A stretch of 64,000 bases of DNA, taken from positions 1,922,001 to 1,986,000 of the forward strand of contig NZ_CP119802.1 in NCBI RefSeq assembly GCF_029338355.1, read 5' to 3'. Positions 1-64,000 of the stretch are shown here, in pieces (the first letter of the stretch is position 1; every line of letters starts with the position of its first letter). The stretch comes from Halosegnis marinus (lineage in GTDB: Archaea > Halobacteriota > Halobacteria > Halobacteriales > Haloarculaceae). Below the pieces are notes generated by a model. It had not been told where the DNA came from. It did not search any database and was given only the letters and a program-made list of their open reading frames with translations. The position numbers were made by a program, and so were the translations under genes.

Positions 1-421
1 CCGCGACGGCGGCGACGGCCACGTCCCCGCCGACGACGCCCGGGAACCGCGCCGCGACCTCCTCGCCCGACAGCGTCGTCACGTCGAGGCCGTGGTCGCG
101 CATCCGTTCGGCCTGTTCGCGCACCTCGGCCGCGCGCCGCTCGTCAGCCTCCTCGCCCGTCTCCCGAACGAGCCACACGTACGGGCAGTCCGTGAACGCG
201 AAGCCGCCCCCGCCCGCGAGGCCGCGGAACCGTTCGAGCGCCCGGGTCGCCAGTTCGGCGTCGCGGCGGTCGGAGAAGGCGTCGTAACAGAGGCCCGCCG
301 CCCGCCCGCTCGCGCCGGCCGCGAGTTCGTCGGCCTCGTACAGCGTCACCTCGGCGTCCTCGGCGAGGTCGTACGCGAGCGTCGCGCCGACCGCGCCGCC
401 CCCGACGACTGCGATATCCAT
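1..421 (-). CDS. FAD-dependent oxidoreductase (DAO family), N-terminal part
   Basis: The gene runs off the left edge, so only the first 140 or so residues are visible. The protein opens with a Rossmann dinucleotide-binding motif (GGGAVGATLA, about residues 7-16), an acidic residue ending the second strand (LYEAD), and a GASGRAAG stretch typical of D-amino-acid-oxidase/sarcosine-oxidase type flavoproteins. It is expected to bind FAD and oxidise an amine or hydroxy acid in the cytoplasm; the substrate cannot be read from this part. The ATG is 30 bases downstream of the creatininase stop, suggesting one operon. The catalytic half is missing, so the subfamily stays open. Confidence 0.8.
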   Translation of the reverse strand, partial: MDIAVVGGGAVGATLAYDLAEDAEVTLYEADELAAGASGRAAGLCYDAFSDRRDAELATRALERFRGLAGGGGFAFTDCPYVWLVRETGEEADERRAAEVREQAERMRDHGLDVTTLSGEEVAARFPGVVGGDVAVAAVA

Positions 422-451
422 ACGCGGGGTGGCGACCCCGCCCACTTCGCC

Positions 452-1207
452 CTACCGGTGCGGCTCCGGGAGCAGGTCGGCGAACGGCTCGGCCGCGAGC
501 CAGTCGACCAGCGCCGTCAGCTCCGCGAGCGAGGCGTCGAACAGCTGTTTCCCGGCGTCGGCGCTCGCCGCCGTCGGCGTCCCCACCGCGCCGCCCTCGG
601 AGAAGTCGGCGGTGTCGAACCCAACGTCCGCCCCGTGGACCTCGCGGCCCCACGACTCGGCGGCGGTCGCCTCCGCGTCCGCGACGCGCTCCTCGTCCAC
701 GAGGTCGCGGGCGACGTGCAGCACCATGCTCGTCTCGACGGCGTTCGCGTGGCCCAACCCCTCACCGAGCAGGTCCTCGGCCAGCGCCGGGTCGTAGCCG
801 TCCCACCAGTTCCACGGGACGGCGAACGCCGTCTCCTCGCGGCGGAGGGTCCGCGCCGCGCGCCGGAGCGCGTCGTCGTTGCCACCGTGGCCGTTGAGGA
901 GGACGACCTTCCGGGTTCCGTGCTCGGCGAGCGACGCGACCGTCTCGCGGACGGCGCGCTCGAAGGTCTCGGGCGACAGCGACAGCGTGCCGTGGAACTG
1001 CCGGTGGTGGTCGCTCACGCCGACGGGGAGCGTCGGAAGGACGACGGAGTCCGCGCGGTCGAGCGCGTCGGCGAACGCTTCCGCGACGAGGTGGTCGGTT
1101 CCCAGCGGCAGGTGCGGGCCGTGCTGTTCCGTCGAGCCGACCGGGAGGACCGCCACCTCGGGGTCGGCCTCGGCGACGGAGCGCGTCGTCTCGCGTGCGA
1201 GGTGCAT
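452..1207 (-). CDS. creatininase family amidohydrolase
   Basis: 251 residues. Metal-binding motifs of the creatininase family are clear: E27, H29 and D38 in the first block (STEQHG and GTDH), a DHHRQFHG block around residues 65-72 and NGHGGN near 103-108. Family members hydrolyse amide bonds with a binuclear metal centre. In archaea one branch is ArfB, the deformylase in riboflavin/F420 precursor synthesis, which is one possible role here; the sequence alone does not decide. I start at MHLARE because a longer reading frame upstream overlaps the neighbouring gene. It lies between a luciferase-like gene and a flavin oxidoreductase, 29-30 bases from each. Confidence 0.85.
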   Translation of the reverse strand: MHLARETTRSVAEADPEVAVLPVGSTEQHGPHLPLGTDHLVAEAFADALDRADSVVLPTLPVGVSDHHRQFHGTLSLSPETFERAVRETVASLAEHGTRKVVLLNGHGGNDDALRRAARTLRREETAFAVPWNWWDGYDPALAEDLLGEGLGHANAVETSMVLHVARDLVDEERVADAEATAAESWGREVHGADVGFDTADFSEGGAVGTPTAASADAGKQLFDASLAELTALVDWLAAEPFADLLPEPHR

Positions 1208-1236
1208 GGTCGCCCCTCGGACGCCGGGGCCAAAAG

Positions 1237-2019
1237 TCAGCCGCGGAACTCGTCGAGGCCGCGGGCCGGGTAGCCGACGACGGTATCGACGCCGGCCTCG
1301 CGGAGTTCGGCCACTCGCTTTGCGACCTCGGCGACGCTCCCGACGAGCGCGTAGTCGCGCACGGCCTGCGAGAGCACCTCGCGGGCGCGCCCGCCGGCCG
1401 TGCCGTCCGTCGTCGCGCCGTCGGGGAGCGCGCGCTTCACCGGGCCGCGGCGCGCGGCGTACCCGCCGACGGCGTCGAGTATCTCGTCCTCCTCGTCGGA
1501 GAGGACGACCGGGGCGTACAGCGCGAGGTCGCCGTCGAAGCCGGCGGCCCGGAGCGCCCGGACCTCCCTGCCCGTGCGCCGCGAGAGGAGTTCGTACTGC
1601 GGGCCGCCCGCGGCCATCGCCAGCCGCTCGACGCCCTCGGTGCCGACCCACGCCTCCGGGGCCGTCTCGCGGGCCGCGCCCAGCCGCGGCGCGACGGCGC
1701 GCTCGCGCTCGGCGTCGGTCAGGTACGCGGGGTTGCCCGCGACGAGGACGCGTTCGACACCGTCGGGGAGGGGGAGCAGCGAGTCGTCGCCCAGCGGGTC
1801 GAAGCCGTCCGCGCGGACGGGCGTCGTGACGGACAGGCGGGTGTGGGCGGCCAGGTCGCGCAGGGTGTCCCCGTCGGGGAACGCCTCGCGCCCCTCGTAG
1901 TCGACGTTCACGAGCGGCGCGTCGAGGTCGGCGACGCGCGCGAGGTCGTGTTCGAGCGGCTTCACGGCCACGCCGTCGAGGTCCGCCCGGGCGAGAGGGG
2001 TGTGGCGCAGTCGTGTCAC
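1237..2019 (-). CDS. luciferase-like (F420/flavin oxidoreductase-type) haloarchaeal protein
   Basis: 260 residues. The C-terminal third (LVGSVAEVAKRVAELREAG followed by VDTVVGYP) resembles the end of the TIM barrel in bacterial luciferase-like, F420-dependent oxidoreductases such as Mer, where a similar helix-strand unit ends the barrel. The N-terminal part is not recognisable to me, and no complete cofactor site can be assigned. Haloarchaeal homologues of this size are annotated only as a DUF. It is the first gene of a probable three-gene minus-strand operon with the creatininase and FAD oxidoreductase genes. A weak TATA-like CTTAGC lies about 25 bases before the ATG. Confidence 0.65.
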   Translation of the reverse strand: MTRLRHTPLARADLDGVAVKPLEHDLARVADLDAPLVNVDYEGREAFPDGDTLRDLAAHTRLSVTTPVRADGFDPLGDDSLLPLPDGVERVLVAGNPAYLTDAERERAVAPRLGAARETAPEAWVGTEGVERLAMAAGGPQYELLSRRTGREVRALRAAGFDGDLALYAPVVLSDEEDEILDAVGGYAARRGPVKRALPDGATTDGTAGGRAREVLSQAVRDYALVGSVAEVAKRVAELREAGVDTVVGYPARGLDEFRG

Positions 2020-2065
2020 TACCCGAATCCGGCCGTGCCGAGGGCTAAGGGTGTCGGTCGGCGCA

Positions 2066-2086
2066 ACACTCTCGGCGTGAGAGTGT
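2066..2086. promoter_or_regulatory. perfect inverted repeat, operator-like
   Basis: ACACTCTC, five bases, then GAGAGTGT: two perfect 8-base arms. It lies in the 109-base gap between divergent genes, about 15 bases upstream of the TATA-like box of the ABC transporter and 47 bases upstream of the start of the luciferase-like gene. The arm length and spacing fit a dimeric helix-turn-helix repressor or activator. Confidence 0.6.
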
Positions 2087-2101
2087 CAATCAGTACTAGT
2101 T

Positions 2102-2107
2102 CAATAT
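2102..2107 (+). promoter_or_regulatory. TATA-like box of the ABC transporter operon
   Basis: CAATAT centred about 25 bases before the ATG at 2129, the spacing expected for a leaderless haloarchaeal transcript. Confidence 0.45.
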
Positions 2108-2128
2108 CCGAGAGGACGAAACGCGCGT

Positions 2129-3085
2129 ATGGCCGCGATAGAGCTCTCACACCTGACCAAGCGCTACGGCGACGTCCTCGCGCTCGACGACGTGTCGCTG
2201 ACCGTCGAGGCGGGCGAGGTGTTCGGTTTCCTCGGACCCAACGGGGCCGGCAAGTCCACGACCATCGACGTCCTGCTCGACTTCGTCCGGCCGACGAGCG
2301 GGAAGGCCCGCGTGCTCGGCTTCGACGCCCAGCGCGACGGCCTCGACGTCCGGCGGCGAACCGGCGTCCTCCCCGACGGCTACCACGTGTACGACCGGCT
2401 CACGGGCCGCCAACACGTCCAGTTCGCCGTCGACTCCAAGGGGACGGACGACGACGCCGCGGCGCTGCTCGACCGGGTCGGCATCGCCGACGCCGCCGAC
2501 CGGCCCGCGGGCGGCTACTCGAAGGGGATGCGCCAGCGCCTCGTCCTCGCGATGGCGCTGGTCGGCGAACCGGACCTGCTCATCCTCGACGAGCCGTCGA
2601 CGGGGCTCGACCCCCGTGGCGCGAGCGAGATGCGCGACATCATCCGCGCCGAGGCGGCGCGGGGCGCGACGGTGTTCTTCTCCAGTCACATCCTCGAACA
2701 GGTCGAGGCCGTCTGTGACCGGGTCGCCATCATCGACGAGGGGCGGCTGGTCACCGTCGACACCATCGAGGGCCTCCGGGCCGCGATGGGCGACGGCGAT
2801 ACCCTCACGCTCACCCTCGACGCCGTCCCCGAGGGGCTCGCCGAGGCGGTCGGCGCGGTCGACGGGGTGTCCGCCGTCGCCGTCGACGCCGACGCGCGCC
2901 GGGTGACTGTTCACGCCGACGGGCCGGCGAAGGCCGCCGTCGTGAACGCCGTCGGGACGCTCGACGCGACGGTGCTCGACCTCGCCACGAGCGAGGCGTC
3001 GCTGGAGGAACTGTTCATGTCCGCGACGGCCGACGAGGACGCGGCCGCGCCCGACGATGCCGCGCCCGCGGAGGTGGCGCCGTGA
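2129..3085 (+). CDS. ABC transporter ATP-binding protein
   Basis: 318 residues. Walker A GPNGAGKST at about 36-44, ABC signature YSKGMRQR at 130-137, Walker B LLILDEPSTGLDP from about 150, and an H-loop in FFSSHILEQ. The domain order and the C-terminal extension of about 90 residues after the nucleotide-binding domain are typical of ABC-2 type exporters (CcmA/NatA/DrrA-like). It powers the permease encoded next, whose GTG start overlaps this gene's stop by four bases, so the two are translationally coupled. The substrate is unknown. A perfect inverted repeat upstream suggests specific regulation. Confidence 0.95.
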   Translation: MAAIELSHLTKRYGDVLALDDVSLTVEAGEVFGFLGPNGAGKSTTIDVLLDFVRPTSGKARVLGFDAQRDGLDVRRRTGVLPDGYHVYDRLTGRQHVQFAVDSKGTDDDAAALLDRVGIADAADRPAGGYSKGMRQRLVLAMALVGEPDLLILDEPSTGLDPRGASEMRDIIRAEAARGATVFFSSHILEQVEAVCDRVAIIDEGRLVTVDTIEGLRAAMGDGDTLTLTLDAVPEGLAEAVGAVDGVSAVAVDADARRVTVHADGPAKAAVVNAVGTLDATVLDLATSEASLEELFMSATADEDAAAPDDAAPAEVAP

Positions 3086-3906
3086 CGTGGACCGTCGTCG
3101 CGCGCAAGGACTTCGCCGACGCGGTGCGCTCGCGCGCGCTGTGGGGGCTGACGGCGCTGTTCGTCCTGCTCATGGCGGGCCTCGCCGCCGTCTACCGGTA
3201 CGTACAGGTGGAACTCGCGGGCGCGGGCGAGGTGGAGACGCTGAGCCTGCTCGTCTTCCTCGCGGGGCCGGCGACGCTGTTCGTCGCCGTCGCCACGCTC
3301 GTCGTCTGTTACAAGGCCGTCGCCGGCGAGTCCGAGAGCGGGAGCGGAAAGCTCCTCCTCGGCCTGCCGCACACCCGCCGGGACGTCGTGGTGGGGAAGT
3401 TCGTCGGCCGGAGCGCGGTCCTGCTGAGCGCGCTCGCGGCCGGCCTGCTGGTCGCGCTGGTCGTCGTGGTGGCGCTGTACGCGGACTTCTCGGCGACCCA
3501 GTACGCCGCCTTCGCGGCCGTCACGGCGCTGTCCGCGCTCGCGTACGTCGGGCTGTACGTCGGGCTCTCCGCGACGACCACCTCGACGAGCCGCGCCACC
3601 GTACTGACGGTCGGCGCGTTCCTCGTCGTCCAGTTGCTGTGGGACGTGGTCGCGCTCGGGATAACCGTGTTCGGCCCCGACGTCGTGAGCGCCGCGACCG
3701 CCCAGCGGGCGGCCGTCTTCGTTTCGACGCTCGTCCCGAACGGCGCGTACCAGCTCGTCGTGGGCGCCGTCGCCGCCGACGGGTTCCTGCCCGCGGCCGG
3801 AACCCCCTTCTACGGCGAGGGGTGGTACGGCGTCGTCGTACTGGTGGTGTGGGCAGTGGTGCCCGCCGCGCTCGGCTACCTGCGCTACCGCACGCTCGAC
3901 CTCTGA
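3082..3906 (+). CDS. ABC-2 type transporter permease
   Basis: 274 residues with about six hydrophobic segments. The N-terminal VVARKDFADAVRSRALW, followed by a membrane helix, is the usual start of ABC-2/NosY-like permeases: an amphipathic cytoplasmic stretch, then helix 1. GTG start in a GTGA junction with the ATPase gene. It would form the membrane channel of an export or membrane-remodelling complex with that ATPase. Its end converges on the Nudix gene with one base between the stop codons. Confidence 0.92.
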   Translation: MTWTVVARKDFADAVRSRALWGLTALFVLLMAGLAAVYRYVQVELAGAGEVETLSLLVFLAGPATLFVAVATLVVCYKAVAGESESGSGKLLLGLPHTRRDVVVGKFVGRSAVLLSALAAGLLVALVVVVALYADFSATQYAAFAAVTALSALAYVGLYVGLSATTTSTSRATVLTVGAFLVVQLLWDVVALGITVFGPDVVSAATAQRAAVFVSTLVPNGAYQLVVGAVAADGFLPAAGTPFYGEGWYGVVVLVVWAVVPAALGYLRYRTLDL

Positions 3907-3907
3907 G

Positions 3908-4513
3908 CTACACCGGGAAGTCGGCGTCCGGGTCCACGACCCGGTCCACCTCGGCGGGCATCTCCCAGCCGCAGGCGAGTTCGAGGAACTGCACGAGCAT
4001 CCGGCCCGTCGCGCCCCACACCGTGTAGCCGTCCACGCGGAAGAAGTGGAGGCGGATGTCCCCGTAGTGGGGGTGGTCGCGCCGCTCGCTCTCGTAGTTG
4101 GCGAGGTCGGTGAGTTCGTCGATGGGCAGGAGAACGACCTCCGCGACCTCCCGCTCGTCCGGTACCCACTCCTGGTCGGGGACGCGCGCGACGAACGGTC
4201 GCACCGAGTAGCTGGTGACCGTCGCGATGTCGTCCAGCCGGCCCACGACCTCCACGCCCGTGGAGTCCATCCCGACCTCCTCGTTCGCCTCGCGGAGCGC
4301 CGTCGCGAGCAGGTCGTCGTCGGAGGGTTCGCGTCCCCCGCCGGGGAAGGACATCTGGCCGGCGTGCTCGCCGAGGTGATCGGCGCGCTTGATGAACAGC
4401 AGGTGGAGGCGCCCGTCGCGCTCGACGACGGGCACGAGGACGGCGGCGTCGCGCTCGCCCTCCGTCGCCGGCACCGGCGTGTGGGCGCGGACGCGGTCGA
4501 GCGCGAGGTCCAT
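3908..4513 (-). CDS. Nudix hydrolase, CoA pyrophosphatase-like
   Basis: 201 residues. The Nudix box spans about 60-82 (FPGGG, then REPSDDD, then TALREANEEVGM). The position that is usually Glu in GX5E is Asp, as in the CoA diphosphatase (NUDT7/NudL-like) branch, whose FPGG...D..TALRE.xEEVG pattern it matches well. Predicted to cleave CoA or related nucleoside diphosphates in a Mg-dependent reaction in the cytoplasm. Its stop meets the ABC permease stop, and its ATG is preceded by a 53-base gap to the next minus-strand gene. Confidence 0.88.
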   Translation of the reverse strand: MDLALDRVRAHTPVPATEGERDAAVLVPVVERDGRLHLLFIKRADHLGEHAGQMSFPGGGREPSDDDLLATALREANEEVGMDSTGVEVVGRLDDIATVTSYSVRPFVARVPDQEWVPDEREVAEVVLLPIDELTDLANYESERRDHPHYGDIRLHFFRVDGYTVWGATGRMLVQFLELACGWEMPAEVDRVVDPDADFPV

Positions 4514-4566
4514 ACCCCGACGACGCGGCGACGGCCCATAAGTCGCCCGCCGGCGGTCGGTCCCGA

Positions 4567-5019
4567 CTACGCGAGCGCGTCGTCAAGCCGCGCGCGGAGG
4601 TCGGCGAGCGCGAGGTCACCCCACGCTTCGAGGTCGTAGCTCACGTCCAGCAGGCGGCGTATCTCGTCGTCGTCCTCCGCGGCGACGGCGCGGGCCACGT
4701 CCCCGCGGAACCGCTCCTCGGCGGCGCGTTCGAGCGCCGCGCGGTCGGGCGCGCGCGACTCCACGTCGAGGATGTGCGGCAGGTCCTCCGCGCCCTCGGG
4801 CAGGGCGGGGAACGCCGCGGGGCCGACGGCGAGGTAGCGGTCGCCGTCGCGCTCGTAGCCGACGAGCGCGTACGCCTCGACGGCGGCCTCGACGTCCGAC
4901 TCGGGCACCGCCTCGTCGCGCCGGAAGCCGTACTCCTCGCGGGCGCGGTCGAGTTCCGCGGGCCGGAGCGCGCCGAAGAGGTCCACGATACCCGCCACCT
5001 CGTCGGGGGACAGCGTCAC
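4567..5019 (-). CDS. uncharacterised protein coupled to the GT81-like gene
   Basis: 150 residues, acidic and mostly helical, beginning VTLSPDEVAGIVDLFGALRP. I do not recognise a functional domain. It reads as a soluble two-part protein, with a helix-rich N-terminus and a C-terminal region rich in AAEE/ARAVAAEDDDE. The GTG start overlaps the TGA of the upstream glycosyltransferase (GTGA), so the two are very likely translated together and may act together. A longer in-frame extension exists but would lie entirely inside the upstream gene. Confidence 0.75.
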   Translation of the reverse strand: MTLSPDEVAGIVDLFGALRPAELDRAREEYGFRRDEAVPESDVEAAVEAYALVGYERDGDRYLAVGPAAFPALPEGAEDLPHILDVESRAPDRAALERAAEERFRGDVARAVAAEDDDEIRRLLDVSYDLEAWGDLALADLRARLDDALA

Positions 5020-6110
5020 CGTATCGCCTCCAGGTCCGCCGCCGCGGCCTCCCGGACCGCTCCCGAGTCGAGCGTCGTCTTGCGCCACGCGGGGAGGCGG
5101 GTGTCCTCGCCCGGCGGCGCGACGGCGTCGGCGTACTCCGCGACCTGCGCGCGCTCGTCGGCCGGGTCGTAGTCGAGGCCGTTGAACGCGGCGTCCGTCC
5201 CGTAGGCGCGGACGAGCGACTCGGCGGCCGCCTCGTAGCGGTCGGGGAGCGTGTCGTAGTCCGGCTCGACGCCGCCCGCCTCGACGGCGCGGAGGAGCGC
5301 GGCCGACACCTGCTCGCTCATCGTGGAGAGGCCGGCCGGCCCGGAGACGGCCCGGTGGTCGTGTTCGTGCCGCCCGAGGTCCACCTGTGCGGTCCCCTCG
5401 ACGCCCGCCTCGGCGTAGGCGTCCCCGAGCGTCCCGACCTCGAGCCCCCAGCCGCGCTGGACGCGCAGCGACCGCACGAGGTCGCTCGTCGCCGCGAACT
5501 CCCCGGCGAGCGCGTAGCGGAAGGCGTTCAGGTAGTCGAGCACCTCCGCGCCGGGATGGGCGTCCGCGAGCGCGCGGACCAGCGGCCGGTAGAACAGGCG
5601 GAACAGCCGGCCGTAGAGCCGGCCGTTCTCGACCCGGGCGTAGTACCCCTTCGAGAAGGCGAAGCCGCGGTCGAGCGGGAACAGCAGGCGGGGGACGTGC
5701 GCGTCGGTGTAGGTGGTCGCGTCGGCGTCGTGGACGACGACGTACTCCGAGTCGGCGGCGACGCCCAGCCCCAGCCACACGTCCCGGCCCTTCCCCCGGG
5801 GGCCGGTCAGCCCGTGGTCGTCGAGCAGGTCGGCGAGGCGGGGGCCGTCACACCACAGCGTCTCCACGTCGAGGGCGAAGCCGTCGAGCCAGTCGGCCAC
5901 CGCGGGCGCGGTGTCGGCCTCCGCGCGCAGGGGAACGACGACGCGCTCGGGGTCGACGCGTTCGAGCGCCGAGAGGACGCGCTCGGCGGCGAGCGAGGCG
6001 TGTTCCCGCTCCGTCATCGGGACGACGACGGCCGCCCGCTCGGTCGGGGCGTCCGGGCGCGCGTCGCCGAAGTCGTGGAGCGTGGCGACCCGCTCCTGCA
6101 CGTATTCCAT
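5016..6110 (-). CDS. GT81-like glycosyltransferase (glucosyl-3-phosphoglycerate synthase type)
   Basis: 364 residues, starting MEYVQERVATLHDF. A GT-A fold is suggested by VVVPMTEREHASLAAERVLSAL at the N-terminus and by a metal-binding DAD motif at about 128-130 (VVHDADATTYT). The overall layout, including the GFAFSKGYYAR segment and a GWGLEVG acceptor-side motif, matches family GT81, which makes glucosyl- or mannosyl-3-phosphoglycerate, precursors of charged compatible solutes. The acceptor in haloarchaea is not established, so the substrate is inferred. Its stop overlaps the start of the 150-residue gene. Confidence 0.8.
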   Translation of the reverse strand: MEYVQERVATLHDFGDARPDAPTERAAVVVPMTEREHASLAAERVLSALERVDPERVVVPLRAEADTAPAVADWLDGFALDVETLWCDGPRLADLLDDHGLTGPRGKGRDVWLGLGVAADSEYVVVHDADATTYTDAHVPRLLFPLDRGFAFSKGYYARVENGRLYGRLFRLFYRPLVRALADAHPGAEVLDYLNAFRYALAGEFAATSDLVRSLRVQRGWGLEVGTLGDAYAEAGVEGTAQVDLGRHEHDHRAVSGPAGLSTMSEQVSAALLRAVEAGGVEPDYDTLPDRYEAAAESLVRAYGTDAAFNGLDYDPADERAQVAEYADAVAPPGEDTRLPAWRKTTLDSGAVREAAAADLEAIR

Positions 6111-6151
6111 CGCCCGTATCGAGGCGCGCGGCCCCCTTAGGTCACCCGGCG

Positions 6152-7000
6152 TCAGACCGCGATGCGCCGCGGGGTGTCCGGGTCGGGGAACAGGACGACG
6201 TAGGGGTCGCCCGAGGTGTTGTCCGGGCACTCGCTCGCCACCTCGACGGGGAACGTCTCGCCGGAGACGTTCCGGCCGTTGACGTTCAGCTCGACCGGGA
6301 ACCGCCGCTCGCCGAAGCTCAGGACGTGTTCGTTGTAGCCGTCGTCCACGTACGCGCGCACCTGCGCCTCACGGGTTGGCTCGCCCGGTTCGGTCTCGAA
6401 TCGGTACGCGCTCCAGTCACCGGCCGTACAGGCGTTGTACTGCGGGGCCTCGACGCGCTCGGGGAGCGGCGTCGGGTTCGAGGCCACCAGCGTGGCGACC
6501 GTGAGTCGGCCGTGGCGCTCGTCGCCGGTCGGGACGGTCACCTCCGACTCGGCGTCGAGGTCGTACGTCAGGCCGCCCGTCCCCACGTCCACCGCGACGA
6601 CGGCGACGGCGAGGACGAGCAGGACGGCGAAGACGGCACGCGCCCGGCCCGGCGTGGCGAGCCGCCCGTCCTCGTCCAGCCGCTCGCGCAGGAGGAAGAT
6701 GGCGAGCGCGACGACGAGCAGCGCGGCGACGACGGCGGCGCTGCCCGCCCGGAAGACGCCGACGACGCGCGCCACGAGGCCGACGACGGTGACGACGACG
6801 ACGGCGTAGCCGACGAGCATGAGGGTGCGGTCGTCGTCGCGCTGGCTGACGGCGAAGACGCCGCCGGCGAAGGCGAGGACGGCGGCGACGGTCGTGACGG
6901 GCGAGAGCCCGGTGTCCACGCTGAACATGAAGAAGAGGACGGCGACGGCGGCGATGGCGCCGGCCGCCACGTCGAAGAGGGTCTCGGAGTCGAGGTCCAT
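6152..7000 (-). CDS. membrane protein with C-terminal ectodomain
   Basis: 282 residues. Five hydrophobic segments fall between residues 10 and 140 (for example ALLVVALAIFLLRE), followed by a soluble domain of about 140 residues. That domain contains two cysteines in the YNACTAGDW region and near VASECPDN, which could form a disulfide outside the cell. No known family is recognised. It is separated from the glycosyltransferase by 41 bases and from the MFS gene by 42 bases on the same strand, so co-transcription is possible. Confidence 0.75.
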   Translation of the reverse strand: MDLDSETLFDVAAGAIAAVAVLFFMFSVDTGLSPVTTVAAVLAFAGGVFAVSQRDDDRTLMLVGYAVVVVTVVGLVARVVGVFRAGSAAVVAALLVVALAIFLLRERLDEDGRLATPGRARAVFAVLLVLAVAVVAVDVGTGGLTYDLDAESEVTVPTGDERHGRLTVATLVASNPTPLPERVEAPQYNACTAGDWSAYRFETEPGEPTREAQVRAYVDDGYNEHVLSFGERRFPVELNVNGRNVSGETFPVEVASECPDNTSGDPYVVLFPDPDTPRRIAV

Positions 7001-7042
7001 ACGCGGACGTCCGTCCGACCTGTCATATAGTCGGGGGAAAGC

Positions 7043-8236
7043 TCACACGCCCGTTTGACTCTCGCCGACCCGCCCCACGGGGAGTCGCCCGGCGAGGTAC
7101 AGCGCGACGAGCGCCGCGAGGACGACCGTGAGACCGGCCGCGAAGGCGGTGTACATGGCGTCGAAGGTGACGCCCGACTCGGTGAGCGAGCCGACGACGC
7201 CGCCGCCGAAGGCCTGCGGGAGCATCATCGTCGCGGAGTAGGCCGTGTACGCCGACGCGCGGTGGCGGTCCGGGAGCGTCCCGAGCAGGTACGTGTCCAC
7301 GGCGGGGAACAGCGAGTGGATGGTGTAGCCCAGCACCACGGAGAAGACGACGAGCGGCCACAGCCCCGTCACGTGCGGCAGGACGAACAGACAGGCCGTG
7401 AAGCCGGCGACGACGGCGAGCAGGAGGGGAACGTTCGGGACGCGGTCGGCGAGCCGTCCGGTGAGGAAGAAGGCGGGGATGCCCGCGGTGAACAGCACCG
7501 AGAGCATCAGGCTCGCCGTCTGCGGGTCGAGGTCCTTCGCCTGCATGTACGTCGGGTAGTAGTTGAACAGGCCGTTCCAGACGAAGCCGACGGAGCCGGT
7601 GACGAGCACGCCCGTCAGGATTATCGGCAACTGCGCGCGGGCCGCGCCGAGCAGGTCGCGGTCGTCGCTCCCGGCGTCGGGGAGGTCGGCGCGCCGCCCC
7701 ACGAGGTAGAGGACGGCGGTCGTGAGCGCGGCGACGACGGCCACCACGAGGAACGTGGAGCGCCAGTCGCCGAACGCCGCGACGACGGCGATGACGATGA
7801 CCGGCGCGCCCGCGGCGGCGGTCTGGGAGGCCATCCCGTGGATGCCGAGCGCGCGGCCGACGCCCTCGGGGAACAGTTCCGAGACGAGCGGGTTCGCGGC
7901 GATGAAGTAGACGCCCGAGGCCAGCCCCATCAGGAACGCGCCCGCGGCGAGCGCGGGGACGTTCGGGGCCGACGCCGTGAGCGTCGCCGCCGCGGTCAAC
8001 ACCCCGCCCGCGCCGACGACCACCGTGTGGCGGTCGATACGGGTGAGCAGCCAGCCGGTCGGCACGCGCGGCAGGGCGCTCCCGAGCCACGCGGCGCTGG
8101 CGACGACGCCGAGCGAGCCGACCGTGACGCCGAAGTCCGCCGCGATGTACTCGAGCAGGGGCGCGAACACCACCCGCGCGAGGTTCACGAGGAAGACCAT
8201 CGAGCAGAGGGAGGCGAAGAGACGACGGCGGGACAC
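7043..8236 (-). CDS. MFS transporter
   Basis: 397 residues with about 12 hydrophobic segments in two groups of six, as expected for a major facilitator. The loop between helices 2 and 3 reads LGSALPRVPTGWLLTRIDR, the usual MFS motif A region. Substrate unknown. The start is GTG (VSRRRLFASLCSMVFL), immediately followed by helix 1. It is transcribed divergently from the small zinc-finger gene 89 bases away. Confidence 0.88.
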   Translation of the reverse strand: MSRRRLFASLCSMVFLVNLARVVFAPLLEYIAADFGVTVGSLGVVASAAWLGSALPRVPTGWLLTRIDRHTVVVGAGGVLTAAATLTASAPNVPALAAGAFLMGLASGVYFIAANPLVSELFPEGVGRALGIHGMASQTAAAGAPVIVIAVVAAFGDWRSTFLVVAVVAALTTAVLYLVGRRADLPDAGSDDRDLLGAARAQLPIILTGVLVTGSVGFVWNGLFNYYPTYMQAKDLDPQTASLMLSVLFTAGIPAFFLTGRLADRVPNVPLLLAVVAGFTACLFVLPHVTGLWPLVVFSVVLGYTIHSLFPAVDTYLLGTLPDRHRASAYTAYSATMMLPQAFGGGVVGSLTESGVTFDAMYTAFAAGLTVVLAALVALYLAGRLPVGRVGESQTGV

Positions 8237-8295
8237 GGCTGCGCTTCGCCGCGGGGCCGTTAGAGGCTGTCGAAGCCGGCCGCGCGGCCGCCGCG

Positions 8296-8301
8296 CTTTA
8301 A
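8296..8301 (+). promoter_or_regulatory. TATA-like box of the zinc-finger gene
   Basis: CTTTAA 25-30 bases before the ATG at 8326, consistent with a leaderless transcript. Confidence 0.5.
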
Positions 8302-8325
8302 GTGACTGCCCGCATAGGTCGGGGC

Positions 8326-8496
8326 ATGGACACCGTTCGACAGGGACTCCGCGCCGGGGACATCGAGAAGGACACCTACGAGCGGCTCATCTGCACCCAC
8401 TGCGACGAGAACCTCGCGACGAAGGACAGCGAGGACGGGGTCGGGAAGGTCCGGTCGTGTCCCGACTGCGGCCGCCAGTACAAACAGATCGGGTAG
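8326..8496 (+). CDS. HVO_0758-type small zinc finger protein
   Basis: 56 residues with two CxxC pairs, C23/C26 (ICTHC) and C45/C48 (SCPDCG), forming one predicted zinc ribbon. The sequence MDTVRQGLRAGDIEKDTYE is what I recall of the haloarchaeal HVO_0758 zinc-finger family. Such micro-proteins are common in haloarchaea and are usually regulators or partners rather than enzymes. A longer in-frame start lies 24 bases upstream, but TATA spacing favours this one. It ends three bases from the convergent aldo/keto reductase stop. Confidence 0.88.
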   Translation: MDTVRQGLRAGDIEKDTYERLICTHCDENLATKDSEDGVGKVRSCPDCGRQYKQIG

Positions 8497-8499
8497 CGC

Positions 8500-9564
8500 T
8501 CACTCGAACACCTCGTCGAACGCGTCGGCCCCCAGCGGCGGGAAGGTTCCGGCGGCGACGTTCTCCGCGACGTGTTCGGGCGACCCCGTTCCGACGAGCG
8601 CCGCCGTCACGCCCGGCGCGGAGCGCGCGAAGTTGATGGCCCGCTGGGCCGACGTGTCGCCGTCGAGCCGCGCCGCGACGGCTTCCGGCAGTCCGTCGGC
8701 CAGCTCCCCCTGCATCAGCGGCGCGCTCGCGAACACGTCGAGGCCGGCCTCGTGGGCGAACCACAGCGCGCTCTGGGGGCCGTCGGCGCTCTCGTGGCTC
8801 TCGACGGTGAACGCGTCGGCCATGTGGACGTTGAACGGGAGCTGAATCGCCCGCAGGTGCGTCGAGGTGGTCCCCGCGGCGTCCGAGGCGGCGCGCGCCC
8901 GGCGGACGACCTCGGGGAGCGAGAGGTACGAGGGGTGGTCGGCGGGGACGCGGAACGCCTCCCACGTCGCCACGCCGTAGTGCCGGAGGTCGCCCGCGGC
9001 CGCGCGCTCCTCGAGCCGCGTGAAGGCCGCCTCCAGCGCGTCGTACACCGTCTCCCGGTCGTGTTCCTCCAGCTGCGTCTCGGGGTTGTGGACGTAGTAG
9101 AGGTCCACGGCGTCGAGGCCGAGGTTCTCCAGCGAGCGGTCGAGCTGGCCGTCGAGGTAGCCCGGCTCGATGCAGTTGCCGCGGACGAACTCGCGGCCCG
9201 GGTACGTCTCGCGGACGTAGGTGCCGGGGTCGTCGGGCCGCTCGCCGTCGAACGGGACGAAGCCGCCCTTCGTCGCCACGAGGACGGCATCGCGGTCCAC
9301 GTCGGCGTCGGCGAGCGCTCGCCCGACGACGCGCTCGGAGCGCTGGTGTCGGTAGTTCACCGCCGTGTCGAGGAGGTTCACGCCGCTTTCGAGCGCCTCG
9401 ACGAGCGCCGCGTGGTACCGCTCGTCCGCCCCGTCGGTCGCCTCGCCGAGGTAGGTGCCGACGCCGACGGAGGAGACGAGGCCGTCGCCGAACCGGCGGA
9501 AGTACGTGCGGGCGAACGACTCGTGGAAACGGTTCCGGTAGGCCCACGACGCGTCGCGCTTCAT
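8500..9564 (-). CDS. aldo/keto reductase
   Basis: 354 residues. TIM-barrel aldo/keto reductase features: GVNLLDTAVNYRH around 63-75 (catalytic Asp and Tyr), a Lys in VLVATKGGF and a His in VDLYYVHNPET. These form the D-Y-K-H tetrad of NADPH-dependent carbonyl reductases. The substrate is unknown. It is longer than typical AKRs of about 280-330 residues because of an insertion around FRVPADHPSYLSLPE. It is the first of two AKR genes in the window; the other (43169-44002) is a shorter, different subfamily. Confidence 0.9.
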   Translation of the reverse strand: MKRDASWAYRNRFHESFARTYFRRFGDGLVSSVGVGTYLGEATDGADERYHAALVEALESGVNLLDTAVNYRHQRSERVVGRALADADVDRDAVLVATKGGFVPFDGERPDDPGTYVRETYPGREFVRGNCIEPGYLDGQLDRSLENLGLDAVDLYYVHNPETQLEEHDRETVYDALEAAFTRLEERAAAGDLRHYGVATWEAFRVPADHPSYLSLPEVVRRARAASDAAGTTSTHLRAIQLPFNVHMADAFTVESHESADGPQSALWFAHEAGLDVFASAPLMQGELADGLPEAVAARLDGDTSAQRAINFARSAPGVTAALVGTGSPEHVAENVAAGTFPPLGADAFDEVFE

Positions 9565-9608
9565 ACCGCGACGTGGACCGCGCGCCGCAAAACGCCGCCG
9601 GTCCCGCC

Positions 9609-10754
9609 CTACGCCTCCTCGCCGTTCATCGCCGTGAACAGCCGGTCGGCCAGTTCCGGCGGGGCGACGCCGTCGTCCGGGACCTGTCCGCCGCCCATCC
9701 GGGCGTGGCCGCCGGCCCCCGCGTCTATCAGCTCCGCGACGGCCAGTTCCAGGGCGTGGCCCATGTGGACCCGGTCGTCGCGCGAGCGCCCGGAGAGGTG
9801 ATAGACGCCGTCCTTCTCCCCGAAGACGACGACGGCCGTCGCGCCCTCCAGCCGGAGGAGTTCCTCGGCGGCCTGCGGCACCGTATCGACGTTCGACACC
9901 GTCCCCACGTCGCTGACGACGAACGGCATCCGCACCGTCCGCTCGCGGATGGCCCGGGCCTTCACGTCGAGCGTCTCGGAGTCCACCGGGGGGTTGGCGA
10001 TGCGGTCGAGCACGTCGCCGTCGATGGCCGGGAAGAGGAACTCACAGCAGTCGAACTCCGCGGCCGAACAGCCGCGGCTCAGATACGTCGTGTCCGTCTG
10101 GATGCCGTACAGCAGCGCCGAGGCGACGCCGGCCGGCAGCCGGGCGTCCCCCTCCCCGTCGGGCGTCATGCCGACGCCGCGGAGGTACTCCGTGACGATG
10201 GTCGCACAGGCCCCGTAGCCGTCGCGGACGTCGGTGAACGCCGTGCCGACTCCGTCGCCGGGGTGGTGGTCCACGACCGCCAGCGGCTCGACGGTCTCCG
10301 CGCCCTCGAACCCCCGCGGCTCGTCGTGGTCAACCACCACGACCGCCTCGCCGAACAGCTCCGCGGCCTCGGTGACGCGCTCGAAGTCCAGGTCGAGGAC
10401 GGTCCGGAACGCCCGGTTCTCGTGGCGGCGTATCTCCCCGGGGTAACACAGGCGCGTCTCGGTACCGACCGTGTCGGCGAGGTGTGCGAGCCCCAGCGCC
10501 GACCCCATCGCGTCCGGGTCGGGGTCGGGGTGCATCAGTATCGCCACGGAGTCGTGCTCCGCGAGCGTCCGGCGGAGCCGCTCGCCGGGGTGCCGCCGGA
10601 ACCGCCTGAGGGCGAGCACGGCCAGCGCGACGAGGACCAGTCCGACGACGACCGCCGCCGCGAACAGCTCCGGTCGCTGTTCGACGGCCGTCCCGACGGA
10701 CCGGACCGCCCCCTCGGGGGCCCACGCCGCGCTCCCGGCCGGCGCCGTTGCCAT
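9609..10754 (-). CDS. membrane-anchored DHH-DHHA1 phosphoesterase
   Basis: 381 residues. One membrane helix at about 30-50 (LFAAAVVVGLVLVALAVLAL) is followed by a basic RRFRRH stop-transfer and a DHH domain: MHPDPDPDAMGSALG, VVVDHDEP and the DHH motif in AVVDHHPGD. A DHHA1-like end contains GGHARMGGG. DHH-DHHA1 enzymes include RecJ-like nucleases, nanoRNases and c-di-AMP phosphodiesterases. The membrane anchor is closest in layout to the c-di-AMP branch, but that is inference. I use the ATG at 10754; a TTG nine codons upstream would add little. Confidence 0.85.
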   Translation of the reverse strand: MATAPAGSAAWAPEGAVRSVGTAVEQRPELFAAAVVVGLVLVALAVLALRRFRRHPGERLRRTLAEHDSVAILMHPDPDPDAMGSALGLAHLADTVGTETRLCYPGEIRRHENRAFRTVLDLDFERVTEAAELFGEAVVVVDHDEPRGFEGAETVEPLAVVDHHPGDGVGTAFTDVRDGYGACATIVTEYLRGVGMTPDGEGDARLPAGVASALLYGIQTDTTYLSRGCSAAEFDCCEFLFPAIDGDVLDRIANPPVDSETLDVKARAIRERTVRMPFVVSDVGTVSNVDTVPQAAEELLRLEGATAVVVFGEKDGVYHLSGRSRDDRVHMGHALELAVAELIDAGAGGHARMGGGQVPDDGVAPPELADRLFTAMNGEEA

Positions 10755-10819
10755 ACACCGCACGTCCCCGCCTCCGGACAAGTAGCTTTCCTCCGTTCAA
10801 TCGCCGTCCCGGACCGCCG

Positions 10820-11695
10820 TCAGCCCGCGCGGTACGCCTCGACCGCCGCGCGGTACCCCTCGCGGTAGGTCGGGTACCGGAGGTCGTAGCCGGTCTCGCG
10901 GAGCAGGTCGTTCGCGACGCGCTTGCTGGTCAGGACCCGCCGTTCGGCCGCTTCCGAGAGGTCGCCCTCGGCCAGCCGTTCCCGCTTCGAGCGCTTCTCG
11001 GGCCGGGGGACGCCGCACTCGTCGGCGAGCCAGTCCGCGAAGGCGTGTTTGTCGGCCGGCTCGTCGTCACAGACGTTCACGACCGGCGCGTCCGCGTCGC
11101 CGAGCAGATGGGCGACCGCGCCCGCGGCGTCGTCGCGGTGGACCATGTTCAGGTAGCCGGCCGTTACCGGCCCCTCCAGGTACCGCTCCAGCCGGTAGCG
11201 GTCGGGACCGTAGAGCCCGGCGAAGCGCGCGACGCGTCCGTCGATATCGCGCTCGGCCGCGTACTCGGTCGCGAGCCGTTCCGCCTCCGCGAGGACGGCG
11301 GTCTTCTCCGTCGTCGGCTCGATGGGCGTCGACTCGTCGACCCAGTCGCCGTCGTGGTCGCCGTAGACGCCCGTCGAGGAGGTGTAGACGAGCCGCTCCG
11401 GGGGCGAGTCGCGGTCGGCGAACACGTCGATAGCCGTCCGCAACCCCTCGACGTACACCTCTCGCGCGGCGTCGGCGCCGCGCCCGCCCGAGGAAGCGGC
11501 GAAGACGATGGCGTCGGCGTCCGGGACCGCCGCGAGGTCGTCGGGTTCGGTCACGTCCGCCGCCACGGCGTCCGCGCCCGTCGCGCGCACCGCGTCGAGG
11601 TCCGAGAGGCGCACGCCCGTCACCTCGTGGTCGCCCGACAGCTGCCGGGCGAGTTCGAGGCCGACGTAGCCGCAGCCGAGTATCGCGACCCGCAT
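10820..11695 (-). CDS. NAD(P)-dependent epimerase/dehydratase-like SDR protein
   Basis: 291 residues. N-terminal Rossmann motif GCGYVGLELA at about 7-16, VYTSSTGVYGDH in the middle, and a C-terminal substrate domain. The usual YxxxK catalytic pair is not visible: at that position the sequence reads PTTEKTAVLAEAE, with Thr where Tyr is expected. It may therefore be an atypical extended SDR or a non-catalytic NAD(P) sensor. Its ATG overlaps the stop of the upstream DUF5791-type gene (ATGA). Confidence 0.85.
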   Translation of the reverse strand: MRVAILGCGYVGLELARQLSGDHEVTGVRLSDLDAVRATGADAVAADVTEPDDLAAVPDADAIVFAASSGGRGADAAREVYVEGLRTAIDVFADRDSPPERLVYTSSTGVYGDHDGDWVDESTPIEPTTEKTAVLAEAERLATEYAAERDIDGRVARFAGLYGPDRYRLERYLEGPVTAGYLNMVHRDDAAGAVAHLLGDADAPVVNVCDDEPADKHAFADWLADECGVPRPEKRSKRERLAEGDLSEAAERRVLTSKRVANDLLRETGYDLRYPTYREGYRAAVEAYRAG

Positions 11696-12120
11696 CAGCG
11701 GACCCGCGCGCGGATGGTCGCGTGTAACAGGGCGAACTCCCGAAGCGTCATCGGGAACCGGCCCTCTATCTTCGACTGCACCTCGCGGGCTTCGAGGTCG
11801 CCGCCCGCCTCCGCGGCCAGCGCCTCCACGTCGAGGACGGCCTGCGACATCCCCATCATCAGCGCGTCGCGCGACAGCAGGACGATGCTCTCGGCGTCGT
11901 CGTCCTCCGCGGCCGCCAGCAGCGCAGCGGCTTCCTCCAGCGTCAGTTCGGGCGCGTCGCCGGCCGCGACCGCCGCGACGGTCTCACGGTCGAGGTCCGT
12001 CCGCGCCGCGACGGCGTCGACCCCCGCGGATTCGACGGCGTCGGCGAGTTCGGCCGCGAGCGCCGCGTACAGTTCCTCCGGCGTGTGCTCGCCGGGGTCT
12101 GAGACCAGTTCGTGGAACAC
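11695..12120 (-). CDS. DUF5791-type haloarchaeal protein
   Basis: 141 residues, acidic and helical, starting with GTG at VFHELVSDPGEHTPEEL. This start is followed by the sequence I recall for haloarchaeal DUF5791. The middle resembles a helix-turn-helix-like unit (DRETVAAVAAGDAPELTLEEAAALLA), but no binding function is established. The stop overlaps the SDR start (ATGA), so the two genes are coupled. Confidence 0.75.
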   Translation of the reverse strand: MFHELVSDPGEHTPEELYAALAAELADAVESAGVDAVAARTDLDRETVAAVAAGDAPELTLEEAAALLAAAEDDDAESIVLLSRDALMMGMSQAVLDVEALAAEAGGDLEAREVQSKIEGRFPMTLREFALLHATIRARVR

Positions 12121-12160
12121 GCCCCGCGGTACGCGACCGCGGCTTAAGAGCCTTCGATTC

Positions 12161-12370
12161 TCAGTAGAAGCCCGTCGCCGTCCACGCGCCGCGTATCTCA
12201 CGTTCCGCGACCTCGGTTCCGTGCTCCTCGACGAACCGTTCGGCCGTCCGCTCGTCGCAGCCGAGCACTTCGTCGGCCATCAGCGCCGCGACGAGGCGGT
12301 CGTGCGGGCGCGGCGTCACCTCGCGGTCGGCGTCGAACAGGTCGTCGCGGTTGGGTTCGGGGACGGTCAC
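12161..12370 (-). CDS. small uncharacterised protein
   Basis: 69 residues, MTVPEPNRDDLFDADREV at the N-terminus, no hydrophobic segment and no metal-binding cysteine pair. It looks like an acidic, helical, soluble protein. It sits 33 bases after the pilus-like operon and 40 bases before the DUF5791-type gene, so it may be carried on the same transcript. The codon pattern (G or C at third positions) supports coding. Function unknown. Confidence 0.65.
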   Translation of the reverse strand: MTVPEPNRDDLFDADREVTPRPHDRLVAALMADEVLGCDERTAERFVEEHGTEVAEREIRGAWTATGFY

Positions 12371-12403
12371 GGTCGGCGTACGGTCGCCGGCGACAAACGC
12401 CTT

Positions 12404-15370
12404 TCACCAGCCGGCAGAGCGCTCGTCGGCGTTCCCGTCCGTGTCGCCGACGCCCTGTCCGCCGGGCGGCACGACGACCACGACGGCCGTCTCGACCGAG
12501 AGGTCGACCTCGCTCGCGCGGCCCGCGTGCTCCGCGTCCCCGTCCCCGTCCCAGTCGATGCCGACCGCGCCCCCGTCGCGGACGTACGCGAGCGTCCGGC
12601 CGGGGAAACCCTCGCGCGACCGCACGACGAAGCGGTCGTACGCGCCGCGCGCCTCGACGGTCCAGACGTTCGTGGTCGCGTACCACTGGCTCGGCAGCGG
12701 GGTGACGGGGAGCCCCGACGGGACGCGGGCCAGCGAGCGTCCGAGGCGCCGTTCGACCCGCTCCGTCGCCACGGTCGCGGTTCGGTTCGCGGCCCGCGCG
12801 GCGGCCCGCGTCGCCGCCTCCGTCGCGAGCCGGCGTGTCGCCGTCACGCCGGCGTTCACCGCGGACTGGGGAACCCCGTCACCGCTCGTCGCCGCGGCAC
12901 GGAGGGCGAGCCGGAGCCGGTCCCGCGCCTCGGTTTCGGCGACCGTCTCGGGGTACCGTTCGGCCGCGACACCGGCGACGGCAGCCGCAGCCGAGCCGTT
13001 CGCCAGCGCGAGCGCGCGGGTCGCCGGGGTCGTCCAGCGGTCGAGTCCGGCGGCGACGACGGCGCGCCGGTCATCGGAACTGCTCCCGACCCCCGCCTCG
13101 GCGAGCCGGTGTCGCAGCGCCTCCCGTCGGCGGTCGACGGCCGCGCGGACGGCGTCGCGGATCCGCTCGCGCCGCGCGCTCGCCCGCTCGTCGTCCGTCT
13201 CGGCGGCCACTCCCTCGGCGCCCCGGAGCGCCCGTGCCGCCGACCGCAGGCGGACGCGCCGCTCGCCGAACAGTTCCCCGACGACGCTGTCCGCGACGTC
13301 GCCGTAGGGAACCGTGAACAGGTTCGTGTTCCGGGCCGCGAGCGGGACGGTCGAGCCGTTCCCACGCGCGTCCGTCGCCGCGCGGTCGACCCGCGACAAC
13401 GAGAGATACGCCGGGGCGCCCTCGACGGCGACCCGCTCGCCCGACACCGTTCCGTTCGCCCCCGAACTCACTTCCCCTCGGGCGTCGAGCAGTGCCCCGA
13501 GCCGGTCCCGGGAGAGTCCGTGGTCGGCGAGCACCGACGCGAAACGGTCGCCCGCGTCCCGCCGGCGGTCGGCACGGCGGTCGAGCGCGGACAGCACCGC
13601 GTCGAGGTACGCGGCCCGCGCGGCGACGCGGGCGCGGTCCGCCACGCCGTCGTAGGTCGGCGGCGCGTCGAGCAGCGCCGCGCGCCGCTCGCGGACCGCC
13701 GCGGCGAGTGCGGCCGCCGGGTTCGCGTCGTAGGTCCCGACCGCGCCGCGCTCGACCGCGACGGAGACGTTTCGGACGCGCTCGCGCAGGCCGACGAGGT
13801 CGCGGTACACCCACGCCCGTAGCTCGTCCGGCGGTTCGCCGGACAGCGTCGTCCGGTTCGGCCCGAGCGTCCCGGCGACCGCGCGGCGAGCGACGGCGTC
13901 GGTACCGCCGCGCTCCGCTACGAGTCGGTCCGTGGCGCGCTCGCCGACGGCGCCGAGGTTCGGGCCGTCGAGGACGCCGCCGCGCTCGTGAACGGGCTCG
14001 ATCTCCCGGACGGGTGCCGGGCCGCCGTCGTGGCGACCGACGACGGCGACGCGGACCCGTTCGCGGGTCGTCACGACCTCGGTGGTGCGGGCGGTTCGGT
14101 TCCCGCGTCGCCAGCGCCGGACGACGGTCCGGCGCTTTGTCACCTCGCGGGCCGCCGAGGAGACGACGTGTCGGGGGGACGCGGCTCCGATGTCCGTCGC
14201 GTTCGCGCTCGCCACCGACAGCCCGGTCGTCACGTTCCGGGCGACGAACGTCCAGTTCTCGCCGTCGGGCGCGGCGCGCCCCGTCCGCGTCGTCCCGAGG
14301 GTCGTCACGGCCACGCGTCGCTCAGCCCGGACGCGGTAGGTCGCGGCTATCGCGGCCGCGAGGCCCCCGTCGACGAACCTGCGGAACGCCCGGTCGGCGG
14401 TCGCGTTCACGCCGACCGCGAGGGTGTCCTCCGGGCCGACCGCCGGCGTGTCGGCGGCTCTCGTCGGGTCGAGCGTCGAGCCGGGGACCGCGCCGTCCGC
14501 GGCCCGAATCAGGGCGGTCGACTCCGCGCCCGAGGCGCCCGCGCCGGCGAGCAGGTCCGCGCCCGCCGCCCGGGTCGCGGCGGTTCGGGTCGCCCGGACC
14601 GCGGCGTCGTCGGCCGTGCCGAAGACCGCGCGCTGTTCGGCGAGCAGCGCCCCGTTCGTCGCCACCGCGACGTGGCGGTTGCCGACGACGTTGGCGATCG
14701 GCGCGCCGCCGTACTGTGCTACCCCGCGAGTCCACGCCATCGCGTAGAGGCGGGCGGTCGCGCGGCGCGCCAGCCCCGGTGCGGTCGCGTCGGCGTCGAG
14801 CCGTCGGTCGAACCGAACCGTCCGCTCGTGGAGCGCGAGCACGGACGAGGCGACCTCGACCGTCGGCGAGACGCGCACGCGTTCGACCGTTCGGCCGTCG
14901 CGGGTCGCGACGAGCGTGACGTTCTCGACGGTCACGCGGAGGGCGTCCGCCTCGTCTACCGCTTCCACGCTCGTCCGTGCCAGCACGGCCCGGAGGTCGG
15001 CGGCCGTCGAGAGTCGGGGGAGCGACGGGGCGGCGCGGACCCCCTGTGCCGTCGTCCGGTCCAGCCGGTCGCGGAGCGCGAGGTAGGCCCGCAGTTCGAG
15101 CGACGCGCGGAACGGGTCGCCGGTCGCGGCGAGCGCCCGCCCGAGCGTCGTGTTCGCGGTCGCGACGACCGGGTTCGCCGCGGCCTCGCGGGCCGCCGTC
15201 CGCGTCGCGTCGCGGAGGTCGCCGCCGAGCGCGACGCGGGCCTCCTCCAGCGCGGCCTCGGTGTCCGGCTCCGTCACCGTCACGCCCCCGAGCGCGCCGG
15301 ACATCGTCGCGCTCCCGGCGAGCAGGAGGACGCCGACGAGGGCGAACGGGACGCGCGCGCGCTCGTTCAC
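12404..15370 (-). CDS. giant pilin-like surface protein (DUF7286-type)
   Basis: 988 residues. A single N-terminal hydrophobic helix (VPFALVGVLLLAGSATMSG) follows the short basic stretch VNERAR, an arrangement like archaeal type IV pilin signal peptides, where cleavage would fall after RA. The rest, about 960 residues, has no further membrane segment and should lie outside the cell. It is Ala- and Arg-rich with many NxT/NxS sites, possible N-glycosylation sequons. I recall it as the haloarchaeal DUF7286 family. GTG start in a GTGA overlap with the DUF7284-type gene; a GTG three codons upstream is possible but less likely. Last gene of the pilus-like operon. Confidence 0.85.
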   Translation of the reverse strand: MNERARVPFALVGVLLLAGSATMSGALGGVTVTEPDTEAALEEARVALGGDLRDATRTAAREAAANPVVATANTTLGRALAATGDPFRASLELRAYLALRDRLDRTTAQGVRAAPSLPRLSTAADLRAVLARTSVEAVDEADALRVTVENVTLVATRDGRTVERVRVSPTVEVASSVLALHERTVRFDRRLDADATAPGLARRATARLYAMAWTRGVAQYGGAPIANVVGNRHVAVATNGALLAEQRAVFGTADDAAVRATRTAATRAAGADLLAGAGASGAESTALIRAADGAVPGSTLDPTRAADTPAVGPEDTLAVGVNATADRAFRRFVDGGLAAAIAATYRVRAERRVAVTTLGTTRTGRAAPDGENWTFVARNVTTGLSVASANATDIGAASPRHVVSSAAREVTKRRTVVRRWRRGNRTARTTEVVTTRERVRVAVVGRHDGGPAPVREIEPVHERGGVLDGPNLGAVGERATDRLVAERGGTDAVARRAVAGTLGPNRTTLSGEPPDELRAWVYRDLVGLRERVRNVSVAVERGAVGTYDANPAAALAAAVRERRAALLDAPPTYDGVADRARVAARAAYLDAVLSALDRRADRRRDAGDRFASVLADHGLSRDRLGALLDARGEVSSGANGTVSGERVAVEGAPAYLSLSRVDRAATDARGNGSTVPLAARNTNLFTVPYGDVADSVVGELFGERRVRLRSAARALRGAEGVAAETDDERASARRERIRDAVRAAVDRRREALRHRLAEAGVGSSSDDRRAVVAAGLDRWTTPATRALALANGSAAAAVAGVAAERYPETVAETEARDRLRLALRAAATSGDGVPQSAVNAGVTATRRLATEAATRAAARAANRTATVATERVERRLGRSLARVPSGLPVTPLPSQWYATTNVWTVEARGAYDRFVVRSREGFPGRTLAYVRDGGAVGIDWDGDGDAEHAGRASEVDLSVETAVVVVVPPGGQGVGDTDGNADERSAGW

Positions 15371-16227
15371 GCCGACCACCGCCGGACGACGATCCGGACC
15401 TCGCCGGCGCGGACGGCACGCGCGGCCGCGGCCGGGGAGTCGAACGCCGCCCGTACTCGTCGTTCGTACCCCTCACGGAGCGCGCGCCGGAGCCGTTCGT
15501 TCGCCGCCGCGGCGTCCCCGCGCTCGATTGCCGCCGTGGTGTCCGCGCCGAACAGTCGGTCGGCCCGCGCGTAGCGGCGCGCGGCGAGCCGGTCGGTCGG
15601 GTAGTCCGCGGCCAGCGCGTTCGTCATCCCCTCGCGGGGGAACAGCACCCGGGTCGTCGCGTTCGCGAGGACCCGGGCGACGCCGGCGTAGCCCGAGCGG
15701 TTCGCGGCGGCGAGCGCGCGTGCCCTGGCCCCACCCGCGGCCGTCTCGACCCGCAGCACCCGACTCGCCACGGACGCGTCCCGCGGCGGCTCCGGGCCGG
15801 CAGCGAGGCGTCCCCCGACGTCGGCGCCCTCGTACGGCTGCCACACCGTCAGGACCCGTGTCCGCGTCCCGGTGGCGTTCGCGACGGCCGCGGCGACGGC
15901 ACGCTCGTACCCGTCGCTCGTCCGGGCGAGTTCGGTCCCGCCGACGGTCGTGTTCCGCACCGCGCCGCGCGCGAGCAGGCCCGCGAGCCGACCGTGTGCG
16001 TGCCGGTCGAACGTCTCCCCGACGCGGGGGAACCGCTCCGGTGCCCCGGCCGCGCCGGGCGCGAGCGAGTAGTTCACCGAGACCGACACCCGCGAGACGA
16101 CCGTCGCGGACGGCTCCGCGTCCGGCGCGGGCGGCGTTCCGTGTGGCGCCGCGAGCGTCGTCGCCGCGGCCGAGACGAGCAACAGAAACAGCGCCGCGTC
16201 GAGCACGGTACTGACGCCGCGGCTCAC
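15367..16227 (-). CDS. pilin-like protein (DUF7284-type)
   Basis: 286 residues. The N-terminus VSRGVSTVLDAALFLLLVSAAA has the RG-V-S then hydrophobic helix pattern of haloarchaeal type IV prepilins, where PibD-type peptidases cut after RG. The remaining 260 residues are a soluble ectodomain with several NxT/NxS sites. The GTG start overlaps the previous stop (GTGA), and the stop overlaps the next start in the same way. The coupling on both sides suggests a fixed stoichiometric role in the machine. A longer upstream reading frame would sit wholly inside neighbouring genes. Confidence 0.82.
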   Translation of the reverse strand: MSRGVSTVLDAALFLLLVSAAATTLAAPHGTPPAPDAEPSATVVSRVSVSVNYSLAPGAAGAPERFPRVGETFDRHAHGRLAGLLARGAVRNTTVGGTELARTSDGYERAVAAAVANATGTRTRVLTVWQPYEGADVGGRLAAGPEPPRDASVASRVLRVETAAGGARARALAAANRSGYAGVARVLANATTRVLFPREGMTNALAADYPTDRLAARRYARADRLFGADTTAAIERGDAAAANERLRRALREGYERRVRAAFDSPAAAARAVRAGEVRIVVRRWSA

Positions 16228-16592
16228 CAGACGCTCACCCGGAGTCGCCCGGGGACGACGCGGCCGGGCCCGACGCGAACGGGCACGCGGCGTCGGGCGC
16301 TCGCCGCGACCCGTGGCGGGGTCGGTCCCCGCGTCCACGAGCGGTTCCCGACGGCGAGCGAGACGTTCGTTCCCTCCGGGAGCGGAATCGAATCAACCCG
16401 AGCGGGCGGGACGACGCCGGCCGGCGCGAGGTCGTCCGCGACCGCGTCGAGTCGCGCTTCCGGACTCGGCCCCTCCCGCGGTAGCACGTCGTCGACGACG
16501 CCGGCGTACGCCGAGAGCGCGAGACAGACCGCCGCGACGGCGACGAGCGCCGCCAGCGGCTCGGCCTGCGCCCTATCCGACGAGCGTGACAT
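16224..16592 (-). CDS. pilin-like protein (DUF7285-type)
   Basis: 122 residues. MSRSSDRAQAEPLAALVAVA has a class III signal peptide look: a short charged leader, RA-Q-A at the expected cleavage point, E five residues after the Arg, then a hydrophobic helix. The ectodomain is about 85 residues. The size and shape are those of a minor pilin. The ATG lies 20 bases inside the end of the DUF7283-type gene, and the stop overlaps the DUF7284-type start. Confidence 0.82.
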   Translation of the reverse strand: MSRSSDRAQAEPLAALVAVAAVCLALSAYAGVVDDVLPREGPSPEARLDAVADDLAPAGVVPPARVDSIPLPEGTNVSLAVGNRSWTRGPTPPRVAASARRRVPVRVGPGRVVPGRLRVSVW

Positions 16593-17043
16593 CGACACCT
16601 CCCCACGTGACGCGGCGGACGCGGAGCCGGTCGGGCGCGGCTCGCCACCCGGGGTCGCCGGTTCGAGCGCCGTGTGCGACCACGGCGAACTCGGTCGGGT
16701 CGGCGAACACGTCACCGGGCGGCTCGCCGGCGAGCACCGCCGCGAGCGGGCCGTCGTCGCGGACGGGCGTGACGGGTCCGTACTCGAAGTCCGCGTGTGC
16801 CGTGCCGTCCGGCCCGCGGAGCGAGACGCCGCGGGGCGTGAGCCGTATCCGGTCGGCCCGGTCGAGCGATGCCGTTTCGCTGCCCGCGTACGCGCTCGCG
16901 GCGAGCGAGTCGACCGTCCGAGCCGCGCCCGCGGCGTCCGGCGGCGGGGCGGTCGGGAGGCCGGCAGCGACCCCGAGCGCGCCCGCGGCGACGAGGCTCG
17001 CGCCGAGCCACGCGTACCAACCGTCGATTGGTGCGTCGAACAC
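16573..17043 (-). CDS. pilin-like membrane protein (DUF7283-type)
   Basis: 156 residues with GTG start (VFDAPIDGWYAWLG), one N-terminal hydrophobic helix (WLGASLVAAGALGVAAGL) and a soluble ectodomain. The prepilin cleavage motif is less clear than in its two neighbours, so it may be a plain N-terminally anchored subunit. The N-terminus matches what I recall of haloarchaeal DUF7283. It starts 32 bases after the GspF-like gene, the largest gap in the operon. Confidence 0.8.
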   Translation of the reverse strand: MFDAPIDGWYAWLGASLVAAGALGVAAGLPTAPPPDAAGAARTVDSLAASAYAGSETASLDRADRIRLTPRGVSLRGPDGTAHADFEYGPVTPVRDDGPLAAVLAGEPPGDVFADPTEFAVVAHGARTGDPGWRAAPDRLRVRRVTWGGVDVTLVG

Positions 17044-17075
17044 GGGGGCGGTGGCCGCGCTCCGGTACAAAAAGC

Positions 17076-18761
17076 TCAGGCGACCAGCCCCCCGGCGACG
17101 ACGGCCGCGAGGTAGGTCGCCGTCGCCGCGAGCAGCGCCAGTCCGACCCGGTAGCCGACGAGCGCGCGGTCGAAGCCGCGCTCCAGGCCGGTCGCGAGCG
17201 CCGTGAGCAGGACGGCGAGGAGGAGGACGTAGCCGCCGACCGCGACCGCGAGCGGGCCCTGTGGGAGCGCCTCGCCGAACTCGCTTCCGCCGACTCGACC
17301 GGCCAGCGCGACGGTGACGCCGCCGACGAGCGGACCGAACACGGCCGCGGTGTTGCCTATCGTCCCCGTCGCGTGGCGCACCGAGCGGCGGGCCTCCCGC
17401 TCGACGCGCGCGAGGTCGGCGAGGTGTTCGCCCGCGGCGACGAGTGCGGGGCCCGCCGGCCGGCCCTCACGCGCCGCGTCGGCGAACAGGCGCGCCGCGT
17501 CCGCGACCCGGCGGCTCGGGAGGTCGCCGACGGCCCCGTGTTCGCCGAGCAGCGAGTCGCGAACGCCGACACCGAGTGCCGAACCGCGGTCGGCCGCCTC
17601 CGCGAGCAGGGCCGCGGCGGGCGTGTCCGACTCCGCGCCCGCGGCGACGAGCGCCGTCTCGACCGGGTCGCCGTCCGCGACCCGGCGGCCGACGGCGTAC
17701 AGCGCGTCCGGCAGTCCCTCCTCGACGGCGCGCACCTCTGCGCGTACCTCGCGGTACGGACGGAACCGGAACACGAGCGCGGTGCCGACGCCGAACCCGG
17801 CCGCGGCCACCGGCGGCGTCCACGCCGGGAGCAGTCGCGGGGCGACGACCCACGCGCAGGCCGCGACCGCGACGCCCGCGGCGAGGGCCCCCCACGGGGC
17901 GTCGGGCACGTCCGGGTGGTCGCGCGGGACCGGCGTCGCCGGGAACGCGACGGGACGGTTCGCCACCAGCCAGGCCGACGCGACGAGCAGGCCCAGCGGG
18001 AGCGCGAGGTCGTAGACGGCCACGACGACCGGAACCGACACCGGCAGTCCGGCGACACGGGTCGCGGGGAGGGCCGCGACGAACGCCAACGGCAGGAGGA
18101 CGCCGAACGCGTACACCGCGGTCACCGGGCCGCGCAGCGCCGCCGCGTCCCCCGCCGCCCGCTCGCGTACCCCGGCCAACACCGCGTCGAGCGCGCGGTC
18201 GATGCCCCGGTCGCGCTCGTCCGCCGGCGCCTCGGCGGCGCTTTCGAGGAGCCGAAGCCCCCGCCGCAGGGGCGGGAAGCGGTCGCCCCACCGGTCGAGG
18301 AAGTCGCCGAAGCCCGCGTCCCCGGTGCCCCGTGCCCGCCGAACGGACGCCGCGAGCCCCCGGTCGAGCGGTCCCGCGGGGTCACGAGCGGCGAAGGCGG
18401 CCGCGGCCTCCCGGGTCGGCGTCACGCGGAGCCGCATCGCGGCCCGGCAGACGAGCCACGGCGCGGTGCCGAGCGCGCGCCGTCGGAGTGCGCCCGCCGC
18501 GAGTTTCGGTCCGCGGAGCGCGACCTCGCGCCCGCCGAGAGCAAGGGCGACGGCGACGAGGAGCACGGCGGGCCGGAGACGGGTCGGCGCGAGCGCGGTC
18601 GCGAGCAGACCCACGCCGCCGACCGTGACCGCCAGCCCGTCCGCCGCGCGACGGTAGGTCGCGGTGTCCGACCGACCGAGCAGCCGGAGCGCGACCGCGA
18701 GGTCGGCAGTCGGCTCGGGTTCGGCCGGTGCGAGCCGTGCGAGCGCGCCGAGGAGGCTCAC
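17076..18761 (-). CDS. type II secretion/type IV pilus GspF-like membrane platform protein
   Basis: 561 residues. Two helical cytoplasmic domains alternate with clusters of membrane segments: about 45-80, then 215-270, 295-345 and 470-560. This matches archaeal PilC/TadC-type proteins with two T2SF domains, which form the inner-membrane platform turned by the GspE-like ATPase. The second T2SF domain is clearest (EEGLPDALYAVGRRVADGDP, then VRDSLLGEHG). GTG start in a GTGA junction with the ATPase gene, as expected for an ATPase-platform pair. Confidence 0.85.
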   Translation of the reverse strand: MSLLGALARLAPAEPEPTADLAVALRLLGRSDTATYRRAADGLAVTVGGVGLLATALAPTRLRPAVLLVAVALALGGREVALRGPKLAAGALRRRALGTAPWLVCRAAMRLRVTPTREAAAAFAARDPAGPLDRGLAASVRRARGTGDAGFGDFLDRWGDRFPPLRRGLRLLESAAEAPADERDRGIDRALDAVLAGVRERAAGDAAALRGPVTAVYAFGVLLPLAFVAALPATRVAGLPVSVPVVVAVYDLALPLGLLVASAWLVANRPVAFPATPVPRDHPDVPDAPWGALAAGVAVAACAWVVAPRLLPAWTPPVAAAGFGVGTALVFRFRPYREVRAEVRAVEEGLPDALYAVGRRVADGDPVETALVAAGAESDTPAAALLAEAADRGSALGVGVRDSLLGEHGAVGDLPSRRVADAARLFADAAREGRPAGPALVAAGEHLADLARVEREARRSVRHATGTIGNTAAVFGPLVGGVTVALAGRVGGSEFGEALPQGPLAVAVGGYVLLLAVLLTALATGLERGFDRALVGYRVGLALLAATATYLAAVVAGGLVA

Positions 18762-20533
18762 GCGAACGCCTCCCGTCGGGCGTCGAGGGCGCGGCGCACG
18801 TCGGCGTACTGCTCGCCGGGCGCGGCGAGCGTCGCGACCGTCGCGCTGTTGCCGCGTTCGATGCGGCCGGTCGCCGCGAGGCCGTCGCCGTCGCGCTCGA
18901 ACAGCGGGGCGAACGACGGCTCCTCGCGGCCGACGACCTCGTGGACGCCGGCGACGCCCCTCTCCGCGTCGCTCCGGTCGAGCGTGACGACGAGGTCCGT
19001 GTCGGCGAACGCCGACGGCGCGACGCCGAGGTCGGCGACGACCCGCTCGCGGACGGCCTCGGGGCCGTCCCCGTGGACCGTCCCGAGCGTCGCGCCGCCC
19101 GCGCCGACGCGCATCGCCTCGTAGAGCGCCTCGGCCTCGGCCCCCCGGACCTCGCCGACGACGAGCGCCCCCTCGCCGAGGCGGAGCGCGGCCCGGAGCG
19201 CCTCGGTCGGGCCGACCCCGTCGCCGTCGCGGGCGACCCGGAGCCGCTGGCAGTCGCGGCCGGCGGCCCGGAGCGCGTCGACGGGGAGCTCCGGGGTGTC
19301 CTCCACGACGACCGTCCGGGTCCCGGCCGCGAGCTCGAACAGGAGCGCGCCGAGCGTCGTCGTCTTGCCGACGCCGCGACCGCCCGCGAGCAGTACCGCC
19401 GCGCCGCGCTCGACCGCGACGGAAAGCAGGCCGGCGACGGCCGGGGTGAGGGTACCGTTCGCCACGAGGTCCGCGAGGCGGAACGGGTCGCCGTCGTGGG
19501 CGCGGAACGCGAACCCGTGGCCGTCGCTCACGGGGTCGGTGACGCCGGCGACCCGGAGCTCGCGGTCGCCGGACGCGACCGCGGCGTCGAGCGTCGAGTC
19601 GGCCCGCGAGAACGCGCGACCGCTCTCACGGCGGAAGCGGGAGGCGAGGGCCGCCGCGCCCGCGGGCGTGAGGTGGAGGTTCGACCGGACGGCCACGTCA
19701 GCGCGTTCCAGCCGGAGGGGGCCGTCGCCGACCGGCGCCGAGGCGTAGGCGTCGGAGACGGCTGGGTCGGCGAAGACGTCGTCGAGGACACCCAGCCCCC
19801 GGGTGTGCTTGTCGAGGACGGCGGTCAGCGTCTCCACGGGGTCGTCCGGGTCGGCGACGGCGCGGACGGCCCTCCCGGCCGCCCGCTCCCCGGCGAGCGC
19901 GTTCGCGGCGAGGTGGTCGGCGGCGGCCGCGAGGGTGGCCGTCGCGTCGGTGTCGAGCGTCAGTTCGACCGGCGTGAGGTGATACGTCGGGAGCGGGTCG
20001 TCGCCGCGCTCGTACAGGCGGACGGTCGCCCCCGTGTCGAGGTCGTAGCGGTCGGCCAGCCGGGCGTCCGGCGGCGGCCGGGCGACCACGCGCTCCTCGC
20101 CGACGGTCGGGGCGACGCGCGGCCGGAGCAGGGCGTCGTAGTCGCCCCCGGTCGCGGCCTCCGCCAGTCCCGTCACGGCCGCGAGCCGCGCGACGGCTCC
20201 CGCCCGCCCGGTCGCGACCCGGGCCGCGTCGAGGGGGTCGCGCTCCGTCCGCGCGGCGAGCGCCTCGTCGTAGAAGGCGACGGCCTCGGCGAAGCGCCCG
20301 GCCGCCACGAGCAGGGCGGCCGCGCCGTCCTCGTAGGCGCGTTCGAGGCCGTCCGCGCGGCTGTGGACGCTTTCGGCGTCGCGGTCCCGGAGCGCGGCGA
20401 CGGCCGTCGCGCGGCAGTCCGGGGCCGCGGCCAGTCGTCCCGAACCGGGGCAGTCGGTCGCGTCGAGGCGGAGCGCGTCTCCGTCGAATCGGGGTTCACA
20501 CCGGCAGTCTGCGGTCGAGCGGAGTCCGAACAC
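18758..20533 (-). CDS. GspE/PilB/VirB11-like secretion ATPase
   Basis: 591 residues. The catalytic half has Walker A GGRGVGKTT near 383-391, an Asp-box VVVEDTPELPVD, Walker B ALVVGEVRGAEAEALYEAM and a His-box GTVHGDGPEAVRERV. It drives assembly or secretion by the adjacent GspF-like platform. The N-terminus carries four cysteines, C10, C12, C28 and C40 (DCRC, DCPG, DCRA), which could bind zinc; most PilB proteins do not have this. GTG start 38 bases inside the end of the DUF7311-type gene. Confidence 0.92.
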   Translation of the reverse strand: MFGLRSTADCRCEPRFDGDALRLDATDCPGSGRLAAAPDCRATAVAALRDRDAESVHSRADGLERAYEDGAAALLVAAGRFAEAVAFYDEALAARTERDPLDAARVATGRAGAVARLAAVTGLAEAATGGDYDALLRPRVAPTVGEERVVARPPPDARLADRYDLDTGATVRLYERGDDPLPTYHLTPVELTLDTDATATLAAAADHLAANALAGERAAGRAVRAVADPDDPVETLTAVLDKHTRGLGVLDDVFADPAVSDAYASAPVGDGPLRLERADVAVRSNLHLTPAGAAALASRFRRESGRAFSRADSTLDAAVASGDRELRVAGVTDPVSDGHGFAFRAHDGDPFRLADLVANGTLTPAVAGLLSVAVERGAAVLLAGGRGVGKTTTLGALLFELAAGTRTVVVEDTPELPVDALRAAGRDCQRLRVARDGDGVGPTEALRAALRLGEGALVVGEVRGAEAEALYEAMRVGAGGATLGTVHGDGPEAVRERVVADLGVAPSAFADTDLVVTLDRSDAERGVAGVHEVVGREEPSFAPLFERDGDGLAATGRIERGNSATVATLAAPGEQYADVRRALDARREAFA

Positions 20534-20969
20534 TGGGCGTCGTGGTCCCGTTTCCGGACTTGAACCTACGGACCAGGAGCAGATCCTCGCCGTCGCGGGC
20601 GACCAGCGAGAGCCGCAGCCGGTGGCGGCCGGGCTCGCGGAGCCACAGCGGCCCGTCGAACGACAGGTCCGTCTCGACGCGGTTCCGTCCGTCGCGCTCC
20701 CACGCGAGGGACTCGCCGCGCGGGCCGACGCCCATGCCGAGGTCCGTCTCCCGGGGCACGCGAACGACGACCACGAGGCTCGCGCCCGCCGTCCCGGGCG
20801 GCGCGGGGTCGTTCCGCTCGGCGAAGCGGGCGACCCGCTCGCGGAGGTCGGTCAGTTCGTCGCGCGCGAGGCCGTCAGCCCTCCCCGCCCGCGCGTCCTC
20901 GACCGCCGGGAGGGCGTACCCGACGAGCGCGGCCGCGAGCAGGACGGCGAGGACGACCCGGACTACCAC
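20496..20969 (-). CDS. small anchored protein of the pilus-like operon (DUF7311-type)
   Basis: 157 residues. A hydrophobic N-terminal helix (VVRVVLAVLLAAALVGYAL) is followed by a soluble beta-rich domain (LVVVVRVPRETDLG, HRLRLSLVARDGEDLLLV). It is probably anchored in the membrane with the domain outside. I recall it as haloarchaeal DUF7311. The GTG start overlaps the previous gene by seven bases, and the gene end overlaps the ATPase start by 38 bases. Confidence 0.8.
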   Translation of the reverse strand: MVVRVVLAVLLAAALVGYALPAVEDARAGRADGLARDELTDLRERVARFAERNDPAPPGTAGASLVVVVRVPRETDLGMGVGPRGESLAWERDGRNRVETDLSFDGPLWLREPGRHRLRLSLVARDGEDLLLVRRFKSGNGTTTPSVRTPLDRRLPV

Positions 20970-21325
20970 AGGTCGCGCAGCCGCTCCCCGAGGCTCGGTT
21001 CCCCCTCGGACTCGACCGGGACCGACCGCTCGCGGGGGCGGGGCGTCTCCTCGTCCAGTCGTGCCTCGGTCTCGCGGGCGACGGCGAGCGCGCGCTGGGC
21101 GACCTGCGCCGTCTCGCGGTCGATTCGCTCCGCGTTCCCGACGTGACCGCGCACGGTGGCCACGTCCCCCTCGGCGTCGGCGAGCCGGTCCTCCATCGCG
21201 TCCAGCCGCTCGGCGAGGGCGTCGAGGCGGCGCTCGACCGCCGCGGCGTTCGAGAGGTCGGCCGGGCCGCGGTCGTCGTCGGTGATGGTCCGCTCGACGG
21301 CGTCGAGGCGGTCTTCGAGGGTCAC
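20963..21325 (-). CDS. coiled-coil protein, first gene of the pilus-like operon (DUF7310-type)
   Basis: 120 residues, GTG start at VTLEDRLDAVERTI. The central region is a heptad-rich coiled coil (ERRLDALAERLDAMEDRLA), followed by an acidic, Pro-rich tail ending LGERLRDLW. It is cytoplasmic, without membrane segments, and perhaps a scaffold or regulator of the ATPase. The start fits a TATA-like element 25 bases upstream (21350-21355). A longer frame with an upstream ATG would cross that promoter. Confidence 0.8.
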   Translation of the reverse strand: MTLEDRLDAVERTITDDDRGPADLSNAAAVERRLDALAERLDAMEDRLADAEGDVATVRGHVGNAERIDRETAQVAQRALAVARETEARLDEETPRPRERSVPVESEGEPSLGERLRDLW

Positions 21326-21349
21326 GCGGGTCGTGGGCGCGTCACCGCA

Positions 21350-21355
21350 CTTGAA
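21350..21355. promoter_or_regulatory. shared TATA-like element between divergent genes
   Basis: CTTGAA reads TTCAAG on the other strand. It lies 25 bases from the GTG of the pilus-like operon and 21 bases from the ATG at 21376, so one element, or two overlapping ones, could serve both directions in this 50-base gap. Confidence 0.35.
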
Positions 21356-21375
21356 CCCTCGCGGCCCCAAAACCC

Positions 21376-22122
21376 ATGTCCGGTCTCGTTCACGGGCCGA
21401 CGATGCCCTCCCCGCCGAGCGGTGACGAACGGACGCGACGGCTGCTGGGGGCGCTCGCGCTCGTCGCCGGACTCGCGCTCGTGCTCAACGCGACCGTCGT
21501 CGGCGCGTTCGCCGTCGGCGAGCCGGTGTACCGGTACGACACGTTGGCCGTGGAGACCGAGGGCGGCATCGGGTTCGGCGGGGGCTCGCCCGTGGATACC
21601 GTGCCCGACGACGTGGTCGGCCTCGACTGCCTGTACGACTCCGCACACACGCGGCTGTGCGAGACGGAGCGGTGGCTGCTCGACCGGAGCGCGAACGACA
21701 CCGTGACGGTCACGGTCGAGTCGCCGGAGTCCGTCTACGTCGAGGAGCCGGCCCCGCGGTTCGCGCTCCACCCGAGCGGTATCTACGAGCGCACCCGGAC
21801 CCTCGTCGAGGAGAACGGGACGCGGACCGCCCGGCTGACGCTCGAACGGGTGGCGACGCGCGAGGCGGTCGCGGCGGTCGCCGCCGACCCCGACGAGCTT
21901 CCGCGCGCGGCCGAACGGGCGGTCGAGGACGGGCCGGTCACGACGCGCGAGCGGCTCGGGGTGAACGGGCAGGTGGTCGTGACGGAGAACGGCTTCGGGA
22001 TACTCGTCGCCGACCGCGCGCGGCCGGCCCGGCCGGGGCGTGCGACCGGGTTCGCGGCCGCACAACTGCTCGCCGCGGCCGGGCTGTTCGCGGCCGGGAG
22101 CCGGCCGTTCCGGCGGGGCTGA
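21376..22122 (+). CDS. two-helix membrane protein next to the pilus-like operon
   Basis: 248 residues. A membrane helix at about 24-46 (LLGALALVAGLALVLNATVVGAF), an ectodomain of about 150 residues with Cys in LDCLYDSAHTRLCETE (a likely disulfide), and a C-terminal helix (AAQLLAAAGLFAAGS) ending RPFRRG. NDT and NGT sites could be glycosylated. No known domain is recognised. An internal ATG at 21403 is an alternative start. Divergence from the operon across 50 bases suggests shared control. Confidence 0.75.
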   Translation: MSGLVHGPTMPSPPSGDERTRRLLGALALVAGLALVLNATVVGAFAVGEPVYRYDTLAVETEGGIGFGGGSPVDTVPDDVVGLDCLYDSAHTRLCETERWLLDRSANDTVTVTVESPESVYVEEPAPRFALHPSGIYERTRTLVEENGTRTARLTLERVATREAVAAVAADPDELPRAAERAVEDGPVTTRERLGVNGQVVVTENGFGILVADRARPARPGRATGFAAAQLLAAAGLFAAGSRPFRRG

Positions 22123-22179
22123 GCCCCTTCGACCGGATCCGGGACAACACTGAATACCCGAGCCGACACATCACCCCGC

Positions 22180-23253
22180 ATGAAGGTCGCCCTAATCGGC
22201 GTCGGGCAGGCCGGCGGCAAACTGGCCGAATCCCTGGCGTCACACGACCTCGCGCGGTCGTCGGTGACCGGCACGCTGGCCGTCAACACCGCCCGCGCGG
22301 ACCTCCAACCCCTCCACATCGACACCCTGCTCGTCGGCGAGGCGCAGGTGAACGGCCACGGCGTCGGCGGCGACAACGAACTCGGCGCGCGCGTGATGGA
22401 CGCCGACGCGACGGAGGTGATGGAGGCCCTCTCGGGCCGGGTCACCTCCGAGTGCGACGCGATACTGCTCGTCGCGGGGCTCGGCGGCGGCACCGGGTCG
22501 GGCGGCGCGCCCGTGCTCGCGCGGGAACTCTCCGAGGTGTACGACATCCCCGTCTACGCGCTCGGCGTCCTCCCCGGCCGGAACGAGGGCGCGCTGTATC
22601 AGAAGAACGCGGGCCGCTCGCTGAAGACGCTCGCCCGGGAGGCCGACTCGGTGATTCTGGTCGACAACGACGCGTGGCGCGCCGCGGGCGAGTCGATGGA
22701 CGAGGGGTTCGCGGCGGTGAACGACCGCATCGCACAGCGGGTCGGTCTGCTGCTCGCCGCCGGCGAGTACGAGGGCCGCGACGTGGCCGCCGAGTCCGTC
22801 GTAGACTCCTCGGAGGTCATCAACACGCTCCGCGAGGGGTCGCTCGCGGCCATCGGCTACGCGTCGGCGGCGTCGAGCGAGGACGCCGCGGAGAACCTCA
22901 ACGCCGTCACCTCGGTGGCGCGCAACGCCCTCCTGACGGGGACGAGCCTGCCGGACGCGACGGAGGCGTCGAGCGCCCTCCTCGTCGTCGCGGGCGACCC
23001 CGACCGCATCAGCCGGAAGGGCGTCGAGTCGGCCCGGTCGTGGCTCGGCGAGGAGACGGGGACGATGCAGGTGCGCGGCGGCGACATGCCGCTCGACTCC
23101 GACCGCCTCGCCGCGCTCGTCCTGCTGGGCGGCGTGGAGCGGTCGCCGCGGGTGCGGGAGTTCTTCGAGCGGGCCGGCGCGGCCGCGGAGGAGGTCGAGC
23201 GCGCGGACGCCACGGAATCGCTCGTCAGCGACGACCTCGACGGCCTGCTGTAG
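22180..23253 (+). CDS. cetZ: CetZ-family tubulin-like GTPase
   Basis: 357 residues. The nucleotide-binding start MKVALIGVGQAGGKLAES and the tubulin signature GGGTGSGGAP near 103-112 are present. NTARADLQPLHID and LGVLPGRNEGALYQKNA are typical of archaeal CetZ rather than FtsZ. CetZ proteins polymerise with GTP and control cell shape and motility in haloarchaea. Several paralogues usually exist, and which one this is cannot be decided here. It is slightly short at the C-terminus compared with CetZ1. A TATA-like GAATAC lies about 26 bases before the ATG. Confidence 0.92.
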   Translation: MKVALIGVGQAGGKLAESLASHDLARSSVTGTLAVNTARADLQPLHIDTLLVGEAQVNGHGVGGDNELGARVMDADATEVMEALSGRVTSECDAILLVAGLGGGTGSGGAPVLARELSEVYDIPVYALGVLPGRNEGALYQKNAGRSLKTLAREADSVILVDNDAWRAAGESMDEGFAAVNDRIAQRVGLLLAAGEYEGRDVAAESVVDSSEVINTLREGSLAAIGYASAASSEDAAENLNAVTSVARNALLTGTSLPDATEASSALLVVAGDPDRISRKGVESARSWLGEETGTMQVRGGDMPLDSDRLAALVLLGGVERSPRVREFFERAGAAAEEVERADATESLVSDDLDGLL

Positions 23254-23292
23254 CGACGCGGCGTTTTATCCGTCTCCTCGCCGTATCTACAC

Positions 23293-23529
23293 TGCGTCGG
23301 GCCGGCCGGTCGAGGGTACCGTGTGACGCGTCCCGGCGCCGCGCGGCCGTACGGTGTGTGGCGTCGCGGACGCCGCGCACACGGTGGCCGTTTCTCGGGT
23401 ATCGAACCGCCAGAAGCATCGTCCGCCGGAGCCGTCGGGGGGAAAGCCCCCCGCGACTCGGGTCGAGGGCACCACGTTGTCGGGTGTGACCCGACGTTCG
23501 CGGCTTAGACTATACACTATAGTATTTTT
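23293..23529 (+). ncRNA. possible structured RNA in the 317-base gap after cetZ
   Basis: No convincing protein gene lies between 23254 and 23570. The stretch has a TATA-like TTTTAT at 23264-23269 and a long imperfect hairpin at 23344-23390 with CGGCC/GGCCG ends. It also has a perfect GGGGGG-AAAG-CCCCCC hairpin at 23437-23452, a 6-base-pair hairpin at 23479-23495 and a T5 run at 23525-23529 in an AT-rich tract. A GGTCGAGGGYACC motif occurs twice (23308-23320, 23461-23473). It does not show the SRP or RNase P core motifs. It could instead be only a double terminator region for two convergent genes. Confidence 0.3.
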
Positions 23530-23570
23530 GGGTACGAGCGCACGCGGCGAAAACCGTCGGCCCCCGGGGG

Positions 23571-24914
23571 TCAGATGAGCGACGCGCCGTCGAACTCGCC
23601 GCGGTCCGTCTCGATCTCCATCAGGTCCATCAGGGTCGGCGCGATGTCGAACAGGTCGGTGTCCTCGATGCGCGCGCGGTCGTCGTCGACGAACAGGGAG
23701 GCGTTCTCGAACGAGTGCATCCCGTTGCGCGGGCCGGTGTCGAACACCTCGTTGTGGCCCTTGAAGCCGGCCTTCAGGTCGTAGCCGTGCGTCGGGATGA
23801 CGACGAGGTCCGGCGCGATGTCGTCGTGGGGGCCGCGGAAGGCGTCCTCCTTGGTGACGACGCGCTGGGCGACCGGCTCGCCCGTCGGGCCCTCCAGCCC
23901 CTCGATGGCTTCCTTCAGTTCGGCGCGCACCGCGTCGTACTCGTCCTGCGGGACGGAGCCGCGGGGTTCGCGGCCCTCCAGGTTCAGGTAGACGCGGCCG
24001 GGGATGAGCGAGTAGGCGCGCGCGTCCTCGGAGATGTCGGTCAGGGCGTCGTGGTCGTCCGTCTCGTACTCCAGCCAGCCCTCCTCCTCCAGCCACGCGT
24101 TGAGGTGGACCTCGTACTCCTGGGTCGTGAAGCCGTGGTCGCTCGCGACGACCATCGTCACGTCGTCGGGGAGCTGTTCGCGGAGCTTCCCGAGGTACGC
24201 GTCCACCTGCTCGTATATCTCCAGGAACGCCTCCTTGTACTCGCCGTCGTTCTCGTAGTCGCCGAACAGGAAGTGGTTCACCCGGTCGGTCGTCATGAAG
24301 ACGCCGAAGAAGAGGTCCCAGTCGTTCTGCTCGACGTAGTGCGAGAAAGCCTCGTACCGCTTCTCGAGCGTCTCGTAGGCGTCCTCGATGAACTCCGACT
24401 TGTCGGCCTGGTGGCCGAGCTTCGCGTTCATGTCGATGCGGTAGCCCGACTCCCGGAGGTGGTCGCGCAGGTCGTCCGGGTACGCCGCCTTCTCGACGCC
24501 GGGCGAGAGGAAGCCCGATACCATCCGCTGGACGTCGCGCTGGGGCGGGAACGTGACGGGGACGTTCATCACTGTCGCGTCGCGCCCCTCGTTGCTCACG
24601 CGGTCCCAGACCCGGGTCGCCTGCACGTCGCGGCCCATCGGCACGTAGGTGTCGTAGCTCCCGTTCTCGCGGTCCTGGAAGCCGTACACGCCCGTCGAGC
24701 CGGGGTTGACGCCCGTCGTGAGCGAGGGCCAACACGCCGACGACTCCGGCGGCACGATGGAGTCGATGGCCCCGCCGGCCCCGTCGTTCGCTATCGCGGT
24801 GAGGTTGGGGAACCGGTCGGGGTTGTCGGCGATGAGGCTGTACGGGACGCCGTCGATACCGAAGAAGGCGACTCGCGGGCCCTCGTTCCCGCGCAGCCGG
24901 TCGAACAATCCCAT
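23571..24914 (-). CDS. alkaline phosphatase-fold phosphodiesterase/nucleotide pyrophosphatase
   Basis: 447 residues. Features of the type I phosphodiesterase family: AFFGIDGVPYSL at the N-terminus (first metal Asp), ESSACWPSLTTG with the probable Ser/Thr nucleophile, TTDRVNHFLFGD, and VVASDHGF providing Asp-His metal ligands. Family enzymes hydrolyse phosphodiester or phosphonate bonds with two metals; the haloarchaeal substrate is not known. No signal peptide is visible, so it is probably cytoplasmic. It converges on cetZ across the structured gap. A 12-base palindrome covers the expected promoter position. Confidence 0.88.
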   Translation of the reverse strand: MGLFDRLRGNEGPRVAFFGIDGVPYSLIADNPDRFPNLTAIANDGAGGAIDSIVPPESSACWPSLTTGVNPGSTGVYGFQDRENGSYDTYVPMGRDVQATRVWDRVSNEGRDATVMNVPVTFPPQRDVQRMVSGFLSPGVEKAAYPDDLRDHLRESGYRIDMNAKLGHQADKSEFIEDAYETLEKRYEAFSHYVEQNDWDLFFGVFMTTDRVNHFLFGDYENDGEYKEAFLEIYEQVDAYLGKLREQLPDDVTMVVASDHGFTTQEYEVHLNAWLEEEGWLEYETDDHDALTDISEDARAYSLIPGRVYLNLEGREPRGSVPQDEYDAVRAELKEAIEGLEGPTGEPVAQRVVTKEDAFRGPHDDIAPDLVVIPTHGYDLKAGFKGHNEVFDTGPRNGMHSFENASLFVDDDRARIEDTDLFDIAPTLMDLMEIETDRGEFDGASLI

Positions 24915-24939
24915 ACCCCGCCCTCCTCGTTACAGTTAC

Positions 24940-24951
24940 AAGAAGCTTCTT
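24940..24951. promoter_or_regulatory. 12-base palindrome upstream of the phosphodiesterase gene
   Basis: AAGAAGCTTCTT is a perfect palindrome 26-37 bases upstream of the ATG at 24914, where the core promoter should be. It may be an operator or chance. Confidence 0.35.
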
Positions 24952-24989
24952 TTCGCCCCGAGGGCGGCCGGTCGTCGGCGATACCGGAA

Positions 24990-25124
24990 TCAGTCGCGCT
25001 CGTCGTCGTCCGGCTCGTGGACCGCCGCGGGCGCCTCCGCCGGCTCGTCGTCGTCCGGCTCGAAGTTCGTCGGAACGACGGTCAGGTGGTCGATACCGAC
25101 GCGGGGGCGGTTTCTGGTGGCCAT
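24990..25124 (-). CDS. 44-residue acidic micro-protein
   Basis: MATRNRPRVGIDHLTVVPTNFEPDDDE and an acidic tail. A TATA-like TTTATC stands 46-51 bases upstream, and the sequence is strongly haloarchaeal in composition. The VGIDHLTVVPTNF segment has alternating hydrophobics that could be one beta strand or a binding peptide. I recall similar small haloarchaeal proteins but cannot name one. A longer reading frame with an ATG at 25265 exists but would cross the promoter. Function unknown. Confidence 0.5.
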   Translation of the reverse strand: MATRNRPRVGIDHLTVVPTNFEPDDDEPAEAPAAVHEPDDDERD

Positions 25125-25169
25125 GTCCGTAGGTGGCCGCTCCGGACACAAGTACCCATCCATAATCGT

Positions 25170-25175
25170 GATAAA
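25170..25175 (-). promoter_or_regulatory. TATA-like box of the micro-protein gene
   Basis: TTTATC on the minus strand, implying transcription start near 25147 and a leader of about 20 bases. A second AT-rich site, CATTATTATTACC (near 25204), lies between this gene and the plus-strand gene at 25357. Confidence 0.4.
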
Positions 25176-25356
25176 TCGGGTACCGTCGCCCGATAACCAC
25201 GGGGCATTATTATTACCACGCGGCGGGCGGGTGGCGGCGGACATTACTGCCGGGAATGGCGACACCGCCGGTCGCCCGCGCGACGGTGCGCCCCGACCGC
25301 GCGCGAGGTCGGGGCCGGACCGCGCCGCTCTTCACGTCGCGTCCCTGAGCGCGTGT

Positions 25357-25944
25357 ATGAACGAGCGGACCGTCCGCGCCCTCCAGTTCGCCGCGGTGCA
25401 GGTCGTCGGCGCGGTCGCGGTCGTCCACTTCGCCGTCGGCTCCGAACAGCTCGGGAGCCTCGCCGCGAACGGTCTGCTCGGCGACTACCTCGGCGGGCGC
25501 GTCCTCGAACGGCCGCGCGCGCCGCTGTTCCTGCTCTCGTCGCTCGCGCTCCTCGGCGGGATGGTCGCAGCGGGGCGCGGGTACGTCGAGCGCCGCACCG
25601 CCTACCAGCTCGGCATCGCCGCGATGCTCGTCTACCTCGGCGGGTGGGTCGCGTGGCACACCGTCCTCGACCACGGGTTCGCGCTGTCGGGGGGCGCGCC
25701 CGAGGCGACGGCCCACACGCACGGCGGCCTGCTCGACACGCTCTACTCGCACTACGTCGCGCCGCTCGCCGCGACGGTCGGCGCGGCGGCGAGCGAGGGC
25801 GGCTCCGCGCGCACTCTGCTCGGCATCGTCTCCGTCACGCTGGAACTGGTGGCGGTCGCGCTGCTCGCGGTCCTGCTCCGATACGACGCCGACGCGCGGG
25901 AGGGCGGTATCGACCTCGGCCTGACGCTCGACGCGCCCGAGTAG
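25357..25944 (+). CDS. multi-pass membrane protein, unknown
   Basis: 195 residues with four or five hydrophobic segments (FAAVQVVGAVAVVHFAVG, LFLLSSLALLGGMVAAG, LGIAAMLVYLGGWVAWH, LGIVSVTLELVAVALLAVLL). His residues occur near membrane helices (VVHF, AWHTVLDHGF, AHTHGGLLDTLYSHY), which could bind a metal or haem, but no known family is recognised. The start is the ATG MNERTVRALQF; the frame is open further upstream, but that part lacks coding character. Its stop abuts the gatB stop. Confidence 0.75.
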   Translation: MNERTVRALQFAAVQVVGAVAVVHFAVGSEQLGSLAANGLLGDYLGGRVLERPRAPLFLLSSLALLGGMVAAGRGYVERRTAYQLGIAAMLVYLGGWVAWHTVLDHGFALSGGAPEATAHTHGGLLDTLYSHYVAPLAATVGAAASEGGSARTLLGIVSVTLELVAVALLAVLLRYDADAREGGIDLGLTLDAPE

Positions 25945-27429
25945 CTACGGGAGCTCCTCGCGGAGCAGTTCGTTGACGGTGCCGGGGTCGGCGGAGCCGC
26001 CCGTCTTCCCCATCACCTGCCCGACGAGGAAGTTCACGGCCCCGTCGTCGCCGGCCTCGTAGTCGGCGACCGCCTCGGGGTTCTCCTCGATGACCTCGCG
26101 GACCGCAGCGAGCACCGCGTCGTCGTCCGTCTTCCCGAGCCCCTCCGCCTCGACCACCTCGTCGGGCGCGAGGCCGTCGTCGAGCATCCGGCGGAGGACG
26201 ACCTCCTCGGCGTTCTTCGTCGTTATCTCGTCGTCGGCGACGAGTTCGACGAGCCGCGTGAACTCGTTCAGCCGGCCGCTCACGTCCGTTACGGCCATGT
26301 CGCGGTAGTTCAGCTCCCCGAGGAGGTTGTCCGCGACCCACGTCGCCGCGAGGTCGGGGTCGAACTGCTCGGCCACGTCCTCGAAGAAGTCCGCTACCTG
26401 CTTCGTGGAGGTGAGCTTCGAGGCGGCCTCGCCGGAGAGGCCGTACTGCTCGCGGAAGCGGCGGCGGCGCGCGTCCGGCAGTTCCGGGATGGCGATGCGG
26501 TCCTTCCAGTCGGAGACCCGGAGCGGGGGCAGGTCGGCCTCGCGGAAGTAGCGGTAGTCCTTCTCCTCCTCCTTCGAGCGCATCGACACCGTGATGCCGC
26601 GCGACTCGTCCCAGTGGCGCGTCTCCTGTTCGACCTCGCGGCCGCGGCGGACGGCGTTCTTCTGGCGCGTCTCCTCGTAGGCCAGTGCCTTCTCGGCCCC
26701 CTTGTGCGAGGAGATGTTCTTCACCTCGGTGCGGTTCGCGGCTTCGAGCGTCTCGGTCGCGATGGTGCCGTCGTCGGCTATCTCGTCGCCGGGGACGATG
26801 GAGAGGTTCGCGTCGATGCGGAGCGAGCCGTCGCGCGTCGAGTCGAAGACGCCGAGGTACTCGAGCACCTCCTCCAGTTTCGCGAGGAACGCGCGGACCT
26901 CGCCCGCCCCGCGGAAGTCGGGCGCGGTGACGATCTCCATCAGCGGCGTCCCCGCGCGGTTGTAGTCCACGAGCGTGTAGTCGGCCGTGTCTATGGAGCC
27001 GCCCTTGTGCTGGAGGCTCCCGGGGTCCTCCTCCAGGTGGGCGCGCTCGATGGCGACGGTGCGCTCCTCGCCCTCGACGCGGAAGGAGAGCTCGCCGTCG
27101 GCACAGACGGGCGCGTCGTACTGCGTTATCTGGAAGTCCTTCGGCAGGTCGGGGTAGTAGTAGTTCTTCCGGTGGAAGCGGGTCTCCTCGGGGATGTCGG
27201 CGTCGATGGCCTTCCCCACCTTCACGGCGGCCTCGACCGCGCCCTCGTTGAGCACGGGGAGCGCGCCGGGGAGGCCGAGACAGGTCGGGCAGGTGCGCGT
27301 GTTGGGGCCGTCGCCGTCGTCGGCGTCGGTCGAACAGCCGCAGAAGATCTTCGTCGCCGTCTCCAGCTGGACGTGGACCTCCAGCCCGATGACGGCCGAG
27401 AGGTCCCGCTCGGCGGTCTGTGCGGTCAT
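25945..27429 (-). CDS. gatB: Asp/Glu-tRNA amidotransferase subunit B
   Basis: 494 residues, full length. The GatB core AVIGLEVHVQLETATKIFCGC, with the zinc-binding cysteines FCGCS and TCPTCLGLPG, is followed by the kinase domain (HRKNYYYPDLPKD, EEDPGSLQHKGG) and the C-terminal YqeY-like tRNA-binding domain (ETLLREELP-type ending). With GatA and GatC it converts misacylated Glu-tRNA-Gln or Asp-tRNA-Asn to the amide. The partner genes are not in this window, as is common in haloarchaea. Confidence 0.97.
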   Translation of the reverse strand: MTAQTAERDLSAVIGLEVHVQLETATKIFCGCSTDADDGDGPNTRTCPTCLGLPGALPVLNEGAVEAAVKVGKAIDADIPEETRFHRKNYYYPDLPKDFQITQYDAPVCADGELSFRVEGEERTVAIERAHLEEDPGSLQHKGGSIDTADYTLVDYNRAGTPLMEIVTAPDFRGAGEVRAFLAKLEEVLEYLGVFDSTRDGSLRIDANLSIVPGDEIADDGTIATETLEAANRTEVKNISSHKGAEKALAYEETRQKNAVRRGREVEQETRHWDESRGITVSMRSKEEEKDYRYFREADLPPLRVSDWKDRIAIPELPDARRRRFREQYGLSGEAASKLTSTKQVADFFEDVAEQFDPDLAATWVADNLLGELNYRDMAVTDVSGRLNEFTRLVELVADDEITTKNAEEVVLRRMLDDGLAPDEVVEAEGLGKTDDDAVLAAVREVIEENPEAVADYEAGDDGAVNFLVGQVMGKTGGSADPGTVNELLREELP

Positions 27430-27452
27430 TGGACACGGTTCCGCGGCCGCAC

Positions 27453-27460
27453 GCTTTAGC
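27453..27460 (-). promoter_or_regulatory. TATA-like box of gatB
   Basis: GCTAAAGC on the minus strand, 24-31 bases before the gatB ATG. Confidence 0.4.
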
Positions 27461-27472
27461 GTAACGGACCGC

Positions 27473-29011
27473 TCACCCGCCGTCCGCGACGGGCCTCGGC
27501 GGCTCCCCGTCGGTGACGCCCGCGTGGTCGAACGCGAGCCGCAGGCCGGCGTCCGCGGCCCGGTCGTAGCCCTCGAACCGCTCGGGTGTGAGTTCGGCGT
27601 CGGGAGTGAGCGTCCGGCCGTCCGGCTCGGGCACCCAGTGGTACAGCGCGCAGCCGACGCGCCCCGCGAGGCCGGTGTTCGGCAGTTCGATACCCACCGG
27701 CTCGCCGAAGCTCACGGGTGCCTGTCCGGAGGGGACGCCGACCACGTCCGCGCCGAACGCGGTGAGCTGTGCCGCGCCTGCGAACCCCGACGACATGGTG
27801 CTCGCCGAGACGGCGACGACGAGGCGGTCGGGGTCGAGCGCTCCCGCGTACGACCCGTCGTCCAGCAGGTCGGCACACGTCCCCGAGCGCCGGAGCCGCG
27901 CTTCGAGCGCGTCGCGGTCGCCCCGCGTCGCGTCGAGGTAGTCGGAGAGGTCGTACGCCGCCGGCTCCGCGACCGTGTCGTCCGGGTCGCCGTAGCGCTC
28001 GCGGTGCCGCTCCGTCCGCCGTTTGGCCGCGCGGGTCGCGCCGGCTATCCGCTCGACGCCCGCCAGCCCGTCCAGCAGGTAGGCGAGCACGGACACGAAC
28101 CGGGAGTCTCCCCCGGGGTTGTCCCGCAGGTCCACGACGACTCTTTCCGGGTCGGCGTCCGCGAGCTCGGTCAGCGCCCCGACCATCGACGGGAGCGCGG
28201 CCACCGTCGCGTCGAGGTCGTCGGGCGGGTCGCCGCCGACGTGGCGGCCGTAGGCGGCCTCGGCGAGGCCGGCGGCGCTGCCGGCGTCGTTCGCCACGAA
28301 CGCCTCCAGGCTCTCGCGGTACCCCTGCAGGTCGCCGGGGACGAACAGCGCCGCGTCGCCGGCGTACCGACGGACGCGGGGGCCCGTTCCTTCGGGCGCG
28401 GGGACCGACTCTTCGAGGGTCGCGTCGAGGTCGCGCCCGGGGTCGCCGAACGGAACGGCGACCTCGCGGTCCCCCTCGGGCGTCGAGAGCCGGAGCGTGG
28501 CCTCCGCGGGCGGGTCGTCGCGCTCAAGCAGTCGCGCGAGCGGTCGCGGCGTCCGGACGGCCAGCGAGAGGCGTAACAGCGCCGTGCTCGGGTTCTCGAC
28601 CCCGTGGAATCGCGCGACCCGGTCCGCCAGCGTGTCGAGCGGCACGCCACCGACCGCGAGCAGGTGCGCGCCGAGCAGGTCGGCGCGGTCCTCGGGAACC
28701 GCGTCCACGTAGAGGCGGTCGCCGACGGCGCGGAACGAGACCGGCAGCCGGTCGCGCTCGTCGCCGTGTTCCGGCGGGAACAGCGTCGAGTGGGCGTCCG
28801 CTAGCCCCGAGACGAGCGGCGCGGCCCGGCGGTAGAACGCCTCCGTCGTCGCCTCGTCCGGGAGGTCCCGGACGGCCCGTTCGAGTTCCGCGTGGAGCGC
28901 GACCCGGCCGTCGCGACCCCGCGTCGGCTCCGGGTGGAGCGCCTCGACCTCGGCCACGAGGTGTCGGAGGTCCGCGGCCATCGCCTCGCGTGCGTGCGTG
29001 TCGTCCGTCAC
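27473..29011 (-). CDS. S41-type peptidase-like protein
   Basis: 512 residues. The region VVVDLRDNPGGDS followed by VVAVSASTMSSGFAGAAQ is typical of S41 (tail-specific/tricorn-core type) serine peptidases, with the nucleophile expected among the SxxSS residues. The N-terminal 200 residues are helical with a domain resembling the S41 cap. No PDZ domain and no signal peptide are clear, so it is probably cytoplasmic. Start uncertain: GTG at 29011 (VTDDTHAREAM) or the ATG ten codons later. It ends 43 bases before gatB on the same strand. Confidence 0.82.
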   Translation of the reverse strand: MTDDTHAREAMAADLRHLVAEVEALHPEPTRGRDGRVALHAELERAVRDLPDEATTEAFYRRAAPLVSGLADAHSTLFPPEHGDERDRLPVSFRAVGDRLYVDAVPEDRADLLGAHLLAVGGVPLDTLADRVARFHGVENPSTALLRLSLAVRTPRPLARLLERDDPPAEATLRLSTPEGDREVAVPFGDPGRDLDATLEESVPAPEGTGPRVRRYAGDAALFVPGDLQGYRESLEAFVANDAGSAAGLAEAAYGRHVGGDPPDDLDATVAALPSMVGALTELADADPERVVVDLRDNPGGDSRFVSVLAYLLDGLAGVERIAGATRAAKRRTERHRERYGDPDDTVAEPAAYDLSDYLDATRGDRDALEARLRRSGTCADLLDDGSYAGALDPDRLVVAVSASTMSSGFAGAAQLTAFGADVVGVPSGQAPVSFGEPVGIELPNTGLAGRVGCALYHWVPEPDGRTLTPDAELTPERFEGYDRAADAGLRLAFDHAGVTDGEPPRPVADGG

Positions 29012-29129
29012 GACCGGCGTGCCGGGGCGGGCGACAATCGGTCTTGGGGTCCGGCGCGTCGTCTCAGCATCTCCAGACGAACCCGACCCCGCCGAACGTA
29101 TCAGGAGCCATGTCATTGTCTGACGCAAG

Positions 29130-29135
29130 TTTAAG
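29130..29135 (+). promoter_or_regulatory. TATA-like box of the smc cluster
   Basis: TTTAAG 25-30 bases before the ATG at 29160, the strongest TATA-like sequence in the region and consistent with a leaderless operon. Confidence 0.55.
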
Positions 29136-29159
29136 TCCGTAGGGACAGGCGGTAGGGAC

Positions 29160-29480
29160 ATGACAGGCAACCGGGTGGAGGAGCTGGAGGCCCAGATGAA
29201 GGAACTGCGCGCGACGGTCTCCGGGCTCACGGACGAGCTCGTGGAGACGAAGGAACGGCTCCGGCTCATCGAGGACCACTTCGGCCCCGAGCTCGACGAG
29301 ATAATCGAGGGCAAGAGCAGCCGCGCCGACGCGCGCTCGTCGCTGAGCGGGGCCGAGGCGACCCCCGAGCCCGCGAGCCCGCAGGAGGAGACCCCCGACG
29401 AGGCGGCCGACGAAGCTAATGCCGAGGAGGAGGAAGCCGACGACGAGAGCGCCGGGACCGACGACATCATCGTCGCGTAA
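29160..29480 (+). CDS. small coiled-coil protein upstream of smc (DUF7518-type)
   Basis: 106 residues. Residues 5-50 form a coiled coil (VEELEAQMKELRATVSGL and onward), and the rest is a low-complexity acidic tail (EEEEADDESAGTDD). I recall this layout as haloarchaeal DUF7518. It is the first gene of the smc-scpA cluster, 22 bases before smc, so it is likely co-expressed with the condensin genes. Whether it binds Smc is unknown. Confidence 0.8.
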   Translation: MTGNRVEELEAQMKELRATVSGLTDELVETKERLRLIEDHFGPELDEIIEGKSSRADARSSLSGAEATPEPASPQEETPDEAADEANAEEEEADDESAGTDDIIVA

Positions 29481-29502
29481 CCGGGCCGCCACGAGCGCCC
29501 CC

Positions 29503-32500
29503 ATGCACATCAAAGAGCTCGTACTGGACGACTTCAAGAGCTTCGGCCGGAAGACGCGTATCCCCTTCTACGAGGACTTCACGACCATCAGCGGGCCCAA
29601 CGGCTCGGGCAAGTCGAACATCATCGACTCCGTGCTGTTCGCGCTGGGGCTCGCGCGCACGTCGGGCATCCGCGCCGAGAAGCTCACGGACCTCATCTAC
29701 GACCCCGGCCACGACGACGAGGACGGGTTCGCGGGCGAGCGCGAGGCCGCCGTCGAGGTCGTCCTCGCCAACGAGGACCGCACGCTCACCCGCGAGCAGG
29801 TCGTCTCCGCCGCCGGCACCGAGGACGTCGGCGACGTCGAGGAGATAACCGTCCGCCGCCGCGTCAAGCAGACCGACGAGGACACCTACTACTCGTACTA
29901 CTACCTCAACGGCCGCTCGGTGAACCTCTCCGACATCCGCGACCTGCTCGCGCAGGCCGGCGTCACCCCGGAGGGGTACAACGTCGTGATGCAGGGCGAC
30001 GTGACCGAGATAATCACCATGTCGCCGTACGCGCGCCGCGGCATCATCGACGAGATAGCCGGCGTCGCGGAGTTCGACGCCAAGAAGGAGGACGCGTTCG
30101 GCGAACTCGAAACCGTCCAGGAGCGCGTCGACGAGGCGGAACTCCGCATCGAGGAGAAGGAGGAGCGGCTCGCCCAACTGGAGGACGAACGCGAGACGGC
30201 GCTCAAGTACCAACGGCTCCGCGACGACAAGGAGGAGTACGAGGGGTACCTGAAGGCCGCCGAACTGGAGGACAAGCGCGCGGAACTCGCGGAGAAGCGC
30301 GCGAGTATCGAGGCCCACGAGGAGGACCTCGCGGACCTGCGGCGCGAGCTCGACGAGCGGCAGGGCCGCGTCACGCGCCTGGAGGAGGACCTCGCGGACC
30401 TCAACCACGAGATCGAGCGGAAGGGCGAGGACGAACAGCTCGAGATCAAGCGCGAGATAGAGGAGATAAAGGGGGAGATCGGCCGCTTCGAGGACCGCAT
30501 CGAGGCGCAGAAGGAGCGTATCGAGGAGGCCGAGAACGCCCGCTCGCAGGCGTTCGTCCAGATAGACCGCAAGCAGGAGACGGTGGACGAACTGGCGAGC
30601 GACATCCGCGAGCGGAAGGTCCGCAAGGCGTCGCTGAAGGCCGACAAGGAGGAGAAGCGCGACGAACTCGACGGAATCGAGGCCGAGATCGCCGACCTCG
30701 ACACGGAGTACGAGGACCTGCGCGACGCCATCGAGGAGCGGCGCGAGCGGCTCGACGCGCTCCGCGACGAGAAGAACGAGCTCCAGCGCGAGCAGGACCG
30801 CCTCCTCGACGAGGCGCGCCGCCGTTCGACGGAGAAGCGCGAGAAGGAGGAGCAGATAGAGACCGCGAAGGCCCAGATACCCGACATCGAGGCCGAGAAG
30901 TCCGACCTCGAGTCCGAACTGGAGAAGGCCGAGGCGAACCTCGACACCATCTCCGAGGTCGTCGAGGACCTGAAGGCCGAGAAGACGGCCCTACAGGACG
31001 ACCTCGACGACGTGGAGAGCGACATCGCGGCCAAACAGCAGGAGTACGCCCAGATCGAGGCGCGCGCCGGAGAATCGGGCGACTCCTCGTTCGGCCGCGC
31101 GGTCTCGACCGTGCTGAACGGCGGGCTGGACGGCGTCCACGGCGCGGTCGCGCAGCTCGGCTCCGTCTCGCCGGAGTACGCCGAGGCGGCCGAGACGGCC
31201 GCGGGCGGCCGGATGGCGAACGTCGTCGTGGACGACGACTCCGTCGGCGAGCGGTGTATCGACTACCTCAAGCAGCGCAACGCGGGTCGGGCGACGTTCC
31301 TCCCGATGACGGAGATGCACGCGCGCTCGCTCCCCTCGACGCCCTCGCTCCCCGGGGTCGTGGACTTCGCGTACAACCTCGTGGACTTCGACCCGCAGTA
31401 CAGCGAGGTGTTCTCGTACGTGCTCGGCGACACGCTCGTCGTCGAGGACATGCAGACGGCCCGCGACCTGATGGGCGACTTCCGGCTCGTCACGCTGGAG
31501 GGCGACCTCGTGGAGAAGTCCGGCGCGATGACCGGCGGCTCCACGTCCGGGTCGCGCTACTCCTTCGAGAAGGGCGGCGAGGGACAGCTCCAGCGCGTCG
31601 CGGAACAGATACAGGCGCTGGAGGACGAGCGCGCGTCCATCCGCGAGGACGTGCGCGACGTGGACGGGCGGCTGGACGACGCGCGCGACCGGAAGAGCGA
31701 CGCCGCCGACAAGGTGCGCGACATCGAGGCGTCCATCGAGCGCAAGGAGTCGGAGCTCGACGGCATCCGCGAGGAGGTCGCGAGCCTGGAAGCCGACCTC
31801 GACGACATCGAGTCGGAGCGCGAGGAGACCCAGGCCGAGATGGAGGAGATCGAGTCGGCCATCGGCGAGAAGCAGTCGGAGATCGAGACGCTGGAGGACG
31901 AGGTCGCGGAGCGACAGGCGGAACTGGAGGACTCCGAGGTGCGCGAACTCAACGAGCGCGCCGAGGCGGTTCGCGAGGAGATCGCCGACCTCGACTCGCG
32001 GATGGACGACCTCGACGCCGACCTGAACGAACTCGGGCTCGAGAAGCAGTACGCCGAGGACGCCATCGAGGACCTCCACGACACCATCGAGTCGGCACAG
32101 AACAAGAAGGCGGACGCACAGGAGACCGTCGCCGACCTCGAAGCCGAGATCGAGGAGAAGGAGGCCGTCCTCGAAACCAAACACGAGGCCGTCGCGGACC
32201 TGGAGGAGGAGCTGACCGAGCTCAAATCCGAGCGCGAGGACCTGCGCGAGCAGGTGCGCGAGGCGAAGGACGCCCGCGACGAACAGCGCGCGACGGTCGC
32301 CGAGGTCGAGGGCGAACTCGACGAGCTCCGCGACGCCGTCTCCCGGCTCGAATGGGAGGTGGACGAACTGGCCTCGCAGGTCGGCGACTACGACGCCGAC
32401 GACATCCCGGACCTCTCGAGCGTGAAGGGCCAGATAACGAAGCTGGAGAACCGGATGGCGGAGCTCGAACCCGTCAACATGCTCGCCATCGACGAGTACG

Positions 32501-33078
32501 ACGACGTCGCCGCGGACCTGGAGGACCTCACGGACAAGCGCGAGACGCTCCAGGAGGAGGCCGACGGCATCCGCGACCGCATCGACGAGTTCGAGGCGCG
32601 CAAGAAGGAGACGTTCATGGAGGCGTACGAGGGCATCAACGAGGAGTTCGAGGACATCTTCGCGCGGCTGTCGAACGGCTCGGGCGAACTCGTCCTCGAA
32701 GAGCCCGACGACCCCTTCGAGGGCGGGATGACGATGAAGGCCCAGCCGCGGGACAAGCCGGTCCAGCGGCTCGACGCGATGAGCGGCGGGGAGAAGTCGC
32801 TGACCGCGCTCGCCTTCATCTTCGCCATCCAGCGGTACAACCCCGCGCCGTTCTACGCGCTCGACGAGGTGGACGCCTTCCTCGACGCCGCCAACGCCGA
32901 GATGGTCGGCGAGATGGTGGACGACCTCGCGGGCGACGCGCAGTTCATCGTCGTCTCGCACCGCTCCGCGCTCCTCGAACGCTCCGAGCGCGCCATCGGC
33001 GTGACGATGCTGGACGACAACGTCTCGGCGGTGACCGGCATCGACCTCTCGGGACAGGGGGTGCCGGCGGATGACTAG
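29503..33078 (+). CDS. smc: chromosome segregation/condensin ATPase Smc
   Basis: 1191 residues, full length. Walker A GPNGSGKSN near residue 32-40, two long coiled-coil arms and a hinge at about 527-680 (SFGRAVSTVLNGG to SGAMTGGSTSG, with the conserved glycines). The ABC signature MSGGEKSLTALAF is near 1091 and Walker B FYALDEVDAFLDAAN near 1117. Smc dimerises at the hinge and compacts DNA in an ATP-driven way with ScpA kleisin. The arms are extremely Glu/Asp-rich. The ATG (MHIKELVLDDFKSFG) is the only start matching the family N-terminus. scpA follows. Confidence 0.98.
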   Translation: MHIKELVLDDFKSFGRKTRIPFYEDFTTISGPNGSGKSNIIDSVLFALGLARTSGIRAEKLTDLIYDPGHDDEDGFAGEREAAVEVVLANEDRTLTREQVVSAAGTEDVGDVEEITVRRRVKQTDEDTYYSYYYLNGRSVNLSDIRDLLAQAGVTPEGYNVVMQGDVTEIITMSPYARRGIIDEIAGVAEFDAKKEDAFGELETVQERVDEAELRIEEKEERLAQLEDERETALKYQRLRDDKEEYEGYLKAAELEDKRAELAEKRASIEAHEEDLADLRRELDERQGRVTRLEEDLADLNHEIERKGEDEQLEIKREIEEIKGEIGRFEDRIEAQKERIEEAENARSQAFVQIDRKQETVDELASDIRERKVRKASLKADKEEKRDELDGIEAEIADLDTEYEDLRDAIEERRERLDALRDEKNELQREQDRLLDEARRRSTEKREKEEQIETAKAQIPDIEAEKSDLESELEKAEANLDTISEVVEDLKAEKTALQDDLDDVESDIAAKQQEYAQIEARAGESGDSSFGRAVSTVLNGGLDGVHGAVAQLGSVSPEYAEAAETAAGGRMANVVVDDDSVGERCIDYLKQRNAGRATFLPMTEMHARSLPSTPSLPGVVDFAYNLVDFDPQYSEVFSYVLGDTLVVEDMQTARDLMGDFRLVTLEGDLVEKSGAMTGGSTSGSRYSFEKGGEGQLQRVAEQIQALEDERASIREDVRDVDGRLDDARDRKSDAADKVRDIEASIERKESELDGIREEVASLEADLDDIESEREETQAEMEEIESAIGEKQSEIETLEDEVAERQAELEDSEVRELNERAEAVREEIADLDSRMDDLDADLNELGLEKQYAEDAIEDLHDTIESAQNKKADAQETVADLEAEIEEKEAVLETKHEAVADLEEELTELKSEREDLREQVREAKDARDEQRATVAEVEGELDELRDAVSRLEWEVDELASQVGDYDADDIPDLSSVKGQITKLENRMAELEPVNMLAIDEYDDVAADLEDLTDKRETLQEEADGIRDRIDEFEARKKETFMEAYEGINEEFEDIFARLSNGSGELVLEEPDDPFEGGMTMKAQPRDKPVQRLDAMSGGEKSLTALAFIFAIQRYNPAPFYALDEVDAFLDAANAEMVGEMVDDLAGDAQFIVVSHRSALLERSERAIGVTMLDDNVSAVTGIDLSGQGVPADD

Positions 33079-33160
33079 CGGGACGCGACCGGCGGGACCG
33101 GCCCGGAACGCGCGAGCGGGCGACGCCCGCGAGCGGCCGACCGGAGGGGGCGAGCGATGA
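33071..33160 (+). CDS. 29-codon micro-ORF bridging smc and scpA
   Basis: An ATG eight bases inside the end of smc opens a 29-codon frame, Arg-rich (MTSGTRPAGPARNARAGDAR and onward), whose TGA overlaps the scpA ATG (ATGA). It may only pass ribosomes from smc to scpA. A purine-rich GGAGGGG at 33142-33148 also lies nine bases before the scpA start, so scpA could be initiated on its own. Protein product unproven. Confidence 0.3.
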   Translation: MTSGTRPAGPARNARAGDARERPTGGGER

Positions 33161-34056
33161 GCGACGACGACGTCCCGCTCAACATCGCGGGCCACGAGGC
33201 CGAGAAGCGCCGGCGCGAGGGCGACGACGGGGCGGACGACGTGCTCTCGGAGTTCGACGTGTCGAGCGACGACGAGGAGGTCGAGCCGGTCGAACTGCTC
33301 GTCCAGCTGGCGAAGGACGGCGAGATAGAGCCGTGGGACATCGACATCGTCCGCGTCACGGACGTCTTCCTCGACCGGCTGGACGAGGCGGACCTCCGGG
33401 CCGGCGGCCGGGCGCTCTTCTACGCCTCGGTCCTCCTCCGGATGAAGTCGGACGCGATGCTCGACGACGAGGAGCCGGAGCCGGACCCCTTCGAGGCGGA
33501 GCAGGCGTGGGACGAGTCGAACCCGGACCCGTTCGCCGCGCTGGAACGGGAGATGGACCGACGGCTCGACCGCAAACACGCCCGCGGCACGCCGCGGACG
33601 CTGGACGAACTCGTCCGGGAACTCCGCGAGCGCGAGCGCGAGACGGTGTGGAAGGAGTCGCGCAGCTACGACACCTCGGACTCGCCCGGCGGTTACGCGC
33701 GCGGCACGCAGACGCTCTCGTACCACGGCGGCGACGACTTCCGGATGGACGACGAGCCGCGCGAGGCGGACGCGCTCGGGACGGCCCACGACGAGCACAT
33801 GGAGGACATCATCTCGGACGTGTACCTCGCGTGCCAACAGCAGTACGACAAGGGCCGCGACGAGGTGCTGTACGCCGAGATAGAGGGCGCGGGCGGCTCC
33901 CGCGTGGACACGTTCCTCGGCCTCCTCTTCCTAGCCCACCGCGGGCAGGTCCGCCTCCAGCAGGACGACCTGTTCGGCGACCTGTGGGTGCGCGACCCCG
34001 CGGCCGTGAACGACGGGGCGGAGGTCGCGGCCGACGGCGGCCGTCCGCAACAGTAG
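33157..34056 (+). CDS. scpA: segregation and condensation protein A (kleisin)
   Basis: 299 residues. Kleisin features: VEPVELLVQLAKDGEIEPWDIDIVRVTDVFLDRL in the N-terminal Smc-binding part, ALFYASVLLRMKSDAML, and a C-terminal winged helix (VDTFLGLLFLAHRGQVRLQQDDLFGDLWV). It bridges the Smc heads. The acidic linker in the middle is long, as in haloarchaea. The start is the ATG preceded by GGAGGGG and overlapping the micro-ORF stop. Convergent with the MTA phosphorylase gene three bases away. Confidence 0.93.
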   Translation: MSDDDVPLNIAGHEAEKRRREGDDGADDVLSEFDVSSDDEEVEPVELLVQLAKDGEIEPWDIDIVRVTDVFLDRLDEADLRAGGRALFYASVLLRMKSDAMLDDEEPEPDPFEAEQAWDESNPDPFAALEREMDRRLDRKHARGTPRTLDELVRELRERERETVWKESRSYDTSDSPGGYARGTQTLSYHGGDDFRMDDEPREADALGTAHDEHMEDIISDVYLACQQQYDKGRDEVLYAEIEGAGGSRVDTFLGLLFLAHRGQVRLQQDDLFGDLWVRDPAAVNDGAEVAADGGRPQQ

Positions 34057-34059
34057 CCC

Positions 34060-34911
34060 TCAGAGGTAGTCGCCGACGAGCAGCTCCACGCGCTCGCGGA
34101 CGTCCTCGGGGATGGCCTCCGTCGGCGTGTTGACGCTCCCCTCGACGGCGTGGCCGCAGTCGCACTCGCGGGCCTCGGGCATGTTCTCGACGGCCCGGCG
34201 AACGGTGGACTTGATGAACTCCTCGTTGGCCGCGGCGTTGTCGAGCACCTCCTGGAGGGTGACCTCGCTCTCCTCCTTCCAGACGTCGTAGTCGGTGACG
34301 CCGGCGACGGTCGCGTAGCAGAGTTCGGCCTCGCGGGCGAGCTTCGCCTCCGGTATCGCCGTCATCCCGATTATCTCGAAGCCCGACGCGCGGAAGTGCT
34401 CGGACTCGGCCTTCGTGGAGTACTGCGGCCCCTCGATGCAGACGTAAGTGCCGTCCTCGTGGACCTCGGCGTCGGAGGCCTCGCGGGCGCTCTCGGCGAG
34501 GTGCGACTTCATGTGCGGGCAGTACGGCTCCGCGAAGGGCATGTGAACGACACAGCCCTCGTCGAAGAACGTGTACTCCCGCTTCCGGGTGCGGTCGAAT
34601 ATCTGGTCGGGGACGACGAGCGTGCGCGGCGGGAGGTCCTCGCGGAGCGACCCGACGGCGTTCGACGCCAGCACGCGCTCGACGCCCAGTTCCTTCAGCG
34701 CGTAGATGTTCGCGCGGTACGGCGCCGTGGTCGGGGAGTACTGGTGGTCGCGGCCGTGGCGAGGGAGAAAGGCCACCCCCGTCCCGTCGGGCATCGCGCC
34801 CACGGTCACGGGCGCGGCCGGGTCGCCGTACGGCGTCGTCACGTCGTGTTCCTCGGTGTCCTCCAGCGGGAGCGAGTCGTAGATGCCGGACCCGCCGATG
34901 AAGCCTATCAT
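34060..34911 (-). CDS. mtnP: S-methyl-5'-thioadenosine phosphorylase
   Basis: 283 residues. IGFIGGSGIYDSL at the N-terminus, FLPRHGRDHQYSP with the phosphate-binding Arg-His, SNAVGSL, IEGPQYSTKAESE (typical of MTA phosphorylase, where Ser/Thr marks MTAP rather than PNP) and GMTAIPEAKLARE. It cleaves methylthioadenosine with phosphate to adenine and methylthioribose-1-phosphate for methionine salvage. The ATG at 34911 fits the family start; an upstream in-frame extension is spurious. Confidence 0.95.
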   Translation of the reverse strand: MIGFIGGSGIYDSLPLEDTEEHDVTTPYGDPAAPVTVGAMPDGTGVAFLPRHGRDHQYSPTTAPYRANIYALKELGVERVLASNAVGSLREDLPPRTLVVPDQIFDRTRKREYTFFDEGCVVHMPFAEPYCPHMKSHLAESAREASDAEVHEDGTYVCIEGPQYSTKAESEHFRASGFEIIGMTAIPEAKLAREAELCYATVAGVTDYDVWKEESEVTLQEVLDNAAANEEFIKSTVRRAVENMPEARECDCGHAVEGSVNTPTEAIPEDVRERVELLVGDYL

Positions 34912-35001
34912 GGCCGCGCTTCGCCGCGGCCCGAGGAAAACCCACCGAACCGGCACGCCCCCGCCGAAACCCCGAAGCCGCGTCGGCCCCTTCTCTCCGC
35001 C

Positions 35002-35700
35002 GTGACCGCCGACCCCGTCGCCGCCTCCGCCGACTGGCTCCGGGCCGTCCGCCGGGGCGGAACGGGTCGCGAACACGAGACGGCCCTGCGCGACTGGCCC
35101 CGCGGCGACCTGCGCGCGGCGCTCGACACGGACGATGCCCGTCTCGCCCTGTGGACGAACGTGTACAACGCCGCGGCCCAGTCGGTGCTGGCAGCCAGTC
35201 CCGAGGCGTACAGCGAGGGGCGCTCCGCCTTCTTCGGCGCGCCGATAGTGACGGTCGCGGGCCGGGACCTCTCGCTCGACGACGTGGAACACGGGCTGCT
35301 CCGTCGCTCGCACCCGAAGTGGACGCTCGGCTACGTCGCGAACCCCGTCGCCGGCGCGTACGAGCGGGCCTTCCGCGTCCGCGAGCGCGACCCGCGGGTC
35401 CACTTCGCGCTCAACTGCGGCGCGGCCGCGTGTCCTCCCGTCGCGGCGTACACCCGCGACGGCATCGACGCCGAACTCGACGCCGCGACCGCCTCGTACC
35501 TCGACACGGAGGTCGAGTACGATGCCGAGGGCGACGTGGCGCGCGTCCCGCGCCTCATGCTGTGGTTCCGCGGCGACTTCGGCGGCCGCGACGGGATACT
35601 CGCCATGCTCCGGGAGTTCGACGCGATACCCGCGGGCGCGAGTCCGCGCCTCCGCTACCGGGCGTACGACTGGTCGCTCGACGCGGGGAACTGGGGCTAG
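35002..35700 (+). CDS. DUF547 domain protein
   Basis: 232 residues, GTG start (VTADPVAASADWLRAV). The DUF547 core is recognisable: LALWTNVYNAAAQ, ILRRSHPKW-like segment and VHFALNCGAAACPPV, with a conserved Cys-containing loop. Function unknown; bacterial relatives are often periplasmic, but no signal peptide is seen here. The stop overlaps the convergent UbiA gene stop by four bases. Confidence 0.82.
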   Translation: MTADPVAASADWLRAVRRGGTGREHETALRDWPRGDLRAALDTDDARLALWTNVYNAAAQSVLAASPEAYSEGRSAFFGAPIVTVAGRDLSLDDVEHGLLRRSHPKWTLGYVANPVAGAYERAFRVRERDPRVHFALNCGAAACPPVAAYTRDGIDAELDAATASYLDTEVEYDAEGDVARVPRLMLWFRGDFGGRDGILAMLREFDAIPAGASPRLRYRAYDWSLDAGNWG

Positions 35701-36569
35701 CCGACCCACAGCCACGCCGCGGTCTGTGCGACGGCGAGGACCACCATCGCCGCGACCGTCGGGAACGGCCGGCCGGGGAACGTCGCCGCGCCCCAGAGCA
35801 GGAGCGGCGCGGCCGACAGCGACGCCAGCGCCACCGTCGTCGGGACGGCCCCGCCCGCGAGCAGTAACAGACTCACGGCGGCGAGCAGGGCGACGAGGAG
35901 GTAGAGCCGCCGGATGCCCGCCGCCGAGAGCCGCACGGCGAGGGTGTCCTTCCCGACGGCCGCGTCCGCGCGCCGGTCGGGCCACTGCGTCGCGAGGAGG
36001 TTACAGAACACGACGAGCGCGAACGGGAGGACGGCGAGCGCGACGGCCGTGTCCGGGGAGGCAACGACGGCCGCGCCGTACAGCGGGAGGACGAGGCCGC
36101 CGAGCAGGCTGTTGTCGAGTTCGCCGAGGCCGCGCCGCGAGAGCGAGAGCGGCCCGACGCTGTACTGCCAGCCCAGCACCGCGATGCCGACGAGCAACGC
36201 GAGCGCGACGGGCGAGAGCGGTCCCGCGAGCCACCCGGCCGCCGCCGCGCCGACCCCGGCCGCGAGCGCGACGGCCCCCGCCCGGAGCAGGAACTCGCGG
36301 GGGAGGCCGGTGGCTTCGAGCGCGCCCGACCCGCCGGAGACGGGGGTTCTGTCGGTGAGCCGGTCCGTCTCGTGGTCGGCGTACTCGTTCGCGTAGTGGA
36401 CGCTGACCGCGACCGGGAGCAGGACGAGCAGGCCGACGGCGGTCTCGGCCGGCGCGACGGTCGCCTCCATGCCGCGGGCGACGGCGACCCCGAGCGCGTA
36501 GACGGCGGCGATGAGGAGCAGTTGGGAGGGTCGGCTCGCGGCCCACAGCGCCCGGACGCGGCGGTTCAC
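35697..36569 (-). CDS. UbiA-family prenyltransferase (MenA-like)
   Basis: 290 residues with about eight or nine membrane segments. The first Asp-rich motif is NEYADHETDRLTD (about 61-73) and the second is DRRADAAVGKDTLAVRL (about 198-215), as in UbiA/MenA enzymes that attach a prenyl chain to an aromatic or quinone head group. It may act in menaquinone or another isoprenoid-lipid pathway; the acceptor cannot be read. It follows the phosphoribosyltransferase gene after 16 bases on the same strand. Confidence 0.88.
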   Translation of the reverse strand: MNRRVRALWAASRPSQLLLIAAVYALGVAVARGMEATVAPAETAVGLLVLLPVAVSVHYANEYADHETDRLTDRTPVSGGSGALEATGLPREFLLRAGAVALAAGVGAAAAGWLAGPLSPVALALLVGIAVLGWQYSVGPLSLSRRGLGELDNSLLGGLVLPLYGAAVVASPDTAVALAVLPFALVVFCNLLATQWPDRRADAAVGKDTLAVRLSAAGIRRLYLLVALLAAVSLLLLAGGAVPTTVALASLSAAPLLLWGAATFPGRPFPTVAAMVVLAVAQTAAWLWVG

Positions 36570-36585
36570 CGTCGGTTCGGGGGCG

Positions 36586-37278
36586 TCACGCGAGCCGCCA
36601 CTCGCCGTGGCCCGCGGGCTCGACGACCTCGCGGCGCTCCATCTCCGAGAGCACCTCGCCGAGGCGGCCGGGCTGGGCTATCTCCATCTCGATGCGCTCC
36701 ACCTCGTGGAACCGCGCGAGCGCGTCGCGGATGTCGCCGCGGGTGAACGTGTCGGCCTCGGCCTTCTCCATCACGCCCGAGGTGAGGTCTATCATGTCCT
36801 CGATGAAGTTCCACGGGTAGACGATCCACGCCCACTCGTCGAGTTCCTCGCCGACGTAGTCCGGCTCGAACTCGCTCGTTCCCAGCAACTGGAGCGTCGC
36901 GGTGCGGACCTCGCCCGGGTTCCGGTCGGTGACGTACTCGTGGGCGCGGCTGATGCTCCCGCCGGTGTCGGCGATGTCGTCGATGACGAGCACGTCCTTC
37001 CCCTCGACGCTCCCCTCGGGCATCGGGTAGCGGACCTGTGCGCCCTCGCTCTTCTGTGCCGTGCCGACGTAGTGTTCCATCTTCAGGCTCGTGAGGTCGT
37101 CCAGCCCGAGGAAGTCACAGAGACACCGCCCGGCGAACCAGCCGCCACGGGCCAGCGCCACGACCACGTCCGGCTCGAAGTCGGCGGCCTTCACCTGGTT
37201 CGAGACGCCCCGGCAGAGGTCGTAGATGTAGTCCCAGTTCGTCACCGTACACTTGAAATCGTCCGGGAGGTCGCTCAT
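36586..37278 (-). CDS. purine-type phosphoribosyltransferase with C-terminal helical domain
   Basis: 230 residues. The PRPP-binding loop VLVIDDIADTGGS (about 95-107) and the PDVVVALARGGWFAGR motif define a type I phosphoribosyltransferase similar to xanthine/hypoxanthine-guanine salvage enzymes. The last 60 residues (DIRDALARFHEVERIEMEIA and LGEVLSEMERREVVEPAG) look like a winged-helix unit, as in haloarchaeal homologues. Substrate not certain. TATA-like CCTTTAACC lies 24-32 bases before the ATG. Confidence 0.88.
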   Translation of the reverse strand: MSDLPDDFKCTVTNWDYIYDLCRGVSNQVKAADFEPDVVVALARGGWFAGRCLCDFLGLDDLTSLKMEHYVGTAQKSEGAQVRYPMPEGSVEGKDVLVIDDIADTGGSISRAHEYVTDRNPGEVRTATLQLLGTSEFEPDYVGEELDEWAWIVYPWNFIEDMIDLTSGVMEKAEADTFTRGDIRDALARFHEVERIEMEIAQPGRLGEVLSEMERREVVEPAGHGEWRLA

Positions 37279-37301
37279 ACCCCGGCGTCGGGTCCGAGCG
37301 G

Positions 37302-37335
37302 GGTTAAAGGGTGTTCGTTCGCCGCGGCGCTTTAG
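37302..37335. promoter_or_regulatory. two divergent TATA-like boxes
   Basis: CCTTTAACC on the minus strand (37302-37310) serves the phosphoribosyltransferase, and CTTTAG on the plus strand (37330-37335) serves the deaminase at 37359. Both sit 24-32 bases from their ATG, so both transcripts are probably leaderless. Confidence 0.5.
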
Positions 37336-37358
37336 CCCCCGGCGGCCGAGGCCGGGGT

Positions 37359-37823
37359 ATGGACCTCGACGCGCTCGACCACGAGCGGTACATGACCCGC
37401 GCGCTCGACCTCGCCCGGGAGGCCGCCGACCGCGGCGACGAGCCGTTCGGCTCGCTGCTCGTCCGCGACGGCGAGGTGGTGATGGAGGAGCGCAACGCCG
37501 TCAACACGGCCGACGACCTCCGGCGCCACCCGGAACTCACGCTGGCGAAGCGGGCCGCGAGCGAGTTCACCCGCGAGGAGTGTCGCGAGACGGTGATGTA
37601 CACCAGCACGGAGCCGTGTGCGATGTGCTCGGGCGGCATCTACATCGCGAAACTGGCCGGGGTCGTGTACTCCGTGTCCGCCGAACACGCGGCGGAGGTG
37701 GCGGGCAACGACCTCGTGGTGCCGTCGGCGGAGATATTCGACCGCGGGAGCGCCGACGTGCGGACCGTCGGTCCCGTCCTGCCCGACGAGGGCGAGCGGG
37801 TCCACCGCGACTGCTGGGGCTAG
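37359..37823 (+). CDS. nucleoside/base deaminase (cytidine deaminase fold)
   Basis: 154 residues. Zinc site HPELTLAKRA (catalytic HxE with Pro at the middle) and TEPCAMCSGGIYIAK (PCxxC), as in guanine deaminase/tRNA-adenosine and CMP-type deaminases. The N-terminal MTRALDLAREAADRGDEPFGSLLV is characteristic of this branch. Substrate undetermined, likely a purine or pyrimidine base or nucleoside in salvage, which fits the adjacent phosphoribosyltransferase. The stop overlaps the convergent histidine kinase gene. Confidence 0.88.
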   Translation: MDLDALDHERYMTRALDLAREAADRGDEPFGSLLVRDGEVVMEERNAVNTADDLRRHPELTLAKRAASEFTREECRETVMYTSTEPCAMCSGGIYIAKLAGVVYSVSAEHAAEVAGNDLVVPSAEIFDRGSADVRTVGPVLPDEGERVHRDCWG

Positions 37824-39628
37824 TCGACGTCGAGCGCGGCCGGTCGCCCGGACGAGTCGGCGGCGGCGGCGGGCAGTTCGACCGTGACCGCGGCACCGTC
37901 GGCCCCGTCGGTGACCACCCGTCCCCCCGCGGCCGTGACGAGCCAGTTCGCCAGCCAGAGGCCGAGGCCCTGCCCGTGTCGGAGGGCCGTCTCGTTCCCG
38001 GAGGTGAGCACGTCGCGCTCCATCTCCGGGAGCCCGCCGCCCGAGTCCACGACGTCGATGAAGACGGTGTCGCCGTCGCGCCGCACGTCGAACCGGAGGG
38101 GGCCGTCGGTGTGTTCGAGGCCGTTCTCGCCGAGTTCGCGGAGCGCCCGCTCCACGTCCGACGTGGCCAGCGCGCTCGCCTTCCCGCCCGTGACCTCGAC
38201 GGTGCGGTCCGGGAACGCCTCGCGGAGCGACTCGGCGGCGCCCGCCGCGAGCGCGGAGACCTCGACCGGGTGGGGGTCGATATCGCGGGCGGCCACGGTG
38301 TCGAGCTCGCGCGCCTTCTCGCCGGTCTCGGCGAGCGAGGACGCGGTCTCCTCGATGGTCCCGGCGACGTCCGCCTCCCGACCGTCGAGGGACCCGGCCA
38401 GCAGGTCGGCGTGGCCCGCGATGACGGTGAGGTCGTTGCTGAGGTTGTGTCTGAGGACGCGGTTCATCACGGAGAACAGCGTCTCGCGGCTCCGGTGTTC
38501 CGTCACGTCGCGGTGGAACCCGACGTAGTGGGTCACCCCCCCGTCGTCGTCGCGCACCGGGGCGAGGCTCACCCGGTCCCAGTACGGCGTCCCGTCCGCC
38601 CGGTAGTTCAGCACGTCCACTTCGGCCCGCTCCCCCGCGGCCATCGCCGCCTCCAGCCGCTCGACCGTCTCCTCGTCGGTGTCGGGTCCCCGGAGGAAGG
38701 CGCCGAACGACCCGAGCACCCGGTCGCGGTCGTAGCCGGTCATCTCGAGGAACGCGTCGTTGGCGTAGCGGGTCGGCCAGCCGCCGTCGTCGTCGCGGCG
38801 CGCGATGGTGATGCCGACGTTCGCGGCCGCGAGCGCCCGGTCCTTCACCCGGAGTTCCCGCACGCGCCGCTTCCGCTCGTCGATGTCGCGCACGACCGCG
38901 AGCACGCGCTCTTCGCCGCCGATGACGGCCGGCCGGAGGCTCACCTCCGCCCAGTACCGCTCCCCGTCCGGACGCTCGTTCCGCCACTCGAACGTGACGC
39001 CGTCCTCGGCGAGCGCCCGGTCGATGTACTCGCGGGCGCGCTCGTCGGTGTATCCCTCCTCCGCGACGGAGAACGTGCCGGGGCTCATCCCGATCAGTTC
39101 CTCGACGGGGTAGCCGTACAGTTCGGCCGCGCGCTCGTTCGCGTCGAGTATCTCCGTGCCGTCGGCCGCGTGGACCAGCACGGCGTCGTTGACGCCCTCG
39201 AACACCTCCCGGTAGCTCCGGCGGTTGTGCGCGCGCTCGCGGTTGCGCGCCGCCCGTCGCCGGTCGAAGTGGACGACGACCGCGCCCGCGGCGGCCCCGA
39301 CGGCCACGGTCCCGAGTACCTCGAACGGGAGCGTCACGGCCCCGAGCGCGAGCGAGACGGTGTACGACCAGACGACGTCCACGGCCGCCGCGCCGACGAG
39401 CACACACAGCCAGCCGATGGACCGCCAGGAGCGGTGGTCCGTGGCCCACCTGCGCTGGTAGACGCCGGCGACGACGAGGCCGCCCCCGACCACGAGCGAG
39501 AGCGCACCTTGCGCGAGCGAGGAGGCGAGCGGGTCCGGGTCCCCCACGGCGAACCCTATCGTCACGCCCACGAGCACTGCGCCGCTCCCGGCGAGGACGA
39601 GCGAGTACGGCGGCGGGTCGCGGACCAT
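37820..39628 (-). CDS. PAS sensor histidine kinase with a LOV-like but Cys-less domain
   Basis: 602 residues: three or four membrane helices (about 8-115), PAS1 (about 138-245), PAS2 (about 255-375) and a histidine kinase core. H394 lies in LRHNLSND, the N-box is ELGENGLEHT and the G-box is GQGLGLW. PAS2 has GSFGAFLRGPDTD at 306-318, aligned with the LOV flavin motif GRNCRFLQGP-TD, but the adduct-forming Cys is Gly309. Haloarchaeal kinases of this type sense redox or light and signal to response regulators; no regulator gene adjoins. A minus-strand TTTAAT is 29-34 bases upstream of the ATG. Confidence 0.9.
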   Translation of the reverse strand: MVRDPPPYSLVLAGSGAVLVGVTIGFAVGDPDPLASSLAQGALSLVVGGGLVVAGVYQRRWATDHRSWRSIGWLCVLVGAAAVDVVWSYTVSLALGAVTLPFEVLGTVAVGAAAGAVVVHFDRRRAARNRERAHNRRSYREVFEGVNDAVLVHAADGTEILDANERAAELYGYPVEELIGMSPGTFSVAEEGYTDERAREYIDRALAEDGVTFEWRNERPDGERYWAEVSLRPAVIGGEERVLAVVRDIDERKRRVRELRVKDRALAAANVGITIARRDDDGGWPTRYANDAFLEMTGYDRDRVLGSFGAFLRGPDTDEETVERLEAAMAAGERAEVDVLNYRADGTPYWDRVSLAPVRDDDGGVTHYVGFHRDVTEHRSRETLFSVMNRVLRHNLSNDLTVIAGHADLLAGSLDGREADVAGTIEETASSLAETGEKARELDTVAARDIDPHPVEVSALAAGAAESLREAFPDRTVEVTGGKASALATSDVERALRELGENGLEHTDGPLRFDVRRDGDTVFIDVVDSGGGLPEMERDVLTSGNETALRHGQGLGLWLANWLVTAAGGRVVTDGADGAAVTVELPAAAADSSGRPAALDVD

Positions 39629-39656
39629 TGCTTCGCGGGGAGTTCGATTCTACGGA

Positions 39657-39662
39657 ATTAAA
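39657..39662 (-). promoter_or_regulatory. TATA-like box of the histidine kinase gene
   Basis: TTTAAT on the minus strand, 29-34 bases before the start at 39628. The gap to the divergent PhzF gene is 89 bases, and no clear TATA for that gene is visible. Confidence 0.45.
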
Positions 39663-39717
39663 TCTACGGGCTCCGACACGGCGACACCCTTTCGGTACCC
39701 GGCGCCGCAGTGGCCCC

Positions 39718-40641
39718 ATGGAGACACGCCGCGCCCTCCTCGTCGACGCGTTCGCCGACGAGCCGCTGCACGGGAACGCTGCCGGGGTCGTCCCGAACGC
39801 CGACGGCCTGAGCGACGAACAGATGGCGGCGATAGCGCGGGAACTCGGCGCGTCCGAGACGGCGTTCCTGCTGTCGAGCGACGAGGCCGACCGCCGACTC
39901 CGCTACTTCTCGCCGACGACCGAGGTGGACCTCTGTGGACACGCCACGGTCGCGAGCCACGTCGTCCTCGCGGAGATGGGAATCGAGGCGGCCGAAATCG
40001 CCGCCGGCGACTACACCGTCGAGACGAACGTGGGCGTCCTCGACGTGGAGGTCGACGGCGAGACGGTGTGGATGACGCAGAACGCCCCGGAGATACGCGA
40101 ACTCGACCTCGACTACGAACCGGTCGCGGCGGCGCTCGGCGTCCGCGAGACGGCGCTGTCCGGGCTGGGCGCGGACCTGCCGCTCGCTCGCGCCTCGACG
40201 GGCCTCCCCTTCCTGATGGTCCCCGTCGAGTACCTCTCGGACCTGAGCGGGATGGCCCCCGACACGGACGCGATAGCGGCGCTCGCGGACGAACACGACT
40301 GTGCCGGCCTCTACGCATTCACGTTCGACACCCTGGAGTCGGAGTCCACGCTGCACGGCCGGTGTTTCGTCCCCGGGCTGGGTATCGACGAGGACCCCGT
40401 GACGGGGACGGCCTCGGGCGCCTGCGGCGCGTACCTCGACCGCTTCGGGGCGTTCGACCCGACCCCGGAGGTGATGACCTTCGAGCAGGGCCACTTCCTC
40501 GACCGCGACGGCCTCGTCCGCGTGGCGGCGAGCCGAGCGACCACCGAGGGCGTCGTCCGCGTGGGCGGCACCGCCTCGGTCGCGCTCGACGGGGAGGTCG
40601 CAATCCCCGACTTCGAGTCGGACGACATCGTCGAGGCCTGA
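39718..40641 (+). CDS. PhzF family isomerase/epimerase-like protein
   Basis: 307 residues. LVDAFADEPLHGNAAGVV at the N-terminus, ASETAFLL with the catalytic Glu region, FSPTTEVDLCGHATVASH, and the C-terminal half repeat DPVTGTASGACGAYL. These are the two-fold symmetric diaminopimelate-epimerase-like motifs of PhzF proteins. The substrate is unknown; most archaeal PhzF proteins are uncharacterised isomerases. The ATG at 39718 is chosen because METRRALLVDAFA aligns with the family start; a longer frame is unlikely. Confidence 0.9.
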   Translation: METRRALLVDAFADEPLHGNAAGVVPNADGLSDEQMAAIARELGASETAFLLSSDEADRRLRYFSPTTEVDLCGHATVASHVVLAEMGIEAAEIAAGDYTVETNVGVLDVEVDGETVWMTQNAPEIRELDLDYEPVAAALGVRETALSGLGADLPLARASTGLPFLMVPVEYLSDLSGMAPDTDAIAALADEHDCAGLYAFTFDTLESESTLHGRCFVPGLGIDEDPVTGTASGACGAYLDRFGAFDPTPEVMTFEQGHFLDRDGLVRVAASRATTEGVVRVGGTASVALDGEVAIPDFESDDIVEA

Positions 40642-40686
40642 GGGGGCCGTTCAGGCGGGTCAGCGCCGGGGCGACCCCCTGTGGAC

Positions 40687-40702
40687 GACTCGCGTGCGAG
40701 TG
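40687..40702. promoter_or_regulatory. TrmB-like binding site upstream of ppsA
   Basis: GACT, seven bases (CGCGTGC), then GAGTG, close to the reported haloarchaeal TrmB consensus TACT-N7/8-GAGTA and differing only at the first and last base. It sits inside a larger near-palindrome (GGAC...GTCC). It lies about 38-53 bases upstream of the presumed TATA, a position that favours activation in the sugar-regulated TrmB model. Confidence 0.5.
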
Positions 40703-40751
40703 TCCGGTGTTCGCCGCGATAGGCCCCGCATCCGAACGACCTAAGGTGTGA

Positions 40752-40765
40752 GGCGGAAAACCGCC
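40752..40765. promoter_or_regulatory. GGCGG-AAAA-CCGCC hairpin just before ppsA
   Basis: A perfect 5-base-pair hairpin with an AAAA loop ends five bases before the ppsA ATG. It lies where the transcription start or leader should be, and a weak TATA-like CCTAAG is at 40740-40745. It could act in RNA or as a protein site. Confidence 0.4.
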
Positions 40766-40770
40766 GTGTA

Positions 40771-43053
40771 ATGACACAGCGCGCGGAGGGACCCGTACTG
40801 TGGCTCGACGATATCGGGTCGGACGACCTCGGGGCCGTCGGCGGCAAGGGCGCGTCGCTCGGCGAGATGACGGGTGCGGGACTTCCGGTGCCGCCCGGGT
40901 TCGTCGTCACGGCGGGGAGCTACCGCACGTTCATCGAGGAGACCGGCATCGCCGAGGATCTGTTCGAGGCGGTGGCGGTCGACACCGACGACTCGGCCGC
41001 CCTCGCCCGCGCCGAGGCGCGCGCCGAGGAACTCATCCTCGGCACGGAGATGCCCGAGGAGATGCGGCAGGGCATCGTCGACGCGTACGCCGACCTCGAC
41101 GACGGCAACGCCTTCGTCGCCGTCCGCTCCTCCGCCACCGCGGAGGACCTGCCCGACGCCTCCTTCGCGGGGCAACAGGAGACGTTCCTCAACGTGCAGG
41201 GCGAGGCGCTCGTCGAGCGCATCAAGGAGTGCTGGGCCTCGCTGTTCACCCAGCGCGCCATCTACTACCGCGGCGAGCAGGGATTCGACGACCGGAACGT
41301 GGACATCGCCGTCGTCGTCCAGCGGATGGTCGACGCCGACAAGTCCGGCGTGATGTTCACCTCCCACCCCTCGACGGGCGAGCCGAAGATCATCATCGAG
41401 GCCGCGTGGGGGCTCGGCGAGGCCGTCGTCTCCGGCTCCGTCTCCCCCGACAACTACGTCGTGGACCGCGAGACGGGCGAGACCGTCGAGACCACCGTCG
41501 CGGAGAAGAAGGTGATGATGGAGAAGGACGCCGAGACGGGCGAGACCGTCGAGCGCGAGGTTCCCGAGGACAAGCGCGAGGCGGTCGTCCTCGACGACGA
41601 CGAGATCGCGAAGCTCGTCGAACTCGGCCGCCGTGCCGAGGAGCACTACGACGCCCCGCAGGACGTCGAGTGGGCCATCGTCGGCGACGACGTGTACATG
41701 CTCCAGTCGCGGCCCATCACGACCATCTCGGAGTCGTCCGCGGAGGCCGCGACGGCCGACGGCGGCGACGACGAGGGTGAGGTGCTCGTGCGCGGGCTCG
41801 GCGCGTCGCCCGGCGTCGCCGCCGGCCCCGTCCGCATCGTCCGCAAGCTCGACCAGCTCGACAAGGTCGGGGAGGGCGACGTCATCGTCACCGAGATGAC
41901 GACCCCCGACATGGTGCCGGCGATGAAGCGCGCCTCCGGTATCGTCACCGACGAGGGCGGGATGACCTCCCACGCCGCCATCGTCTCCCGGGAACTCGGC
42001 GTCCCCGCCGTCGTCGGCGCGGGCACCGCGACCGAGGCGCTCTCGGACGGCCAGGAGATAACCATCGACGGCGACAAGGGCACCGTCGTCGCCGGCCTCC
42101 GCGAGAAGGAGGCGAAGACCGAGGAGGAGGACCACGCCGACGTGCGCCCGCAGAACCCCGTCAAGCCGATGACAGCGACCGAGGTGAAGGTGAACGTCTC
42201 CATCCCCGAGGCCGCCCACCGCGCCGCACAGACCGGCGCCGACGGCGTCGGCCTCCTGCGGATGGAGCACATGATACTCTCGACGAACAAGACGCCCGAG
42301 CGCTACATCGCCGACCACGGCGAGGAGGCGTACGTCGAGGAGATCGTCGAGGGCGTGCGCGGCGTCGCCGACGAGTTCTACCCGCGGCCGGTCCGCGTGC
42401 GCACGCTCGACGCGCCGACCGACGAGTTCCGACAGCTGGAGGGCGGCGGCGACGAGCCGAAGGAGCACAACCCGATGCTCGGCTACCGGGGCATCCGACG
42501 CTCGCTCGACCGGCCGGACACGTTCGCCCACGAACTGGAGGCGTTCCGCCGCCTGTTCGAGATGGGCTACGACAACGTCGAGGTGATGTTCCCGCTCGTC
42601 AACGACGCGGAGGACGTCATCCGCGCCCGGAACCTGCTGGAGGACGCGGGCGTCGACCCCGAGAAGCGCCGCTGGGGCGTGATGATAGAGACGCCCGCCT
42701 CGGCGCTCACCGTCGAGTCGATGTGCGAGGCCGGTATCGACTTCGCCTCCTTCGGGACGAACGACCTGACGCAGTACACGCTCGCGGTGGACCGCAACAA
42801 CGAGAACGTCGCGGACCGCTTCGACGAACTCCACCCCGGCGTGCTCGCGCTCATCGGCGAGGTCATCGAGACGTGCCGCGAGCACGACGTGGCGACGAGC
42901 ATCTGCGGGCAGGCCGGCTCGAAGCCCGAGATGGTCCGGTTCCTCGTCAACGAGGGCGTCTCCTCCATCTCCGCGAACATCGACGCCGTACGCGACGTGC
43001 AACACGAGGTCAAGCGCGTCGAGCAGAAACTGCTGCTCGACTCCGTTCGCTGA
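40771..43053 (+). CDS. ppsA: phosphoenolpyruvate synthase
   Basis: 760 residues. N-terminal ATP-grasp part (VGGKGASLGEM, FVAVRSSATAEDLPDASFAGQQ), phosphohistidine swivel GGMTSHAAIVSRELG with the active His near 401, and a PEP-binding TIM barrel ending FASFGTNDLTQYTLAVDRN and SICGQAGSKPEM with Cys near 712. It makes PEP from pyruvate with ATP for gluconeogenesis. A TrmB-like site and a small hairpin precede it. The acidic linker near 250 (TGETVEREVPEDKREAVV) is typical of the haloarchaeal form. Confidence 0.98.
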   Translation: MTQRAEGPVLWLDDIGSDDLGAVGGKGASLGEMTGAGLPVPPGFVVTAGSYRTFIEETGIAEDLFEAVAVDTDDSAALARAEARAEELILGTEMPEEMRQGIVDAYADLDDGNAFVAVRSSATAEDLPDASFAGQQETFLNVQGEALVERIKECWASLFTQRAIYYRGEQGFDDRNVDIAVVVQRMVDADKSGVMFTSHPSTGEPKIIIEAAWGLGEAVVSGSVSPDNYVVDRETGETVETTVAEKKVMMEKDAETGETVEREVPEDKREAVVLDDDEIAKLVELGRRAEEHYDAPQDVEWAIVGDDVYMLQSRPITTISESSAEAATADGGDDEGEVLVRGLGASPGVAAGPVRIVRKLDQLDKVGEGDVIVTEMTTPDMVPAMKRASGIVTDEGGMTSHAAIVSRELGVPAVVGAGTATEALSDGQEITIDGDKGTVVAGLREKEAKTEEEDHADVRPQNPVKPMTATEVKVNVSIPEAAHRAAQTGADGVGLLRMEHMILSTNKTPERYIADHGEEAYVEEIVEGVRGVADEFYPRPVRVRTLDAPTDEFRQLEGGGDEPKEHNPMLGYRGIRRSLDRPDTFAHELEAFRRLFEMGYDNVEVMFPLVNDAEDVIRARNLLEDAGVDPEKRRWGVMIETPASALTVESMCEAGIDFASFGTNDLTQYTLAVDRNNENVADRFDELHPGVLALIGEVIETCREHDVATSICGQAGSKPEMVRFLVNEGVSSISANIDAVRDVQHEVKRVEQKLLLDSVR

Positions 43054-43070
43054 GGTCCGCTCCTCGTTCT

Positions 43071-43102
43071 CGTCGTTCCTCCCGCCCGTCGTTCCTTCTG
43101 CC
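43071..43102. repeat. two tandem 16-base repeats
   Basis: CGTCGTTCCTCCCGCC and CGTCGTTCCTTCTGCC, differing by two C/T changes, in a pyrimidine-rich tract 18 bases after the ppsA stop. Possibly part of its termination region; otherwise nothing is seen in this 115-base gap. Confidence 0.5.
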
Positions 43103-43168
43103 CGCTACCCGACCCGAGCCGTTGGCTCGTGACCGTGTGACGAAACGCGGAGAACGAAACGCGCGCGC

Positions 43169-44002
43169 TCAGTTCCAGCTATCGGGGCCGAAGTCGGGGT
43201 GGACGCGCCGGTCGGTGCGGTCGATGGCGTCTATCTCTGCGACGTCCTCCTCGTCGAGTTCGACGCCGAGGCTCTCCCAGTTGTCGCGGATGTGGCCCTC
43301 GCTCGTCGCCTTCGGGATGGCGGTCACGTCCTTCTCGCGGAGCCACGCGAGCGACACCTGCGCCTCGCTGACGCCGTGTTTCTCCGCCACCTCGTTCAGC
43401 TCCGGCACGTCGAACACCTGCCCGCGGGCGAGCGGGGAGTAGGCGACGAGTTCGACGTTCGCGTCCGCGGCGTACTCGCGCAGTTCCTCCTGCTGGAGGA
43501 GCGGGTGCATCTCGACCTGGTTCGCGAACACGTCCCCGCCGAGCACCTCCTTCGCGTCGTCGACGTGGTGCGGCTCGAAGTTCGAGACGCCGATGCGACG
43601 CACCAGCCCGTCGTCCTTCAGTTCGCCGAGCGCGGGCAGGGTGTCGCCCGGCTCGTAGTCGCCGGCCGGCCAGTGGACGTACATCAGGTCCACGTAGTCG
43701 GTGCCGAGCTTCTCCAGGCTCTCCGCCGTGGACTCGACCACGTCGTCGTGCGCGAGCTGGTCTATCCACACCTTCGAGGCGAGGAAGACGTCCTCGCGGT
43801 CGACGTCCGCGGCGGCGATGCCGTCGCCGACGCCCTCCTCGTTGCCGTATATCTGGGCGGTGTCGACGTGGCGATACCCCATATCCAGGGCCGTGGCGAC
43901 GGACTCCGCGACCTGTTCCTGGTCGTCGTTCTGCCAGGTGCCGAGCCCGAGCGCGGGCATGCCGTCGTGTACCGGAACCTCGTCGGACTGCTGGTGTGAC
44001 AT
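43169..44002 (-). CDS. aldo/keto reductase (AKR5-type)
   Basis: 277 residues. MPALGLGTWQNDDQ, GYRHVDTAQIYGNEEGVG with the catalytic Asp and Tyr, VFLASKVWI (Lys) and YVDLMYVHWP (His) form the complete tetrad. C-terminal VTAIPKATSEGHIRDNW contains the NADP-binding Lys. It probably reduces small ketoaldehydes or sugars with NADPH. A typical length, unlike the longer AKR at 8500-9564. Confidence 0.94.
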   Translation of the reverse strand: MSHQQSDEVPVHDGMPALGLGTWQNDDQEQVAESVATALDMGYRHVDTAQIYGNEEGVGDGIAAADVDREDVFLASKVWIDQLAHDDVVESTAESLEKLGTDYVDLMYVHWPAGDYEPGDTLPALGELKDDGLVRRIGVSNFEPHHVDDAKEVLGGDVFANQVEMHPLLQQEELREYAADANVELVAYSPLARGQVFDVPELNEVAEKHGVSEAQVSLAWLREKDVTAIPKATSEGHIRDNWESLGVELDEEDVAEIDAIDRTDRRVHPDFGPDSWN

Positions 44003-44053
44003 ACGCCGGGGTACACGACGGCGGGGAAAACGGTTTGCGGTCGCGGCGGACGG

Positions 44054-45328
44054 TTACGACAGCGGGTTCCAGCGGCGGTACGGGTCGGAGACGCGGTTGC
44101 GCGCGAGCTTCGCGAGGTACGTCAGGTCGCCCGGTTCGAGCAGCCGGGCGATGGAGCGCAGGCTCCCGGTGTTGGCGTTCGACAGCGTGTCGTCCGGCAG
44201 CTTCCGCATCGTGCGGACGAACCGGTCGTACCGGTCGTTGTCGACGAGGTACAACAGCTCGGTCATGAGCAGGCGCTTCGACATGTTCGGGGCGACCCGC
44301 TCGTGCCACAGGTCGTCGTAGACGCTCATCTCCTCGGCGGAGGTGTCGCGGCTCGTGCCCGTCAGGCAGTGGTCGGCGGTGATGGCCGCCGCGCGGCCCG
44401 ACTCCATCCCCTGGTGGATGCCCTCGCCCCACAGCGGGTCGATGGTCGGCACGGTGTCGCCGACGGCCATGAAGCCGTCCGTCGAGAGGTTCCCGGGCAT
44501 CTGGATGTGTGCCGATCCCCGGAGGATGTGCTCGCCCTCCACGGCCTCCGCGCCCTCGAAGCGGGGGTCAGTCTCGCGCCAGTAGTCGAGGTAGTCGTCG
44601 ATGCGCATGTCGTCGCGCGCGACCTCGTCGTGGCGCTCGTTCTGGATGTAGCAGACGCCGACCTTCGCCGTGTCGCCGCCGGTGTGGAATATCCACGAGT
44701 AGCCGCCCGGGGCGATGTCGTGGTCGAGCCGGAGCATCATCGCGCCGTTGAGGTCCGCGTACCCCTCGTGGTCGAGGTCCAGCCCTTCGAGCTTGTAGTC
44801 GATTCCGATGGCCTGGTTCGCGCGGTGGAGGTCCACTACGTCGAGCTGTTTGGCGAGGGGTGCGCTCGGCCCCGTCGCGTCCACGACGATGTCGGCGCGC
44901 ACCTCCTCGGAGCCGGCGTACGTCACGCCGACGACGCGGCCGTCCTCGGTGATCGGCGCGTTCACCCGCGAGCCGAAGCGCACCTCGGCGCCGTTGTCGC
45001 GGGCTTCCTCGACGAGCCACCGCTTGAACGCCACGAAGTCGAGGACCGCGCCCGGCTGGTCCTGCTTGTAGTGGTCGTTCGGCGACTCGACGACGACGCT
45101 GTCGGTGAACTTCTCCACGAGGCGGTCGGGCACGCCGAACGCGCCCGTCATCCGCGGGAACGTCCCCGCGGTCGACTTGTTGCTCTGTCGCGGGAACTCG
45201 TCTTCGGCCTCGGTTTCGAGGAGGAGGACGTCGTAGTCGCGGGCGGCGAGGTCGCGGGCGCACTGCCCCCCGGCGGGCCCCGCGCCGGCGACGACGACGT
45301 CGAAGTGCTCGGTCTCGTCTCCGCTCAT
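44054..45328 (-). CDS. geranylgeranyl reductase family flavoprotein
   Basis: 424 residues. FAD motif VVVAGAGPAGGQCARDLA at about 10-27, substrate loop PRQSNKSTAGTFPRM, a VVDATGPSAPLAKQL segment and the C-terminal FAD motif VGDTVPTIDPLWGEGIHQGM. This is the architecture of digeranylgeranylglycerophospholipid reductases, which saturate archaeal lipid chains, and of related dehydrogenases. Haloarchaea carry several paralogues, so assignment to lipid synthesis is likely but not proven. TATA-like GATAAG about 21-26 bases upstream. Confidence 0.88.
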   Translation of the reverse strand: MSGDETEHFDVVVAGAGPAGGQCARDLAARDYDVLLLETEAEDEFPRQSNKSTAGTFPRMTGAFGVPDRLVEKFTDSVVVESPNDHYKQDQPGAVLDFVAFKRWLVEEARDNGAEVRFGSRVNAPITEDGRVVGVTYAGSEEVRADIVVDATGPSAPLAKQLDVVDLHRANQAIGIDYKLEGLDLDHEGYADLNGAMMLRLDHDIAPGGYSWIFHTGGDTAKVGVCYIQNERHDEVARDDMRIDDYLDYWRETDPRFEGAEAVEGEHILRGSAHIQMPGNLSTDGFMAVGDTVPTIDPLWGEGIHQGMESGRAAAITADHCLTGTSRDTSAEEMSVYDDLWHERVAPNMSKRLLMTELLYLVDNDRYDRFVRTMRKLPDDTLSNANTGSLRSIARLLEPGDLTYLAKLARNRVSDPYRRWNPLS

Positions 45329-45348
45329 AGGGGATACGCGGGTTCCCG

Positions 45349-45354
45349 CTTATC
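45349..45354 (-). promoter_or_regulatory. TATA-like box of the geranylgeranyl reductase gene
   Basis: GATAAG on the minus strand, 21-26 bases before the ATG at 45328. Confidence 0.4.
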
Positions 45355-45417
45355 AGTCGTTTCGGTTGTGTGTCCGGACGGGACCGCGGTGGGGGGGCCG
45401 CGGGTGCCGTGGCTATC

Positions 45418-45450
45418 GGCCGCGGAGAACAGAAAAAAGGAACCGCGGCC
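45418..45450 (-). terminator. inverted repeat with T-run after korB
   Basis: Perfect 8-base arms GGCCGCGG and CCGCGGCC enclose 17 bases containing a run of six T on the minus strand (45432-45437). It begins directly after the korB stop, so it is a likely transcription terminator for korAB. Confidence 0.55.
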
Positions 45451-46317
45451 TCAGTAGAACTCGCGCACGAGGTCCATCGCGTCCTCGGGCGGGGTGTCGT
45501 CGATGTCGGCCATGTTGCCCTCGACGCCCTCGCGCTGCTCGTAGGGCACCGAGCTCTCGTCCTGGTACAGGACGCCCTGGTACTCGGTGTCGCGGTCGAG
45601 TATCTTCTCCTTGGCGGCGTCGTAGTCGGAGGCGTCGTGGTCGGACTCGCCGACGTCCTGCAGCGAGTCGCGGAAGTAGTCGTACGTGTCCACGTCGTTG
45701 AACGTGACGCACGGCGAGAACACGTTCACGAAGCCGAAGCCGTCGTGTTCGACGGCCTGCTGGACGATCTCCGCGTGACGCTGGGCGTCCGACGAGAACG
45801 ACTGCGCGATGAACGTCCCGCCCGCGGCGAGCGCGAGCGCCAGCGGGTTCACCGGCTGCTGGTGGGTCCCGTCCGGCGACGTGGAGGTCTCGAAGTCCTC
45901 GCGGCTGGTGGGCGAGAACTGCCCCTTCGTCAGCCCGTAGATGCGGTTGTCCATGACGACGTACGTCATGTCGACGTTCCGGCGCACGGCGTGGACGAAG
46001 TGGCCCGCGCCGATGGAGTAGCCGTCACCGTCGCCGCCCGCGACCATCACTTCGAGGTCGGGGTTGGCCATCTTCACGCCCGTGCCGACCGGGAGCGCGC
46101 GCCCGTGGACGCCGTGGAGCGCGTAGCTGTGCATGTAGGTGCCTATCTTGCCCGAACAGCCGATGCCGGCGACGACGAACGTGTTGTCGGGGTCGTTGCC
46201 CGTGTTCGCGAGCGCCTTCATCATGCCGTTCATGGTGCCGAAGTCGCCGCACCCGGGACACCACGTGGGCTGTTTGTCCGACTTGAAATCGACGAATCTG
46301 ACGTTCTCTGAGCTCAT
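45451..46317 (-). CDS. korB: 2-oxoacid:ferredoxin oxidoreductase beta subunit
   Basis: 288 residues. The thiamine-diphosphate-binding subunit: PTWCPGCGDFG and GIGCSGKIG carry cysteines for the Fe-S cluster, and MVAGGDGDGYSIGAGHF with VVMDNRIYGLTKGQ is the TPP/Mg motif. With KorA it oxidatively decarboxylates a 2-oxoacid (2-oxoglutarate or pyruvate) to the acyl-CoA and reduces ferredoxin. The ATG overlaps the korA stop (ATGA). An upstream frame extension lies inside korA and is not real. Confidence 0.95.
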   Translation of the reverse strand: MSSENVRFVDFKSDKQPTWCPGCGDFGTMNGMMKALANTGNDPDNTFVVAGIGCSGKIGTYMHSYALHGVHGRALPVGTGVKMANPDLEVMVAGGDGDGYSIGAGHFVHAVRRNVDMTYVVMDNRIYGLTKGQFSPTSREDFETSTSPDGTHQQPVNPLALALAAGGTFIAQSFSSDAQRHAEIVQQAVEHDGFGFVNVFSPCVTFNDVDTYDYFRDSLQDVGESDHDASDYDAAKEKILDRDTEYQGVLYQDESSVPYEQREGVEGNMADIDDTPPEDAMDLVREFY

Positions 46318-48086
46318 TCTGCTTCCACCTCCGTCTCGCCGGCGATACCGAACGCGTCGGTGAGGTCCTCGGCGAGTTCGTCCGCCTTGAAGCGGACGCC
46401 GTTGTACTTGTTCACCCGCTTCACCCGCTGGAGCGTGTCGTGTTCGAGCACGTCCGCCCACTGGCCCGTCGCGTTACACTCCACGACGACCACGTCGTCC
46501 GCGGCCTCGAACTCCTCGGTGAGGTCCGGCCGCGGGAAGATGTAGGGGACCGAGAGCACGCGCACGTCCACGCCCTCCTCGTCGAGGAGGTCGATGGCCT
46601 CGCGCAGCGCGCCCTCGTTCGAGCCCCACGAGACGACGAGGTTGCCCGACTCGGGGTCGCCGAACTCGCGGGGGCTCCAGTCCTCGCGCTCGCGGGCGGT
46701 CTCGACCTTCCGGTTGCGCTTGTCCACCTGCTCGATGCGCATGTCCGTGTCCTCCGTCCGCCGGCCGAGTTCGTCGTGTTCGAGGCCCGTGGACATGTGC
46801 GCGCCGCCGTCCGTGCCGGGGAACGCGCGCGGCGAGACGCCGTCGTCGGTGAGCGCGTGGGGCTTGAACTGCCCCGAGTCGTTCTGCCACTCGCCGATGG
46901 TGTCGTCGTCGACGACCTTGCCGCGGTTTATCTCGACCTCGTCCATGTCGAACGTCTCCGGCGGGAACGTCTGCTCGGTGACCGCCATCGCGAGGTCCGA
47001 GAGGACGAACACGGGGGTCTGGTACTGCTCGGCGAGGTTGAACGCCTCGACGGTCTTCCAGAAACACTCGGAGACGGAGGTCGGCGCGACGACGAAGCGG
47101 GGTATCTCGCCGTGGCCGCCGTACAGCGCCATGTTGAGGTCGCCCTGCTCCTGCTTCGTCGGCATCCCGGTCGAGGGGCCCGAGCGCATCACGTCGGCGA
47201 TGACGAGCGGCGTCTCCGAGGTGGCCACGAGCCCGAACGTCTCCGTCATCAGGTCGATGCCCGGCCCGGAGGTCGCGGTCATCGAGCGCGCGCCGGCGCG
47301 GGCCGCGCCCAGCGCCATGTTGATGGCGGAGAGCTCGTCCTCGGCCTGCACGACCTTGCCGCCGTAGCGGTCGATGCGGCCCGTCAGATAGGTCATCACG
47401 TCCGTCGCGGGCGTGATGGGGTAGCCGGCGTAGAAGCGACAGCCGGCGGCGATGGCGCCCATCCCGATGGCCTCGTCGCCGTTGAGAAGCACGTAGTCCG
47501 CGTCCGTGGTCTCCAGCTCGTAGGGGGTGTCGAGGTCGTACTCCTCCTGCACGTAGTCCTGTCCCGCCAGGGCGGCGGCCCTGTTGTTCTCGACGATGGC
47601 CTCGCCCTTCCCGCCGAAGCGCTTCTCCAGCGCCTCGTCGAGGTTCTCGATAGGGAAGTCGGCCACCTCACACGCCGCGCCGAGCGCGACGATGTTGCGC
47701 ATGATGGCGCCCCCGGCCTCCTCGGCCAGCCGCTTGAGGGGGACGTCGAGGCCGATCATCCCGTCCGGGGCCTCGAAGTCGGACATCATCGTGCGCTCGC
47801 CGTCGTAGATGATGACGGAGCCGTCGTGCAGTTCGTCCATGTTCTCCTCGACGGTGCGCTCGGTCAGCGCGATGAGGATGTCGAGGCGGTCGACGACGCT
47901 CTCGACGCGCTCGACGGACGTGCGAACCTTGTAGGCAGTGTACCCGCCGCGGATACGGGAGGCGAAGTCCTTCGACGTGAAGACGTGCCGGCCCGCTCGC
48001 GAGAGGGCCTGGGCGAAGATCTTCCCGGTGGAGTCGATCCCATCGCCGGCTTCGCCGCCGATGGCCCAGTTGAGGTCCTCTGGCAT
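46314..48086 (-). CDS. korA: 2-oxoacid:ferredoxin oxidoreductase alpha subunit (gamma-alpha fusion)
   Basis: 590 residues. The first 190 residues are the gamma domain (LNWAIGGEAGDGIDSTGKIF, FASRIRGGYTAYKVR). The alpha domain follows (AGYPITPATDVMTYL, VVQAEDELSAINMALGAARAG, TATSGPGIDLMTE) and then the transketolase C-terminal domain. This fused arrangement is the haloarchaeal form. I use MPEDLNWAIGG at 48086 because CCTTAACG at 48113-48120 has leaderless spacing; the ATG at 48104 would add six residues. Confidence 0.95.
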   Translation of the reverse strand: MPEDLNWAIGGEAGDGIDSTGKIFAQALSRAGRHVFTSKDFASRIRGGYTAYKVRTSVERVESVVDRLDILIALTERTVEENMDELHDGSVIIYDGERTMMSDFEAPDGMIGLDVPLKRLAEEAGGAIMRNIVALGAACEVADFPIENLDEALEKRFGGKGEAIVENNRAAALAGQDYVQEEYDLDTPYELETTDADYVLLNGDEAIGMGAIAAGCRFYAGYPITPATDVMTYLTGRIDRYGGKVVQAEDELSAINMALGAARAGARSMTATSGPGIDLMTETFGLVATSETPLVIADVMRSGPSTGMPTKQEQGDLNMALYGGHGEIPRFVVAPTSVSECFWKTVEAFNLAEQYQTPVFVLSDLAMAVTEQTFPPETFDMDEVEINRGKVVDDDTIGEWQNDSGQFKPHALTDDGVSPRAFPGTDGGAHMSTGLEHDELGRRTEDTDMRIEQVDKRNRKVETAREREDWSPREFGDPESGNLVVSWGSNEGALREAIDLLDEEGVDVRVLSVPYIFPRPDLTEEFEAADDVVVVECNATGQWADVLEHDTLQRVKRVNKYNGVRFKADELAEDLTDAFGIAGETEVEAE

Positions 48087-48112
48087 ACTGTATCGCGCTT
48101 CCATCCGACGCA

Positions 48113-48120
48113 CGTTAAGG
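48113..48120 (-). promoter_or_regulatory. TATA-like box of korAB
   Basis: CCTTAACG on the minus strand, 27-34 bases before the chosen korA start. The 208-base gap to the divergent FNR-like gene otherwise holds no gene. Confidence 0.4.
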
Positions 48121-48258
48121 CTTCTGAATACACCATCCTCGCCCGATTTGCGGCGGCGAACGTCCGGATAGTTTGCCGGTTTCGGCCGCCCGCTCGACGT
48201 TCGTCCAGCGCGAGCGAGCGACGCGGCGTCGCCCGCCGCCGAACCGCGCCGCCGCGAC

Positions 48259-48273
48259 CGAAAGGGCCTTTCG
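48259..48273. promoter_or_regulatory. inverted repeat at the FNR-like gene promoter
   Basis: CGAAAGG, one base, CCTTTCG: 7-base arms. It covers the position expected for the TATA box of the gene starting at 48295, so a bound regulator would block or replace the core promoter. Confidence 0.4.
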
Positions 48274-48294
48274 CGCCCCGCGGCTTCCCCGCGT

Positions 48295-48933
48295 ATGGAG
48301 CCCGCAGAGACCACGGTCCGTGCCGTCCGCGACGTCGGCCCGGACACGGTCGCCATCGACCTCGCCTCGCCGGCCGGCTTCGCCGCCGAACCCGGCCAGT
48401 TCGTGAAGCTCACCGCCGTCCTCGACGGGGAGGAGGAGTCCCGCTTCTACACCGTCTCCTCGCCGGAGACCGACGACGCGTTCGAACTCACCGTCTCGTA
48501 CGACGCCGACGAGGCCGGCGGGTTCTCCGAGTACCTGCTCGCCCTCGACGCCGGCGACGCCGTCACCGTGACCGGCCCGTTCGGCCGGGACTACTACGAG
48601 GGCGAGGCCCGGAGTCTGGTCCTCGCCGGCGGCCCCGGCGTCGGCCCGGCCGTCGCCATCGCCGAGCGCGCGCTCCGCGACGGCAACGAGGTGACCGTCG
48701 TCTATCGCGACGACGCCCCCGTCCACGAGGACCGCCTCGCCGCGGCCGCGAGCGCCGGCGCCGAGGTGTTCGTCCTCGGCGACGACGACGCCGTCCGGGA
48801 GGCCGTCGCCGACGCCTACGACGGTCAACAGCTGTTCGTCTACGGCTTCGCCGACTTCGTGGACCTCGCCGAGGCGTCCGTGACGGCCGCGGGCGGCGAC
48901 CTCGACGGCGCGAAGGTCGAGAGCTTCGGCTGA
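48295..48933 (+). CDS. ferredoxin/flavodoxin reductase-like FAD-NAD(P) protein
   Basis: 212 residues. FAD-binding barrel with SRFYTVSSPE (RxYS-like FAD motif), then a nucleotide-binding half starting SLVLAGGPGVGPAVAIAE. This is the minimal ferredoxin-NADP reductase fold without a ferredoxin domain. It may move electrons between NAD(P)H and a ferredoxin, fitting its place beside the ferredoxin-reducing korAB. Direction and partner are not known. It is separated from the next gene by 94 bases. Confidence 0.85.
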   Translation: MEPAETTVRAVRDVGPDTVAIDLASPAGFAAEPGQFVKLTAVLDGEEESRFYTVSSPETDDAFELTVSYDADEAGGFSEYLLALDAGDAVTVTGPFGRDYYEGEARSLVLAGGPGVGPAVAIAERALRDGNEVTVVYRDDAPVHEDRLAAAASAGAEVFVLGDDDAVREAVADAYDGQQLFVYGFADFVDLAEASVTAAGGDLDGAKVESFG

Positions 48934-48999
48934 CCGCGTTCCTCGAAGGGGGCGCACGCCCGCCTCGCCCCGTCGTCCGGGCGACACAGGCCGCGGGGG

Positions 49000-49005
49000 T
49001 TTTAC
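49000..49005 (+). promoter_or_regulatory. TATA-like box of the Nudix-like gene
   Basis: TTTTAC 23-28 bases before the ATG at 49028. Confidence 0.5.
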
Positions 49006-49027
49006 GCCCGCGATGCAACCCCCGGGT

Positions 49028-49819
49028 ATGACCGACGACGACGACGAGCGACCGGAGGGCGACGCCGGCGACGCGCTCGGCGGCGAGTTCAACCTCGTTG
49101 AGGGCGAACCGGACTGGCTCGACGAGGACTTCGACCCCGACGAGGTTGAGGTCGAGACCGACGAGGCGGCGGGCACCGTCGCCGTCACCGTCGACGGCGA
49201 GCGGACGGAGTTCGACGCCGACGACCTCCCGTTCGACCCGCCGTGGAAGTACCAGGACGAGGAGTTCAGCCCGCGGATGCAGGCGCGCCTCGGGGCGAGC
49301 CGCGAGCTGAACCGGCTGCGCGAGCGGTTCGGCACCTACCAGCTCGCGGAGGAACGTACCATCCGTCCGCCCGAACTGTACGAGGGCGGCCTGGAGATCG
49401 TCGAGGAGTACGGCAAGCTGGCCGACGCGGGCGCCATCGTCCGCAACGACGAGGGGCAGGTCCTCCTCGTGCGCCACCCCGAGGTGGAAGGGTGGGGCCA
49501 CCCGAGCGGGATGTACGAGGGCGAGGACTCGCTCGTGGAGACGGCCCGCCGCGAGGTCCGGGCCGCGACCGGCCTCGACGCCGACGTGACCGGCTTCTGT
49601 TTCGTCCGCGAGAAACACATCGTCCGCGAGGTGGAACGCGACGTGGAGCCGGGCGACCTCCTGCCGCCGTCGTTCCCGATGGTGACCGTGATATTCACGG
49701 CCGAGGCGTCGGGGGACATCGAGGTGCCCGAGGACGCGCCGGTCACCGACGCGCGGTGGTTCGACGAGCCCCCGGAGGACACCGAGGAGTTCACCGCCGC
49801 GCTGGCGAATCAGTGCTGA
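49028..49819 (+). CDS. Nudix-fold protein with degenerate Nudix box
   Basis: 263 residues. An acidic N-terminal domain of about 125 residues (DEDFDPDEVEVETDEAAG, PFDPPWKYQDEEFSPR) precedes a Nudix-like domain (AGAIVRNDEGQVLLVRHP, GWGHPSGMYEGED, ARREVRAATGL). The Nudix box is degenerate: the REUXEEXGU part reads REVRAATGL, so both glutamates of the EE pair are Ala, and the GX5E Glu is Asp. Canonical diphosphatase activity is therefore doubtful; it may bind a ligand instead. The stop overlaps the convergent mce gene by ten bases. Confidence 0.85.
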   Translation: MTDDDDERPEGDAGDALGGEFNLVEGEPDWLDEDFDPDEVEVETDEAAGTVAVTVDGERTEFDADDLPFDPPWKYQDEEFSPRMQARLGASRELNRLRERFGTYQLAEERTIRPPELYEGGLEIVEEYGKLADAGAIVRNDEGQVLLVRHPEVEGWGHPSGMYEGEDSLVETARREVRAATGLDADVTGFCFVREKHIVREVERDVEPGDLLPPSFPMVTVIFTAEASGDIEVPEDAPVTDARWFDEPPEDTEEFTAALANQC

Positions 49820-50196
49820 ACGAACTCGACGAGGACGCCGCCGGTCGATTTCGGGTGACAGAAGGCCACGTCGTGGCCCCACGCCCCTTCGCGCGGCTCC
49901 TCGTCGATGAGGTCGACGCCGCGGTCCCGCGCCCGTTCTAGGGCCGCGTCGATGTCCTCCGTCGCGAACGCGAGGTGGTGGATGCCCGGTCCGTTCGCGT
50001 CGAGGTAGCGCGCTATCGCCCCTTCCTCCCCGGTCGGCTCCAGCAGTTCGAGGTAGCCGTTCCCGAGATCGAGGAAGACCAGCTTCATGCCGTCGAACAG
50101 TTCCTCGTGGACGACCTCGCAGTCGAGCAGGTCCTCGAACAGGAACACGAGCGAGTCGGCCTCCGTCGTCGCGATACCGGCGTGGTCGAAGTGCAT
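49810..50196 (-). CDS. mce: methylmalonyl-CoA epimerase
   Basis: 128 residues, a single glyoxalase/VOC unit. MHFDHAGIATTEAD (first metal His), YLELLEPTGEEGAIARYL, GPGIHHLAFATEDI (second His) and VLVEFVQH (Glu) give the metal site of methylmalonyl-CoA epimerase. It converts the S to the R isomer for the mutase. A minus-strand TATA-like GCTTTTC lies about 25-31 bases upstream, so it can be transcribed on its own as well as with the two genes upstream. Confidence 0.95.
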   Translation of the reverse strand: MHFDHAGIATTEADSLVFLFEDLLDCEVVHEELFDGMKLVFLDLGNGYLELLEPTGEEGAIARYLDANGPGIHHLAFATEDIDAALERARDRGVDLIDEEPREGAWGHDVAFCHPKSTGGVLVEFVQH

Positions 50197-50220
50197 GGGA
50201 GCGCTTCGCGGCCACCCGAG

Positions 50221-50227
50221 GAAAAGC
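50221..50227 (-). promoter_or_regulatory. TATA-like box of mce
   Basis: GCTTTTC on the minus strand, 25-31 bases before the mce ATG and overlapping the gap after the 121-residue gene. Confidence 0.4.
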
Positions 50228-50233
50228 CCGCGG

Positions 50234-50599
50234 CTACGGCATCCGGTCCCGGTCGGCCACGGCCGTCGGGTCGAGGCGGTTCGCCGCGTGGCGGACCGCG
50301 ACGAGCGCCCGCGTGACGCGGTTCCCGGCGTCGTCAGCGCCGAGTCGAACCCCGTCGTCGGCCGCGGCCACGGCCTCGGCGGTGCTCTCGACGAGCCGGT
50401 AGAGGTGTTCGTCGGTCGCCCGCCGCGCCGCCGCGGCGACCGCGTCGTTGCCGGCCGCGAGCGCCGTACGGCAGGCCTCGCCGTCGCCCGCGGTCCACGC
50501 GTCCTCGGCGGTCCGTGCGTACTGGAGGGCGTCGGCCGCAGAGAGGTCGTGCGAGGAGTGGATGTCGGTCACACCGTCCCGGACGCGCGCCGGGAGCAT
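50234..50599 (-). CDS. uncharacterised helical protein in the methylmalonyl-CoA operon
   Basis: 121 residues, all helical, without membrane segments: DLSAADALQYARTAEDAWTA, DEHLYRLVESTAEAVAAADDG, NRVTRALVAVRHAANRLD. No known domain is recognised. It starts 15 bases after the mcmA stop and ends 37 bases before mce, so it lies inside the mutase-epimerase transcription unit. It may be an accessory or regulator of B12-dependent metabolism, which is inference from position only. Confidence 0.75.
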   Translation of the reverse strand: MLPARVRDGVTDIHSSHDLSAADALQYARTAEDAWTAGDGEACRTALAAGNDAVAAAARRATDEHLYRLVESTAEAVAAADDGVRLGADDAGNRVTRALVAVRHAANRLDPTAVADRDRMP

Positions 50600-50614
50600 C
50601 TACCTGCCGGCGCG

Positions 50615-52291
50615 TCAGATGCCGGCACGGTGCTCGCCGAACACGTCGCGCATCGCGTCGGCCACCTCGCCCGTCGTCGCGTACGCCTTCACCGCGGCGA
50701 CGATGTACGGCATCACGTTCTCGCCCGACTCGCAGGCGTCCCGGAGGTCGTCGAGCGCCGCCTCGACGGCCGCGTCGTCGCGCTCCTCGCGCAGCGCGGC
50801 GAGCCGCTCGCGCTGGCGCTCCTGTTCGGCCTCGCTGACCTCCTCGATGTCCGCCTCCGGCTCCTCCTCGACGCGGTAGTCGTTGACGCCGACGATGGTT
50901 CGCTCGCCCGCCTCTATCTCGCGCTGGCGCTCGAAGGCCACGTCCTGTATCTGGCCCTGCACCCACCCGGACTCGACGGCGTCCTGCATCCCGCCGCGCT
51001 CGTCCACCTCGTCGATTATCGAGAAGGCCTCGGCCTCGATGTCGTCGGTGAGGCTCTCGACGTAGTAGGAGCCGGCGAGCGGGTCCATAGTGTCGGCGGC
51101 GCCCGACTCGTGGGCGAGTATCTGCTGGGTGCGCAGCGCCGTCCTGACCGATTTCTCGGTCGGCAGCGACAGCGCCTCGTCCTTCCCGTTCGTGTGGAGG
51201 CTCTGCGTGCCGCCGAGCACCGCCGCGAGCGCCTGATACCCGACACGGACCACGTTGTTCTCTATCTGCTGGGCGGTGAGAGTCGAGCCCGCGGTCTGGG
51301 TGTGGAACTTCAGCTGTTTCGAGGCGGGGGTCTCGGCGTCGAACCGCTCCTCCATTATCGTCGCCCACATCCGGCGGGCGGCCCGGAACTTCGCCACCTC
51401 CTCCAGGATGTTGTTGTACGACGCGAAGAAGAAGGAGAGCTGCGGCGCGAAGTCGTCCACGTCCTGGCCGGCCTCGATGGCCCGCTCGACGTACTCGATG
51501 CCGTCGGCGAGGGTGAAGGCTATCTCCTGGGCCGCCGTCGAGCCGGCCTCCCGGATGTGGTAGCCGGAGATGGAGATGGTGTTGAAGTTCGGCACCTCCT
51601 CGGCGCAGAACTCGAAGATGTCGGTGATGAGCCGCATGGAGGGCTCCGGCGGATAGATGTAGGTGTTGCGCGCGATGTACTCCTTCAGCACGTCGTTCTG
51701 GATGGTTCCCCGGAGCGCCTCGCGGTCCACGCCCTGTTTGTCCCCGACGGCGATGTACATCGCGAGCAGGATGGACGCCGGGGCGTTGATGGTCATCGAC
51801 GTGGACACCTCGTCGAGCGAGATGCCGTCGAACACCGTCTCGAAGTCGTCGAGCGAGTCGATGGCAACCCCGGACTTCCCGACCTCGCCCTCGGCCATCG
51901 CGTCGTCGGAGTCGTACCCCATCTGCGTCGGGAGGTCGAACGCCATCGACAGCCCCGACGACCCCTCCTCGATGAGGTAGCGGAACCGCTCGTTCGTCTC
52001 CTCGGCGGTGCCCATCCCGGCGTACTGGCGCATCGTCCACAGCCGCCCGCGGTACATCGTGGAGTACACGCCGCGCGTGAACGGCTCCTCGCCGGGGAAG
52101 CCGAGGTCCTCGTCGTAGTCGAGGTCCGCCACGTCGTCGGGCGTGTATATCGGGTCGACCTCGCGGCCCCCGGTGTCGGTCGTGAACGTCTCCTTCCGCT
52201 CGCCGAACCGGTCGACGGTGGGGCCGCGGGTCTCCGCCTCCCACGACTCCTTCGCCTCGCGTATCTCGGCGAGCTCCTCCTCGTCGAACAT
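50615..52291 (-). CDS. mcmA: methylmalonyl-CoA mutase large subunit (substrate-binding)
   Basis: 558 residues. [31 protein letters not shown] and [17 protein letters not shown], then [20 protein letters not shown], are the CoA-substrate barrel motifs of acyl-CoA mutases. The B12-binding domain is absent, as usual for archaea, where it is a separate small subunit not found in this window. The family includes mutases for other acyl-CoAs, but the neighbouring epimerase supports methylmalonyl-CoA. ATG at 52291 starts [18 protein letters not shown]. Confidence 0.93.
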
Positions 52292-52375
52292 GCCCGGACC
52301 TTCCGGGCGCCCCCGCTTAACGGTTGGCCAGTCGGCCGACGCCCCGTGACCGCGTGTCGGTCTCGCCGGGCCTCG

Positions 52376-52461
52376 TCAGCCGGTATCGTACTCGTCGTGC
52401 CGGCTCCCTCAGCCGGTGTCGTACCCGTCGCGCCGGCTCCTTCAGCCGGTGTCGTACTTGT
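52376..52461. repeat. 33-base tandem repeat at the end of the GNAT gene
   Basis: Units start at 52376, 52409 and 52442, each beginning with TCA, the minus-strand TGA. The third is the gene's own stop and last codons; the two outer copies lie downstream of it. Each repeat therefore supplies a YDTG-stop-like end. Copies 1 and 2 are nearly identical; copy 3 matches for about 16-20 bases and then diverges. Confidence 0.75.
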
Positions 52462-53014
52462 AGGTCGCCTCGTCGGGGTCGATGCCGAAGTCCTCGGGCG
52501 TCTCCTCGGGCTCCGTCTCGGCGGGGGCGGCCTCCGCCGCCTGCTTGAACCGCTCGCGGAGGTCGTCGGGCATCCGGAAGCGGTCGGCGTCGATGACCAT
52601 CGGCACGACGGTGTCGTGGCGCTCGCGCTTCTCGGCCAGCCGGTCGCGCAGGCTCTCCGCGAGGTCCGACTCCTCGACGGCGCGGAAGCCGAACTGCGCG
52701 AGGTACTCGTGTTCGGGCGTGAGCGTGTACACGCGGTCGTACCCCTCGATGTCGGCGTTGCGGAGCAGGCGCTCGACGATGTGGGCGCCGACGCCCTGCC
52801 CGCGCCACCCGTCGAGCACGCCGATGCTCGTCAGTTCGCAGACGTCGTCGTCGCGGTGGACGCGGAAGCGGCCGAAGCCGGCCCTCGTCGCGGAGTCGTC
52901 GTCCACCGCGATGACGTAGTCACGGGACCGGAAGGCCGTGTCGTCGAGCCCCATCGCCTCGATGTGGTCGAGGAGCCACGCCTCGTCGCGGTTTCGCGCG
53001 TCCCTGACGTACAT
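52442..53014 (-). CDS. GNAT-family N-acetyltransferase
   Basis: 190 residues. MYVRDARNRDEAWLLDHIEA at the N-terminus and acetyl-CoA motif A LTSIGVLDGWRGQGVGAHIVERLL at about 79-102, with the QxxGxG/A loop, followed by FGFRAVEESD. The C-terminal 60 residues are an acidic extension. The layout resembles argA-like or amino-acid acetyltransferases, but the substrate is not known. ATG at 53014 chosen; a longer frame of 18 more codons is less likely. Tandem repeats follow the stop. Confidence 0.85.
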   Translation of the reverse strand: MYVRDARNRDEAWLLDHIEAMGLDDTAFRSRDYVIAVDDDSATRAGFGRFRVHRDDDVCELTSIGVLDGWRGQGVGAHIVERLLRNADIEGYDRVYTLTPEHEYLAQFGFRAVEESDLAESLRDRLAEKRERHDTVVPMVIDADRFRMPDDLRERFKQAAEAAPAETEPEETPEDFGIDPDEATYKYDTG

Positions 53015-53083
53015 GTCCCCCGGTAGGACGGCCCGCCTCAAAACTCCTCGCCGCGACGCGGGGTTCACATGTTACGAGAAACC

Positions 53084-53089
53084 GTTATC
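53084..53089 (+). promoter_or_regulatory. TATA-like box of the acyl-CoA ligase gene
   Basis: GTTATC 26-31 bases before the ATG at 53115. Confidence 0.4.
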
Positions 53090-53114
53090 CGGGGGGCGGT
53101 CGCATCGCTCGAGT

Positions 53115-55121
53115 ATGAGCAGCGACAACGCGTCACTCGAAGACCTCGACCGGGTCGTCCACGAGCCGTCGCGGGAGTTCGTCGAGTCCACCAACGTCCA
53201 CGCCTTCATGGAGGCGTACGGCATCGACGACTACGACGAACTGGTCGAGCGGACGACGACGGAGATGGAGGGCGAACCCGAGAGCGGCGTCGAGTGGTTC
53301 TGGGGCGAACTGCCGGAGTACCTCGGCATCGACTGGTACGAGGAGCCGGACGCCGTGCGCGACGACACGGACGGCCCGCAGTTCACCGACTGGTATCCGG
53401 GCGCGACGACGAACATCGCCCACAACGTCCTCGACCGCCACGCGGCCCGCGACAGCGAGCGCCGCAACAAGGTCGCCTGTATCTGGGAGGGCGAGGACGG
53501 CGAGACGCGCGACGTGACCTTCCACGAGCTCCACCGGCGGGCGAACCAGGTAGCGAACTACCTCGCCGAGTGTGGGGTCGGGAAGGGGGACACCGTCGCG
53601 CTGTACATGCCGATGGTGCCGGAGGTCATCGCCATCCTCTACGGCTGTTTCAAGGTCGGCGCCATCGCCGTCCCCATCTTCTCCGGCTTCGGCGTGGACG
53701 CGACGGCCACGCGCATCGAGGACCCCGAGGCCTCGGTGCTGTTCACCGCGGACGGCTTCTCGCGGCGCGGCTCGACGGTGACGCTGAAGGACGCCGCGGA
53801 CGAGGCCATCGAGCAGGCCGACACCGAGGTGTCCGACGTGGCCGTCTACCGGCGGTTCGCGGACTCCGACCCGCCGATGACCGAGGGCCGCGACGCCTAC
53901 TGGGACGAGGCCGTCGAGACCCAACCGGACACTTTCGACACGGTCGAACTCGACGCGAGCGACGAGTCGATGTTGCTGTACTCGTCGGGAACCACGGGCA
54001 AGCCGAAGGGCATCGTCCACACGCACGCGGGCGTGCAGGTGCAGTGCGCGAAGGAGATACACTTCGGCTTCGACCGAAAGCCCGCGGACCGCTTCTTCTG
54101 GGTGTCGGACATCGGCTGGATGATGGGGCCGTGGACGCTCATCGGGAACCACGTGTTCGGCGGCACCGTCTTCATGTACGAGGGCGCGCCCGACTACCCG
54201 CAACCGGACCGCTTCTGGGAGATGATAGACCGCCACGACCTGACGCAGTTCGGCATCTCGCCGACCGCCATCCGCGCGCTCCGGAAGCAGGGCGACGAGT
54301 GGCTGGAGGGCCACGACCTCTCCTCGCTGCGGCTGCTGGGCTCGACCGGCGAGCCGTGGGACCCCGAGTCGTGGCTGTGGTTCTACGAGAACGTCGGCAA
54401 CGGCGAGGCCCCCATCATCAACATCTCGGGCGGGACGGAGATCTGCGGCTGTTTCCTGATGCCGCTCCCCATCAACGACCTCAAGCCCTGCACGCTGGGC
54501 GGCCCCGGCCTCGGGATGGACATCGACATCGTGGACTCGACGGGCGCGTCCATCGCCGACAGCCACGAGCGGGGCTTCCTCGTCGCGCGCGACTCCTGCC
54601 CCTCGATGACGAAGTCGCTGTGGTCGGGCGACGAGCGCTACCTCGATGAGTACTGGTCCTCCTTCGAGGACATGTGGGACCACGGCGACTGGGCTCAGAA
54701 GGACGAGGACGGCTTCTGGTTCCTCCACGGCCGTGCGGACGACGCGCTCAACGTCGCCGGTCGGAAGGTCGGCCCCGCGGAGGTGGAGGGGGCGGCGATG
54801 GACCACGAGGCGGTCAATCAGGCCGCCGCCGTCGGCGTGCCCGACGACACGACCGGGACGGCGGTCGTCCTCTACGTCATCGTGGAGGACGGCGTCGCGG
54901 AGGCCGACGACCTCCGCGAGGAGATACGCGGCGTGGTCGGCGAGGAACTCGGCAAGCCGTTCCGCCCGCGCGAGGTGCTGTTCGTGGACGAGTTCCCCAA
55001 GACGCAGTCGGGGAAGATAATCCGCCGCGCGGTGCAGGCCACCTACACGGGCGAGGATCTCGGCGACATGTCCTCCATCGAGAACCCCGGCGCCCTCGAC
55101 GACCTCGAGGACGCGCGCTGA
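53115..55121 (+). CDS. AMP-forming acyl-CoA ligase (acetyl-CoA synthetase-like)
   Basis: 668 residues. ACS N-terminal domain (WFWGELPEYLGIDWYEEP), P-loop-like LLYSSGTTGKPKG near 288-300, VSDIGWMMGPW, INISGGTEICGCF, GDWAQKDEDGFWFLHGRADDALNVAGRKVGP and the acylated Lys in TQSGKIIRR near 634. It activates acetate, propionate or a longer acid to acyl-CoA. Its position beside the methylmalonyl-CoA genes suggests propionate use, but specificity is not visible. The ATG at 53115 follows leaderless TATA spacing; a longer frame is spurious. Confidence 0.93.
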   Translation: MSSDNASLEDLDRVVHEPSREFVESTNVHAFMEAYGIDDYDELVERTTTEMEGEPESGVEWFWGELPEYLGIDWYEEPDAVRDDTDGPQFTDWYPGATTNIAHNVLDRHAARDSERRNKVACIWEGEDGETRDVTFHELHRRANQVANYLAECGVGKGDTVALYMPMVPEVIAILYGCFKVGAIAVPIFSGFGVDATATRIEDPEASVLFTADGFSRRGSTVTLKDAADEAIEQADTEVSDVAVYRRFADSDPPMTEGRDAYWDEAVETQPDTFDTVELDASDESMLLYSSGTTGKPKGIVHTHAGVQVQCAKEIHFGFDRKPADRFFWVSDIGWMMGPWTLIGNHVFGGTVFMYEGAPDYPQPDRFWEMIDRHDLTQFGISPTAIRALRKQGDEWLEGHDLSSLRLLGSTGEPWDPESWLWFYENVGNGEAPIINISGGTEICGCFLMPLPINDLKPCTLGGPGLGMDIDIVDSTGASIADSHERGFLVARDSCPSMTKSLWSGDERYLDEYWSSFEDMWDHGDWAQKDEDGFWFLHGRADDALNVAGRKVGPAEVEGAAMDHEAVNQAAAVGVPDDTTGTAVVLYVIVEDGVAEADDLREEIRGVVGEELGKPFRPREVLFVDEFPKTQSGKIIRRAVQATYTGEDLGDMSSIENPGALDDLEDAR

Positions 55122-55124
55122 GGG

Positions 55125-56336
55125 TCAGGCCGTCCGCCCCGCAGCGGCGACGAACCCCGCGCCCGCGAGGCCGACGACGCCCGTGGCGAGGAAGACGAGC
55201 GTGTAGTCGCCGAGCGCGCCGTACGCGAGCGTCGCCAGCGGCGGCGCGGACAGCCCCGCGAGCGCGAAGGCGACGGAGGCGACGCCGTACAGGGTCCCGA
55301 TGTCCTCCACGCCGAACAGGTCCGCGACGAGCGGCGACAGCAGCGCGCCGTTGCCGCCGTAGCCGACGCCGAAGACGACGGCCAGCGCGACGAGCGCGTA
55401 CCCCGTCGAGAGGAACGGGAGCGCACAGAGACACAGCCCCATGACGACCGAGCAGGCGACGAACACCCGGACGCGCCCGGTCCGGTCGGAGAGGTAGCCG
55501 ACGACGAGGCGCGCGCCGCTGGTGGAGACGCCGAGCGCGCTGATGGCCGTCACGCCGGCCCACCGCACTCCCTCGTCCGCGGCGAAGGGGACGAGGTGGT
55601 TCACGAGCACGTACAGCGTCGCGTACACGCCCGCCCACCCGAGCACGACGAACAGGAACGGGAGCGAGAACACGGTGGCGCGGACGTTTCCGGCCTCGCC
55701 GGGGCCGGCCCGTCCCTCCGGGAACTCGACGGAGAGGTCCGCCCCCACCGCCTCGGGCCGGGCCGCGAGCAGGAGCGTCGCGACGGCGAGCACGACGAAG
55801 AGGCCGACGGCGAGCGCGTCGAACGCGCCGCGCCAGCCCCGCGCCCCGACGAGCCACGAGGCCGTCGGGACGACGACGAGCAGGCCCGCGCCGAGGCCGG
55901 CCGCGGCGACCCCGTTGGCGAAGCCGCGCCGCCGCCCGAACCACGACGGGACGGTGGCGTACGCGACGACGTAACAACAGCCCATCCCCAGCCCCGTGGT
56001 CAGCCCGTAGCCCGCGACGAGGAGGAAGTAGGAGTCGGCGCGGGCGGCCGCGAGCATCCCGCCCGCGAGCAGGACGGCCCCGACGGCGAGCAGCTTCCGC
56101 GGGCCGACCCGGTCGAGCGCGCGGCCGAGTCCCGCGCCGCCGACGTAGATGGCCGCGGTCTGGACGCCGAAGACGAGCGAGACGCGCGCCGGCGAGACGG
56201 CGAAGTCGGCCGCGAGCGCGTCGAAGAACACCGAGAAGGAGTAGGTCATCCCGAACAGCGACCCCGCCGCGAGGAAGCAGGCGGCGACGACGACCCACCC
56301 GTAGTAGAACTCGCGGGCGGCGAGACGGGAGCGCAC
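55125..56336 (-). CDS. MFS transporter (OFA/monocarboxylate-like)
   Basis: 403 residues with 12 hydrophobic segments. FYYGWVVVAACFLAAGSLFG at the start and GLGRALDRVGPRKLL in the first cytoplasmic loop are typical of OFA-type monocarboxylate transporters. The substrate could be a carboxylate, given the acyl-CoA ligase three bases away in the convergent direction, but this is inferred. It differs from the MFS at 7043-8236. Confidence 0.88.
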   Translation of the reverse strand: MRSRLAAREFYYGWVVVAACFLAAGSLFGMTYSFSVFFDALAADFAVSPARVSLVFGVQTAAIYVGGAGLGRALDRVGPRKLLAVGAVLLAGGMLAAARADSYFLLVAGYGLTTGLGMGCCYVVAYATVPSWFGRRRGFANGVAAAGLGAGLLVVVPTASWLVGARGWRGAFDALAVGLFVVLAVATLLLAARPEAVGADLSVEFPEGRAGPGEAGNVRATVFSLPFLFVVLGWAGVYATLYVLVNHLVPFAADEGVRWAGVTAISALGVSTSGARLVVGYLSDRTGRVRVFVACSVVMGLCLCALPFLSTGYALVALAVVFGVGYGGNGALLSPLVADLFGVEDIGTLYGVASVAFALAGLSAPPLATLAYGALGDYTLVFLATGVVGLAGAGFVAAAGRTA

Positions 56337-56375
56337 GGCCGGGGGTTCCCCGGCGACGACAAAAACCTTCGCGCC

Positions 56376-57095
56376 CTACAGCACGTCGTCGGGGGCGACC
56401 GTGACGCCGTCCGGCCCCGCGCCGACCCCGAGGTCGGTCTCGGTGTCGCCGTCCGGCACGACGACGGTCGCGCCCGCGACGAGCGGCGCGAGCAGGCCGC
56501 CCGCGACGACACCCGGATGCGCGAGGGGCGCGCGTATCGCCACCTCGTCGCCCGGGCCGAGGTCGTGCTCGTCCGCGAACGCGACGGCCGTCCCCACGAG
56601 GTCGGCGTGGCTGTACACGTCCTCCCCGACCCGGAGCAGGGGGTCGTCGGTGGCGGGGCGGTCCGGCGGCAGCGTCGGGTTCTCGCTCCACACGTCGCGC
56701 TCCCAGTAGGCGACGGGGGGGTCGGACGGCTCCGCCCCGTAGCCCACGCGGCGGGTGCTCGGCCCGGCGTCGAACTCGCCGAGTCGGGCGGTCGGGACGA
56801 CGAGCGCCTTCACGCCCTCCAGCGTCGCGGGCTCGAACTCGACGGTCGCGCCGAGCAGGCCCGCGCCGAGGAAGGAGAGCAGCGCCTCGGGCACGGGGTC
56901 GGCCGCGACGGCGACGGCCATGCCGCCCCGGACGCCCTCGTTGCGGAGGAAGAGGCCGGCCTTCCACGCCGTCGTGAGGAAGCGCCGGTAGTCGTAGCTC
57001 CGGCCGCTCGGGTCGTGGCGGTGGGCGAGCGCGTCCGAGCGTCGGTCGCGCGCGAGCACGTCGCGGAGGACGGTCGCCCGTCCGTCGTCTGCCAT
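56376..57095 (-). CDS. short AMP-dependent-ligase-like protein
   Basis: 239 residues. SYDYRRFLTTAWKAGLFLRNEG, then GVRGGMAVAVAADPVPEALLSFLGAGLLGA, resembles the N-terminal part of acyl-CoA ligases, and PLLRVGEDVYSHADLVGTAVAF resembles a second, similar piece. The P-loop SSGTTGKPKG and the catalytic C-terminal domain are missing, so ligase activity is unlikely. It may be a stand-alone regulator, a partner or a relic. ATG at 57095 gives a clean start; upstream sequence lacks coding character. Confidence 0.7.
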   Translation of the reverse strand: MADDGRATVLRDVLARDRRSDALAHRHDPSGRSYDYRRFLTTAWKAGLFLRNEGVRGGMAVAVAADPVPEALLSFLGAGLLGATVEFEPATLEGVKALVVPTARLGEFDAGPSTRRVGYGAEPSDPPVAYWERDVWSENPTLPPDRPATDDPLLRVGEDVYSHADLVGTAVAFADEHDLGPGDEVAIRAPLAHPGVVAGGLLAPLVAGATVVVPDGDTETDLGVGAGPDGVTVAPDDVL

Positions 57096-57144
57096 ACCGG
57101 GGGTAGGCGCGGCGGCGCGAAAAGGGCACGGCCGGCGGGGAACG

Positions 57145-57149
57145 TTTAT
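57145..57149 (+). promoter_or_regulatory. TATA-like box of the HTH/DUF7521-type pair
   Basis: TTTAT 26-30 bases before the ATG at 57175. An ATG at 57148 falls inside this box, so I do not use it as start. Confidence 0.5.
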
Positions 57150-57174
57150 GTCGGTCGCTAGTCGTCTCAATCTC

Positions 57175-57528
57175 ATGTCCGACGCGCCCGACACCGGGAC
57201 CGTGCTCGACGCGCTGGACGACCCGGACGCGCGGACCATCCTCGAACGGTTGGAGGAGCCGATGTCCGCCGCCGAGGTCGCCGAGGCGTGCGACATCGCC
57301 CGCTCGACCGCCTACCGGAAGCTGGGCCGCCTGTCCGAGGCGTCGCTGCTGGCCGAGGAGACGCGCGTCCGCGCCGACGGCCACCACACCACCCGCTACC
57401 GGGTGGCGTTCGAGTCGGTCGTGGTCGAGTTCTCCGAGCGGCGCACGCTCGGCGTCGAGGTCGTGCGCCCGGACGCGCCCGACGCGCAGTTGGCGTCGAT
57501 GTGGGCGGAGGTGCGCCGCGAGGTATGA
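57175..57528 (+). CDS. winged-helix transcriptional regulator (ArsR-like)
   Basis: 117 residues. The helix-turn-helix is DARTILERLEEPMSAAEVAEA then CDIARSTAYRKLGRLSEASLL (about residues 18-60), followed by a beta wing TRYRVAFESVVVEFSE. This is the usual single-domain haloarchaeal ArsR-type regulator, probably dimeric. A four-base overlap with the next gene (ATGA) couples it to a membrane protein, a common haloarchaeal HTH/DUF7521 pairing. Ligand unknown; autoregulation is plausible. Confidence 0.85.
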   Translation: MSDAPDTGTVLDALDDPDARTILERLEEPMSAAEVAEACDIARSTAYRKLGRLSEASLLAEETRVRADGHHTTRYRVAFESVVVEFSERRTLGVEVVRPDAPDAQLASMWAEVRREV

Positions 57529-57812
57529 CCGCCTCGGGCGGGCTCGCGCTGACGCTCCTCGTCGCGCTGAAGACGGTCCTCGTGGTCGTCGGGGGGCTGG
57601 TGACGTACTTCGCGGCGCGCGCCTATCGGCGGACACGGGCGCGCCCCATCGGCGCGCTGGCGCTCGGCTTCGGTATCGTCACGTTCGGCACCATGCTGTC
57701 CGGGGTCGCGGACCAGGTGTTGCGCGTGGAGATGGCGTGGGTCCTCGTCGTCGAGACCGCGCTCACGACGGCGGGTTTCCTCGTCATCCTCTATTCGCTG
57801 TACGCCGAGTAA
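57525..57812 (+). CDS. small membrane protein (DUF7521-type)
   Basis: 95 residues with three predicted membrane helices (LALTLLVALKTVLVVVGGLV, IGALALGFGIVTFGTMLSGVA, VLVVETALTTAGFLVILYSL). Its start overlaps the regulator stop. It matches the haloarchaeal DUF7521 family as I recall it; the function is unknown, perhaps a membrane sensor for the coupled regulator. Confidence 0.82.
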   Translation: MTASGGLALTLLVALKTVLVVVGGLVTYFAARAYRRTRARPIGALALGFGIVTFGTMLSGVADQVLRVEMAWVLVVETALTTAGFLVILYSLYAE

Positions 57813-57839
57813 AAGGGAACCGCGGGCGGGGTCGTCCCC

Positions 57840-58397
57840 TCAGCCGAGGACGAGGTCGAGCGCCGGGTACTTCTCCAGCAGCGGGGTCCCGCCGACCTCG
57901 TACTGCTCGACCAGCGCGTCCAGCCCGAGGATGCGGCCGGCGCCGAACGCCGCGACCGCGAGGAACACGAGCATGTACGCGAAGTCGCCGTTGATGACGC
58001 CGTGTTCGATGCTCCAGTTCCCGAAGTAGAACATGAGCATCATGAACGCGCCGAAGAACGCGGCGAGGCGGGTCGCGAGGCCGACGATGAGGCCGAGACC
58101 GATGAGGACCTCACCCCACGGGACCGCGACGTTCGCGAAGTCGACGAACCACGGGGTCGTCCCCATCCAGAGGAACAGCCCTTCGAGGGGGTTCCCGTTC
58201 GTCGCCGCGGCGAACTGCAGGTAGCCCTGCGCGCTCCACCCGGCGGTCAGCACCTTCTCGATACCCGCGTAGAGGAACGCTATCCCCATCATCAGCCGCA
58301 GCGCGAGGACGAACCACGCCGACAGGCTGTGGGCCTTCCCGCGGACAGTCACGCCGCCGAGGCGGCTCTCGAACACGTTGGGTTGATTGGCTACCAT
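57840..58397 (-). CDS. DoxX-family membrane protein
   Basis: 185 residues with four membrane segments: FVLALRLMMGIAFLYAGIEK, FANVAVPWGEVLIGLGLIVGLATR, FGAFMMLMFYFGN and FAYMLVFLAVAAFGAG. LRLMMGIAFLYAGIEKVL is the DoxX N-terminal motif. DoxX proteins are linked with quinone or oxidative-stress functions; its partner here is unknown. I prefer ATG at 58397 over GTG at 58406 because AAGGTGA stands six bases before it; TATA-like CTTTATATC lies further upstream. Confidence 0.88.
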   Translation of the reverse strand: MVANQPNVFESRLGGVTVRGKAHSLSAWFVLALRLMMGIAFLYAGIEKVLTAGWSAQGYLQFAAATNGNPLEGLFLWMGTTPWFVDFANVAVPWGEVLIGLGLIVGLATRLAAFFGAFMMLMFYFGNWSIEHGVINGDFAYMLVFLAVAAFGAGRILGLDALVEQYEVGGTPLLEKYPALDLVLG

Positions 58398-58402
58398 TTT
58401 GC

Positions 58403-58444
58403 TCACCTTACGACTGTAGGGACGACGACGGAGACGATATAAAG
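58403..58444 (-). promoter_or_regulatory. Shine-Dalgarno and TATA of the DoxX gene
   Basis: AAGGTGA at 58403-58409 (minus) before the ATG at 58397 and CTTTATATC at 58436-58444 (minus). This transcript should carry a short leader, unlike most in the window. Confidence 0.5.
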
Positions 58445-58531
58445 AGACGCTGAGTCCCGGGTTCCGAGACTCGTCCGCTGTCGTGCGGTTTCGGGGCGAA
58501 TCGTGCTACCTAGTTCGCACGCTCGGGGGAG

Positions 58532-59680
58532 TCAGAAGGAGTTCTTGATCTTCTCGAAGAACCCCTCCTCGACGTCGACCTCCTCGCCGCCGGCCTCGGC
58601 GAACGCCTCCAGCGCCTCCTTCTGCTCCTCGTTGAGGTCGGTCGGGGTGACGACCTGCACGGTGACGTAGAGGTCGCCGCTCCCGCGCCCGCGCAGGTGG
58701 GGCATCCCCTTCCCCTGCAGGCGGAGCCGTTCGCCCGACTGCGTGCCGGCGTTGAGGTCCATCTCGACGGGCCCGTCGAGCGTCGGCACCTCTATCGTCG
58801 CCCCGAAGACGGCCTTCGGGAAGGAGACCGCGGCGTCGTAGTGGAGGTCGTCGCCGTCACGCTCGAAGTCCGGGTGCGGCTCGACGCCCACCTCGATGAG
58901 CAGGTCGCCGTTCGGGCCGTTGTTCTCGCCGGGCGCGCCCTCGCCGCTCATCCGGAGGCTCTGCCCGTCGCGGATGCCCGCGGGCACGTCCACCTGCAGG
59001 GTGGCCTCGCGCTGGACACGGCCGTCGCCGCCGCAGGTCGAACACGTCTCGGAGTAGAGCGTCCCCTCGCCCTCGCAGCGCCGACAGGTCTGGGTCTGCT
59101 GGACGCGGCCGAGCGGCGTCTGCTGGACGCGCGTGGTCTGGCCCTGCCCGTTACACTCCGGGCAGGTCTCCGCGTCGGCCTCGGGGGGGTGGCCCGCGCC
59201 GTCGCAGTCGGGACACGCCTCGGGGCGCGTGACGCTGAACTCCCGCGTGATGCCCTCGTAGGCGGCTTCGAGCGAGACGGTCATCCGCGTGCGGAGATCC
59301 TGGCCCTGTCGCGGACCGTTGCGGTTGCCGCCGGCCCCCCCGCCGAAGAACTGTTCGAAGATGTCGTTCATCCCGCCCATGCCGCCCCCGCCGCCGCCGA
59401 AGGGGTTCCCGCCGCCCATGCCGCCGCCCCCGCCGCCGGTCGCCCCGCGCTTGTCGGCCTGCTCGAACCGCTCGTGGCCGACCTGGTCGTACATCCGGCG
59501 CTTCTCGTCGTCGGTGAGCACCTCCTTGGCCTTCTTGGCCTTCTTGAACTTCTCCTCGGCGTTCGGGTCGTCGGAGACGTCCGGGTGGTACTCCCGCGCC
59601 TTCTCGCGGTACGCCTGCTTTATCTCGTCCTCGGAGGCGTCGCGCGAGACCCCGAGCACGTCGTAGAAGTCCTCGCTCAT
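58532..59680 (-). CDS. dnaJ: chaperone DnaJ
   Basis: 382 residues. J domain with HPD (YHPDVSDDPNAEEKFKK), a Gly/Phe-rich region (GGGGGGMGGGNPFGGGGG), four CxxCxGxG zinc repeats (CPDCDGAGH, CPECNGQG, CRRCEGEG, CSTCGGDG) and the C-terminal client-binding domain. It delivers unfolded clients to DnaK and stimulates its ATPase. dnaK is encoded on the same strand 3.7 kb away; two plus-strand genes lie between them. Confidence 0.98.
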   Translation of the reverse strand: MSEDFYDVLGVSRDASEDEIKQAYREKAREYHPDVSDDPNAEEKFKKAKKAKEVLTDDEKRRMYDQVGHERFEQADKRGATGGGGGGMGGGNPFGGGGGGMGGMNDIFEQFFGGGAGGNRNGPRQGQDLRTRMTVSLEAAYEGITREFSVTRPEACPDCDGAGHPPEADAETCPECNGQGQTTRVQQTPLGRVQQTQTCRRCEGEGTLYSETCSTCGGDGRVQREATLQVDVPAGIRDGQSLRMSGEGAPGENNGPNGDLLIEVGVEPHPDFERDGDDLHYDAAVSFPKAVFGATIEVPTLDGPVEMDLNAGTQSGERLRLQGKGMPHLRGRGSGDLYVTVQVVTPTDLNEEQKEALEAFAEAGGEEVDVEEGFFEKIKNSF

Positions 59681-59763
59681 TCGTTACCCGTCGTTATCCG
59701 TCGAGACGTTTGAAAGGAACGGGTCCGGGGCGACGGACAACCGCCGGAACGGCCGAAGGAGAT

Positions 59764-59770
59764 ACAAATA
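59764..59770 (+). promoter_or_regulatory. TATA-like box of the 7TM kinase gene
   Basis: ACAAATA 23-29 bases before the ATG at 59793. Confidence 0.5.
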
Positions 59771-59792
59771 GGTACTGTCTGCTATACAAGGT

Positions 59793-61433
59793 ATGGATCC
59801 GCTCCGGGTCGGCTACGTGGCGCTGTTCGCCGCGACGGCCGTCCTGTGTGTCGCCGTGGTGCCGCGGACGCGCCTCGTCGCCGAGTCGGACACCCGGCGC
59901 GGTCTCGCGGCGCTGCTCCTCGTTTCGGGGGTCTGGGCGGCCGTCGGCGCGGCGCAGGTGTTCGTGGACGGGGCCGCGCTCAAGCGCGACCTCTACACGC
60001 TCGGCCTCGTCCTCGGCTTCGCCGGCGTGGGCGCGTGGCTCTCCTTCTGTTCGGCGTACGCGGGGCGCGACCTGCACCGCGACGTCCGCGTCCGCGCCGT
60101 CGCCGTCGGCTTCTACGCGCTCGTCGTCGCGGTGAAGGTCACGAACCCGCTCCACGGGCAGTACTTCGCCGCGACGCTCCGCACCGAGCCGTTCCCCCAC
60201 CTGGCCGTGACGCGGCTCCCGCTCGACTGGGCCGTGACCGCGACGGCGTACCTGCTCGCCGGCTACGGCTTCCTCCTCCTCTACCGGACGCTTCGGCGGA
60301 CGGACTACCGGTCCCGGTCGCTGTGGGTGATCGTCGCGCTCGCGGCCTTCCCGGTCGTCCCGGGCGTGGCCTCCGCCCTCGTGGACCTCCCGCTGCTCGA
60401 CCTGGGGTACGAGCCGCTCGGGGTGGCGCTGTTCGCCGTCGGCGCGCTCTACTTCGTGGAGGAGAAGTTCCTCGCCGTCCGGCGGTTCGGCCGCGACCAA
60501 CTGCTCGACGAGATCGACGACGCGGTGCTCGTCCTCGACACGGAGGACCGGCTGGTGGAGTCGAACGCGGCCGCCCGCGCGGCGTTCCCCGCGCTCGCCG
60601 ACGGGGGCGGGGAGCCGCTCGCCGAGGTGGCCCCGACGCTCGCCGGGCCGGCCGGCGACACCGGCGTCGTAACCGCCGAGGTGGACGGCGGGACCCGCCA
60701 CTACGTCCGGCGGTCGAACTCCCTCGCCGTCGGCGCCGCGGGCGTCGGGCGCGTGCTCGTCCTCGCCGACGTGACCGACCTCGAACGACAGCGCCGGGAG
60801 TTGGCCCGGCAGAACGCCCAGCTCGACGACTTCGCCGCGGCCGTGGACCACGAGCTCCGAAACGCCGTGAGCATCGTCGAGGGCCACACCGCGCTCGCCC
60901 GCGAGCGGACCGACGACCCCGACGTCGTCGAGCCCCTCGAAACGGCCGAACGCGCGACCGACCGGATGCGCGGCGTGGTCGGCGACCTGACGACGCTCGC
61001 CCGGTACGGCCAGACGCTCGACGACACGGTGCCGTGCGATGTGGACGAGGCCGTCCGGCGGGCGTGGGAGCGGACGGACACCGGCGACATGGCGCTCGCG
61101 GTCGACGCCGAGGGGTCGGTGTCGGCCGACCCCGACCGTCTCTGCGAGCTGTTCGCCGCGGTCGTCGAGTTCGCCCGCGTTACGGGCGGGACGACGCTCC
61201 GGATCGAACTCGACGGCGACGAACTCACGCTGACGACCGACGGCGACACCGTCTCCGCCGAACGGGTCGAGGCGGCGTTCGACTACAGCGCGGCCGTCCC
61301 CTCGGCCGCGGCCGGCATGTTGCTCCCGAACGTGCGCACGCTCGCCGGCGTCCACGGCTGGACCGTGGACATCGACGCCGGCTACGAGGACGGCGTCCGT
61401 CTCCGCATCGCGGGCGTCGAGCGGCCCGCGTAG
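59793..61433 (+). CDS. 7TM-PAS histidine kinase-like protein with degenerate ATPase domain
   Basis: 546 residues. Seven hydrophobic segments within the first 225 residues form a 7TM sensor of the type common in haloarchaeal kinases. A PAS-like region follows, then the H-box with H353 (AVDHELRNAV). The ATPase domain is poor: the N-box region LCELFAAVVEFARVTGG lacks the Asn that binds Mg-ATP, and the G1 box reads TTDGDTV rather than D-x-G-x-G. Autokinase activity is doubtful; it may receive a phosphate from another kinase or act as a scaffold. Start ATG at 59793 fits the TATA-like ACAAATA. Confidence 0.85.
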   Translation: MDPLRVGYVALFAATAVLCVAVVPRTRLVAESDTRRGLAALLLVSGVWAAVGAAQVFVDGAALKRDLYTLGLVLGFAGVGAWLSFCSAYAGRDLHRDVRVRAVAVGFYALVVAVKVTNPLHGQYFAATLRTEPFPHLAVTRLPLDWAVTATAYLLAGYGFLLLYRTLRRTDYRSRSLWVIVALAAFPVVPGVASALVDLPLLDLGYEPLGVALFAVGALYFVEEKFLAVRRFGRDQLLDEIDDAVLVLDTEDRLVESNAAARAAFPALADGGGEPLAEVAPTLAGPAGDTGVVTAEVDGGTRHYVRRSNSLAVGAAGVGRVLVLADVTDLERQRRELARQNAQLDDFAAAVDHELRNAVSIVEGHTALARERTDDPDVVEPLETAERATDRMRGVVGDLTTLARYGQTLDDTVPCDVDEAVRRAWERTDTGDMALAVDAEGSVSADPDRLCELFAAVVEFARVTGGTTLRIELDGDELTLTTDGDTVSAERVEAAFDYSAAVPSAAAGMLLPNVRTLAGVHGWTVDIDAGYEDGVRLRIAGVERPA

Positions 61434-61500
61434 CTGTCGGTCCGCGTACAACAACGCGCTTCAGCGAGCAGTGAAGTCCCCGTGGGCCGTGTGAACACGC

Positions 61501-63327
61501 ATGTCCACCGAGCGAATGGTCCCCGTCGCGTCGCTGTCCGACCTCGCGGACGCCGGCCACGACGTCGTCCAGGAGGACGGCCGCGCGGTCGCGCTGTTCC
61601 ACCACGAGGGCGAGGTGTACGCCGTCGACAACAGGTGTCCCCACATGGGGTTCCCGCTCTCCGAGGGCACCGTCGAGGAGGGCGTGCTCACCTGCCACTG
61701 GCACCACGCCCGCTTCGAACTGGCGGCGGGCGACACGTTCGACCCGTGGGCCGACGACGTGCAGACGTTCCCGACCGAGGTGCGCGACGGCGAGGTGTAC
61801 CTCGACCCGGACCCGCCCCGCGACGTTTCGGAGGCGGTCCACTGGCGCAACCGCCTCGCGGACGGCCTCAACGAGAACCTCTCGCTCGTGATGGCGAAGG
61901 CGGTCATCGGACTAGACGACGAGGGCGAGGCCTTCCACACGCCCGTCGAGACGGCCGTGAACTTCGGGACGAAGTACCGCGCGGGCGGGTGGGGGAGCGG
62001 CCTGACCACGCTCGGCTGTACCGCCCTGCTCGCCGACCACGTCGGCGGGCGCGACACGCGCCGGGCGATGTTCCTCGGCGTGCGCGAGACGGCCGACGAC
62101 TGCGCGGGCGAGCCGCCGCGCTTCCGGCAGTACGCCTTCGACAACCCCGACCTCCCGAAGGAGAGGCTCGAGTCGTGGTTCCGCGACAGCGTCGAGGTGC
62201 GCGACGCCGACGGCGCGGAGCGGTGTCTGCTCACCGCGGTCGCGTGTCTCGACCCGACGGAGGTGGCCGACATCGTCTTCGCGGCCGCGACCGACTCGCT
62301 GTACCTCGATTCGGGTCACACGCTCGACTTCCTCAACACCGCGTTCGCGACGCTGGACCGAATCGGGTGGGCGGGGGCGCGGAGCGTCCCGGACGAGCGA
62401 GCGGGAGCGAACGCGACACGCGAGCGGGGCGATGTGAGCGCCGAGGAGTCGAACGCCGCGAAGGTGCTCGCCTCGACGGTGGACCGGTTGACGGACGCGA
62501 CCCGCTCGGAGGAACTGTCGTCGTGGCGCGACCCGATAGACGTCGCCGGCCTCTGTTTCGACGCGCACGACCGCCTCGACGACTGTGTCGCCGCGGGCGA
62601 GGGGCGGACGTGGGACGAGCCGGACGGCTTCCTCGACACCCTGCTCGGCGACGACCCCGAGGCCATCGTGGACGCGCTCACGGGGGCCATCCGCGAGGGT
62701 GCGACCCGGACCGAACTCGCGGACGCCGTCGTCCGGGCCGCCACCCGCCGGGTCGCGTGGTTCGCCACGAACAACGAGTTCGGCGACTGGAACACCGTCC
62801 ACCACACGTTCTCGTACGCGAACGCGGTGTACGAGGCGACGAAGCGCGCCGACACCGACCTCCTCTACCGGGGGTGTTTCGACGCCGCCGTCTCGGTGTA
62901 CCTCGACCGGTTCCTCAACAGCCCACGGGCGCCGACCCCCGAGCCGGGCGACTCGGAGCGCGACCCCGCCGCGATACGCGAGGAGCTGCTCGACTGCTTC
63001 GACCGGCAGGGGCAGGTGAACCGCGCGGCCGACCTCGTCTCCGAGCACTTCGACGCCGGCGGCGACCCCGCCGACCTCAAGCGGACGATGGGGCGGGGCC
63101 TCCTGCGGGAGGACGCCGGCTTCCACACCGTCCAGAACGTCACGTGGGGGTTCGAGCGGTTCGACGCGCTGACGGCACGGGACGCGCCGGACGCGGAACG
63201 ACGCCTCGCGCTCGTCGCGCCGGCCCGCTACATGGCCGCGCACTTCCCGACGCGCCGCTCGAACGAGCAGACGTTCTCCATCGCCACGCGGCTCCACCGC
63301 GGCGAACGGCTCCACGAGGCGGAGTGA
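61501..63327 (+). CDS. Rieske 2Fe-2S protein with a large C-terminal domain
   Basis: 608 residues. The N-terminal Rieske ferredoxin domain (residues 1-105) has C46 and H48 (CPHMG) and C65 and H68 (CHWH), the full cluster site. The remaining 500 residues are helical, with His-rich segments (WNTVHHTFSYANAVYEATKR and LDSGHTLDFLNTAFATLDR). They could bind metal, but no known oxygenase motif set is clear to me. No membrane segment, so it is probably a soluble oxidoreductase. It follows the kinase gene by 67 bases on the same strand. Confidence 0.88.
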   Translation: MSTERMVPVASLSDLADAGHDVVQEDGRAVALFHHEGEVYAVDNRCPHMGFPLSEGTVEEGVLTCHWHHARFELAAGDTFDPWADDVQTFPTEVRDGEVYLDPDPPRDVSEAVHWRNRLADGLNENLSLVMAKAVIGLDDEGEAFHTPVETAVNFGTKYRAGGWGSGLTTLGCTALLADHVGGRDTRRAMFLGVRETADDCAGEPPRFRQYAFDNPDLPKERLESWFRDSVEVRDADGAERCLLTAVACLDPTEVADIVFAAATDSLYLDSGHTLDFLNTAFATLDRIGWAGARSVPDERAGANATRERGDVSAEESNAAKVLASTVDRLTDATRSEELSSWRDPIDVAGLCFDAHDRLDDCVAAGEGRTWDEPDGFLDTLLGDDPEAIVDALTGAIREGATRTELADAVVRAATRRVAWFATNNEFGDWNTVHHTFSYANAVYEATKRADTDLLYRGCFDAAVSVYLDRFLNSPRAPTPEPGDSERDPAAIREELLDCFDRQGQVNRAADLVSEHFDAGGDPADLKRTMGRGLLREDAGFHTVQNVTWGFERFDALTARDAPDAERRLALVAPARYMAAHFPTRRSNEQTFSIATRLHRGERLHEAE

Positions 63328-63368
63328 GCGGTCGGCGCGGGCGCTCGCGGCGCTCGCCATCGATGTCG

Positions 63369-63374
63369 AAAAAA
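63369..63374 (-). terminator. T-run after dnaK
   Basis: Six T on the minus strand 29-34 bases after the dnaK stop, a probable archaeal intrinsic terminator. Confidence 0.45.
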
Positions 63375-63402
63375 GCGGAAACCGGCGGCGACCGTCGGGC
63401 CG

Positions 63403-64000
63403 TTACTCCTCGTCGCTCTCGTCTTCGACGTCCTCGAAGTCGGCGTCGACGTACTCGTCGTCGTCGCCGGGCTCGCCCTGCGGACCGGCGCCGCCCGGAC
63501 CGGCACCGCCCATGCCGCCCATGCCGGCGCCGCCGGCGGCCTGCTGCTGTTCGGCCTGCTGCTGGTACATCTGCTTGCCGATCTCCTGGAGCTGTTCGGT
63601 GAGGCTCTCGGTCGCGGAGGTGAGCGCCTCGGAGGCCGTGTCTAGTTCGTCGGTGTCGACCTCGGCGTACTCCTCGAGCGCCTCCTCGACGCGCTCGATC
63701 TCGGCCTCGATGTCCTCGATGACCTCGGCGTCGACGTTCTCCTCGTTCTCCTCGATGAGGGTCTCGGCGCGCTGGACCGCGCTCTCGGCCTCGTTGCGTG
63801 CCTCGACGAACTCGCGGCGCTTCTGGTCCTCCTCGGCGTGCTGTTCGGCTTCCTCCTGCATCTCCTCTATCTGCTCGTCGGAGAGGCCGGCGCCGCCCTC
63901 GATGGTGATGGACTCGGCGTTGCCCGAACCCTGGTCCTCGGCCTCGACGTTGACGATGCCGTTCTCGTCGATGTTGAACGTCACCTCGATCTGCGGCGTT
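63403..64000 (-). CDS. dnaK: chaperone DnaK, C-terminal part
   Basis: The gene continues beyond the right edge; about 198 C-terminal residues are seen. The end of the substrate-binding beta domain ([20 protein letters not shown]) is followed by the helical lid ([23 protein letters not shown]) and a Gly/Met/Gln-rich linker ([15 protein letters not shown]). The tail is an acidic ...DVEDESDEE, analogous to EEVD ends. It works with DnaJ and GrpE in protein folding. Confidence 0.97.

Follow-up and report, generated by a model that had tools for sequence, protein, structure and literature searches.

What does a compact operon of eight genes build in the haloarchaeon Halosegnis marinus, when its final gene encodes a pilin-like protein of nearly a thousand residues? 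The operon lies within a 64,000-nucleotide stretch of the genome (NZ_CP119802.1:1922001-1986000), hereafter the window. An initial annotation had read it as a distinct surface filament or secretion machine specific to haloarchaea, with four pilin-like subunits. We consider it likely that the operon encodes the pilB2/C2 type IV filament system of subclade 4F, with the giant protein DUF7286 capping the tip.

An eight-gene operon with conserved order

All eight predicted ORFs were confirmed on the minus strand at 12404-21325, in the order DUF7310-DUF7311-ATPase-TadC-DUF7283-DUF7285-DUF7284-DUF7286 (Table 1); the coiled-coil and small anchored proteins expected in front of the motor are DUF7310 and DUF7311 by Pfam. 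The seven gene junctions, described beforehand as overlaps or small gaps, were read from the DNA as six overlaps and one gap. Adjacent genes overlap by 7 nt at DUF7310/DUF7311 (the DUF7311 start is a GTG at 20969), 38 nt at DUF7311/ATPase and 20 nt at DUF7283/DUF7285, share a GTGA at DUF7285/DUF7284, DUF7284/DUF7286 and, as initially annotated, ATPase/TadC, and are separated by 32 nt at TadC/DUF7283. Curated Pfam families cover most of the length of six of the eight proteins, and the DUF7286 family (PF23957) matches with 1017 bits over 2-988/1000. Gene order is kept in most of 41 other loci, 30 of which contain DUF7310; in some genomes the motor genes are separated from the pilin genes. Given the six Pfam matches and the conserved order, the operon is not a product of chance. 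A literature search for the DUF names or for guessed H. volcanii locus tags returned no paper. We also tried a reading as a defence system, which was rejected as PADLOC gave no match.

Table 1. Operon genes and their neighbours, in positions of the window (arrow, putative class III site).
Feature	Coordinates	Strand	Length	Remarks
DUF7310 coiled-coil protein	20963..21325	-	120 aa	Pfam PF23991, 69.8 bits over 3-83
DUF7311, N-anchored	20496..20969	-	157 aa	Pfam PF23993, 91.5 bits; without class III site
PilB2-type assembly ATPase	18758..20533	-	591 aa	Walker A GRGVGKTT; Cys-rich N-terminus; T2SSE E=6e-15
PilC2/TadC-like membrane platform	17076..18761	-	561 aa	~6-7 hydrophobic segments; adjoins ATPase
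DUF7283, N-anchored	16573..17043	-	156 aa	Pfam PF23954, 173.9 bits; without class III site
DUF7285, small class III pilin-like	16224..16592	-	122 aa	Pfam PF23956, 101 bits; DRA↓QAEPLAALVAV
DUF7284, class III pilin-like	15367..16227	-	286 aa	Pfam PF23955, 252 bits; SRG↓VSTVLDAALFLLL
DUF7286, giant class III pilin-like, candidate filament tip	12404..15370	-	988 aa	ERA↓RVPFALVGVLLL; without Glu5
CetZ2 tubulin-family gene	22180..23253	+		Divergent neighbour; CetZ_C and Tubulin matches
Membrane protein	21376..22122	+	248 aa	No Pfam match; between operon and cetZ2
DUF5791 flank	11695..12120	-		Pfam PF19104, 144.8 bits; in 25/61 loci
NAD-dependent epimerase/dehydratase flank	10820..11695	-		PF01370; in 24/61 loci

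The operon corresponds to the pilB2/C2 regulon beside cetZ2

The divergent neighbour of the operon matches PDB 4B45 with 455 bits and 4B46 with 304, the entries that the text of Brown and Duggin (PMC9856176) gives as H. volcanii CetZ2 and CetZ1, respectively. The same text describes a pilB2/C2 type IV regulon adjoining cetZ2 in Haloferacales and Halobacteriales, composed of "seven predicted pilins", a count that includes PilB2 and PilC2, and flanked by epimerase, phosphodiesterase and exopolyphosphate-related genes. These seven would equate to the ATPase, the platform and the five N-anchored proteins found here. The window shares with this regulon the pilB2-type ATPase, pilC2, CetZ2 and, at the published flank places, the epimerase, a phosphodiesterase, a DHH protein and probably arCOG04674. 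The epimerase is of the arCOG03095 type and DUF5791 is probably arCOG04674, both arCOG numbers being assigned by description rather than by sequence. The 248-residue membrane protein has no relatives in the 60 other loci and falls outside the conserved set. Judged by its sequence and neighbourhood, the operon is thus the already published pilB2/C2 (pil-2) regulon; the initial view of a type IV filament-like, co-inherited set stands, whereas that of a distinct machine outside known systems does not. The text on the regulon in PMC9856176 does not take up the giant pilin. The coupling of this pilin, which lacks Glu5, to a 4F motor is added here, together with a methanogen module and scars of loss.

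The motor is consistent with subclade 4F. In its passages on this subclade, the survey of Makarova, Koonin and Albers 2016 (PMC4858521) describes an ATPase with a Cys-rich N-terminus, a coiled-coil component in halobacteria and a neighbouring FtsZ-like gene; as with the system of the window, 4F is found there in both halobacteria and Methanocella-type methanogens. The GspE-like ATPase matches T2SSE at 55 bits, above the cut-off, with an invariant G-K-T, and its matches in the PDB are GspE2, CpaF and FlaI. At its N-terminus, C12 is invariant, C28 is kept in >90% of sequences and a C-x-C occurs in every haloarchaeal member sampled. DUF7310 probably corresponds to arCOG07564, the coiled coil of 4F. 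The features examined here, i.e., the Cys-rich ATPase, the coiled coil and the CetZ neighbour, fit 4F, an assignment made from described features rather than from the Makarova reference sequences; Legerme and Pohlschroder assigned H. volcanii PilB2 to subclade 4C. The platform itself has no Pfam match and falls below the T2SSF cut-off, but one of its relatives can be aligned to T2SSF at E=0.05, and the platform family matches other TadC proteins of the same genome (hhalign probability 67%, E=5e-5).

Halobacterium salinarum R1 carries a pil-2 cluster (Losensky et al. 2015, PMC4292770) that is, from its description rather than its sequence, very likely the same locus. It also contains pilB2 (arCOG01818) and pilC2, together with three predicted prepilins, and is co-transcribed. 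In Hbt. salinarum, pilB2 mRNA increased 8.5-fold in adherent cells; in strain R1, pilC2 is interrupted by an in-frame stop and pilB2 is weakly expressed (PMC4292770). That study called pil-2 haloarchaea-restricted and possibly bacterial in origin; in contrast, we find methanogen relatives by profile search.

Three proteins have prepilin-like N-termini

A single N-terminal hydrophobic helix is present in each of the four proteins encoded behind the platform, as initially annotated, and the reported RG-V-S, RA-Q-A and RA-R-V motifs were found in DUF7284, DUF7285 and DUF7286. A K/R-G/A pair lies directly before the hydrophobic stretch in 41/41 relatives of DUF7286, 36/39 of DUF7285 and 33/40 of DUF7284, compared to 0/38 of DUF7283. 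Typical starts are RGQTEP for DUF7285 and R(A/G)(V/I)STV for DUF7284. Class III prepilin-like sites are, to judge from these motifs, kept in DUF7285, DUF7284 and DUF7286, and not in DUF7283 or DUF7311. The four pilin-like subunits first proposed are thereby reduced to three with class III-like sites, one of them giant. No prepilin peptidase is encoded in the operon, as had been noted, and the genome contains one A24 peptidase (C1:1443058). There is also no obvious major pilin within the operon, and the class III site is missing in 7/40 DUF7284 relatives.

The start of DUF7286 is near-invariant, reading R-(A/G)↓x-(V/I)-P-F/L in all 41 haloarchaeal loci, with P8 and F9 invariant in a 19-row alignment that extends into methanogens. 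Conservation peaks in the C-terminal ~110 residues, and members of a divergent type lack ~200 residues before this C-terminal part. Residue +5 of DUF7286 is not Glu, and essential minor pilins form a tip complex whose capping subunit has no Glu5 (PMC10191384). By analogy, DUF7286 is most likely a giant minor-pilin tip of a pilus or pseudopilus machine. AlphaFold models of DUF7286 and DUF7284, built from two-row alignments, both reached a pLDDT of ~35, so the tip role is argued from the N-terminus and size of the protein only. Searches with DUF7286 for homology to solved structures matched designed helical-repeat proteins only (E 0.1-0.2) and were set aside, and a search of plasmids for DUF7286 gave no match.

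In the mechanism we propose, the single A24 peptidase of the genome would cleave DUF7285, DUF7284 and DUF7286, which would form an initiating complex. DUF7286 would cap the tip, with its conserved C-terminal domain outside. Elongation into a pilus or short pseudopilus would then draw on further pilins, extracted by the ATPase and TadC and supplied by DUF7285 or by a gene elsewhere. The uncleaved DUF7311 and DUF7283 would remain membrane-bound components of the base, DUF7310 would work at the cytoplasmic side, and the machine may be positioned by CetZ2, its link to which is one of gene position. Contact with surfaces or other cells would be the likeliest use. The literature searched contained neither a filament of the pilB2/C2 system nor a deletion mutant; the set provides a concrete testable core for Haloferax volcanii genetics.

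This architecture resembles that of bacterial Tad (T4cP) systems and of the T4aP and T2SS tip complexes (PilHIJK, GspHIJK), which likewise combine a TadA/CpaF-like ATPase, minor pilins and a large tip subunit lacking Glu5. It differs in that DUF7286 is roughly three times as large as GspK, with no homology found in Pfam, and that no secretin family of Pfam or NCBIfam matches any of the eight operon proteins. The latter difference bears on whether the operon instead encodes a type II secretion-like pseudopilus, a short piston that drives specific exoproteins across or past the S-layer, their recognition falling to DUF7286. The predominance of minor-pilin-like proteins over any obvious major pilin would suit such a piston, as would effector binding by the equivalent T2SS tip complex (PMC10191384). 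We nevertheless regard it as unlikely, since the set lacks a secretin, archaea lack the outer membrane that a T2SS crosses, the loci show no consistent link to a cargo gene, and the published expression goes with adherent growth (PMC4292770).

The giant pilin follows one motor clade

The operon genes are inherited together. Among 145 Halobacteria genomes, DUF7286 was detected in 111, DUF7284 in 106 and each of DUF7283, DUF7285 and DUF7311 in 107; the five occur together in 105 and none in 33, and nearly all exceptions to this all-or-none pattern are decayed loci. The genes are thus not scattered or missing independently across haloarchaea, the outcome that would have spoken against the initial annotation. 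The pilB2/C2 cluster is among the most widespread uncharacterized haloarchaeal surface machines, and one that lies beside a tubulin homologue.

The association extends to the motor. In 247 Halobacteriota genomes, the 4F ATPase (cut at 1e-60; all reported matches at E <1e-180) and DUF7286 were each found in 63; 60 genomes have both, three have the ATPase alone, three have DUF7286 alone and 181 have neither (phi 0.94). Outside Halobacteria, both occur in 27 genomes, one alone in 2 and 3, and neither in 172. The co-occurrence p-values of 1e-49 and 5e-28 ignore shared ancestry and are inflated by relatedness. One giant pilin follows one motor clade in haloarchaea and methanogens, and such linkage where the genes are not physically clustered is good evidence of joint function. 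In the ATPase tree, the window protein and three methanogen ATPases, which have C-x2-C pairs in their N-termini, formed one clade with support of 100/100 while the other eight ATPases of the Halosegnis genome grouped elsewhere, with a program warning of long branches meeting.

A related pilin module in methanogens

The claim that the system is specific to haloarchaea failed. Profile searches revealed homologues of DUF7286, DUF7284, DUF7285, DUF7311 and the ATPase/platform pair in methanogens, and the DUF7286 relatives outside Halobacteria span ~820-1400 residues. The non-Halobacteria genomes with DUF7286 include two families that we take to be Methanocellaceae and Methanosarcinaceae. In three Methanocella-like loci (L081-L083), the order is pilin 1 - pilin 2 - DUF7285 - DUF7284 - DUF7286 - secreted protein, and in L081 a divergent coiled coil, weakly similar to DUF7310 (E=0.006), lies ahead of the module. 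The ATPase/TadC pair of these genomes lies in a separate locus, so the haloarchaeal operon reads like such a pilin module with the motor pair set between DUF7311 and DUF7283.

The DUF7311 family matches methanogen pilin 1 at an hhalign probability of 96% (E=2e-9); two of the other comparisons in the same set reach 26% and the rest <2%. Pilin 1 has a class III-like start (e.g., DDDSG↓ADFLP), whereas haloarchaeal DUF7311 does not. Pilin 2 occupies the place of DUF7283, to which it is weakly similar (probability 25%, E=7.5e-4). A more elaborate extension of our model would be that the filament is guided or anchored by a CetZ2 cytoskeleton, has a ~1000-residue pilin without Glu5 as its tip, and rests on ancestral pilins (DUF7311 and perhaps DUF7283) that lost their cleavage sites in haloarchaea to become fixed base parts. 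We hold this full scenario to be quite unlikely; if true, former subunits of the filament would have become part of the assembly platform itself.

The methanogen loci also bear on the source of the shaft. Subclade 4F has a dedicated PilA-family major pilin (arCOG02981 or arCOG10216), usually a stand-alone gene in the passages of PMC4858521 on 4F, and none was identified in the window operon. As a sub-case of the best explanation, the operon might encode the motor, platform and tip complex only, of an adhesion pilus whose shaft is built of PilA-family pilins encoded elsewhere. The H. volcanii PilB3-C3 proteins assemble in-trans pilins, PilB/C pairs can share pilin sets, and Methanocella-like genomes encode a separate small pilin after the 4F TadC gene that has no detectable counterpart in the window operon and no similarity to DUF7283. 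However, DUF7285 could itself be the shaft, and we regard an external shaft as possible but tentative.

In two Methanocella-like genomes, a HerA/DUF87-type ATPase gene lies near the 4F motor, as might be expected of a pilus for DNA uptake or cell-cell exchange. Such a role appears very unlikely for the haloarchaeal operon, which lacks HerA, and H. volcanii mating is unaffected by pibD deletion (PMC7749143).

Repeated loss at the cetZ2 site

We read the cetZ2 locus of 14 genomes without the operon. In eight, cetZ2 abuts DUF5791, the gap measuring approximately 120-250 bp, and in one further genome ~200 bp separate the two and the epimerase is more distant. L093, L094, L095 and L096 retain pieces of DUF7310, DUF7311 or DUF7286 between cetZ2 and DUF5791, and other genomes of the same genera contain the whole-length gene, indicating losses in place. 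From these traces, the operon has been lost repeatedly among haloarchaea. The text of Brown and Duggin (PMC9856176) suggested that pilB2/C2 is a mobile element or recent acquisition; given four in-place losses, this cannot be the whole story.

Such scars raise the question of whether the locus is decaying, largely non-functional and retained by chance. Scars or stop codons are found in G125, G067, G012 and G056 and in Hbt. salinarum R1 and NRC-1. Yet the five DUFs persist together across most families, the operon is intact in the window, and its DUF7286 is 65% identical to that of a same-genus relative over the whole length, making general decay scarcely credible.

Proximity to cetZ differs between the two types of locus. 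A CetZ gene lies near the operon in 18/26 full-length-type loci, compared to 0/15 divergent-type loci (L064-L078) in the stretches examined. The divergent type crosses families, and its operon may have moved.

Additional filament ATPases and the operon region

Eight type IV filament-type ATPase genes besides the operon's own were observed in the genome of Halosegnis marinus (G000:C1, loci L100-L106), two of them spaced approximately 6 kb apart at L103; the organism may therefore possess many filament systems. The GC content across the operon region was 76-79%, which is extreme by archaeal standards, compared to 68-76% in most of the remaining window. The 57-residue ORF listed below had no relatives among 60 other loci.

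Coordinates of the features described
Feature	Location	Coordinates	Strand	Remarks
pilB2/C2 operon region	window	12404-21325	(-)	
57-residue ORF	window	12198-12371	(-)	no family assigned; between DUF7286 and DUF5791
Adjoining genes at 4F motor locus	L141	11956-14097		Methanocella-like genome
Stand-alone DUF7286 C-terminal domains	L084	14086-19801		

Variation among relatives

More than one DUF7286 gene was present in some genomes (G058 and G141), and both the full-length and divergent types of this giant pilin-like protein occur together in G058. In a subgroup of the smaller pilin-like protein DUF7284 (L043, L044, L045, L046, L047, L061, and L079), the class III-like site is lost and the hydrophobic helix lies right at the protein start.

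In a Methanocella-like genome, the 4F motor locus L141 has three adjoining genes: one for an ATPase of the HerA/DUF87 type, one for a prepilin peptidase of family A24, and one for a class III relative of DUF7311. In Methanosarcina-like and related genomes, the C-terminal DUF7286 domain is found as stand-alone tandem copies, interleaved with a small secreted protein family (L084 and L089).

Follow-up and report, generated by a model that had tools for sequence, protein, structure and literature searches.

A giant DUF7286 surface protein as the probable outer recognition component of an archaeal pilus-type machine

The minus-strand gene at 12404..15370 of the window, by which we mean the whole stretch of 64,000 nucleotides from Halosegnis marinus (contig NZ_CP119802.1) that was analysed, encodes a giant surface protein of the family DUF7286, which probably serves a pilus-type machine as its outer component for recognition. 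The fuller reading, to which we give about an even chance, is that a dedicated type IV-filament-like machine, powered by the VirB11/TadA-type ATPase and the TadC-like platform encoded nearby, has DUF7286 as a giant extracellular component that is pilin-like and anchored by its N-terminus. What the first-pass annotation had observed in this protein is confirmed and its interpretation is partly supported, and a nameless family of 1000 residues gains a place in a specific machine.

The open reading frame runs without interruption from 12404 to 15379 on the minus strand, and the start GTG at 15370, which forms a GTGA overlap with the stop codon of the upstream gene (DUF7284), gives a product of 988 aa. 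By profile comparison this product certainly belongs to the Pfam family DUF7286 (PF23957), with a score of 1017.5 bits, where the cut-off is 27, and positions 2-1000 of the 1000 in the profile aligned; the agreement extends over the whole profile, there is no difference in membership, and the family carries no assigned function. Other Pfam families above their cut-offs were absent from the window protein and from 23 haloarchaeal members. The copy in the window genome is single and full-length, and a search of the genome contigs with the protein returned one locus only. The single N-terminal hydrophobic segment described earlier, with a body free of membrane segments behind it, was recovered: the 19-residue Kyte-Doolittle maximum is 1.88 at residue 9, against a next best value elsewhere of 1.34 at residue 786.

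Class III signal peptides have a basic residue, a G or A at position -1 and then about 15-20 hydrophobic residues. The N-terminal segment of the window protein, R-A-R-V-P-F-A-L-V-G-V-L-L-L (residues 4-23; 15301..15361, minus strand), is a membrane anchor and a possible class III-like processing region. We aligned on the PFA motif the 42 haloarchaeal members, which are the window protein and those of 41 further haloarchaeal loci (40 of the 41 DUF7286 genes outside the window, plus L022). The preceding Arg is present in 41 of the 42, [AG] in 42, Arg at +1 in 40, Pro at +3 in 41 and Phe-Ala in 42. Of 8 methanogen members tried, the 7 that were displayed retain the PF core as well, and the anchor is conserved from haloarchaea to methanogens. 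The [AG] at the presumed -1, the Pro at +3 and the hydrophobic run are as expected of a class III signal peptide, but the Arg at +1 is unusual, and the sequence agrees only in part with the proposal that the protein is anchored like a pilin. The window genome has one Peptidase_A24 prepilin-peptidase candidate and ten T2SSE-type ATPase matches, which indicates that it holds several filament systems.

The Arg at +1 argues against ordinary prepilin cleavage, and in this respect it favours a reading that we consider possible though unlikely, namely that DUF7286 is no filament part but serves in assembly or as a scaffold: a signal-anchor protein that stays uncleaved in the membrane, passes through the S-layer and guides or gates a filament made of the small pilin-like proteins. 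This scaffold would also suit the single copy of DUF7286 found in most genomes and a mostly helical body, which is suggested by the secondary structure of the full-length model at a confidence so low (pLDDT 35.5) that the model itself is unusable. Against it stands the exchange of the tail together with a secreted partner in Methanosarcina, described below, which a scaffold with a structural role alone would not readily account for. The alignment behind the modelling had two sequences. Pilins fold as a long N-terminal helix with a beta sheet. A weak model of residues 1-266 (pLDDT 56.0) shows helices followed by a five-strand meander (133-174), and its structural comparisons gave nothing convincing, with a best Z of 5.7, to unrelated proteins, and no Foldseek match under E 0.18. 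Profile searches found no PDB relative up to E 10, and no relative was found in viral contigs.

The reading of DUF7286 as part of a filament machine rests first on its genomic context. The genes follow one another on the minus strand in the order DUF7311, ATPase, TadC-like, DUF7283, DUF7285, DUF7284, DUF7286, DUF5791 and an SDR-type gene, and the operon from DUF7311 to DUF7286 is, judged by its sequence, conserved and partly translationally coupled. The DUF7311 protein (PF23993; 20496..20969) has an N-terminal membrane anchor. The VirB11/TadA-type secretion ATPase (18758..20533; PF00437, 6e-15) also matches TIGR03819 at 5.5e-31, which is under that model's own cut-off, and it carries an N-terminal CxC...C...C region whose cysteines C10, C12, C28 and C40 are invariant in 10 members and possibly bind metal. 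The TadC-like membrane platform protein (17076..18761) overlaps the stop of the ATPase gene by 4 bases and has no Pfam or NCBIfam match; we call it TadC-like because of its position, composition and conservation. Then come the DUF7283 protein, with an N-terminal membrane anchor (PF23954; 16573..17043, start GTG 17043), the DUF7285 protein, with an N-terminal anchor, AQAEPLAALVAV (PF23956; 16224..16592, start ATG 16592), and the DUF7284 protein, with a pilin-like N-terminus, SRGVSTVLDAALFLLL (PF23955; 15367..16227), whose start GTG at 16227 overlaps the DUF7285 stop as GTGA. This type of overlap thus occurs at the ATPase/TadC and DUF7285/DUF7284 junctions as well as at the start of DUF7286. All these genes lie on the minus strand, as does that of the DUF5791 protein (PF19104; 11695..12201), which is predicted to be cytoplasmic and is a frequent neighbour, present in 32 of the 41 haloarchaeal loci. 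In the same loci DUF7284 is present in 41, DUF7283 and DUF7285 in 39 each, and the ATPase and the TadC-like protein in 36 each, so that DUF7286 is encoded, as pilins are, together with an assembly ATPase and a TadC-type platform. No PilA-family major pilin was detected by Pfam in the operon. A 69-aa open reading frame at 12161-12370 was dropped as a part of the operon, since it has no relative in the 41 loci.

This arrangement resembles a known group of archaeal pilus loci. In the part of the survey by Makarova 2016 considered here (PMC4858521), ATPases with a cysteine-rich N-terminus are placed in subclade 4F. The window operon shares with archaeal type IV pilus loci the combination of an ATPase, a TadC-like protein and several small anchored proteins, and its ATPase has the N-terminal CxC...C...C, a likeness drawn from the cysteine-rich region. 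Compared with the type IV pilus loci described in that part of the survey, the DUF7286 operon differs in showing no PilA-family major pilin by Pfam and in having a dedicated partner of about 1000 aa. The names DUF7286, DUF7283, DUF7284, DUF7285 and DUF7311 were not found in the literature searched, Makarova 2016 included. For Haloferax volcanii, a laboratory strain that has the DUF7286 family, five pil operons are listed in the portion of one report used here (PMC6491452), and in the corresponding portion of a proteomic study PilB1 and PilB4 were detected in one medium only (PMC7305310). A primer-derived 17-mer of a Haloferax volcanii locus was found in 0 of 170 genomes.

The second line of evidence is phyletic. 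Among 294 genomes of the phylum, DUF7286 occurs in 76 and the ATPase subfamily, at E up to 1e-45, also in 76; the two occur together in 72, DUF7286 alone in 4 (G141, as a fragment, G204, G255 and G302) and the ATPase alone in 4 (G011, weakly, G194, G258 and G285), with a Fisher p of 2.4e-58 that is uncorrected for shared ancestry. In methanogens the ATPase gene is mostly distant from DUF7286. Nevertheless, when 10 methanogen-type genomes were searched with the ATPase profile, 9 gave one match of 362-426 bits, their other ATPases reaching at most about 125 bits, and G204 gave only a general one. Such co-occurrence, with so few discordant genomes each way, ties DUF7286 to the machine even in methanogens, and together with the conservation of the operon it supports the earlier suggestion that the protein is part of a type IV-filament-like machine.

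The position of the large body was examined through its NxS/T sites, which the first-pass annotation had described as many. The window protein has 13 of them against 3.1 expected, a number that none of 2000 shuffles reached. In the 44 other predicted genes of the window the total is 36 and the expectation 34.6, which makes the excess specific to the DUF7286 protein. Over the 42 haloarchaeal members we counted 439 sequons against 164 expected, and the ratio is 1.8-3.9 in each eighth of the protein; single positions are mostly unconserved, each being present in 1 to 23 of the 42. Enrichment is also seen in the remaining anchored proteins that the operon encodes (DUF7284 3.2, DUF7285 3.1, DUF7283 2.1 and DUF7311 3.2 fold). 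Observed and expected counts in the control families are 0/2.1 for DUF5791, 2/9.1 for SDR and 13/13.9 for TadC. The ATPase, cytoplasmic by family, has 44/26.6, a ratio of 1.65, so the measure is not perfectly clean. Because the enrichment extends along the full length in the 42 members, we infer that the DUF7286 body is extracellular, in keeping with the exposed ectodomain proposed at first.

Size, sequon density and exposure would also suit a structural, S-layer-like cell-surface protein that merely shares the operon, and S-layer-like proteins are mentioned in archaeal type IV pilus loci in the consulted part of Makarova 2016 (PMC4858521). We nevertheless hold this to be very improbable: DUF7286 is coupled phyletically to one ATPase subfamily, it has a pilin-like N-terminus, and its distribution is patchy (32 of 41 good-quality relatives).

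The composition of the body had also drawn attention, as Arg-rich and less acidic than most proteins of the region. The window protein indeed has 14.0% Arg, 0.1% Lys, 12.1% Asp+Glu and a pI of 10.6, against medians of 17.05% Asp+Glu, 10.05% Lys+Arg and pI 4.7 over 52 window genes, which were chosen by a GC3 heuristic and some of which may be wrong. This holds for the window protein and not as a trait of the family, in which the pI of the 42 haloarchaeal members extends from 4.1 to 11.7. Net charge correlates with the GC content of the gene (rho 0.64, n=42) and of the region (rho 0.54), so that GC drift is the best explanation of the basic charge. A basic surface as a functional signal, for instance for DNA binding, was rejected for the family, since charge varies with GC and acidic members are numerous. 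The 12-22 kb part of the window is its most GC-rich continuous part (0.76-0.79, with nearly all of the rest at 0.68-0.76), and the operon proteins encoded in 12000-22000 are correspondingly Arg/Ala-rich.

The best-conserved part across the family is the C-terminal domain (about residues 877-988; 12404..12742, minus strand), which has DxDxDG-like and GDxDGxxDE acidic motifs. Its invariant or near-invariant columns are W896, T899, N901, W903, G909, D939, D943, G944, G970, G973-D976 and S985, and in haloarchaeal pairs the last tenth of the protein is among the most conserved parts. In Methanosarcinaceae and relatives, DUF7286 is followed by a gene for a secreted protein of the sarcinarray family (TIGR04209). 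This family is present in 36 of the 294 genomes, 32 of them also with DUF7286, and in 31 of these 32 a sarcinarray match starts downstream of a DUF7286 C-terminal end, at most 200 bases away. The four genomes with sarcinarray and, at the thresholds used, neither DUF7286 nor the ATPase subfamily (G069, G137, G142 and G216) are of one genus; in the genus taken as Methanosarcina, DUF7286 is present in 22 of 30 genomes. The only mention of sarcinarray found in the literature is a table entry, and no function for it was found there; these unexplained methanogen proteins now become linked to the DUF7286 machine.

Close analysis of 24 methanogen loci gave 41 units that reach the C-terminus, namely 20 intact heads and 21 shorter frames, and a sarcinarray gene lies next to 40 of the 41. 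Behind 10 of the 15 intact Methanosarcina heads there are one or more orphan C-terminal fragments, several of which are degenerate; this proportion is not an unbiased rate, because the loci were partly chosen for arrays. In L075 and L094 short DUF7286 C-terminal frames in tandem alternate with sarcinarray genes, several frames being degenerate in L094. In L100, also from a methanogen, the DUF7286 gene is broken into three frames, and the sarcinarray gene downstream of it is intact.

The tail of these heads appears to be exchanged. Over the 105 pairs of the 15 heads, mean identity is 73-82% in the segments before column 1090, 68-80% between columns 1090 and 1280 and 61% over the final 77 columns, and the identity of the body shows no correlation with that of the tail (rho 0.08). 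Tail identity correlates with that of the adjacent sarcinarray protein (rho 0.40, Mantel p 0.0015), the value for body and sarcinarray being 0.36. Genome G340 has two copies far apart, L087 and L088, which share 99.4% identity over the body but 61% over the tail and have divergent sarcinarray neighbours; their DNA identity is 93-100% over the body and about 80%, then lower, over the last ~550 bases of the gene. An orphan tail in L079 is 95% identical to the head tail of L096, from another species, and their sarcinarray genes are 91% identical. Neither the tail data (AU p 0.005) nor the sarcinarray data are compatible with the body tree, the rejection being stronger for sarcinarray. The pairs L085-L097, L087-L092 and L101-L102 are found in both the tail and the sarcinarray trees and are missing from the body tree, which indicates that the tail recombines as a cassette. 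The linkage of tail and sarcinarray is only partial, since the tail data conflict with the sarcinarray tree by the AU test (p 0.009), though not by SH, and the tail tree is in turn rejected on the sarcinarray data.

Heads followed by orphan tail and partner cassettes, with co-inheritance of tail and partner, resemble polymorphic toxin arrays as described in the relevant part of Makarova 2021 (PMC8416519). One could thus suppose a contact-dependent conflict system in which DUF7286 serves for delivery, the tail is the effector and the downstream gene encodes an immunity protein. We judge this improbable, because no known toxin domain was found by Pfam in 23 haloarchaeal members, by NCBIfam in the window protein or in the one methanogen head scanned, because the Methanosarcina tail keeps one conserved domain in place of unrelated ones, because sarcinarray proteins look secreted, and because the clade of the window has neither a partner nor a variable tail. 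The secreted effector offered as one option in the first-pass annotation is not supported: Pfam and NCBIfam revealed no enzymatic or toxin domain in the window protein and the 23 haloarchaeal members. Its other option, a tip adhesin, is compatible with the data. A recognition role of DUF7286 is favoured because the C-terminal tail behaves as a cassette in Methanosarcina.

It is the relatives that show the cassette behaviour, which only suggests what role the C-terminal domain of the window protein may have. The window genome gave 0 matches to TIGR04209, so that no sarcinarray gene follows DUF7286 in it, and orphan C-terminal cassettes with paired partner genes, present in Methanosarcina relatives, were not found in this genome. 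Since the tail is conserved in the clade of the window and the sarcinarray gene is absent, we claim no swapping for it.

Among known systems, the closest in layout are the VARTIG modules of Thermococcales and the polymorphic toxin arrays, which, in the part of Makarova 2021 that concerns them (PMC8416519), likewise have a large head, a variable C-terminus and co-directed downstream genes, and which share recombination between species with the Methanosarcina relatives. They differ in that DUF7286 has no recognised Ig or toxin domain and is linked to a type IV-filament ATPase, and nothing of this kind is seen in the clade of the window. In the same part of that work, variable modules outside Thermococcales were sought through Ig and CARDB domains, and none closely like VARTIG is reported. 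UpsA, the species-specific Sulfolobus pilin cited there (PMC8416519), offers a comparison in mode of action, as a type IV filament component that confers self/non-self specificity. Among the papers listed for archaeal silent cassettes with pilins and for MAST/archaeosortase, there was no description of head/orphan-tail arrays.

Taken together as a mechanism, DUF7286 would be inserted through its conserved N-terminal hydrophobic segment, as its sequence indicates, and the body of ~960 residues would lie outside the cell, as the sequon enrichment suggests. A dedicated ATPase/TadC pair would handle it, to judge from operon structure and phyletic co-occurrence, and the small anchored proteins DUF7283, DUF7284, DUF7285 and DUF7311 may work together with DUF7286 and this pair. 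The conserved C-terminal domain would be the recognition head, perhaps at the tip of the filament. In Methanosarcina the head appears to be diversified by exchange of the C-terminal tail and the downstream secreted sarcinarray gene as a cassette, on the evidence from relatives, and in the haloarchaeal clade of the window the head would remain conserved. Only tentatively do we extend this to a machine of the Halobacteriota with DUF7286 as its recognition tip, in which the Methanosarcina tail and sarcinarray are swapped as one cassette between heads and orphan arrays, within and between species. If true, this would be an archaeal pilus-linked variable recognition system, for kin recognition or conflict. 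The findings also suggest a testable route by which archaea may change the object of their recognition.

Two haloarchaeal genomes have a second, longer DUF7286 paralogue, L043 beside L035 and L044 beside L033, of 1351 and 1389 aa, respectively. L043 is accompanied by its own ATPase/TadC set, and L044 has none in the stretch examined.
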